DNA of 32,142 bases from Chitinophaga pinensis. Lineage in GTDB: Bacteria > Bacteroidota > Bacteroidia > NS11-12g > UBA955. The position numbers and the translations under genes are program-made. Shown here piece by piece: positions 1 through 32,142 of the stretch (positions within the stretch are counted from its first letter, which is position 1; each line of letters starts with the position of its first letter). Location of the stretch: the NCBI GenBank assembly GCA_945871905.1, contig CAMBXL010000008.1, forward strand, positions 1 to 32,142, given 5' to 3'. Below the pieces are notes generated by a model. The model did no database searches. It saw only the letters and a program-made list of their open reading frames with translations, and had not been told where the DNA came from.

Positions 1-1
1 G

Positions 2-208
2 CTTAAATCAGTTAACAACAAATTGGTCCGTTTTAAATGGGAAAATTCTGAAGAAAATGAATTCTTGGAATTAGAGATCATTGTAGATGAATTAACCGAA
101 GATGTTGCTATTAAAGTTACAGAATATTGTGATGAAGATGAAAAAAGAGGTTTGATGGAATTGTGGCATTCGCAAATAGAGGCATTGAGAGATGTGGTGG
201 GTTCTTAA
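2..208 (+). CDS. START-like domain protein, C-terminal part (5' end outside window)
   Basis: The reading frame is open from base 2, so the gene begins left of the window and only about 68 C-terminal residues are seen. The alternating strand residues (KLVRFKWE, LELEIIVDEL), the acidic linker and the final amphipathic helix (RGLMELWHSQIEALRDVV) match the end of the START-like/SRPBCC fold common in Bacteroidota. Members bind hydrophobic ligands in a helix-grip pocket, but the ligand here is unknown. An LptF/LptG permease follows 37 bases downstream on the same strand, so co-transcription is likely. An internal TTG at 23 could be read as a start, but the coding frame continues upstream and the fold would be cut. 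Confidence 0.75.
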   Translation, partial: LKSVNNKLVRFKWENSEENEFLELEIIVDELTEDVAIKVTEYCDEDEKRGLMELWHSQIEALRDVVGS

Positions 209-245
209 TAATTGGAACATTTTTTGCTGATGTGTTTACTTTAAA

Positions 246-1691
246 ATGAAAAAAGTAAATCTCTTAATTATAAAGGCTTTTATAGGTCCTTTTTTAGCTA
301 CTTTTTTAATTTCTATGTTTTTGTTTTTAATGTTATTTCTATGGAAATACATTGATGACTTAATAGGAAAAGGTTTGGAATGGCACGTGGTTGTTAGACT
401 CTTGTTTTTTGCCATGGCCGATTTAATTCCTATGGCATTGCCACTGTCGGTTCTCCTCTCTAGTTTAATGACTTTTGGTAACTTGTCGGAATCCTATGAG
501 TTGGTCGCCCTAAAATCCTCAGGAATAAGCATATACAGAGCCCTGTCTCCAGTTTTCTTTGTTATTGTTGTTCTCTCTTTTCTTACCTTTTACGTTTCCA
601 ATACACTCATACCCAAGGCCAACTTGGAAGCAAAAAGTTTGCTGTGGGATATTAGAAACAAAAAACCCGCATTTGACATCAAAGAAGGTTTGTTTTATAA
701 TGGAATTGATGGTTATCAAATAAAAATTGGTAAAAAAGACAGAGACAATGAAACGATTTATGATGTTTTGATTTACGAAATCAAACCGGGTTACAGTGAG
801 TTGTCGATAGTGCGAGCCAAAAAAGGAATAATGAAGTTGAGCGATGACAAGCGTTTGCTCTATTTCACATTGTTTGACGGTGTGCGTTACGAAGAGTTGG
901 TCGAAAATAGCGACTATAAAAAAAGATATCCCGCTACAGCTACTTATTTTGAATCGCAAAAAATGACGTTCGATTTGAGTGACTTGGATTTGAAAAAAAC
1001 AGATAAGGAATTGTTTAAAGGCAGTGCCGTGATGATGAATATCAATGAACTAGACCAAGCCATTGATTCTTCAAAAAAGGAAATTCAAAAACGTACATTC
1101 GCTGTAAGGGATTATATTCAACCGTATTACATCAATCCTAAAACCGTTCAAATGGGAAATACTTTGGACAGTCCGGTTTTGGTAAACGATACCATTATTT
1201 ATAATTTTAGTAAGGAGGAACGCTATCAATTACTTGAATCTGCTTTAACTTCCTCGCGTAATCTCCGTAGTTTAATTGAAACCAGTATGCATGAATTGAA
1301 AGATATTCAGAAAGAGATGAAACTTTATACCATTAAGTGGCACGAAAAATTCACACTTTCTTTTGTGTTAATTGTGTTATTCCTTATGTCTGCTCCACTT
1401 GGCACTATTATCAGAAAAGGAGGAATAGGCGTTCCTATGGTGTTTTCAATTTTGTTGTTTATCTTCTATTATGTAATCAATATGATTGGCTTTAAAATGG
1501 GGCGTGAAGGCATAATTCCTCAATGGTTGGGTGCATGGATGTCAAGTATAGTATTGTTGCCAGTTGGTTTGTTTATTTTGAAAAAAGCAGCAGATGAATC
1601 AGCTGTATTTGATAAAGAAAAATATCAAAAGTCTTTTGAAAAAATAAAACGCTTCTTTTTCAAAATAAGCGTTAAGAAAAAGCCTTTGTAG
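246..1691 (+). CDS. LptF/LptG-family lipopolysaccharide export permease
   Basis: Inner-membrane permease of the YjgP/YjgQ (LptF/LptG) family. With LptB it extracts LPS from the inner membrane and passes it to the Lpt bridge. The 481 residues show three N-terminal membrane segments (about 9-31, 50-73, 97-118), a large periplasmic beta-jellyroll region, and three C-terminal segments (about 368-388, 395-414, 425-446). The conserved turn MSAPLG with a following RKGG lies after the fourth segment. The protein is longer than enterobacterial LptF/G (about 360) because of an extra, mostly helical and charged stretch at about 255-350. Whether it is LptF or LptG cannot be settled here; no lptB is in the window. 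The 3' end overlaps the convergent DUF6629 gene by 20 bases. Confidence 0.9.
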   Translation: MKKVNLLIIKAFIGPFLATFLISMFLFLMLFLWKYIDDLIGKGLEWHVVVRLLFFAMADLIPMALPLSVLLSSLMTFGNLSESYELVALKSSGISIYRALSPVFFVIVVLSFLTFYVSNTLIPKANLEAKSLLWDIRNKKPAFDIKEGLFYNGIDGYQIKIGKKDRDNETIYDVLIYEIKPGYSELSIVRAKKGIMKLSDDKRLLYFTLFDGVRYEELVENSDYKKRYPATATYFESQKMTFDLSDLDLKKTDKELFKGSAVMMNINELDQAIDSSKKEIQKRTFAVRDYIQPYYINPKTVQMGNTLDSPVLVNDTIIYNFSKEERYQLLESALTSSRNLRSLIETSMHELKDIQKEMKLYTIKWHEKFTLSFVLIVLFLMSAPLGTIIRKGGIGVPMVFSILLFIFYYVINMIGFKMGREGIIPQWLGAWMSSIVLLPVGLFILKKAADESAVFDKEKYQKSFEKIKRFFFKISVKKKPL

Positions 1692-2328
1692 CAGGTTGTG
1701 TTCGTTTGATAATTAAATAAACAATACTGCTCAGAACTGCTGCAAAATAACACCATATTGAAATCAAGTGTTCGTTGTAAAACAATTTGCTTATTACAAA
1801 AGAAATTAAAATAACCAAGCCTAAATACTTCATATTTTTAATACTTGAAATTAAGGTAGGAATAACGGTCGGAATGAAATAGAACAAGCCACTGTACCAA
1901 ACAAAATAAAAGGGGAAGTTCAAATCGTACCTGATATGATAACCAGAAATACTTGCCTTGGGATTGTAATTTAACAGGCAATATCCTAAGTAAGTAGAGG
2001 CTATAATGCCAATCCATAAAATAAAATTCAATCTTTGTTTTATTCGAGGGCTAAGTTCCATTAAGCGAATAGAAAATGATACCCAAAAAGGCCATAATAT
2101 TTGAGCAAAAAACAAGAAGAAATAAGTGCTATTGCTTTCCCAATGTGAATATTGTTGTTTTTCCAAAGCCAACCACAGGAAGCCCTCACTTACTTGTTGA
2201 ACGCCAAATAACAATGGAATACTAGCAAAAGGGATGTGTTTCTTGTTTTGACAAACCTTTATAGCGGCAGCTCCTGTTGCCATTAGAACTCCTCCCGCTA
2301 CAAAACTTGCTGTTGCAGAAAAACACAT
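1672..2328 (-). CDS. DUF6629 family multi-pass membrane protein
   Basis: A 218-residue protein starting with the family signature MCFSATASF, followed by a glycine-rich first membrane segment and the motif LLFGVQQVSEGFLWLAL. These are hallmarks of the DUF6629 family as I know it; its function is not established. About seven hydrophobic segments predict an integral membrane protein. The start is firm because the MCFSA signature is N-terminal in the family. It lies nine bases after kdsA on the same strand and is probably read from the kdsA promoter. Its last codons overlap the convergent permease gene by 20 bases. Confidence 0.75.
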   Translation of the reverse strand: MCFSATASFVAGGVLMATGAAAIKVCQNKKHIPFASIPLLFGVQQVSEGFLWLALEKQQYSHWESNSTYFFLFFAQILWPFWVSFSIRLMELSPRIKQRLNFILWIGIIASTYLGYCLLNYNPKASISGYHIRYDLNFPFYFVWYSGLFYFIPTVIPTLISSIKNMKYLGLVILISFVISKLFYNEHLISIWCYFAAVLSSIVYLIIKRTQPATKAFS

Positions 2329-2337
2329 AAACTTACA

Positions 2338-3150
2338 TTATAAAATGGCTTTTTTAACCCTGATTAGTTTTTCTAAAAGGGCTTCTAATTGTTCTAAAGG
2401 TAGCATGTTTGCGCCATCGCTTTTTGCTTCACTTGGGCGAGGATGGGTTTCTATAAATAAACCATCAGCACCAACAGCAATAGCCGCTTTTGCAATAGTT
2501 TCTATCAATTCCGGCAGTCCACCAGTAACACCACTCATCTGATTGGGTTGTTGCAAACTGTGAGTAATGTCCATTACCACAGGATAGTTGTTTTTTTTCA
2601 TCCAAGGAATGTTTCTAAAGTCAACCACCATGTCGCTGTAACCAAACATATTGCCACGTTCTGTTAATACAATATCGGAATTGCCGCTTTCTTCCACTTT
2701 TCTAACGGCATGTTCCATGGCATTGGCAGCCGCAAATTGACCTTTTTTAATATTAACCGTTTTGCCTGTTTTGGCAGCAGCCACCAATAAGTCTGTTTGT
2801 CTGAAAAGGAAAGCAGGTATTTGTAATACATCAACATAAGCCGCTGCCATTTCCGCTTCGTGAGCCTCGTGAATGTCTGTTACTGTAGGCACTTGAAAAT
2901 GTTTACCCACTTTTTGAAGAATTTCTAACGCTTTGATATCACCTATACCCGTAAAAGAATCCAAGCGTGAACGATTGGCTTTGCGGTATGATCCTTTGAA
3001 AATCCATGGAATTTCAAATTTGTTGGACAGATTGTTTAATTGACCCGCAATTTCAAAGGCTACCTCTTCGCTCTCTATTGCGCATGGTCCAGCCATTATG
3101 AAAAAATTAGGATTTTCGGTGTGTTTTAAAAAAGGGGTTTTGGGAAACAT
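2338..3150 (-). CDS. kdsA: 3-deoxy-8-phosphooctulonate synthase (Kdo-8-P synthase)
   Basis: Condenses phosphoenolpyruvate with arabinose 5-phosphate to give Kdo-8-phosphate, the precursor of the Kdo of LPS. The 270-residue protein has the expected length for the TIM barrel and the motifs GPCAIES (21-27), FKGSYRKANRSR (51-62), TDIHE (91-95), ERGNMFGY and IETHPRP. Cys23 replaces the Asn of E. coli KdsA, and His197, Glu234 and Asp245 complete the metal site, so this should be the metal-dependent class. The ATG is preceded by a good TTTG/TATTTTTG promoter with a very short leader. The DUF6629 gene follows after nine bases. The lptG-type permease nearby belongs to the same LPS pathway but is on the opposite strand. 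Confidence 0.96.
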   Translation of the reverse strand: MFPKTPFLKHTENPNFFIMAGPCAIESEEVAFEIAGQLNNLSNKFEIPWIFKGSYRKANRSRLDSFTGIGDIKALEILQKVGKHFQVPTVTDIHEAHEAEMAAAYVDVLQIPAFLFRQTDLLVAAAKTGKTVNIKKGQFAAANAMEHAVRKVEESGNSDIVLTERGNMFGYSDMVVDFRNIPWMKKNNYPVVMDITHSLQQPNQMSGVTGGLPELIETIAKAAIAVGADGLFIETHPRPSEAKSDGANMLPLEQLEALLEKLIRVKKAIL

Positions 3151-3158
3151 ATTGACTT

Positions 3159-3188
3159 CAAAAATAATGTATTGTCATTAAATTCAAA
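3159..3188 (-). promoter_or_regulatory. Predicted promoter of kdsA
   Basis: Read on the minus strand there is TTTG (3188-3185), an 18-base spacer, then TATTTTTG (3166-3159). This matches the Bacteroidetes housekeeping consensus TTTG-N19-TAnnTTTG. The -7 box ends only eight bases before the kdsA ATG, so the mRNA leader would be a few bases long. Inferred from sequence; no start site has been mapped. Confidence 0.6.
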
Positions 3189-3220
3189 GCTATTAACTGA
3201 TAATTTTAATAAATTTAAGA

Positions 3221-4918
3221 CTATCTGAAAGGGATAATCTGTTTGCTTTCAATGTCTTTGCTTTTCAGAATGACCACAATACTCTTTACTTTTCGGAATT
3301 TCTTATTCAGCAGTAACTCCTGATAAATTGTGTTGACCAATTGACTGTTAAACCATTCTCCTTTGTTTAGTGTAAAATTATTGATAGAATGTATTTTCTT
3401 TTTCTTTTTGATGAGCTCAATTTTTATTTCAATCGTTTGTTTATGTGCGCTTTTGAAATGGATATTTAAACTTTGATGAAACACCGCGTTAGGCTTGTTG
3501 TATAAATAATCGAGCAAAGAATCAGTATTAAGAATTGGCTTTCCAAGTATGTAGGAGGCCAATTGGAAATCGGGAATTCCATAACCGTATTTATCATCGG
3601 GAATTTGATAATGTGATGCACTTTTTTTGAGCGCAGTTAACAAAGTAGAGTATGGGATATGAGGAAATTGGATATAGAAATTGGCCATTGCCCCTGCAAA
3701 AATAGGGGTGGAGTATGAAGTGCCATTTCCGCGATAATAACCTTGAGGTGAAGTAACAATAGCTTGCTGTCCCATGGCTACAAAATCAGGTTTTATTCTG
3801 CCGTCAAAACTAGGGCCTTGTGAGCTAAAGTTGGCATAAAACCCTTCTTCATTAACCGCACCAATCGTTATGACATTAGCAGCATCCGCAGGAGTGCCGA
3901 TTTTTTTCCATTGCGACTGTCCTTCATTGCCGGCACTGTTTACGATGATAATTCCCTTTTTGAACGCAATTTCAGCGGCTTGCGCTATAAGGGTTATTTT
4001 TCCATCCAAATCTTGGTAGCGATGGCTCGTTTCAGGATGGTCGAATTGGTTATATCCCAATGAAGAGGAAATTAAATCAACCCCTAATTTTTCACTGTAT
4101 TCTGCGGCCAATATCCAATTGATTTCTTCGGTTAAATTTTCGTTTTTGGCATCTTCGGTTCGCATCAAATAAACCAAAGCATTGGGAGCAGTTCCATTGT
4201 AATTGTTGGGGTTAAACGTGTTAATGAAGCCAACACAATTTGCACCATGCTTGTCGTCTTCCCACACACTGTTGTCATTGTCTACAAAATCTTTAATGAC
4301 CACATCAGGGCTTAATAATTGGATTAATCCAGGGGTTTTGTAAGCCATGTAAAATCCTGCATCAAATACAGCAATAGTAGGGGTGGATAGGGTATTGTTT
4401 TCCCAATTTGTGCCTATCATTTCATTCTGTATTTTTGCCTTTCCCCATTGATTGGGTTTTAATGAATCTAAAGGGAGTTTGTATTGGAACTTCTCTATAT
4501 ATTCATTTTCAACAGTGTGAGGTTTGGGGGCTTTATCTCTTTTAATTTGGGCTAGGAATTGAATTTTCTTAACAAACGGTAGCGTTAATACTTTATTGGG
4601 GTCGAAGGTATTGGTGTTAAAAAACACTTTAACGCCGTTCAGCCATTTGGAAGCTTGTAAGACATTTAATTCTTTGAATTGTGCCAATTGTTCAATGTAA
4701 TAGGATGTTACAGGTAGGTCGAGCGAATCAAGTACTATGTTCTTGAGTTTTCTTTTATTTAGGGCTTTGTTACTTAAATATTGTTCAGGCTTTTGAAAAC
4801 TAAAGGGATTGTTTTGTTTGTCTTTGAAATAGATGAAATAGTAGGATATTGAATCTTGCGATTTTAAAGAGATGGAAATTAATAATACAGAAAGAACAAG
4901 TAGGGGTTTAAAAACCAT
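3221..4918 (-). CDS. Secreted subtilisin-like serine protease (S8 family)
   Basis: A 565-residue exported protease. A signal peptide (about 1-21, ending LKSQ) is followed by a region at 22-165 that may act as a propeptide, then the S8 catalytic domain. The triad is visible: Asp186 in AVFDAGF, His224 in DDKHGANC and Ser401 in GNGTSYSTP, with the oxyanion Asn331 in NSAGNEG. A short beta-rich tail ends the protein; it lacks the YPNP and GxYxxxI features of a T9SS type A sorting domain. It is the last gene of a three-gene unit and its ATG overlaps the upstream lipoprotein gene by 11 bases, so translation is probably coupled. The substrate is unknown. The family call is secure; the link to the lipoproteins is inference. 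Confidence 0.92.
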   Translation of the reverse strand: MVFKPLLVLSVLLISISLKSQDSISYYFIYFKDKQNNPFSFQKPEQYLSNKALNKRKLKNIVLDSLDLPVTSYYIEQLAQFKELNVLQASKWLNGVKVFFNTNTFDPNKVLTLPFVKKIQFLAQIKRDKAPKPHTVENEYIEKFQYKLPLDSLKPNQWGKAKIQNEMIGTNWENNTLSTPTIAVFDAGFYMAYKTPGLIQLLSPDVVIKDFVDNDNSVWEDDKHGANCVGFINTFNPNNYNGTAPNALVYLMRTEDAKNENLTEEINWILAAEYSEKLGVDLISSSLGYNQFDHPETSHRYQDLDGKITLIAQAAEIAFKKGIIIVNSAGNEGQSQWKKIGTPADAANVITIGAVNEEGFYANFSSQGPSFDGRIKPDFVAMGQQAIVTSPQGYYRGNGTSYSTPIFAGAMANFYIQFPHIPYSTLLTALKKSASHYQIPDDKYGYGIPDFQLASYILGKPILNTDSLLDYLYNKPNAVFHQSLNIHFKSAHKQTIEIKIELIKKKKKIHSINNFTLNKGEWFNSQLVNTIYQELLLNKKFRKVKSIVVILKSKDIESKQIIPFR

Positions 4919-5579
4919 GATTTATAAGAGTATATTTAATTTTATATCCGCGTGTTTTGTTATTGGATTTTTCAATAAAAATAATGTTTGAATAAATTAG
5001 GCCAATGTGTTTGGCATAGAATTCTTCGTAATATCTTTCGCCAACAGAATTAAAAATGGGGTCACTTTTTATAACCAAAACACTGTCATACGTTTGGTTG
5101 TTGATTTTTTTTCTAGCATTAATTTCGCTGTAGTAAACCAATGTGTTATTGTTACTGTTAAAAGTATTGGCGTTCCATATGGTTTCAAAAGTGATAGGAA
5201 AGGAGAGTTTTACTTTTTTGGTATTGTTTTCGTTTCTTTCGTATTTGTACTTGTCAATACGTGAGCTTACTGTTTCGTGATAATTCCATAATGCACTGTC
5301 TTTTTTGCGTTTGTATCTTTCAATACGCATTACAGCTTGGTTTAGATTGTCGTAGAATACAGTATCATTTTTTTCGAGGATTTGATAATTGAAGGTGTCA
5401 ACTGTATTAAAAAAATCGTCGTATATAATTTCTTGTACTTGGTATAAAAAGGTATAATTCAAGGATTGATTAACATAAGAAACGCCTATTTCTCTTTTAG
5501 AATTGTCAACAATATCTTTTTTGCACGCGTTTAACAGCAATACTACCAAAATATTCCAAAATAGAAAACGGATATTCAT
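4908..5579 (-). CDS. Lipoprotein, paralogue of the gene upstream
   Basis: A 223-residue predicted lipoprotein with lipobox LLNAC (Cys19) after a hydrophobic signal. I do not recognise a named family. It aligns by eye with the 229-residue product of the upstream gene: a DxFFNTVDT-like segment, KVKLSFPI against EVKLYFPI, and YEEFYAKHIGLIY against REEIYAKGIGLIY. The two are therefore tandem paralogues. The charged, beta-rich body suggests a periplasmic or surface domain. The ATG overlaps the upstream TGA (ATGA), and the 3' end overlaps the subtilase by 11 bases. It could be a partner, inhibitor, chaperone or anchor of the protease; nothing in the sequence decides this. Confidence 0.8.
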   Translation of the reverse strand: MNIRFLFWNILVVLLLNACKKDIVDNSKREIGVSYVNQSLNYTFLYQVQEIIYDDFFNTVDTFNYQILEKNDTVFYDNLNQAVMRIERYKRKKDSALWNYHETVSSRIDKYKYERNENNTKKVKLSFPITFETIWNANTFNSNNNTLVYYSEINARKKINNQTYDSVLVIKSDPIFNSVGERYYEEFYAKHIGLIYSNIIFIEKSNNKTRGYKIKYTLINHGF

Positions 5580-6265
5580 CGTTTTAGTTTAAGAAAGATT
5601 TCTTTGCCCGAACGAGTAAAGGAGTCTTTTGTGTTTTTTGTGGTATAGTCCGAGGAATCAATATGCTTGTAAATTAAACCGATGCCTTTGGCATATATTT
5701 CTTCTCGATAGTCGTTTTTTATGCCTGAAATAGGTCTGCTTAGTTGAACATTAACACAATTAGTATAAGGAACCGTATTTACAGATTGGTTGTAGAATAC
5801 ACGATTGTATTTGATGTATTTAGGTTCAAATTGGTTGAACATATTCAAATTCCAAGCATAGGTGGAACCTCTGGTTTTGTATGAGCTGATAGGGAAATAA
5901 AGTTTTACTTCTGAGATATTGTCCTTGACTTCGATGGCATAATTGCCTTTAATTTTTCGGTAAAAGCTTTGAAAAACAATCCATCTAAAGGTGTTTTTAT
6001 TGTAGGTACTTAACTCAATTCTGTAAATAGTGTCATTTGTTAAATCAACCAGTTTTTCAACTACTTCCTCCTTGAGAACTGTTGAAACAGTATCCGTTTT
6101 ATTGAAAAAAGGGTCAAAGAAAAAAGAATCAACATCGTAATATAAAACGGTTCCCACTTTCAACGGAAAGTAATCCGAGCCTTTAGATTCTCTGACTTCT
6201 TCTTTCTTTTTGCATGAACTGACAAAAAAACTCACCAGCAAAATGAGAATAAACGGATTTTTCAT
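5576..6265 (-). CDS. Lipoprotein, first gene of the subtilase operon
   Basis: A 229-residue predicted lipoprotein with lipobox VSSC (Cys18) followed by a lysine/glutamate-rich linker. The body starts with YFPLKVGTVLYYDVDSF, typical of small beta-rich Bacteroidota lipoproteins with a repeated strand-turn pattern. It shares the FFNxxDT, VKLxFPI and EExYAKxIGLIY segments with the next gene, so the pair arose by duplication. The stop codon overlaps the next start by four bases (ATGA). Upstream is a 67-base divergent region shared with folD that carries a TAAATTTG box for this strand. Function unknown; the gene is well supported by signal peptide, overlap and paralogy. Confidence 0.8.
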   Translation of the reverse strand: MKNPFILILLVSFFVSSCKKKEEVRESKGSDYFPLKVGTVLYYDVDSFFFDPFFNKTDTVSTVLKEEVVEKLVDLTNDTIYRIELSTYNKNTFRWIVFQSFYRKIKGNYAIEVKDNISEVKLYFPISSYKTRGSTYAWNLNMFNQFEPKYIKYNRVFYNQSVNTVPYTNCVNVQLSRPISGIKNDYREEIYAKGIGLIYKHIDSSDYTTKNTKDSFTRSGKEIFLKLKR

Positions 6266-6280
6266 TTATTAAATTTCTCA

Positions 6281-6288
6281 CAAATTTA
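6281..6288 (-). promoter_or_regulatory. Possible -7 box of the lipoprotein-subtilase operon
   Basis: On the minus strand the sequence is TAAATTTG, a full match to TAnnTTTG, ending 15 bases before the first lipoprotein ATG. No clear TTTG lies at the expected -33 distance, so support is partial. Confidence 0.4.
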
Positions 6289-6310
6289 AACAAAATAAAC
6301 AATTAAAACG

Positions 6311-6318
6311 TACTTTTG
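6311..6318 (+). promoter_or_regulatory. Possible -7 box of folD-queE
   Basis: TACTTTTG followed by C matches TAnnTTTG and ends 14 bases before the folD ATG. The -33 region is not recognisable. It lies in the divergent region facing the lipoprotein operon. Confidence 0.4.
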
Positions 6319-6332
6319 CTTGAAATTTTAAA

Positions 6333-7220
6333 ATGGTTTTATTAGACGGGAAATATACATCGGAATTGGTAAAAAATCGCATTAAGAATGAGATGGCTGA
6401 GATGCAAACTAAAGGATTACGAAAGCCACATTTAGTTGCAATTTTGGTTGGGAGTGATGGTGCTAGTAAAACTTATGTAGAGAGTAAAGAACGCAATTGT
6501 CAATTGGTAGGTTTCGATTCAACAATTATTCGTTTAGACGACTCAACCAGTGAAAATGATTTAGTGCAACTCATAGAAAAATTAAATATTGACAATCATA
6601 TCGATGGAATTTTAGTTCAATTTCCACTACCTAAGCAAATTAGTGAAAATAAAATTACTCAAACAATTGCACCTCACAAAGATGTGGATGGTTTTCATGA
6701 TGTAAATATGGGTAAATTAGCCAAAGGGGAATCGGGTTTTGTGCCAGCTACACCTCTTGGAATTACCATGATGTTGGAAGCCTATAACATTGAAACTGCT
6801 GGAAAACATTGTGTTGTGATTGGTCGTAGTAATATTGTAGGTCGTCCTATGAGTTTGTTAATGTCTAATAGCGCTCCCTACGGCAATTGTACGGTAACTT
6901 TGTGTCACAGTAAAACCGTTCATTTAGAGCATTTTACCAGACAAGCCGATATTCTTATTGTTGCTTTGGGCAAACCAGGTTTTGTAAAAGCCAATATGGT
7001 GAAACCCAATGCCGTTGTTATTGATGTTGGTATTACTCGTGTGGAAGATTCAACCCGCAAAAATGGATTTTATTTGAAAGGCGATGTGGATTTTAATGAA
7101 GTAAAAGAAGTTGCGTCTCACCTGACTCCCGTTCCTGGGGGTGTTGGTTTAATGACAATTGCTGCATTGCTCGAAAATACACTTAAGGCCTACAAGTTTC
7201 AGTTAAAACAAACGTTATAA
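6333..7220 (+). CDS. folD: Bifunctional methylenetetrahydrofolate dehydrogenase / methenyltetrahydrofolate cyclohydrolase
   Basis: Interconverts 5,10-methylene-, 5,10-methenyl- and 10-formyl-tetrahydrofolate in the cytoplasm, feeding purine and formyl-methionine synthesis. The 295 residues match the usual FolD length. Visible motifs are YVESKER with Tyr48 and the catalytic Lys52, VQFPLP, KDVDGFH, PATPLGI, the NADP-binding GRSNIVGRP and the C-terminal PGGVGLMT. The ATG is followed at once by the expected N-terminal strand. queE begins three bases after the stop, so the two form an operon, although their pathways are separate. Confidence 0.97.
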   Translation: MVLLDGKYTSELVKNRIKNEMAEMQTKGLRKPHLVAILVGSDGASKTYVESKERNCQLVGFDSTIIRLDDSTSENDLVQLIEKLNIDNHIDGILVQFPLPKQISENKITQTIAPHKDVDGFHDVNMGKLAKGESGFVPATPLGITMMLEAYNIETAGKHCVVIGRSNIVGRPMSLLMSNSAPYGNCTVTLCHSKTVHLEHFTRQADILIVALGKPGFVKANMVKPNAVVIDVGITRVEDSTRKNGFYLKGDVDFNEVKEVASHLTPVPGGVGLMTIAALLENTLKAYKFQLKQTL

Positions 7221-7223
7221 AAC

Positions 7224-7832
7224 ATGTCTATGCAAGCTTTATTTCCAGTGATGGAGCATTTTTATACCATTCAAGGGGAAGGTTTTTATACTGGAAATGC
7301 CGCTTATTTTATTAGATTAGGGGGCTGTGATGTGGGTTGTGTTTGGTGCGATGTTAAAGAAAGTTGGGATGCTAGTATTCACCCTCAAGTATCCATAGAA
7401 ACTATGGTGGATTGGGTTAAACAAAGTGGGTCGCCATTGTGCGTGATTACAGGAGGTGAACCTGCTATGTATGATTTGACCGACTTAGTTAATGCCCTTC
7501 ACAATGAAGGAATTAAAGTAAATATAGAAACATCGGGGGCATACGAAATTAAAGGGGATTATGATTGGATTTGCCTTTCACCCAAAAAGTTCAAGTTCCC
7601 AATTTTGTCTTCTTTGTTTAAAGCAAATGAATTCAAAGTGGTAGTATTTCACCCTTCTGATATTCAATGGGCAGAATCTTTTAAGAAAGACCTGAATGAG
7701 AGTTGTTTGCTGTATTTTCAACCGGAATGGAGTAAATCTGAGCAAAACTTACCCTTGATTATAAACTATGTGAAAGCACATGCCGAGTGGCAAATTTCAT
7801 TGCAAACACACAAATACATGAATATTCCTTAG
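7224..7832 (+). CDS. queE: 7-carboxy-7-deazaguanine synthase (radical SAM)
   Basis: Radical SAM enzyme converting 6-carboxy-tetrahydropterin to 7-carboxy-7-deazaguanine in the preQ0/queuosine pathway. The 202-residue protein has the iron-sulfur motif CxxxCxxC (Cys35, Cys39, Cys42 in GGCDVGCVWC), the preceding TIQGEG substrate loop and the TGGEP SAM-binding motif. Its partner QueD, which makes the substrate, is encoded about 360 bases downstream on the other strand. It is the second gene of the folD unit and ends 19 bases from the convergent ftsB-like gene. Confidence 0.95.
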   Translation: MSMQALFPVMEHFYTIQGEGFYTGNAAYFIRLGGCDVGCVWCDVKESWDASIHPQVSIETMVDWVKQSGSPLCVITGGEPAMYDLTDLVNALHNEGIKVNIETSGAYEIKGDYDWICLSPKKFKFPILSSLFKANEFKVVVFHPSDIQWAESFKKDLNESCLLYFQPEWSKSEQNLPLIINYVKAHAEWQISLQTHKYMNIP

Positions 7833-7851
7833 TAGTTTTTGGGGATTTGAC

Positions 7852-8130
7852 TTACTCAATAATAACGAAAATATCTTCGTTGTCTTTTTTCATCAGATAT
7901 TTCTCTCTGGCAAATTTCTCAAGATTTTTAATGTTTGAGAATAAGGCTTTTTCCTCTTTTCTTAAGGTATCAATTTCGTTGCTGTAAAACTCTTTTTTAT
8001 CTTCCAATTCATTAATACTACTTCTTATTTTTATTAAGTCAACTATATTATTGCTGTCAAAAATCATCATCCATACAATGATAAATGTAGCAATAACCCA
8101 ATAGCGATATTTAATCCAAAGTTGTTTCAA
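7852..8130 (-). CDS. FtsB/DivIC-like septum formation initiator protein
   Basis: A 92-residue bitopic membrane protein: a short cytoplasmic start, one membrane segment (about 10-26), a coiled coil (about 33-72), and the family-typical ending FAREKYLMKKDNEDIFVI. This matches the FtsB/DivIC family, which links FtsL and FtsQ in the division complex. The only start that keeps the membrane segment is a TTG at 8130. A TATTTTTG box lies just upstream at 8145-8138. It follows queD on the same strand after 60 bases. Confidence 0.85.
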   Translation of the reverse strand: MKQLWIKYRYWVIATFIIVWMMIFDSNNIVDLIKIRSSINELEDKKEFYSNEIDTLRKEEKALFSNIKNLEKFAREKYLMKKDNEDIFVIIE

Positions 8131-8137
8131 TCCGATT

Positions 8138-8145
8138 CAAAAATA
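8138..8145 (-). promoter_or_regulatory. Possible -7 box of the ftsB-like gene
   Basis: TATTTTTG on the minus strand, ending seven bases before the TTG start of the ftsB-like gene. No good -33 TTTG is seen, so this may be chance in AT-rich DNA. Confidence 0.3.
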
Positions 8146-8190
8146 ATGAAATAATGTAAGTCCGAAAATCTAATTTATTGACAATGTCCT

Positions 8191-8631
8191 TTAAAGTAGA
8201 ACCGAAGGGCCGTAATATTCAACTGAGTTGTTTTTGGTTTCAACCAAGTGCAGTTTGTGTAAATAAACCCCTTCAGGCAAATGTTGTGTCAATATTTCCC
8301 AAATAGCAATAACTATATTTTCGATTGAAGGAAGTATATCTTTAAGAAAAGGCACATCTAAATTGAGGTTTTTATGGTCTAGCTTTTCAACAATTTCAGT
8401 GTCAATAATCTTTTTTAATCTTTTTAGATCCATCACAAATCCTGTTTCAGGGTTTGGATGCCCTTTTATTGTCACCAATAAGTCGAAATTGTGTCCATGC
8501 CAATTTTCATTAGCACATTTTCCGAACACTTCGTCGTTTTCTTCTTTGGTCCATTTGGGATTATAAAGTTTATGAGCCGCATTAAAATGTGCTTTTCTTG
8601 TAATGAATAATACAGGCAAGGGTTGATTCAT
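8191..8631 (-). CDS. queD: 6-carboxy-5,6,7,8-tetrahydropterin synthase
   Basis: Converts dihydroneopterin triphosphate to 6-carboxy-tetrahydropterin, the step before QueE in queuosine synthesis. The 146-residue protein has the zinc ligands His20 (FNAAHKL), His45 and His47 (NWHGHNF), the catalytic Cys39 (KCANENW), the strand GFVMDLKRLK and the DHKNLN segment. It is a member of the PTPS family; 6-pyruvoyl-tetrahydropterin synthase is the alternative, but the nearby queE favours QueD. It is divergent from hldD, with 57 bases between the starts. Confidence 0.94.
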   Translation of the reverse strand: MNQPLPVLFITRKAHFNAAHKLYNPKWTKEENDEVFGKCANENWHGHNFDLLVTIKGHPNPETGFVMDLKRLKKIIDTEIVEKLDHKNLNLDVPFLKDILPSIENIVIAIWEILTQHLPEGVYLHKLHLVETKNNSVEYYGPSVLL

Positions 8632-8638
8632 AAAATAG

Positions 8639-8671
8639 ATTGCAAATTTAAATTATTATTAATTATTTTTG
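8639..8671 (+). promoter_or_regulatory. Possible promoter of the hldD operon
   Basis: ATTG at 8639-8642, a 21-base spacer and TATTTTTG at 8664-8671 resemble the Bacteroidetes promoter. The box ends 17 bases before the chosen hldD ATG, which supports that start over an in-frame ATG at 8623 inside queD. Confidence 0.45.
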
Positions 8672-8688
8672 ATGATTCAGTAATTAAA

Positions 8689-9654
8689 ATGATAATAATA
8701 ACGGGAGCCGCTGGTTTTATTGGGAGTTGTTTGGTTTCAAAGCTAAATTTAGAGGGGTTTGTTGACTTAATTTTGGTCGATGATTTCACCAAAACCTACA
8801 AAGAAAAGAATTTAATCAATGCAAAATACACGGAAAAAGTAGAAAGAATGCAGTTTTTCGACTGGGCAAAAGGCAAAGAAAACCAAATACAGTTTGTGTT
8901 TCACATTGGTGCTAGAACTGATACAACCGAATTTGATACGCTGATTTTTGATGAGTTAAATTTACATTATTCTCAAACCCTTTGGAATTATTGTGTACAA
9001 GGAGGAATTCCTTTGGTATATGCAAGTAGTGCCGCCACTTATGGGATGGGTGAGTTTGGATTTAATGATGAAATAGTGAACGATGAAATTTTAAAACCAT
9101 TGAACCCTTATGGATTAAGCAAGTTGCAATTTGATTGTTGGGCAAAAGCACAAGAACGAAAGCCTTTTTTTTGGGCTGGATTTAAGTTTTTTAATGTGTA
9201 TGGCCCAAATGAATATCACAAAGGACGAATGGCCTCTGTGGTTTTTCATGCTTTCAATCAAATAAAAGCCAATAATGAATTGAAATTATTTAAATCTCAC
9301 CATCCCGACTACAAAGATGGTGAACAAAAAAGAGACTTTGTTTATGTAAAAGATGTGGTAAATGTACTTTTCAATGCCATGATAATGAGAAGTGAATCGG
9401 GTATTTATAATTTAGGAAGTGGAAATGCAAGAACGTTTAATGAAATGGCAATGGCAATATTTTCAGCTATGCAAATCCCCACAAAGATTTCCTATTTTGA
9501 TACCCCAATCGACATAAGAAATACTTACCAATATTTTACGGAAGCCAATATGAATAAACTAAAAAAAGCAGGATTTTTCAGCGATTTTATGACGATTGAA
9601 GAGGGTGTTAAGGATTACATTCAGCAGTATCTTCAAACCAATCAATATTTATAA
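8689..9654 (+). CDS. hldD: ADP-L-glycero-D-manno-heptose 6-epimerase
   Basis: Extended short-chain dehydrogenase that epimerises ADP-D-glycero- to ADP-L-glycero-D-manno-heptose for the LPS inner core. From the ATG at 8689 the protein has 321 residues, close to the usual 310. The Rossmann motif GAAGFIG (6-12) sits at the N-terminus, followed by ASSAATYG, the catalytic NPYGLSK (YxxxK), FNVYGPNEYHKGRMASV and the late RDFVYVKDVV, all typical of HldD. An upstream in-frame ATG at 8623 would add 22 unlike residues and overlap queD. The histidine kinase starts one base after the stop. No other heptose gene is in the window. Confidence 0.94.
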   Translation: MIIITGAAGFIGSCLVSKLNLEGFVDLILVDDFTKTYKEKNLINAKYTEKVERMQFFDWAKGKENQIQFVFHIGARTDTTEFDTLIFDELNLHYSQTLWNYCVQGGIPLVYASSAATYGMGEFGFNDEIVNDEILKPLNPYGLSKLQFDCWAKAQERKPFFWAGFKFFNVYGPNEYHKGRMASVVFHAFNQIKANNELKLFKSHHPDYKDGEQKRDFVYVKDVVNVLFNAMIMRSESGIYNLGSGNARTFNEMAMAIFSAMQIPTKISYFDTPIDIRNTYQYFTEANMNKLKKAGFFSDFMTIEEGVKDYIQQYLQTNQYL

Positions 9655-9655
9655 T

Positions 9656-12600
9656 TTGAAACGTTTTGTTTTTTTAATAGCGTCTATATTCTTGTTTTTT
9701 GTTGGTGTTTTCATCGGCAATAATTCAAGTGTTGAACGTTATTATCAAAACAAGGCCAATGAATTTCTGAGTGATGAGCTAAGTAAATTTGAGGAGATTC
9801 AAACTTTGCTTGTAAATGACCCAAGCTTGAAACAATCCATTGCTAAATTGGATGCCAAGTTGCTGCCTACACAATTGTTGGAAAATTATCATTTAAGTCT
9901 GTTTGTTTATAATAAAAACAACTGTGTGCTGTGGACTGATAATCAAACACTTCATCATCATTTTGGAATAAATAAACATGCCAATACATACCAAATTCAA
10001 AACCAAAATGGTTGGTATCAAATAGTGGCTAAAAAAATTGATAGCTTTGATGTTTATTGCTACTTTAACTATTACAGAAAGTTCCCTATTTCAAGTGAAT
10101 TTTTTAAAAGCGGATTTCATTCTAGTTTAAATTTAAGGTCGGTTCAGTTGATAGACAGCGAGTTGAAAAACTTAAGTGAAGGAAGTATTTCCCGTAGTGA
10201 GTCATTACCCGAAGTTGAAAATACCGGTTTTGCTGCCAGTAAAATCAATAGATTGCAGCTGTTTTTGTTGCTTTTTAGTGTGTTGTTTTTTTTGATTTTC
10301 ATTATTTGGGGTATTTATAGTTATACCATACCGCTGCATACTTCTTTGTTATATGTCATGTGGTTTTTAACCATTAGTTCTTGTTTTGTTTTATTTGATT
10401 TTTATTTCGTTAATCTCGACGCATTCACCTTGTTTTCGCCCGAATTGGCCGCCTACAGCCATTTGGTTCCCTCGTTTGGAAATGGTTTTTTGTTGGCATT
10501 TATTGTTTTGTTTATTAGTGGATTGGCGTATTGGTACAGTCAAAATAATTGGAAAATAAAGGTTAAATCGATTTATTTATACAGCTTAATTATTGCAATA
10601 AAGTCCTTTTCATGGCTATATATTGTTTTAGTGATTTTGCCTGATTTTGTCAATAATTCTTATGTAAACTACGATTTTAAAGATGTTTCTAACTTATCTG
10701 TATTCTCGTTTTTTGGATTTTTTAATATTTTTTTACTCGTTTCAGTTTGGATTATACTGAATCGAATATTCAGAAATAGTTTAGTTTTTTCTGTTGATGA
10801 GTTTAAGCAGAATTGGAAATTAAATGGATTGATATATTTATTTTGCGTGTTGTTGTTTCGATTTATACAAGGTGAAAACTTGTTCTTGTTGGTTTCGTGT
10901 TTTGTGTTTTTGTTTATTGTAGATTGGTTCGTATTTAAACCTGTTCGATTAAGAATCAATCACTTATTCTGGGTTTTTTCTTTGTCCGCAGGTTTGTTGT
11001 CGGTTCAGTTGGAACAATTAAATAGTCACAAAGAAAAGGAACAAAGAAAAATATTTGCCAATAAAATTATATCTAACCAAGATGCGGAAGTTGAATTTAA
11101 ACTCAACAAAATAGAAAATGAAATGATAGCCACTTCTGCTTTTGAGAGGTTTTATTATTTCAAAGGCTTAGATTATCAGGAGTTAGAGTTGAATTTTAAG
11201 TTTACCTATCTCAATGATTTTGTGAAGTCTTACAACATCGATTTTATGAGTTATGACAGTTCAGGCAGTAATTTGAGTCCCAATAATATTGAATTTGCCT
11301 TTATTGATCAGTTATACAATAGCTCTATAAACAAAGGGTTTACCAATTACTTTTTGTTCATTAAAGACATCAATTACCTTGGGGCCTACATTGCCAAATA
11401 TGAAATTTGTCCCGAAAAACATACTATGGGATATGTTTACTTATTGCTAACTCCTAAAATCAAAAGTGAGGCTTATAATTTGGATTATTTTTTCAGTTTG
11501 GATAATAATTTTAATCCCCAAAATAAAAAGTATGCTTATGCTGTCTATAACAACAATCAATTAGTGAAATCCTCAGGGAACTATTCTTATAAATTGGTAA
11601 AAGATTACGAGTTCGATTTGAAAGGCGATGAATCTTTTGTGGCTTTTAATAAGTACTCACATTTTTACAAACGAATAGATTCTGAGTCCTTTATTTTGGT
11701 GTCGAAAAAGGAATATACCAAAGACCGTGTTTTTTCAGTGTTTTCATTCTCTTTCTTTTTGTTCAATCTTTACTTGGCAATTCTTGTGGGTTGTGTTTAT
11801 TTAATTGTTTATATTCTTTATTTGTTCAGAAGAAAAAGGCTGTTTATGCACTTGTATGTTAAGTTAACCAAACTGTTCAGGTTGATTAACTTGGATAAAA
11901 TATACTTGGAAACAAAAATCAGGTTTTACTTTTTGATACTTTCTTTAGGTATCTTTTTTACGCTTATACTAGTGGTTGTAAACAATGTTAGTAATAATTT
12001 CAAAGACCAGCAAAGGGAATTGCTCGACAAGCAAATGATGCAAATTACCAATGAGATTGAATTGTCTTTTCAAAATAATAATGGAGGTTCTATTCGGAAT
12101 TTGATTAAAGATTTGGCTAATCAGTTTGAATTAGATATTAATTTTTATCATACCGACGGTACTTTATATCAAACGGCCAATAACAGAATGTTTTTTGATG
12201 GATGGTTTTCTAATTTTATTAATCCTTTGGCATACAATGAAATAGTGGTCAATAAAAAGTCGCAGTTTAAGCAAATGGAGCAAATAGGAAATCTAAAATA
12301 CACGGCTTCGTACGGCACTATTTTCGACAAAGACAGGCAATTGGTTGGTTTTTTAAATGTACCCTATTTTTCAAGAAACTTAGATTTGAACGAGCAGTTT
12401 TCAAACTTTTTGAGCAGTTTAATAAATATTTTAATTGTGATGTTGGTTTTAACATTGTTGCTTTCTATGCAAATAGGCTCAGGATTAGTTAAACCCTTAA
12501 AACTCGTTATTGAAAGTCTTGCCAAAATTAAACTAGGAAGTTCAAATGAACCTATTCAAATTTCGCGAAATGATGAGATAGGGCAGTTAGTGATGCAATA

Positions 12601-13324
12601 TAATCATATGTTAGAGAAGTTAGAAGAAAGTTCCAATAAATTGGCGTTGAGTGAGCGGGAAGGGGCATGGAAAGAAATGGCTAAACAAGTGGCTCATGAA
12701 ATCAAAAATCCACTGACACCAATGAAGCTGCATTTACAGCATTTGCAGTTTTTGATTCAAAGAAACGATCCTAACCTTAACGAAAAAATAACGGAAGTTA
12801 GTAAAATATTGATTGAGCAAATAGACCAATTGAGCCACATGGCGGAAGAGTTTTCATCGTTTGCCAAAATGCCGATTTCTATCATCGAAAAAGTGAATGT
12901 TGAACAGATATTGCAAACAACAGTTCAATTGTTTACCTCTTTTAATCAGCTGGAAATTGAAATAAACACTTTGGCACAACCTTTTGAAGTAAATGCAGAC
13001 CCTCAACAATTGCAAAGGGTGTTTACCAATGTGATTAAAAATGCACACCAAGCAGTAAAAGAGTCAGAAGTATGTTTGCTCAAAATTAATACAAAAGTGA
13101 TAGGGAACTCCATATTGATTTCATTTACAGACAATGGAAAAGGAATAGAACCGGAACTCAAAGACAAGTTATTTGTTCCTAATTTTAGTACCAAAAACTC
13201 TGGAATGGGATTAGGTCTTTCTATTAGTAAAAGAATAATTGAAGGCTTTAATGGTGAAATTTGGTTTGAAAGTGAGGTCAATATCGGCACTACATTTTAC
13301 GTTAAGTTACCAATAATCGTATAA
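9656..13324 (+). CDS. Large multi-membrane sensor histidine kinase (NtrY-like core)
   Basis: A kinase of 1222 residues if it starts at the TTG directly after hldD. An in-frame TTG at 9596 would place 20 extra residues inside hldD. Order: membrane segment 1 (about 3-20); an extracytoplasmic domain; a block of eight or so membrane segments (about 199-450); a second extracytoplasmic domain (about 455-690); membrane segments at about 691-725 and 754-778; a third extracytoplasmic domain; a segment at about 918-942; HAMP; HisKA with the phospho-accepting His1014 in VAHEIKNPLTPMKLH; and HATPase with NVIKNAHQAV, DNGKGI and GMGLGLSI. HEIKNPLTP is typical of NtrY-like kinases. No response regulator gene is adjacent. 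The signal sensed is unknown; the operon suggests envelope state. Confidence 0.92.
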   Translation: MKRFVFLIASIFLFFVGVFIGNNSSVERYYQNKANEFLSDELSKFEEIQTLLVNDPSLKQSIAKLDAKLLPTQLLENYHLSLFVYNKNNCVLWTDNQTLHHHFGINKHANTYQIQNQNGWYQIVAKKIDSFDVYCYFNYYRKFPISSEFFKSGFHSSLNLRSVQLIDSELKNLSEGSISRSESLPEVENTGFAASKINRLQLFLLLFSVLFFLIFIIWGIYSYTIPLHTSLLYVMWFLTISSCFVLFDFYFVNLDAFTLFSPELAAYSHLVPSFGNGFLLAFIVLFISGLAYWYSQNNWKIKVKSIYLYSLIIAIKSFSWLYIVLVILPDFVNNSYVNYDFKDVSNLSVFSFFGFFNIFLLVSVWIILNRIFRNSLVFSVDEFKQNWKLNGLIYLFCVLLFRFIQGENLFLLVSCFVFLFIVDWFVFKPVRLRINHLFWVFSLSAGLLSVQLEQLNSHKEKEQRKIFANKIISNQDAEVEFKLNKIENEMIATSAFERFYYFKGLDYQELELNFKFTYLNDFVKSYNIDFMSYDSSGSNLSPNNIEFAFIDQLYNSSINKGFTNYFLFIKDINYLGAYIAKYEICPEKHTMGYVYLLLTPKIKSEAYNLDYFFSLDNNFNPQNKKYAYAVYNNNQLVKSSGNYSYKLVKDYEFDLKGDESFVAFNKYSHFYKRIDSESFILVSKKEYTKDRVFSVFSFSFFLFNLYLAILVGCVYLIVYILYLFRRKRLFMHLYVKLTKLFRLINLDKIYLETKIRFYFLILSLGIFFTLILVVVNNVSNNFKDQQRELLDKQMMQITNEIELSFQNNNGGSIRNLIKDLANQFELDINFYHTDGTLYQTANNRMFFDGWFSNFINPLAYNEIVVNKKSQFKQMEQIGNLKYTASYGTIFDKDRQLVGFLNVPYFSRNLDLNEQFSNFLSSLINILIVMLVLTLLLSMQIGSGLVKPLKLVIESLAKIKLGSSNEPIQISRNDEIGQLVMQYNHMLEKLEESSNKLALSEREGAWKEMAKQVAHEIKNPLTPMKLHLQHLQFLIQRNDPNLNEKITEVSKILIEQIDQLSHMAEEFSSFAKMPISIIEKVNVEQILQTTVQLFTSFNQLEIEINTLAQPFEVNADPQQLQRVFTNVIKNAHQAVKESEVCLLKINTKVIGNSILISFTDNGKGIEPELKDKLFVPNFSTKNSGMGLGLSISKRIIEGFNGEIWFESEVNIGTTFYVKLPIIV

Positions 13325-13347
13325 TTATTTTTAGGACTTATTCAATA

Positions 13348-16300
13348 TTGATAATTGCTTTGTTTACTTCATACAATGGTTTGAAGGCGCAACAGTATCA
13401 GTCTAATTACAGGTCAAAACAAGTGCTAATTGTATCGGACACTTTGACTGTTGATACCCAAGCCTTTATTTGGACGAGTTTACAAGTGAGTCACTTAGGA
13501 AAAGATGTAAAACAATTGTGCAAACCCTTAAAAGATGGTAGAATTTTAGTTGATACGATTTTAATGAACAAGTTGCTATTGTTTAACTACAGGGTTTTTG
13601 ATCCTGCCGTTTTTAAAGCGTACTATCGAAAAAGTGAAAAATTGATTGAGCCTTATTTTACAGAACAACCGCGCTTTTTTTACAATTACAATGAGCAATC
13701 TGAAGTCGATAAATTGTATTTTGGGACAGGTTTGAATGTATCAGGGAATATTTCCAGAGGATTGTCTGTAGGTAATGCACAAGATGTTGTGCTTAACAGT
13801 AATTTGAATTTGCAAATGAGTGGGAAACTGGGAAAAGGGGTGTCGATTTTGGCCGCAATTAGTGACGAAAATAATCCAATTCAACCACAGGGGAATACCC
13901 AACAAATTCAAGATTTTGATAAAGTGTACATCACCATTTTTAAGGACAGTACTCAGATAACCGTCGGGGATTTTTTGATGCAAAATAACCGAAATAATTA
14001 CTTCTTGAAATACTACAAAAAGTCGAGGGGATTACAACTAAATCATTTGTCAACATTAAAGGGAGGTAAGTTGTATTCTGGGATAGATGCGGCAGTTTCC
14101 AGAGGTAAATTTGTGCGAAATGAATTTCAGGGCATTGAGGGCAACCAAGGGCCTTATCGCCTTACAGGTTCCAATAATGAACAAAATATTATTGTAATTT
14201 CAGGAACGGAGGTCGTTTACCTTGACGGAAATAGGCTTGAAAGAGGACAGCAAAACGACTATGTTATTGATTATAACGTGGGAGAAATTGTGTTTATGCC
14301 CCGAAAATTAATCAATCAGTTTAGCAGGATAGTGGTGGAGTTTCAATACAGTGACAGGAACTATAACCGAAGTGTTTTTAACGTTTCAAATGTTTTTCAA
14401 ACTGGTAAATGGACCAATTCTGTGCATTATTTTACCGAGCAAGACAGCCGTTTTCAACCAACAGATACTTCAAACCGTGGGCAAATACAATCGATACTTG
14501 AAAATGCAGGAGACAATAAACCACTTTTTGAGTCTATCAGAACTTTTAGAACCTTTCAAACAGATAGAGTGAATTACATAAAAAGAGACTCCTTAGGGTA
14601 TGATATTTATGTTTTTACAAATCAAGAGGGGGTTGACTCCTTTTATTACAGTGTCAATTTTTCTTATGTAGGAGAAGGGAAAGGGAATTATATTCTTAAG
14701 GCATCGTCTGCAAACGGAAGGGTGTTTGAGTGGGTTCAACCAAATGGTTCACAAGCGAGAGGTAGTTATGAGCCTTATATTGAGCTAGTTGCTCCCCAAA
14801 GAATGCAAATGTTGAGTGTCCAATCTGCCTATCAATTTAGCAATAATTCTAGCATGAAATTGGAAGGAGCCTATTCCAATAATAATAAGAACACTTTTAG
14901 TACACTCGATAAGTTTAATGACGATGGTATTGGATTGTTTTTTTCGACCCAACAAAAGCAAATCAAAGTCAAAAAAATGCAAATTGACAATGCCATTAAA
15001 TTGGAGTATGTCAGTAAGAATTTCAAATTTGTAGAAAGATACCGAGCAGTGGAATTTAACAGGATATGGAACAGACAGTTAAGTAACCAATCACTAAATA
15101 ATGTTGTAGCTTCTGAATTTATTGGAGACTTAAATACTAAATTTACATTTAATAATAAGCACACGGCCAAAGTTGAACTTTCCAATTATACTAAAATTAA
15201 TCAATTGGATGGTTTGAGAATGGTTGGTAATTATGCTTTTCAAGGAACACAGTTTTCGTTCAAGGTAAATGGAGAAAATACACAAACGGCTGAAAAGGGT
15301 TTTTTGGTGAATCGACAAAATAAAATCCAATCTTACCGTTCTGATTTGGCTTATCAGTTTAAGAAAGTGCAATTGGGTGTAAGTGGTGAATTAGAAGAAA
15401 GTAGATTTAATAACGATACAAGTGAAGTACTTCAGCTGCAATCTTTTAAATACGAACAAGTGTCTTTTAACATCAAAAGTTTGTTGACTAAACAATTCAA
15501 TTATAAGATAGAGGGAAGTGTAAGGCAAGACTATATTCCTAGGGGGCAGCAATTTGAGTTTTTTTCTAACAGTATCAATTACTCCATTAATGCGGATTAT
15601 ATTTCCAAGAAAAACAACCGCTTGAGCTTGGTTCAAACTTACAGATATTTCAGGCAGAAAATAGCCATAGACCAACCTCAAACTCTGCTTGGTAGACTTG
15701 AGTATGTGTCCACTTTTTTAAAGAAAACAATAGTAAGTAACAGTTATTATCAAGTGGGAACAGGAAGGGAGCAAAAACGCCAATTCTCTTATTTGCCGGT
15801 TTTGTCAGGAACAGGGACACATTCTTGGATAGATTACAATGGCAATGGTTTGGAGGAGCTAAATGAGTTTGAGGTTGCGGCCTTTAAGGACCAAGCTAAT
15901 TATGTGAAAGTGTTTTTGCCCACCAACGAATTTATATACAGTTATATCAATGAGTTCAATCAGAGTTTTAGAATCCAAGCACCCTTATATTGGCAGTCAC
16001 AAGGCAAGTTAAAACGATTTGTAAGTCGTTTTAACACAATAACTTCGTACAAAGCGGACAGAAGATTAACGGACAATGACTTAAGAGTGATTTTAAATCC
16101 ATTTCAACTGAATGTGGCCGATTCTACTTTGATTACTGTGAATGGATTAATCAAACAAACAACGTTTTTCAACCGTTCTAATTCCAAATTTGGTATAGAG
16201 CACAATATCCAAACATCGCGTGGAAAGCAGTTTTTGAACAATGGTTTTGAATGGAGACAACAAGACAAGCAAAGTTTGGTTAATAGAATTGGTATTTCAA

Positions 16301-16785
16301 AGCAGTTCAACTTAATTGTTCAAGCGGAACAATCTGTTAAAAGCAATCAAAGTCAGTTTTTCGAGAATAGGAATTTTAGATACACCTCTCAGATTTTGTC
16401 GCCCGAGTTGTTTTATCAATCAAGTAAAGGATTCCGCATAGGGTCGTTTTACAAATACACACAAGCTTTAAACGATCCTTTGTTTTCAAAAGACAAAGCC
16501 TTTATTCATGAGTTTGGTTTAGAGGGAAGGTATTTTATTGTAAACAGAGGCAATATTGATGTGAAGGCCAGTCGATTTAATGTCAATTATTTGGGGAATG
16601 TAAGTAGCCCTTTGGGATTTGATATTTTAAATGGATTGAATAATGGAAATAATACCACTTGGAGTGTTAGTGTAGGAGGTAAAGCAAAAAATAATCTGCA
16701 AATTAATGTCAGTTATGAGGGAAGACAAAATCAATTTGGACCTGTCGTTCACATAGGCAGAGCCGAGGCTAGGTATATTTTCTAG
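13348..16785 (+). CDS. Large predicted outer-membrane beta-barrel protein, unknown function
   Basis: About 1145 residues. A signal-like start ends LKAQ, then come long alternating strands to a C-terminal Phe (RAEARYIF), the usual outer-membrane insertion signal. The segment SGNISRGLSVGNAQDV followed by NLQMSGKLGKGVSILAAISD and GNTQQIQDFDKVYI recurs, in my knowledge, in large Bacteroidota outer-membrane proteins and resembles a module of the gliding/T9SS protein SprA. There is no TonB-dependent receptor plug. The start is uncertain: the frame is open back to 13306, and only a TTG at 13348 is a common start codon. A start at ATT 13324, overlapping the kinase stop, would restore a positively charged signal peptide. 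Co-transcription with the kinase is likely. Confidence 0.75.
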   Translation: MIIALFTSYNGLKAQQYQSNYRSKQVLIVSDTLTVDTQAFIWTSLQVSHLGKDVKQLCKPLKDGRILVDTILMNKLLLFNYRVFDPAVFKAYYRKSEKLIEPYFTEQPRFFYNYNEQSEVDKLYFGTGLNVSGNISRGLSVGNAQDVVLNSNLNLQMSGKLGKGVSILAAISDENNPIQPQGNTQQIQDFDKVYITIFKDSTQITVGDFLMQNNRNNYFLKYYKKSRGLQLNHLSTLKGGKLYSGIDAAVSRGKFVRNEFQGIEGNQGPYRLTGSNNEQNIIVISGTEVVYLDGNRLERGQQNDYVIDYNVGEIVFMPRKLINQFSRIVVEFQYSDRNYNRSVFNVSNVFQTGKWTNSVHYFTEQDSRFQPTDTSNRGQIQSILENAGDNKPLFESIRTFRTFQTDRVNYIKRDSLGYDIYVFTNQEGVDSFYYSVNFSYVGEGKGNYILKASSANGRVFEWVQPNGSQARGSYEPYIELVAPQRMQMLSVQSAYQFSNNSSMKLEGAYSNNNKNTFSTLDKFNDDGIGLFFSTQQKQIKVKKMQIDNAIKLEYVSKNFKFVERYRAVEFNRIWNRQLSNQSLNNVVASEFIGDLNTKFTFNNKHTAKVELSNYTKINQLDGLRMVGNYAFQGTQFSFKVNGENTQTAEKGFLVNRQNKIQSYRSDLAYQFKKVQLGVSGELEESRFNNDTSEVLQLQSFKYEQVSFNIKSLLTKQFNYKIEGSVRQDYIPRGQQFEFFSNSINYSINADYISKKNNRLSLVQTYRYFRQKIAIDQPQTLLGRLEYVSTFLKKTIVSNSYYQVGTGREQKRQFSYLPVLSGTGTHSWIDYNGNGLEELNEFEVAAFKDQANYVKVFLPTNEFIYSYINEFNQSFRIQAPLYWQSQGKLKRFVSRFNTITSYKADRRLTDNDLRVILNPFQLNVADSTLITVNGLIKQTTFFNRSNSKFGIEHNIQTSRGKQFLNNGFEWRQQDKQSLVNRIGISKQFNLIVQAEQSVKSNQSQFFENRNFRYTSQILSPELFYQSSKGFRIGSFYKYTQALNDPLFSKDKAFIHEFGLEGRYFIVNRGNIDVKASRFNVNYLGNVSSPLGFDILNGLNNGNNTTWSVSVGGKAKNNLQINVSYEGRQNQFGPVVHIGRAEARYIF

Positions 16786-16810
16786 TTTTTTATTGTTTTT
16801 TACTAATTAT

Positions 16811-16895
16811 ATGGTCATTTTTGTGTCGAGTTGAAAAAGGTTTAATTTAAATGAGTAGATATAAAAATTTAATAATAGCGATGGTCATTTTTGTG
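16811..16895 (+). repeat. Pair of 15-base direct repeats flanking the PASTA gene start
   Basis: The sequence atggtcatttttgtg occurs at 16811-16825 and again at 16881-16895, 70 bases apart. The second copy encodes part of the membrane segment of the PASTA protein; the first is non-coding and in a different frame. Confidence 0.8.
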
Positions 16896-17444
16896 GGCTT
16901 TGTTATTGTGTCAATGGTCTTTATCTCTTGGTTTACCAAGCATGGAGAAAGATTAGAAGTTCCAAAAGTGGAAGGCTTAGCATTGGCAGGTGCAGAGGAG
17001 TTGAGTGATGAAAATTCTATGGAATTGGTCGTTATAGATTCTGTTTACAACGAAGAAATGAAGCCTTTTACCATTGTAGAACAAGATCCTAAACCTGGAA
17101 TGATGGTAAAATCAGGCAGAAAAATATATGTTACCGTAAATACAGGGATAAAACCAAAGGTAAAAATGCCTAAATTAGTGAACGGTTCTTCAAATTTGGC
17201 GGCTGTTTTACTAAGAAATGCTGGTTTGAAATTGGGTAGGGTTGATTCTGTTAAAAGTATTTTTGGAACAGGTTTAGTGATTAAACAAAAATTTAAAAAC
17301 AAAGAAGTGCTCCCTAATACCATGTTAGACAAAGGTTCTATTATAGATATTGTTGTTTCGAAAATGGTTTCAAATAGTGACACCACTGCATTACAAAATA
17401 TGCGAAATGGGGTTGAACAAAAAATTCAAGAAGATGAATTTTAA
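16851..17444 (+). CDS. Membrane-anchored protein with two PASTA domains
   Basis: A 197-residue protein with a short cytoplasmic start, one membrane segment (about 7-27) and two extracytoplasmic PASTA domains (about 36-98 and 104-171). Each ends with the expected strand pattern (KIYVTVNTG, IDIVVSK) and holds the LPNTxLxKGS / QDPKPGMMVKSG turn. PASTA domains bind peptidoglycan or unlinked muropeptides in other bacteria. There is no kinase or transpeptidase domain, so this is a stand-alone PASTA protein of the type frequent in Bacteroidota. The T9SS cargo gene begins 28 bases after the stop. Confidence 0.88.
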   Translation: MSRYKNLIIAMVIFVGFVIVSMVFISWFTKHGERLEVPKVEGLALAGAEELSDENSMELVVIDSVYNEEMKPFTIVEQDPKPGMMVKSGRKIYVTVNTGIKPKVKMPKLVNGSSNLAAVLLRNAGLKLGRVDSVKSIFGTGLVIKQKFKNKEVLPNTMLDKGSIIDIVVSKMVSNSDTTALQNMRNGVEQKIQEDEF

Positions 17445-17455
17445 TCAATTTTAAT

Positions 17456-17463
17456 TATATTTG
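17456..17463 (+). promoter_or_regulatory. Possible -7 box of the T9SS cargo gene
   Basis: TATATTTG matches TAnnTTTG and ends nine bases before the ATG at 17473, the same spacing as at argS and panD. No clear -33 element. Confidence 0.4.
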
Positions 17464-17472
17464 TTGTTCATC

Positions 17473-19398
17473 ATGACTAGAGTTTGTTTTTTTCTGCTAA
17501 GTTTTTTGTTTGTAAATGTTGCATTTACTCAAGATGCAATCATCACACCTCTAAAATCTCGTTCCATTCAAGCAGAATTTAAGGCTGCTTTATATTCCTC
17601 CAAGCGCGCTTTAACGGATACTCTTAAATTGCCCTTTTTTGATGATTTTACTTCAACAGTGGGATTTCCAAATGCCCTGTTATGGCAGGACAGTAATGTT
17701 TATGTAAACCATCATTTTGCAATTTCTCCTCCTACATTTGGTGTTGCTACTTTTGATAATTTGGACAGAACCGGAAAACCCTATCGTCCTCTGAGTGGTA
17801 CTTCACAAGGTCCCTCAGATACACTTACTTCTTTGCCTATCAATTTACGAACCTATCAAAGTGGATTAAATACACTCAATTATCAGATTTCGGATTCTAT
17901 TTATTTGAGTTTTTTTTATCAAGCACAAGGTTTAGGTGATCCTATCGATCGTTCTGACTCTTTGGTACTAAAATTCAAAAATCAAGCTGGGAATTGGAAA
18001 ACCGTTTGGAAAGTGGCTGGACCATTGAAACCAGTTTTTAAGCAAGTGTTAATAGGCATCAAAGAAACGCAATATCTTTATAAAGGATTCCAATTCAGGC
18101 TAATTAACTATTCAAAAAGTACCGGAAATATGAACCAATGGCACTTGGATTATGTAAGAATGAAATCGAGCAGGAGTATTGTCGATACTGTAATTCGTGA
18201 TGTGGCTATTAATGAAGTGCCAAGAGGTCCTTTGAAATGGTATGAAAGCATGCCTTACAATCATTTTAGAGGCAATGCCACTTTTAATACATTGGAAAAT
18301 CACCAATTTCAGTTGCGCAATAATTTTACATTAGGAACCAACGTGCAATACCAATATGAAGTAAGAAATAGGTACAATCAAGTTGTGAAAAACATTCCAA
18401 CAACCTCGGCAAGAAACGTGTTGGCTCAGAGTGATACTATCGAAAAGTTTGTTTCTTTCCCTATGGATACTTTGAGCGGTGAGTTCCCTTTGTTGCGATT
18501 CAAATACACTATTTCTCCTCAAGCCAATGATGGAACCCCTGACGACTATTCAAGCCTCTCGTCAAACAATGAATACTCCAAAACAACTTACTTTAAGAAC
18601 TATTTTGCGTATGACGACGGTTCAGCTGAAGGTGGATTTGGATTGGATTATGGCTCATTGCCAAACGGCCCTGGATATGCCGCCCAAAGATTCCAGACCT
18701 TTGCACCTGATACTTTACGTGGCATTTCAATGTTTTTCAACCGAAGTGTGGAAGAAGCTGCGTTCAAATCTTTTTCATTGATGGTTTGGAAAAATATTTC
18801 AGAACCACCAAGTAATTCAATGAAAGATGATATTTTGCTTAAAAAAATAGACCTTGGAACTACTGTTTATACAGATTCTATCAATGGTTTTGTTGACTTT
18901 ATATTCGACACAGCGGTAGCTATTCCACAAGGGATATTTTACATTGGATGGCAACAGAACACTAGTTTTTTGTTAAATGTAGGGTATGACAACAATTACA
19001 AATACGCTCATCAAGGAGGAAGAAATCCTAATTTGTTTTTCAATTTGAATGGCTATTGGGAAAAAGTATCTGCTTCTATTACAGGTGCTGTTATGATGCG
19101 CCCAATAGTTGGAAAAGTTATCAAAAATCCGCTTTCTGTTAATGGTCCTGTTCAAATGGGGAATATCAAAATCTATCCCAATCCTTCAGGAACATTTGCT
19201 TTCTTGAACATTGAATCAGACAATGCCCTAAAACAAATTGAATTTATAGATGTCCAAGGTAGAATAATTTACAATGCAGAACTTGCTGAAGGAGAATCTA
19301 ATTTGCCTTTGAGCGATTTAAAAGCAGGATTTTATACTTTAAGAATCATTGATTATCAAGGAAATATTACCTATAAAAAATACATAAAAAACGATTAA
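17473..19398 (+). CDS. Secreted protein with T9SS type A sorting domain
   Basis: A 641-residue exported protein: signal peptide about 1-20 (ending AFTQ), a long beta-rich body, and a C-terminal domain of about 75 residues with IKIYPNPSG, IEFIDVQGRIIY, LPLSDLKAGFYTLRI and KKYIK. That is the type A sorting signal which directs proteins through the T9SS to the cell surface or medium. The ATG at 17473 is chosen over an in-frame TTG at 17461 because it starts a standard signal peptide. The body has two jelly-roll-like or lectin-like stretches but no enzyme motif I recognise. The rhodanese gene follows two bases after the stop. Confidence 0.9.
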   Translation: MTRVCFFLLSFLFVNVAFTQDAIITPLKSRSIQAEFKAALYSSKRALTDTLKLPFFDDFTSTVGFPNALLWQDSNVYVNHHFAISPPTFGVATFDNLDRTGKPYRPLSGTSQGPSDTLTSLPINLRTYQSGLNTLNYQISDSIYLSFFYQAQGLGDPIDRSDSLVLKFKNQAGNWKTVWKVAGPLKPVFKQVLIGIKETQYLYKGFQFRLINYSKSTGNMNQWHLDYVRMKSSRSIVDTVIRDVAINEVPRGPLKWYESMPYNHFRGNATFNTLENHQFQLRNNFTLGTNVQYQYEVRNRYNQVVKNIPTTSARNVLAQSDTIEKFVSFPMDTLSGEFPLLRFKYTISPQANDGTPDDYSSLSSNNEYSKTTYFKNYFAYDDGSAEGGFGLDYGSLPNGPGYAAQRFQTFAPDTLRGISMFFNRSVEEAAFKSFSLMVWKNISEPPSNSMKDDILLKKIDLGTTVYTDSINGFVDFIFDTAVAIPQGIFYIGWQQNTSFLLNVGYDNNYKYAHQGGRNPNLFFNLNGYWEKVSASITGAVMMRPIVGKVIKNPLSVNGPVQMGNIKIYPNPSGTFAFLNIESDNALKQIEFIDVQGRIIYNAELAEGESNLPLSDLKAGFYTLRIIDYQGNITYKKYIKND

Positions 19399-19400
19399 AT

Positions 19401-19703
19401 ATGTCAGTAGATATCACCGCACAAGAATTAAAAGAAAGACTAGACAAAGGAGAGAAAATAATTATCATAGATGTTCGTGAACCCTATGAATATGAGGAAT
19501 ACAATATTGGGGCTCAGTTAATTCCTTTGGGTGATTTGCAAGGTCATATTGATGATTTTGAAGAGGTGAAAAATGAAGAAATTGTTGTTCATTGCCGTTC
19601 AGGTGCTAGAAGTGCTGCTGCCAAAGGATTTATGGTTCAAAATGGTTATACCAATGTTAGGAATTTAATGGGAGGTATAATGGCCTACGCAGAATTGAAA
19701 TAA
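19401..19703 (+). CDS. Single-domain rhodanese-like protein
   Basis: A 100-residue cytoplasmic protein made of one rhodanese domain: DVREPYEYEEYNIGA near residue 24, the active-site loop CRSGAR with Cys65, and the C-terminal LMGGIMAY. The family moves sulfane sulfur as a persulfide on the Cys; the acceptor here is unknown. It lies two bases after a secreted-protein gene and one base before a multiheme cytochrome gene, so it is probably co-transcribed with both. No signal peptide is present. Confidence 0.92.
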   Translation: MSVDITAQELKERLDKGEKIIIIDVREPYEYEEYNIGAQLIPLGDLQGHIDDFEEVKNEEIVVHCRSGARSAAAKGFMVQNGYTNVRNLMGGIMAYAELK

Positions 19704-19704
19704 C

Positions 19705-21612
19705 TTGTTGAAATTAAAGTTTACATCGATTGTATTAGGATGTATATGTATTGCATTGCTTAGTAAATGCAAACAATCTTCTCCTTCTAAGGCTGAATCA
19801 GTTTCTCCTTATCTCAATCATGTAGATTCTGTAAAATATGTCGGTATTAATGCCTGTAAGGATTGTCATGCCGATAAATACGAAACTTTTTTGGAAACTG
19901 GAATGGGGCAAAGCTTCGATAAAGCCAGTTTTGCTAAAACATCTGCCAAATTTCAAAATGTAAAACCGGTTTATGATGCTTATTTAGATTTGTATTATTT
20001 ACCCCTGTTAATTGACAGTCAAATTTATATCAAAGAGTATCGCCTTAGTGGTACAGATACTGTTTTTTCTAGAACTGAAAAAATAAAGTATATCGTAGGT
20101 TCGGGCCATCATACCAATTCTCATTTTACCGAAGAAAATGGCTTTGTTTTTCAAGCACCTCTTACTTTTTACACACAAAAAGGACAATGGGATTTGCCTC
20201 CCGGTTTTGAAAATGGACAAAACACAAGATTTAACAGGAAAATAGGATTGGAATGTATGAGTTGCCACAATGCGGTAACTTCGTTTTCGCCACTTTCTGA
20301 TAACAGATATGAGGAATTGCCGCATGGAATAAACTGTGAAAGATGCCATGGCCCCGGTCAAGTTCACGTGGAAAGAATGAGAAAAGGGGAGGTGGTAGAC
20401 GTTGAAAAAGGAGTCGATTATAGTATCGTAAATCCAAGGAAATTAAGTTGGAACAGGCAAATAGACATTTGTCAGCGCTGTCATTTACAAGGCAATGCGG
20501 TACTTAAACCGGGAAAAACATTCTTAAGTTTTCGTCCCGGTATGAAACTTTCTGAAACGCTCGACCAGTTTTCTCCAACCTACGAGGGCGAAGAACCATT
20601 TGTAATGGCAGCACATGCTGAAAGGGTTCAGAAAAGTGCTTGCTTTATCCAAACAGTAAAAGGCGATTTGGAAAACGAAAAAACCAGGGTTGGGTTTACT
20701 TGTATTAGTTGTCATAATCCGCATGTGTCGGTTCGCAAAACCAATGTTTTACAGTATAATAATGTGTGTGTAAGTTGCCATAATACTCCCCAACAGAAAC
20801 AATGTGGGGATAAAAAAGGAGCCTTAAAATCGAGCGATTGCGTGTCGTGTCACATGCCAAGTTCAGGCACATCGGACATTCCCCATGTAACGGTTCACGA
20901 TCATTACATAAGAAAACCCCAAAAAGAAGGTGTCAAAACAGGTGCACTCAAAGGGTTGAGATGTATAACCAACCCAAATCCTGATTTATTAACCGAAACC
21001 AAGGCCTATATCAGTTATTATGAGAAATTTGAAAGCAACCCTTTGTATTTGAAAATAGCAGAAGAGAAAGCAAAGCAATTGAAAGAAAAAGAGTTGCTTC
21101 ATTTGCAAACCTTAATACATTTGAATTATGTAAAGTTTGATTATCAATCAATTATTAAACTGGTTTCCAATAGAAATAACTTGAAAGAGCCTTGGAGTAA
21201 CTACAGAATTTCTAAAGCATTTGAAAAGGAAGGGCAGCTAAAAAAAGCAATAGAATGGATGCAATTGGTAGTGGAACAAGAGTCTCAAAATCTTGATTTT
21301 ATGGTTCAATATGCTGGTTTATTAATCAAGAATAAACAAACCACAAAAGCCGTAAAGGTTTTGAAAGAACACAATTTGTTGTACAGTAAAAGCGCTGAAG
21401 CTCATGCTTTGTTTGGGTATGCTCATTTGTTAGAAGGGAAGTTGTCAGAGGCCAAAAAATCACTTGTTTTGTCTTTATCGCTCGACCCCGACTTAATATT
21501 TGCATTAGAATATTTGAAACAATTGTACCAAACAACAGGAGAAAAAGAGTCGGAATTGCAAATTGACAAAAGGATACAAAAGCTAAAAAGTAGAGTTAAA
21601 ATCAAACAATAA
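19705..21612 (+). CDS. Multiheme c-type cytochrome lipoprotein with TPR-like C-terminus
   Basis: A 635-residue protein with a lipoprotein-like signal (LLSKC, Cys22) and seven CxxCH haem-binding motifs, at Cys51, 184, 211, 256, 333, 355 and 379. The segment YIVGSGHHTNSHF and LTFYTQKGQWDLPPGF before ECMSCH is, to my knowledge, typical of cytochrome c554-like multihaem proteins fused to TPRs. Residues about 430-630 form helical repeats (KAIEWMQLVVEQE, AHALFGYAHLLEGKLSEAKKSL). It should face the periplasm or cell surface and carry electrons; partner and donor are unknown. The start is a TTG one base after the rhodanese stop. No haem-lyase genes are nearby. Confidence 0.88.
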   Translation: MLKLKFTSIVLGCICIALLSKCKQSSPSKAESVSPYLNHVDSVKYVGINACKDCHADKYETFLETGMGQSFDKASFAKTSAKFQNVKPVYDAYLDLYYLPLLIDSQIYIKEYRLSGTDTVFSRTEKIKYIVGSGHHTNSHFTEENGFVFQAPLTFYTQKGQWDLPPGFENGQNTRFNRKIGLECMSCHNAVTSFSPLSDNRYEELPHGINCERCHGPGQVHVERMRKGEVVDVEKGVDYSIVNPRKLSWNRQIDICQRCHLQGNAVLKPGKTFLSFRPGMKLSETLDQFSPTYEGEEPFVMAAHAERVQKSACFIQTVKGDLENEKTRVGFTCISCHNPHVSVRKTNVLQYNNVCVSCHNTPQQKQCGDKKGALKSSDCVSCHMPSSGTSDIPHVTVHDHYIRKPQKEGVKTGALKGLRCITNPNPDLLTETKAYISYYEKFESNPLYLKIAEEKAKQLKEKELLHLQTLIHLNYVKFDYQSIIKLVSNRNNLKEPWSNYRISKAFEKEGQLKKAIEWMQLVVEQESQNLDFMVQYAGLLIKNKQTTKAVKVLKEHNLLYSKSAEAHALFGYAHLLEGKLSEAKKSLVLSLSLDPDLIFALEYLKQLYQTTGEKESELQIDKRIQKLKSRVKIKQ

Positions 21613-21641
21613 TTTATCTTTAAACTCTTCCCAAGGTTCAA

Positions 21642-21649
21642 TATATTTG
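21642..21649 (+). promoter_or_regulatory. Possible -7 box of argS
   Basis: TATATTTG followed by CA matches TAnnTTTG and ends nine bases before the argS ATG, implying a leader of only a few bases. The -33 region is weak. Confidence 0.45.
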
Positions 21650-21658
21650 CAGTGAATC

Positions 21659-23419
21659 ATGGAAAATACCATTAAGCAAATAACAGTAAACGCCTTACGC
21701 GATTTATATCAAACAGAAATTACTCCCGAACAAGTAAAATTGGAGCCTACTAACTCTGATTTTAAAGGAGATTTTACGCTTTTGACTTTTCCATTTTTAA
21801 GGTTTTCAAAAAAGAATCCTGAACAAACCGCTCAAGAATTGGGATTGTATTTAGTTCAAAATATCACTGAAATTGAGCAATTTAATGTTGTAAAAGGGTT
21901 TTTAAATTTAGAGATTAGTCCGTCATATTGGGTAAACAAACTTGTTGAAGTCAATTGTAATGTTGCAAGTAGTACCCATCAAAAAGTAATGGTTGAGTAT
22001 TCTTCTCCCAACACAAATAAGCCTTTACATTTAGGTCATGTTCGTAACAATTTGTTGGGTTACAGTGTGGCTGAAATATTAAAGAAAAGTGGAAATGAGG
22101 TTTATAAAATCAACTTAATCAATGACCGTGGTATTCATATTTGCAAAAGTATGTTAGCATGGCAATTGTTTGGTAACAATGAAACACCTGAATCTGCCAA
22201 CATGAAAGGCGATCATTTGGTGGGGAAATATTACGTTATTTTTGATAAGGCTTATAAAACTGAAGTTGCAGAGTTGGTAAACCAAGGAAAAGCACAAGAA
22301 CAGGCAGAAAAACAAGCGCCTTTGATTTTGGAAGCGCAAGAAATGCTTAGAAAATGGGAAAATGGAGATGCAGAAGTGATTCAACTTTGGAAAACCATGA
22401 ATGAATGGGTTTATGCAGGTTTTGAGTTAACTTACAAAGCATTAGGTGTTGATTTTGATCGATTTTATTACGAAAGTAACACCTATCAACTTGGAAAGGA
22501 CAATATTGAAGAGGGTTTGGCCAATGGTGTTTTTTATAGAAAACCCGACCAAAGTGTGTGGATAGATTTAACAGAAGATGGTTTGGATCACAAGCTTGTA
22601 TTGCGAAGTGATGGCACATCGGTTTATATTACACAAGACATTGGAACGGCATTGTTGAAATACCAAGATTACCACTGCGATAAAAGTATTTATGTAGTTG
22701 GAAACGAGCAAGATTATCATTTTAAAGTGTTGTTCTTGATATTGAAAAAATTGGGTTACAATTGGTCAAACGGTTGCTATCATTTAAGTTATGGTATGGT
22801 TGATTTGCCAAGTGGAAAAATGAAAAGTAGAGAAGGTACAGTGGTAGATGCAGATGATTTAATTGCAGAAATGATAGAAACTGCCAAGGTAAAAACCGAG
22901 GAACTTGGTAAAACAGAAGGACTAAGTGAAGAAGAAAAACAGCAATTGTTCAGAATGTTGGGATTGGGGGCATTGAAGTTTTACATGTTAAAAGTAGATC
23001 CTCAAAAAAGAATGTTGTTTAATCCACAAGAGTCGATTGATTTTCAGGGAGATACAGGTCCATTTGCGCAATATGCGTTTGCCCGTATTACAAGTATGCT
23101 CAAAGCGGCCAAACAATTAAATCAAGAAATTGCGTTTAAGTCAGTTGAGGTTTCAAGTTCAGAAATAGCCTTAATTAAAACCCTTTATAATTACCAATTA
23201 GAGGTTGAAAAAGCGGCGCAAGCATACAGTCCTGCCATCATTGCTCATTATGCATTAGAATTGGCAAAAGCATTTAACAGAGTTTATAATGATGTTCCTT
23301 TTTTGCGAGAAAAAGACGATTCTAAGCGTTCGTTTAGACTGTTTTTGGCGAGTAAAACGGCTGATATTATTCAAGATGCATTGTCACTTTTAGGAATAGA
23401 TTGTCCTGAGAGAATGTAA
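21659..23419 (+). CDS. argS: Arginyl-tRNA synthetase
   Basis: Class I synthetase charging tRNA-Arg. The 586 residues match bacterial ArgS. An N-terminal Add1-type tRNA-binding domain (about 1-90) is followed by the catalytic domain with PNTNKPLHLGH (HIGH motif at 124-127), NDRGIHICKSM, the KMSK-equivalent KMKSR (387-391) in LPSGKMKSREGTVV, and an anticodon-binding helical domain ending in the usual short hydrophobic-methionine tail (CPERM). The preceding gap holds a promoter-like box. The DUF1653 gene follows after 17 bases. Confidence 0.97.
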   Translation: MENTIKQITVNALRDLYQTEITPEQVKLEPTNSDFKGDFTLLTFPFLRFSKKNPEQTAQELGLYLVQNITEIEQFNVVKGFLNLEISPSYWVNKLVEVNCNVASSTHQKVMVEYSSPNTNKPLHLGHVRNNLLGYSVAEILKKSGNEVYKINLINDRGIHICKSMLAWQLFGNNETPESANMKGDHLVGKYYVIFDKAYKTEVAELVNQGKAQEQAEKQAPLILEAQEMLRKWENGDAEVIQLWKTMNEWVYAGFELTYKALGVDFDRFYYESNTYQLGKDNIEEGLANGVFYRKPDQSVWIDLTEDGLDHKLVLRSDGTSVYITQDIGTALLKYQDYHCDKSIYVVGNEQDYHFKVLFLILKKLGYNWSNGCYHLSYGMVDLPSGKMKSREGTVVDADDLIAEMIETAKVKTEELGKTEGLSEEEKQQLFRMLGLGALKFYMLKVDPQKRMLFNPQESIDFQGDTGPFAQYAFARITSMLKAAKQLNQEIAFKSVEVSSSEIALIKTLYNYQLEVEKAAQAYSPAIIAHYALELAKAFNRVYNDVPFLREKDDSKRSFRLFLASKTADIIQDALSLLGIDCPERM

Positions 23420-23436
23420 TCTAAAGGTAAATTTGT

Positions 23437-23676
23437 ATGGAAAGCGAAAAAAAAGAAGCTTTGGTTCAAAATGGGATTTATAGGCACTTTAAAGGCAGGG
23501 AGTATTTGCTTATAGAAATTGTTACCCATTCAGAAACCTTAGAAAAAATGGTGGTTTATCAGGCATTGTATGGAGATTTTTCCTATTGGGTACGTCCGTA
23601 TGATTTGTTTTTTGAGAAAGTGCTAGTAGAAGGAGAGATGGTTTCGAGGTTTGAATTAATAAAAAAATCAGATTAA
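23437..23676 (+). CDS. DUF1653 domain protein
   Basis: A 79-residue protein with the DUF1653 core: GIYRHFKGREYLLIEIVTHSET, MVVYQALYGDFSYWVRP and FFEKV near the end. Function is not established; the small beta-barrel-like fold is found alone in many bacteria. It is probably read with argS. A TAAATTTG box at 23428-23435 ends one base before the ATG, so if that box is used the transcript would start at or inside the first codons; a TTG at 23461 keeps the whole conserved core and is an alternative start. Confidence 0.85.
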   Translation: MESEKKEALVQNGIYRHFKGREYLLIEIVTHSETLEKMVVYQALYGDFSYWVRPYDLFFEKVLVEGEMVSRFELIKKSD

Positions 23677-23702
23677 AAGCACAGGGTTTTTATAAAAAAA
23701 AT

Positions 23703-23732
23703 TTTGCTTTGATGTTAAATTTGTTAAATTTG
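23703..23732 (+). promoter_or_regulatory. Promoter of the lipoprotein gene at 23757
   Basis: TTTG at 23703-23706, an 18-base spacer and TAAATTTG followed by CA at 23725-23732 fit the Bacteroidetes promoter. A second identical TAAATTTG at 23716-23723 overlaps the spacer. The leader to the ATG at 23757 would be about 18-20 bases, AT-rich and without a Shine-Dalgarno. Confidence 0.65.
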
Positions 23733-23756
23733 CATTTACAATATATTTATATCAAT

Positions 23757-24644
23757 ATGAAAAAATTAATCTATTCAGCATTAAGTTTTGCAATTTTAGC
23801 ATCTACATTATTTGTAGGATGTGGCAAAGATGAGACAGTCGATCCAACAAATCCAGTAGTATTAGGTCCAAACATTACTTTTCAAACAAATTCAGGTAGC
23901 GGTTCAGGTGTATATACTTTCGCTGATGGAAGTGTTTTAACAGGTGAATCTATTAAAATTGGAATGAGATTAACTTCAGATGTTAATTTAAAAACTTCAA
24001 AAATTGCTGTTAACTTTAACGGAGTAGGAGATGTTGTATTACACGACTCTACATACACAAGCAACACAAAAACAAGTAGCAAAGACGTAACTTATAAATT
24101 CCCTACTCAAAAAGGAGCTTATGTATTCACAATCTATGCAACTGACAAAGATAACAACTCAAAAACTGCAAAAATTACAATTATCGCTAAAGGTCCATTG
24201 ACTGACAGAGGAATTGGAACATTTTATAGCTTAAAATCAGTAGACAATTTCAGTGCTTTTGATTTGATGTTAGGAGAAGCTGTCACTGCTTCTGGTACAG
24301 CAAATCTTTTAAGTAGAGATATTGTAGACGGTTCAACTGGTGCCACTTTATCTAAAACTTGGAATACTCAAAACGGAACTATGTTCTTGAAATCAGATGC
24401 AACTGGTAAAATAGGTGGTAAAATTTACGGTCAATTTGCTTCAGAGCAAGATATTATTGATGCTTGGAATGCTGCAGCTGCTGCAAGCAAAACTTCATCA
24501 GTTAGCAATGTTGACGTTGGCGATTTAATTATCGCAAAAGTAGTTCGTTCAGGTCAATCTTACTATTTTGTAATCGGTATCAACGATGTACAAGATGGAA
24601 CAGGTTCTGAAAATGATTACTACGAATTCCAATACAAACAATAA
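23757..24644 (+). CDS. Lipoprotein of unknown function, monocistronic
   Basis: A 295-residue predicted lipoprotein with signal and lipobox LFVGC (Cys22). The ATG at 23757 starts a standard lipoprotein signal; an in-frame ATG at 23709 would lie in the promoter. Residues about 40-155 look like an Ig or PKD-type beta sandwich (TFADGSVLTGESIKIGMRL to FTIYATDKDNNSKTAKITI). Residues about 160-295 form a second domain starting RGIGTFYSLKSVDNFSAFD. I do not recognise the family. It stands alone between its own promoter and a strong terminator. By eye, C-ending Asn, Tyr, Lys-Asp and Ile codons are commoner than in neighbours, which would fit high expression; this was not counted. Confidence 0.82.
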   Translation: MKKLIYSALSFAILASTLFVGCGKDETVDPTNPVVLGPNITFQTNSGSGSGVYTFADGSVLTGESIKIGMRLTSDVNLKTSKIAVNFNGVGDVVLHDSTYTSNTKTSSKDVTYKFPTQKGAYVFTIYATDKDNNSKTAKITIIAKGPLTDRGIGTFYSLKSVDNFSAFDLMLGEAVTASGTANLLSRDIVDGSTGATLSKTWNTQNGTMFLKSDATGKIGGKIYGQFASEQDIIDAWNAAAAASKTSSVSNVDVGDLIIAKVVRSGQSYYFVIGINDVQDGTGSENDYYEFQYKQ

Positions 24645-24666
24645 TATTTAAAAATATTTTGATAAC

Positions 24667-24697
24667 GAAAAAGTCCTGCAATTGCGGGACTTTTTTT
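24667..24697 (+). terminator. Rho-independent terminator, probably bidirectional
   Basis: The stem AAAAAGTCCTGC, loop AATT and GCGGGACTTTTT form a hairpin with one G-T pair, then a run of T. The A-run before the stem mirrors the T-run, so it can also stop transcription from the convergent small lipoprotein gene ending at 24726. It is the clearest terminator in the window. Confidence 0.9.
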
Positions 24698-24725
24698 ATG
24701 ACCGAACTTTTTTTTAAAAAATAAT

Positions 24726-25097
24726 TTATTTTTTACTCAATACAAAATTCACTTTACCTTCGTTTAAGTCTAAAGTGTATTTAGATAAAATGTTTATTTT
24801 AAAATATCGGATAGTATCTTCTGGTAAATAATGCAATACCAATGTGTCATTACTCAATCGCCATTGCCCCTTCATTTGCTTGTTAAGCGATTTTATTTGG
24901 TAATTGAAGTTGTGAGCAGAGTCTAATATGAAATAATCTTCTAGTCCAATTTCTACAGGATTTTTTAATCCCTCAATTTTTTGGTATTGCCATTGTCCAA
25001 CAATAAATGATTCTTTAGATTGGTAATGACAAGCACTCCAAGTTAAAAATGAAAATGCAATAAAAGAATAGCGTTTAATTGCGTTTGTCAATTTCAT
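24726..25097 (-). CDS. Small lipoprotein with a lipocalin-like fold
   Basis: A 123-residue predicted lipoprotein: signal with lipobox WSAC (about Cys23), then IVGQWQYQKIEG, the segment MKGQWRLSNDTLVLHYL and a final hydrophobic strand. GxW at the start and the repeated strand pattern resemble lipocalin-like proteins of Bacteroidota; the assignment is tentative. The ATG at 25097 is preferred over a GTG one codon upstream. It overlaps the end of the bifunctional nuclease gene by 23 bases and ends near the shared terminator, so it is probably the last gene of the etfBA unit. Confidence 0.7.
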   Translation of the reverse strand: MKLTNAIKRYSFIAFSFLTWSACHYQSKESFIVGQWQYQKIEGLKNPVEIGLEDYFILDSAHNFNYQIKSLNKQMKGQWRLSNDTLVLHYLPEDTIRYFKINILSKYTLDLNEGKVNFVLSKK

Positions 25098-25662
25098 CAC
25101 GAATTTGGGCTGCTTTTAAATAATCTTCATTGCGAATGGCATTGTCTAACAAATTTTCCAATTCATCTAGACTTAGTTTACTGTATGGATTAACTTCCTT
25201 AGGATTAACTCTTTCGTTCTCTGTGGTATCTCTACCCGGTTTTTGTATTGAATTGTCATCCATTTCAATAGATGCCGTTTCCATTATAGAGTCTGTGGTG
25301 TAAATAGGGCAATTAAATCGCACCGCAATTGCAATAGCATCACTTGTGCGACAATCTATTGTTAAGGTTTTGCCTTCTTTTTCGCAAACCAATGAAGCAT
25401 AAAAGACGCCTTCTTTTAAAAGATGAATAAAGACTTCGCTAACGCTAAATTCAAATGATTTTGAAAAGGTTAGAAACAAGTCGTGCGTTAAAGGTCTGTC
25501 AATATTAATTCCTTCCAAAGGAATAGCAATGGCATGGGCTTCAAACTGTCCAATAATAATTGGCAATTTTCTGCCTCCATCTATTTCAGACATGATTAAG
25601 CTGTATGAGCCATTCATGTGTGAAGGAGCTATTCCATATATTTCTAACTCAATTTTTTTCAA
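25075..25662 (-). CDS. Bifunctional nuclease domain protein with C-terminal UVR motif
   Basis: A 195-residue protein. Residues about 1-135 form the bifunctional nuclease (BFN/DUF151) domain: LPIIIGQFEAHAIAI, RPLTHDLF, and the DCRTSDAIAIAVRFNCPIY motif. A linker leads to a UVR motif (about 160-192, LENLLDNAIRNEDYLKAAQIRDEI), as in UvrB/UvrC. The combination is usual in Bacteroidota; the role in vivo is not settled. The start is a TTG at 25662, because a stop lies just upstream and the N-terminus matches the family. It lies 19 bases after etfA. Confidence 0.9.
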   Translation of the reverse strand: MKKIELEIYGIAPSHMNGSYSLIMSEIDGGRKLPIIIGQFEAHAIAIPLEGINIDRPLTHDLFLTFSKSFEFSVSEVFIHLLKEGVFYASLVCEKEGKTLTIDCRTSDAIAIAVRFNCPIYTTDSIMETASIEMDDNSIQKPGRDTTENERVNPKEVNPYSKLSLDELENLLDNAIRNEDYLKAAQIRDEIDKRN

Positions 25663-25681
25663 AACGTGGGTTTAGGAAAAA

Positions 25682-26626
25682 TTAATTTTGAGTCAGTTTA
25701 GCCGCTTCTATTATTTTAGGTAATATATCAAAAGCATCACCAACGATTCCAATGTCAGCCGCTTTAAAGAAAGGAGCCTCAGGGTCTTTGTTGATAGCAA
25801 CAATGACTTTACTGCTGCTAACTCCTGCCAAATGTTGAATAGCACCTGATATGCCAATTGCAATGTATAAATTTGGTTTAATTGTAATACCTGTTTGACC
25901 AACGTGTTCAGAATGTGGACGCCATCCCATGTCACTTACCGGTTTAGAACATGCCGTAGCTGCGCCTAATAAGTCGGCTAGTTCTTCCACCATATTCCAA
26001 TTTTCAGGACCTTTTAAACCACGGCCAGCCGAAACCACTATTTCTGCCTCTGTTAAAGGAATTTTACCTTCTGCTTTGTGTGTGCTTTCGATGTTTGTGT
26101 TTGAATTCATCGGTGTTTCATTGATTGTTTCAACACTCAACTCTACTGTTTTTTCGCTAATATCAATACTGTTTGGGGTTAAAGCAATAACTTTTTTACC
26201 TGCACCCAATTGAACATAAGCAAAACCTTTTCCTGAGAATACCCCTCTTTTTACTACAAAACCATTTGATTGGTTTGGAAGTGAAATAACATTCGTTGCA
26301 ATAGCCGCATTAATGCCAACTGCTAAACGAGGACCAATTGATTTACCTTCGTATGTGTTAGCTATAATTAATGTTTCTATGCCATTCGCTTGAATTGCAT
26401 TGGCAATAGCTTTTGAATAGGTTTGTGCATCAAAAGAAGAAAACCCTTTGATTACAATTAATTTTTGAACGCCATAAGTTGCAAGTTTTTGCGATTCGCC
26501 TTCTTTAGGTTCACCCACACAGATAGCAGTTACGCCATTTGTGCTAATTTGAGAAGCGTATGAAGCGGTTTCTAAAACTGCTTTTTTAAATTGTCCTTCT
26601 GATAATTCTGCGTATATTCCTACCAT
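25682..26626 (-). CDS. etfA: Electron transfer flavoprotein, alpha subunit
   Basis: FAD-binding subunit of ETF, which takes electrons from acyl-CoA and other dehydrogenases. With the ATG at 26626 it has 314 residues, the usual length; an in-frame TTG at 26638 would add four residues inside etfB. The N-terminal domain has the variable Rossmann-like fold; the C-terminal FAD domain shows GRGLKGPENW, AACSKP-like ATACSKPVSD, GQTGITIKPNLYIAIGISGAIQHLAG and INKDPEAPFFKAADIGIVGD. It follows etfB after four bases. No ETF:quinone oxidoreductase gene is in the window. Confidence 0.96.
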   Translation of the reverse strand: MVGIYAELSEGQFKKAVLETASYASQISTNGVTAICVGEPKEGESQKLATYGVQKLIVIKGFSSFDAQTYSKAIANAIQANGIETLIIANTYEGKSIGPRLAVGINAAIATNVISLPNQSNGFVVKRGVFSGKGFAYVQLGAGKKVIALTPNSIDISEKTVELSVETINETPMNSNTNIESTHKAEGKIPLTEAEIVVSAGRGLKGPENWNMVEELADLLGAATACSKPVSDMGWRPHSEHVGQTGITIKPNLYIAIGISGAIQHLAGVSSSKVIVAINKDPEAPFFKAADIGIVGDAFDILPKIIEAAKLTQN

Positions 26627-26630
26627 TGTG

Positions 26631-27371
26631 TTATGCAATTATTTTTATTTCGTTTCTTAAGATGTCAATTAACTGTCCTGCTTGTTCTGCGTCAATCATT
26701 CTAACCGCTTGTTTGGCACTTGGGCTTTCAAATGATTCATAGTGTGCCTTTAGTTCTAATTGAACAGGTTCTTTAACTGTCAATGGTTTTGTTCTTGCTG
26801 CCATAATGCCTTTCATATTTGGAATTCTTGGTTCGCAAAGGTCTTTTTGAGCACTTGCTATTACAGGTAAGTTGGCAATAACAGACTGTCTTCCGCCATC
26901 AATGTCTCTTTCAAAATGCATTTTACCATCTACTAATTCCATTTTGGTGCACACATTAACCGATGGCCAATTCAATAACTCAGCTAAAATGCCGGTTACT
27001 TGACCGCCGTTATAATCGATACTTTCACGACCTGTTAATACAATGTCGTAATTGTCGTTTTTTATAATTTCAGCCAATTGTTGAGCCACAAACATTCCTT
27101 CAACTGGTTCTGCATTTATTCTAATAGCATCATTAGCACCTATCGCCAAAGCTTTTCTGATAACAGGTTCTGCATCTGCTAAACCAACGGTAGCAACAGT
27201 AACAGTTCCTCCCACTTTTTCAGCAATTTCTAAGGCTTTTGTTAATGATAATTCATCGTATGGATTGATGATAAACTGAACACCTTGTGAGTTAAACTTG
27301 GTGTTATTGTCAGTAAACGTAATTTTTGTGGTGGTGTCAGGTACCACACTCATACACACTAATAGCTTCAT
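26631..27371 (-). CDS. etfB: Electron transfer flavoprotein, beta subunit
   Basis: Beta subunit of ETF, binding AMP and docking the dehydrogenase partner. The 246-residue protein has the signatures KFNSQGVQFIINPYDELSLTKALE, VATVGLADAEPVIRKALAIGAN, LTGRESIDYNGGQVTGILAELL and the arginine/proline-rich end of the ETF beta family. It is the first gene of the etfB-etfA-nuclease-lipoprotein unit. A TAATTTTG box for this strand lies 17 bases upstream. Confidence 0.96.
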   Translation of the reverse strand: MKLLVCMSVVPDTTTKITFTDNNTKFNSQGVQFIINPYDELSLTKALEIAEKVGGTVTVATVGLADAEPVIRKALAIGANDAIRINAEPVEGMFVAQQLAEIIKNDNYDIVLTGRESIDYNGGQVTGILAELLNWPSVNVCTKMELVDGKMHFERDIDGGRQSVIANLPVIASAQKDLCEPRIPNMKGIMAARTKPLTVKEPVQLELKAHYESFESPSAKQAVRMIDAEQAGQLIDILRNEIKIIA

Positions 27372-27388
27372 TTAAGATAATTTTTTTG

Positions 27389-27396
27389 CAAAATTA
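27389..27396 (-). promoter_or_regulatory. Possible -7 box of the etfBA unit
   Basis: TAATTTTG followed by CA on the minus strand, 17 bases before the etfB ATG. The -33 element is not clear. Confidence 0.4.
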
Positions 27397-27497
27397 AGCT
27401 AAAATTGTCCTAAGAAAAAATGAGAATAAGAAAGTTTGATAAAAAATAATTAACAGCTTCATTTTGAATTATAAAAAATACTCCACTCAGTTTCATC

Positions 27498-27527
27498 TTG
27501 ATTTTACTGAACACTCTCTTATCTTTG
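27498..27527 (+). promoter_or_regulatory. Predicted promoter of the TPR-thioesterase pair
   Basis: TTG at 27498-27500, a 19-base spacer and TATCTTTG followed by CA at 27520-27527 fit the Bacteroidetes consensus. The leader to the ATG at 27553 is about 20 bases, with no Shine-Dalgarno. Confidence 0.6.
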
Positions 27528-27552
27528 CACTCCATAATTTTATAATTTCAAA

Positions 27553-27864
27553 ATGAATCGTTTGGAAACTGTTTTAAAACTAGTTGAATCTCAACCCAAA
27601 GATTTGTTTCTAAATTATGCCGTAGCCATGGAATACCTCTCATTGAGTGATTATGATTCTGCAATTGTATGGCTCAATAAACTCAAAAACATAGACCCCA
27701 CTTATTTGCCTCTGTATTATCAATTGGCCAAAGCATACGAAGCTGTGTTTAATGAAAAACTTGCTGTTTCCAATTACGAGGAAGGTATTGAATTAGCATT
27801 GTCCCAAAAAGAAATAAAAACAGCTTCTGAACTTAGAAGTGCTCTCGAAGAATTAACCTTTTAA
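27553..27864 (+). CDS. Small TPR protein
   Basis: A 103-residue cytoplasmic protein of helical repeats: DLFLNYAVAMEYLSLSDYDSAIVWL (about 18-42), then NIDPTYLPLYYQLAKAYEAVFNEKLAVSNYEEGI (about 46-79), both fitting the TPR pattern with AxxxL and DP-turn positions. No signal peptide. A thioesterase gene follows after one base, so the two are translated together, but no specific partner can be named. Confidence 0.85.
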   Translation: MNRLETVLKLVESQPKDLFLNYAVAMEYLSLSDYDSAIVWLNKLKNIDPTYLPLYYQLAKAYEAVFNEKLAVSNYEEGIELALSQKEIKTASELRSALEELTF

Positions 27865-27865
27865 T

Positions 27866-28303
27866 ATGAACTTTATTCCCAAAAACCCAAATTTTAAAGC
27901 CAATATCCTTAATCATCTCGAAAAACAATATTTCATGCACCATATCCAATTTGATCTCACGGATATTGAAGCAGGGAAGGTTACAGGAAGTCTTAAAATG
28001 GAAGCAAAACACCTTCAACAATTCGGCTATTTACATGGTGGTGTAACTGCAACAGTGGCTGATTTGGTAATGGGTTTTGCAGCTTTTTCTTTGGTGTCTG
28101 AAAATGAAGGTACCGTAACGTCCGACTTGAAAGTGTCTTATCTAAGACCTGCTTTGGGTGATACTATAGAGGCGGTAGGTTATGTCATTAAACAAGGAAA
28201 TCTGTTGTATTTCTGCGAAGCCGATATCTTTGCAATTGATAACGGGGTTCGAACTCTTGTCGCTAGAGGCTATTCTACAATGTGTGCTGTTAAAATCGGC
28301 TAA
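27866..28303 (+). CDS. PaaI-like hotdog thioesterase
   Basis: A 145-residue hotdog-fold protein of the PaaI family. Visible features are the HGG motif in QQFGYLHGGVTATVADLVMG, with the helix Asp as probable catalytic or binding residue, and the strands TSDLKVSYLRPALGDTIEA and YFCEADIFAID. Family members hydrolyse acyl-CoA, often phenylacetyl- or aromatic acyl-CoA; the substrate here is not decided by sequence. The gene is one base after the TPR gene and overlaps the convergent nadE by 14 bases. Confidence 0.88.
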   Translation: MNFIPKNPNFKANILNHLEKQYFMHHIQFDLTDIEAGKVTGSLKMEAKHLQQFGYLHGGVTATVADLVMGFAAFSLVSENEGTVTSDLKVSYLRPALGDTIEAVGYVIKQGNLLYFCEADIFAIDNGVRTLVARGYSTMCAVKIG

Positions 28304-29912
28304 CCAAAGGAATTCTTCTTCCTCTACCAAATGCTTTTGATGAAATTCTCAAAATAGGTGGGGCTTGAAACCTTTTGAATTCGTTGTTATTCACTAGTTT
28401 AACTATTCGTTTTACGATGTCTGTGTCATATCCCATTGATGTAATTATTTCAGCAGATTCTCTATTCTCAATGTACTCGTATAGTATTTTGTCCAACAAA
28501 TCGTATTCAGGTAAACTGTCGCTGTCTTTTTGATTGGGTCTTAATTCAGCACTAGGAGCCTTGTAGATAATTTCATTTGGAATTATTTCTTGTTCCCTAT
28601 TGATGTATTGTGCCAATTGGTAAACCTCTGTTTTATACAAGTCACCGATTATGCTTAAACTCCCACACATATCGCCATATAAGGTCGTATATCCAACCGC
28701 CATTTCACTTTTGTTGCTTGTGTTTACTAGTATGTAATTGTGCTTGTTACTCATTGCCATTAATAAAACAGCCCTTGTTCTTGCTTGCATGTTTTCTTCT
28801 GCCAAGTTGAATTCTGTTCCTTCAAATTGTGGTTTTAAACCCACCTGAAAAGCCTCAAAAATGGGTGATATTTTAACAATTTCGTATGGATTGTTTAGGT
28901 TTTTTGAAAGTTGAACGGCATCACTTACACTGCCTTCACTGCTGTATTCTGATGGCATCATCATTGCCATTACTTTATCTCCACCAATGGCCTCACTCAT
29001 TAATGCTTGAACAACCGCAGAATCTATCCCTCCTGAGGATCCCAAAATCGCTTTTGTGAACCCCATTTTTTGGAAATAATTGCGAATGCCAAAAATTAAG
29101 GCTTCATGTATTAATGCAATATTGTCTTTGGTTTCACTTTGAATAACAGCCGGTAATGATTCAATATCAATACATTGGAAGTCGGTTTCAAATGATTTTA
29201 ACGACAATACAATGTCTCCATTTTTATTCAACACTTTGGAATCGCCGTCAAAAATCACATCGGTATGTGCACCCACCTGATTGACATAAATAAGGGGTAA
29301 CTGAGCTTTTTGACATTGGTCTGTAAGTATTTTTAAACGCTGTTCTTTTTTATATTGATTGAAAGGAGAAGCTGCAATATTGATTATAAAATCAGGTTTT
29401 TGTTTTAGTAATTCTTGAAGAGGATGTTGCTTATAGTTCAGAAATTCTGTTTCGTCCCAAAGGTCTTCGCAAATTGTGAGCGCTATTTTTTGCCCTTTGA
29501 AATCGATACATTCAAAACCAGAATTGGGTTCAAAATAACGAGCTTCGTCAAAAATATCGTAAGTAGGAAGAAGGGTTTTATGTCGGGTTGAAACTATTTT
29601 ACCTTCGTGCAAAAGCAAAGCGCTGTTGAATAATGCTCTCCCGCTTGATTGTGAATTAGGCGATGGACAGCCAATTATAACAGCCGTTTGCTGAGTAAAA
29701 GGAAGTATGGAATCAACGGCTTTTTTGCAGTTTTTAATAAAATGTTCGTAATCTAGAAGATCGTCAGGAGGATAGCCACAGATAGAAAGTTCACTAAATA
29801 CAGCTAAATCACAAGCATTTTGCTCTGCTTTTTTTATGGCATCAATTATTAAAGAAGTATTGCCTTCAAAATCAGCAATGGTATAATTAAGTTGACAAAG
29901 TGCTATTTTCAC
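28290..29912 (-). CDS. nadE: Glutamine-dependent NAD+ synthetase
   Basis: Makes NAD from deamido-NAD using ammonia released from glutamine. The 540 residues contain an N-terminal nitrilase-type glutaminase domain with Glu41 (FSELSICGYPP), Lys112 (RHKTLLPTYDIFDE) and Cys148 (LTICEDLWDE), then the synthetase domain with SGGIDS (293-298) and NKSEMAVGYTTLYGDMCG. The start is a GTG giving the family start MKIALCQLNY. The outer-membrane protein gene lies 17 bases upstream on the same strand. nadE beside gldB is a known arrangement in flavobacteria; here the barrel gene sits between them. Confidence 0.96.
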   Translation of the reverse strand: MKIALCQLNYTIADFEGNTSLIIDAIKKAEQNACDLAVFSELSICGYPPDDLLDYEHFIKNCKKAVDSILPFTQQTAVIIGCPSPNSQSSGRALFNSALLLHEGKIVSTRHKTLLPTYDIFDEARYFEPNSGFECIDFKGQKIALTICEDLWDETEFLNYKQHPLQELLKQKPDFIINIAASPFNQYKKEQRLKILTDQCQKAQLPLIYVNQVGAHTDVIFDGDSKVLNKNGDIVLSLKSFETDFQCIDIESLPAVIQSETKDNIALIHEALIFGIRNYFQKMGFTKAILGSSGGIDSAVVQALMSEAIGGDKVMAMMMPSEYSSEGSVSDAVQLSKNLNNPYEIVKISPIFEAFQVGLKPQFEGTEFNLAEENMQARTRAVLLMAMSNKHNYILVNTSNKSEMAVGYTTLYGDMCGSLSIIGDLYKTEVYQLAQYINREQEIIPNEIIYKAPSAELRPNQKDSDSLPEYDLLDKILYEYIENRESAEIITSMGYDTDIVKRIVKLVNNNEFKRFQAPPILRISSKAFGRGRRIPLVSRF

Positions 29913-29929
29913 GAATACAATTTACGAAA

Positions 29930-30673
29930 TTAGAAAAACATACCTACTTCAAGACCAAGAACATTGTTAATCACTTTACCTCTTTTGTCATTCAATAGGT
30001 CGGTAAAACCGTTGTTGAATCTGGCACCTAAATACAGACTGTTATTGCCGCTCAAACGGTATTCAATGCCTGCGCCAATTATCATTGAAGCACGAAATAC
30101 ATTGATATTGTCCTCATAACCTATAAAGTCGTAAATATCACTTTCACTTGTATTGGGATTGTATTTTTCTTCTGTTGGGAATGCTGTAGCAGGAGAGATA
30201 GCAGTTGCACTGGTTGTTACATTGTTGCCAATAATAAACCCCGGCGCAACACCAAATTGTCCCCAAAAACGAAGTCCGTCGGATTCATTCGTTCTGAATT
30301 TGAATGTCAATGGGATTTCAAAATATTGTAAATTATACTTGTGAGAAATATTGTTGAAATTATGACCTGAATTGTTATTTAGAACATGAATATTAGTGTC
30401 TTTAAGCTTTACTCTATTGGTCATGCTTGTAATATTAATTTCGGGTGTAAAGTAGTAATTATCAGCAATTTTTATGTCCAACATAAAGCCGAATGAATAA
30501 CCTAAGCCGGAACCGTTGCCTTGTGAAAATGATGTTTTTGATTTTACCCAATTGACGCCGGGAATCAATTTAAATCCGACTCTAAAGTCGCGGTCGTCTT
30601 GTGCTTTTAATAAACCTGAAACAAACAGAATGCACAAAATTGAGAAAATGCGGTTTTTAAGTTTTAAATTCAT
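29930..30673 (-). CDS. Outer-membrane beta-barrel protein (PorT-like/OMP_b-brl family)
   Basis: A 247-residue outer-membrane protein: signal peptide (about 1-25, LLKAQ), then amphipathic strands FRVGFKLIPGVNW, YSFGFMLDIKI, YYFTPEINI, YFEIPLTFKFR, IIGAGIEYRL and NSLYLGARFNNGF to a C-terminal Phe-Phe. This is the small eight-strand barrel family to which PorT of the T9SS belongs, but many members are not PorT, so no symbol is given. The ATG at 30673 gives a normal signal peptide; a TTG at 30697 would nearly reach the divergent gldB start. Probably co-transcribed with nadE. Confidence 0.82.
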   Translation of the reverse strand: MNLKLKNRIFSILCILFVSGLLKAQDDRDFRVGFKLIPGVNWVKSKTSFSQGNGSGLGYSFGFMLDIKIADNYYFTPEINITSMTNRVKLKDTNIHVLNNNSGHNFNNISHKYNLQYFEIPLTFKFRTNESDGLRFWGQFGVAPGFIIGNNVTTSATAISPATAFPTEEKYNPNTSESDIYDFIGYEDNINVFRASMIIGAGIEYRLSGNNSLYLGARFNNGFTDLLNDKRGKVINNVLGLEVGMFF

Positions 30674-30699
30674 AAATTTATTTATTAATTTGCGCAAAA

Positions 30700-31710
30700 A
30701 TGATGAAATTTTCTCACATAACCGCTTTATTCTTCACAGTTTCTCTGTTTTTGTTTTCAGGATGCCAGTCAAATCAATTGGATGTTGACGTTTCAGAGGT
30801 TACTGTCAAAGTAGATATTTTAAGGTTCGAAGTCGACTTGTTTGAAAATAAGCTCAATACACTCGAAGCTTTTAAGGCAAAGTATGGTGCTTTTGTCAAT
30901 GACTACACAATGGGAATTATGGGGTTTCCGGGAAATGAGAATGAAGCGTTTGCCCAATTGATGTTGTACAAAACAGATCCAAATGCCAAAAAACTGTATC
31001 AATTAGTGAAAGAAAAATACGGTGATTTTTCTGTTTATGAAAAAGAACTGACTAAAGCTTATCAATACTTTAAATATTATTATCCCAAGGACAGTATTCC
31101 TGTCGTTATTACCTATATCAGTAATTTTAGCCTTTACATGAATCCAATTGGGGAGGGTTACATAGGTGTTTCTTTGGATATGCACATGGGGCAAGATTTT
31201 CCTTCTTATCAGTATACTAACATTGAAAATTATTGGAAAAAAATACTCATTCCACAAACTATTTCGGTTCACCACATTATGGCACATGCCAATGACAAAT
31301 TCATAGGTTATAACAGAGGAAAACATTTTTTAGATGAAATAGTATATCAAGGTAAGTTGTTGTACTTTTTAGATGCAACATTGAGACAAGTGCCTGACCC
31401 AATAAAGATTGGCTTAACGCAAGAAGAGTTCGATTGGTGTGTAAAAGAACAATCCAATATATGGTCATTTTTTGTAAAAGAACAAATTTTATACGAGACC
31501 GACAGTCGTAAGTTTGAACGTTTTATAAAGGAAGGACCTTTTACAATCGCAAGTGGTGTTCCCGAAAAATCACCGCCAATGTTGGGGCGATATATAGGTT
31601 GGCAGCTTGTTAAACAATACATGTCAAAGAATCCAGAAGTGACATTGCCTGAACTTATGTCAACAATAAAATCAGAAATAATTCTTCAAAAAAGCCGATT
31701 TAAACCATAA
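30700..31710 (+). CDS. gldB: GldB-type gliding motility lipoprotein
   Basis: A 336-residue predicted lipoprotein, lipobox LFSGC (Cys22). It carries GldB family features: VDILRFEVDLFENKL near the mature N-terminus, GFPGNENEAF, LGQDFPSYQY-like HMGQDFPSYQYTNI, and the late APEKSPPMLGRYIGWQ-like segment. GldB is needed for gliding and adhesin movement in Flavobacterium johnsoniae; homologues also occur in non-gliding Bacteroidota, so motility is not proved. In F. johnsoniae gldC follows gldB; here panD follows. The ATG is 26 bases from the divergent barrel-protein start. Confidence 0.88.
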   Translation: MMKFSHITALFFTVSLFLFSGCQSNQLDVDVSEVTVKVDILRFEVDLFENKLNTLEAFKAKYGAFVNDYTMGIMGFPGNENEAFAQLMLYKTDPNAKKLYQLVKEKYGDFSVYEKELTKAYQYFKYYYPKDSIPVVITYISNFSLYMNPIGEGYIGVSLDMHMGQDFPSYQYTNIENYWKKILIPQTISVHHIMAHANDKFIGYNRGKHFLDEIVYQGKLLYFLDATLRQVPDPIKIGLTQEEFDWCVKEQSNIWSFFVKEQILYETDSRKFERFIKEGPFTIASGVPEKSPPMLGRYIGWQLVKQYMSKNPEVTLPELMSTIKSEIILQKSRFKP

Positions 31711-31750
31711 TAAAATTTATTCAAGGTAGTTAAGCTATAAATATATTATC

Positions 31751-31758
31751 TATCTTTG
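31751..31758 (+). promoter_or_regulatory. Possible -7 box of panD
   Basis: TATCTTTG followed by CA matches TAnnTTTG and ends nine bases before the first panD ATG at 31768. No strong -33 TTTG is seen. Confidence 0.45.
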
Positions 31759-31767
31759 CAACCTTTT

Positions 31768-32112
31768 ATGATGATTCAGGTTTTAAAATCAAAGATTCAC
31801 AATGTGAAAATCACTTTTACCCAATTAAATTATATTGGCAGTATTACTATAGATGAAGATTTATTAGAGGCTGCGAATATGATTGAAAATGAAAAGGTTT
31901 TGGTGGTAAACAATAACAATGGCGAACGCATAGAAACCTATGTTATTAAAGGGGAAAGAGGTTCGGGTGTTGTTGGGTTAAACGGTGCTGCAGCTAGAAG
32001 AGGTGCAGTGGGTGATGAATTGATTATCATTAGTTTTGCGTTAATGGATTTTGAAAAAGCCAAATCGCATCAACCATGGCTTGTGTTCCCCAACGCACAA
32101 AACAAAATATAA
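31768..32112 (+). CDS. panD: Aspartate 1-decarboxylase proenzyme
   Basis: Makes beta-alanine from aspartate for pantothenate and CoA. The 114-residue proenzyme cleaves itself between Gly24 and Ser25 (YIGSITID) to form the pyruvoyl group at Ser25. Other family residues are seen: KIHNVKIT at the start, the glycine-rich [14 protein letters not shown] and the [10 protein letters not shown] strand. The first of two tandem ATGs (31768) puts the Ser at position 25, as in E. coli. An in-frame TTG at 31756 lies in the promoter box. The next gene starts on the base after the stop. Confidence 0.96.
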
Positions 32113-32142
32113 ATGCAAAATAAAAAAGGAATCATAAAGTTC
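32113..32142 (+). CDS. Start of an unidentified protein (3' end outside window)
   Basis: An ATG directly after the panD stop opens ten codons (MQNKKGIIKF) to the window edge. The lysine-rich start before a hydrophobic residue would suit a membrane protein, and a flippase-like (UPF0104) protein often follows panD in flavobacteria as far as I recall, but ten residues cannot confirm it. Confidence 0.5.
   Translation, partial: MQNKKGIIKF

Follow-up and report, generated by a model that had tools for sequence, protein, structure and literature searches.

Why should a secreted protease be encoded directly behind two lipoproteins, and what do these lipoproteins do for it? The question is raised by three genes in the window, by which we mean the whole stretch of 32,142 nucleotides that was analysed. 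The genes and their relevant parts are as follows:

5576..6265, minus strand: lipoprotein A, 229 amino acids, the first gene of the array, with a signal peptide and lipid cysteine C18
4908..5579, minus strand: lipoprotein B, 223 amino acids, adjoining the protease gene, with a signal peptide and lipid cysteine C19
3221..4918, minus strand: subtilase (peptidase S8), 565 amino acids, with a signal peptide and catalytic residues D186/H224/S401
3224..3571, minus strand: decayed T9SS type A sorting tail, the final 116 residues of the protease, lysine-rich, net charge +11
5576..5579, minus strand: overlap of the end of A with the start of B, 4 bases
4908..4918, minus strand: overlap of the end of B with the start of the protease, 11 bases

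The coordinates, the strand and both overlaps are as the preliminary description of this DNA gave them. The overlaps suggest that translation is coupled at both junctions, and they recur in the genus. Of the 11 loci that were examined at length, out of 17 genus genomes, nine have an A-B overlap of exactly 4 bases, and eight have one of exactly 11 bases between B and the protease. The remaining three overlaps with the protease are of 8, 44 and 119 bases, the last two values probably reflecting longest-ORF starts that were placed too early.

The two lipoproteins had been proposed to be paralogs on the basis of three shared segments (FFNxxDT, VKLxFPI and EExYAKxIGLIY). This is borne out: in a single BLASTP comparison they are 27% identical over 196 columns (E 3e-17), and all three segments lie inside this one alignment. 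Nor could a family be named, then or now. A and B have no curated Pfam or NCBIfam match above the cut-off, and have sub-threshold matches only, such as DUF6981 (E 0.019) and Riean_0653_fam (E 0.012). The NCBIfam scan had A and B as its queries, and the Pfam scan had 62 members of the lipoprotein family, in which no Pfam family was matched by more than one member at E 0.1.

Read directly, both N-termini have a hydrophobic signal followed by a lipobox-type cysteine, and the column of this cysteine is invariant across the 62 rows of alignment A2. The mature proteins are approximately 205–212 residues long. In a tree of the family, made by a quick search without bootstrap and having long branches, A groups with 11 genes of the genus that come first in their arrays (SH-aLRT 100), and B with 11 genes of the genus that adjoin the protease (SH-aLRT 96). 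The sixth protease-adjacent gene in the family, L104, sits outside the B group. Six of the 17 genus genomes are absent from the tree (G002, G004, G005, G006, G008 and G011); G004 has one lipoprotein match only and G008 has none. The Capnocytophaga-type signal for surface export of lipoproteins is C-X-K-(D/E)2 after the cysteine (PMC5080379). Lysine or arginine at +3 with acidic residues in the next two positions occurs in 5 of 23 B-type members from the order, 1 of 45 other members from the order and 4 of 112 members from the class, the cysteine having been placed by a rough rule and in some cases misplaced.

The lipoprotein–subtilase pair is not a local feature but a conserved unit found across the class. 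A profile of the lipoproteins (LIP) matches 251 of the 325 genomes of the class that were sampled (about three quarters), some of these genomes being incomplete. Across the phylum, strong full-length matches occur inside the class only; those outside score below 33 bits, and all but one are N-terminal and cover at most about 140 positions. Placement was counted in the 140 genomes with the strongest matches out of the 251, the other 111 being outside the count. In 93 of the 140, and in 36 of 43 families, LIP is the gene immediately upstream of S8, on the same strand; it is near S8 in 4, apart from it in 39 and unresolved in 4. Among the 136 genomes resolved in these best 140 of 251, most homologues thus adjoin the protease (93, or 97 with the four that are near). 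The preliminary description had said that its proposal would fall if the lipoproteins were mostly found without the protease, or if A and B showed no similarity. Both were looked at, and the opposite was found in each case. Its suggestion of a functional unit is supported, and the unit is apparently undescribed: a limited literature search, by title or abstract opening, found no paper on such a pair.

On the side of the protease, 34 of 53 planned protease regions were examined, 7 of the 34 having been picked because no lipoprotein was reported there. There are 70 full-length proteases from the class, made up of 52 in set A4, 15 in set A5 and three in neither (L278, L279 and L283). In four members of A4 the lipoprotein and the protease are separated by two or three small genes. 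Of the A5 proteases 13 have no lipoprotein upstream, L284 and L290 do have one, and 11 of the 15 carry the sorting tail discussed below. Upstream of L278 and L279 is an unassigned gene of lipoprotein size, and upstream of L283 an rRNA methyltransferase.

It could be argued that the order mnmA-LIP-S8 is simply an old one, with no functional meaning. Of 58 class loci, 36 have mnmA directly before LIP and S8, and the linkage is therefore partly inherited. However, LIP and S8 also stay together without mnmA, in at least three kinds of surroundings in all: the pair follows mnmA in 36 loci, is divergent from folD in 26, has other surroundings in 26 and is at a contig edge in 1. The gene overlaps are moreover retained in the genus, and we regard inherited gene order as a very improbable explanation of the pairing. 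The evolutionary distances of S8 and LIP are also correlated, with a partial rho of 0.58 given MnmA (n=30) and 0.42 given FolD (n=25), values reached in 0 of 1000 permutations. Since two fast-evolving proteins are here tested against one slow one, a shared rate may explain part of this correlation.

The protease is a member of PF00082 (E 2.1e-36; 126.2 bits against a gathering score of 21.8). It has the D186/H224/S401 triad and the oxyanion residue N331. All 118 aligned S8 ORFs have these same residues; 15 of the ORFs come from small loci that possibly repeat a genome. With the triad intact throughout, the enzyme would need to be restrained on its way.

The preliminary description noted that the protease lacks a T9SS sorting domain. 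This stands for the protease of the window, but it is not the general state: the TIGR04183 tail is matched (E 0.01) in none of 33 proteases of the window's order, the window's own included, whereas it is present in 47 of 52 LIP-linked proteases of the class outside the order. When the C-termini of the order were compared with those of their tailed relatives using hhalign (33 against 48, 4 of the 52 being dropped for want of the cutting motif), the probability was 96.9 and the E value 1.6e-10. On this sequence comparison, the C-terminus of the window's protease is recognisable as a homologous, decayed T9SS type A sorting tail, with a decay that appears specific to the order. The decay is graded. 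With our own tail model, the best C-termini of the order (L104, 28 bits; L082, 20 bits) come into the score range of the weakest A5 members (L272, 25 bits). The median net charge of the tail is +7 in the order and 0 elsewhere. Loss of the T9SS from the whole lineage was considered as the cause and rejected, because the system is retained. All 40 genomes tested, 31 from the order and 9 from outside it, have SprA, and all 40 have sorting tails, ranging from 41 to at least 109 each, with 83 in the window's genome. Since the genomes keep the T9SS, the tail loss is specific to this protease.

The order also differs in the number of lipoproteins. Of the 33 order loci, 23 have two to four LIP copies and 8 have a single copy; for the 52 LIP-linked loci in the rest of the class the figures are 1 and 47. 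The fixed stoichiometry of two lipoproteins that had been read from the gene overlaps is not supported in that form, since in the order anything between one and four copies may precede the protease. As the number elsewhere is mostly one, the form with two lipoproteins is a variant, in this lineage, of what looks like an older pair with one lipoprotein. Taken together, the decay of the tail and the multiplication of the lipoproteins suggest a restraining or holding role of the lipoproteins towards the protease. That tail loss goes with copy number is seen in one order and possibly reflects a single event, and there is a counter-example in another family, L234, where the tail is lost and the lipoprotein is single.

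An alternative, already raised in the preliminary description, is that the lipoproteins anchor the protease. A membrane scaffold of this kind would capture the enzyme, place it at the membrane and replace its lost T9SS attachment, without inhibiting it, and in the order might do so via the lysine-rich decayed tail. This would fit the absence of a tail match in all 33 order members, whose genomes keep the T9SS, as well as the higher tail charge and the bigger lipoprotein arrays there. It is unlikely to have been the ancestral job of the lipoproteins, because the tailed proteases elsewhere in the class have the same partner. Within the order, too, the lipoproteins show no clear acidity, the last 200 residues having a median net charge of −1 in B types and 0 in the others, and the 8 loci with a single lipoprotein also have no tail. 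We consider anchoring unlikely on balance, while giving it some weight.

Structures were predicted for both lipoproteins, each from 4 sequences. The model of A has a pLDDT of 46.9; that of mature B has 56.1, and is all-β with one short helix only. Counted by title, 27 of the 50 neighbours listed for the B model are LolA, LolB or RseB/MucB. This low-confidence model matches LolB of P. gingivalis (9tpm) with Z 8.3 and rmsd 3.6 over 154 aligned residues. Its highest Z is 8.6, for the YmcC-like 3fzx, where the tool counts 7–8 as common, and its best Foldseek match is a LolA-superfamily entry (E 5e-4, TM-score 0.24). The structural neighbours of the A model differ from these, and no potempin structure is among the fold matches listed for either model. 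Among solved structures, profile A2 matches one PDB chain only, via the signal peptide (E 0.33). No LolA or LolB model is among the 18 Pfam families listed for the 62 members at E 0.1. The fold matches for B, at odds between the paralogs, are suggestive at best and are not taken as evidence of function.

They do bear on the idea that the lipoproteins act alone in the outer membrane, for example as LolB-like, lipid-binding proteins, the operon with the protease being a loose one. The all-β model of B and its neighbours point in this direction, as do the lipoproteins that have no protease beside them. In the best 140 of 251 genomes, LIP is apart from the protease in 39 of 136 resolved cases, 31 of the 39 still following mnmA. 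A protease match at E 1e-30 is absent from at least 7 of the 140, and two genomes with an orphan lipoprotein (G065 and G327) have no match to this protease at all. On the other hand, the B model has a low pLDDT, the Z scores lie near the common range, the TM-score is low, the A model has other neighbours, the 62 members have no LolA or LolB match in Pfam, and the pair stays together across different neighbourhoods. An independent role seems to us fairly unlikely.

Orphan lipoproteins are nevertheless the main evidence against the reading that we prefer, in which the lipoprotein is a guardian of the protease, since a dedicated inhibitor would have no reason to persist without its target. The A5 proteases, mostly tailed and mostly lacking a lipoprotein upstream, also speak against it, and no sequence likeness to a solved inhibitor was found. 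The idea of another steady partner at the protease-less loci was rejected: the neighbours that could be identified have nothing in common (oligopeptidase B twice, PepO, a RecD-like helicase and an acyl-CoA ligase), and 4 of 10 have no NCBIfam match. No columns clearly distinguish orphan from protease-linked lipoproteins. The same columns are conserved in both, and no protease-binding signature is therefore apparent.

This conservation is also relevant to the proposal that the lipoproteins are substrates, cut or shed at the membrane by the protease. Genes that are encoded together and coupled would suit such a role, and so would the stretch after the lipid cysteine, which in the part of alignment A2 inspected is variable and linker-like. 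However, inspection by eye revealed no motif in this stretch, and the conserved columns are the same with and without a protease. We think this improbable.

On the basis of these observations, we tentatively hypothesise that the lipoprotein is a guardian (an inhibitor or holdase) of the co-encoded subtilase, in analogy to the potempin-KLIKK pairs, and we rate its chances as approaching even; it may instead mature or serve the enzyme. The lipoprotein gene would come first on a shared message, and its product would be lipidated and located in the envelope, probably at the outer membrane. As the dedicated partner of the subtilase it would most likely bind the enzyme or its proform, and would block or hold it up to the moment of export or need, thereby sparing the envelope from digestion. 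Across most of the class, export would then follow through the T9SS by way of the sorting tail. In the window's order the tail has decayed, and the enzyme is probably retained in the envelope; LIP is often present there in two to four copies, A heading the array and B adjoining the protease. A bolder version is an order-wide switch from export to retention: a former T9SS surface protease would now reside in the envelope under the control of its own, enlarged group of lipoproteins, among which the roles are divided, B being the direct controller and A a second unit with a job of its own, on top of a class-wide and so far unnamed guardian family. This we see as conceivable, though rather unlikely in its entirety.

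To our knowledge there are few known cases, namely the potempins, of how T9SS bacteria protect themselves from their own proteases before export. A class-wide partner family, if true, would generalise this question of envelope protection beyond the potempins. For the lipoprotein family itself, the scan of 62 members found no curated Pfam model; the family has no assigned function despite its wide presence in the class, and its usual partner hints at a function that can be tested. The tail decay throughout the order provides a natural experiment on an enzyme that is possibly no longer exported.

Three known systems may be compared with the pair. The T9SS type A cargo subtilases (S8 followed by Por_Secre_tail) belong to the same protease subfamily as the window's S8, which differs from them, together with the 32 others of its order, in having no match to the tail model. 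Proteins of the LolA/LolB/RseB fold resemble the low-confidence B model in their overall β arrangement, but the lipoproteins have no sequence match to these families and the model is weak. A further likeness is in gene architecture, to the potempins and KLIKK proteases. KLIKK proteases are secreted in the T9SS manner, and potempins are smaller than the mature lipoproteins described here. In Tannerella forsythia, whose pairs are also the subject of PMC4404884, the gene of a small lipoprotein comes immediately ahead of that of a secreted protease (PMC7296668), and the same is seen here. Correlated sequence coverage of protease and lipoprotein across strains is reported as well, and taken there as possible coevolution (PMC7296668). 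The LIP profile matches no solved chain beyond the signal peptide, and the two systems are likened by architecture. What sets the present pair apart is a family that extends across the class, the tandem paralogs, and the decayed tail in the order, with inhibition as the presumed function.

Lipoproteins A and B and the subtilase (S8) lie in the following setting within the window.

246-1691: LptF/LptG gene
1672-2328, strand opposite the LptF/LptG gene, whose end it overlaps: DUF6629 family member
2338-3150, same strand as the protease and after it: DAHP-synthase-family gene (Pfam), which from its sequence we take to be kdsA
3221-4918, minus strand: subtilase (PF00082, 126 bits)
4908-5579, minus strand: lipoprotein B
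5576-6265, minus strand: lipoprotein A
6333-7220, divergent from A: folD (Pfam)
7224-7832, divergent from A: radical-SAM gene (Pfam), by sequence presumably queE

The coordinates bear out the overlaps claimed in the preliminary description, 4 bases between A and B and 11 between B and the subtilase. The three segments that it described as shared by A and B all fall inside one BLASTP alignment (196 columns, 27% identity, E 3e-17), and judged by sequence the two are paralogs. It had placed neither in a nameable family, and indeed no curated family scores above its cut-off for A or B. The lipoprotein arrays of genus g8 have a codirectional LptF/LptG permease gene immediately 5' of them (L106:9479-10606, L107:5930-7012); together with the window's own LptF/LptG and kdsA-like genes, this means that lipopolysaccharide genes recur around the unit.

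Across the phylum, a profile built from 62 lipoproteins has hits at E 1e-3 in 65 of 296 genomes, strong full-length matches being limited to the class Bacteroidia. Within that class, 251 of 325 genomes have a profile hit at E 1e-6, five of them with E values no lower than 1e-7, and the protease matches 265 of the 325 at E 1e-30. Placement was counted in the best 140 of these 251 genomes, from the matches listed and the fetched regions. Far from occurring mostly without the protease, the lipoprotein has a same-strand protease directly downstream in 93; small genes intervene in 4, a contig ends in 4, and the two genes are apart in 39, in 31 of which mnmA is still directly upstream of the lipoprotein. 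At least one direct pair occurs in 36 of 43 families among these 140. Viewed from the protease, a lipoprotein is directly upstream in 18 of 34 fetched regions, 7 of which were picked because no lipoprotein was reported there. The commonest arrangement among 58 class loci is mnmA, lipoprotein, protease (36 loci; mnmA identity confirmed in examples by Pfam and NCBIfam), with 21 in other neighbourhoods and one at a contig edge. Since the pair also occurs in those other neighbourhoods, it seems to have started from an ancestral site and relocated as a unit. At L228:1665-3461 (G358), a single open frame of 598 residues runs through MnmA and a complete lipoprotein, and another lipoprotein gene comes after it; this is a fusion, a lost stop or an assembly error. 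Both sampled genomes of family f12 have a second lipoprotein gene that lacks an adjoining protease and stands tail-to-tail with the gene of a putative T9SS sortase, PorU2 (NF052324; L153:3718-7793 in G307, L157:3965-7897 in G248).

Among 59 genomes from the window's genus, its family and its order, a protease match at E 1e-3, distant subtilases included, was found in 52, and at E 0.01 B was matched in 47 and A in 46, each search picking up the other's relatives. An iterated profile found 68 lipoprotein genes in 40 fetched regions and the window. The 31 paired loci of the order are mostly divergent from folD (26, with 5 elsewhere). The arrays in 33 order loci comprise four copies before the protease in one, three in two, two in 20 and one in 8, with none within the distance limit in two. 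The exact A-B overlap of 4 bases recurs in 9 of 11 genus loci, and the 11-base overlap of B with the protease in 8. A quick tree covering 93 lipoproteins resolves two clades in the genus, one holding its 11 protease-adjacent genes (SH-aLRT 96), the other its 11 first genes (SH-aLRT 100); B groups with 5 of 6 protease-adjacent genes from the family's other genera (SH-aLRT 98). The tree thus indicates that the A/B split predates the genus and that their order has been kept fixed. Additional middle lipoproteins occur in three genomes of g17 (L084:7018-8335, L085:9747-10406, L086:8200-8877) and make up a distinct long-branched clade (SH-aLRT 100). At L082:7425-8168, a 247-residue frame with no Pfam match, possibly a far-diverged lipoprotein copy, lies between lipoprotein and protease.

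The triad residues are identical in all 118 aligned S8 frames. The absence of a T9SS sorting domain was correctly noted: in the window's order, the type A sorting tail TIGR04183 is matched by none of the 33 proteases scanned, as against 47 of the 52 lipoprotein-linked ones from the rest of the class. A third set of 15 class proteases, 13 without a lipoprotein upstream, gave 11 matches. T9SS itself is retained, with SprA and sorting tails in all 40 genomes tested (31 from the window's order) and 83 tails in the window's genome. Profile comparison still aligns the C-terminal regions of the order with those of the class (probability 96.9, E 1.6e-10). Against a model of class C-termini, the C-terminus of the window's protease scores 14.8 bits (E 3.8e-5 for 33 sequences). 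Taken together, these results indicate that the tail has decayed in the order, to varying degree, and least in L104 and L082. The order's C-terminal regions are lysine-rich, with a median net charge of +7 versus 0 in the class. Outside the order, a protease of another family (L234:2840-4456, G596) has likewise lost the tail and has a lysine-rich C-terminus and a single lipoprotein beside it.

Pairwise distances of protease and lipoprotein correlate (rho 0.67 over 30 loci with MnmA, 0.61 over 25 with FolD), and the partial correlations are 0.58 given MnmA and 0.42 given FolD, values that none of 1000 permutations reached. A common fast evolutionary rate may contribute. The two proteins are very probably functional partners. 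The pair is real and conserved, with an order-specific twist, and the claim of an undescribed unit holds to the extent that no earlier description was found in the literature searched, by title and start of abstract; the pair is apparently undescribed.

The lipoprotein is encoded first in the array and would be tethered; the gene of the intact subtilase comes next, its start overlapping or nearby. We hypothesise that the lipoprotein acts as a guardian, binding the protease and restraining the enzyme or holding it in the envelope. The data show the linkage, the gene order, the intact triad, the tail decay and the larger arrays of the window's order, whereas we infer binding, inhibition and location alike. 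Ancestrally, holding would precede T9SS export; in the window's order it would last longer, after tag decay and lipoprotein multiplication.

Several observations count against a guardian. Lipoproteins without an adjoining protease are common (39 of 136 genomes with placement settled, among the best 140 of 251) and conserve the same columns as protease-linked ones, and G065 and G327 have a lipoprotein and no match to the window-type protease. This pattern fits a second, protease-independent role, perhaps belonging to A, since genus g16 keeps one lipoprotein grouping outside B: six genomes have a single copy beside folD with no adjoining protease seen, although L074 extends only 445 bases past it, too short to judge. 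The unpaired copy in G594 has a stop inside its profile match.

Some likeness of B to LolA/LolB/RseB is suggested by its weak predicted model, for which 27 of 50 structural neighbours listed are of that type. It is only a lead, because the model of A disagrees and lacks these neighbours, the best Foldseek match has a TM-score of 0.24, and none of the 62 lipoproteins scanned matches a LolA/LolB Pfam family. According to PMC11885536, sequence searches had overlooked Bacteroidota LolB homologues, and LolB1 of F. johnsoniae matters for T9SS.

The guardian reading is nevertheless favoured by analogy, although we hold it tentatively, at somewhat below an even chance. According to PMC7296668, the potempins of Tannerella are lipoproteins, encoded directly 5' of the KLIKK protease genes, that inhibit those proteases; the lipoprotein gene described here likewise lies directly 5' of its protease gene.
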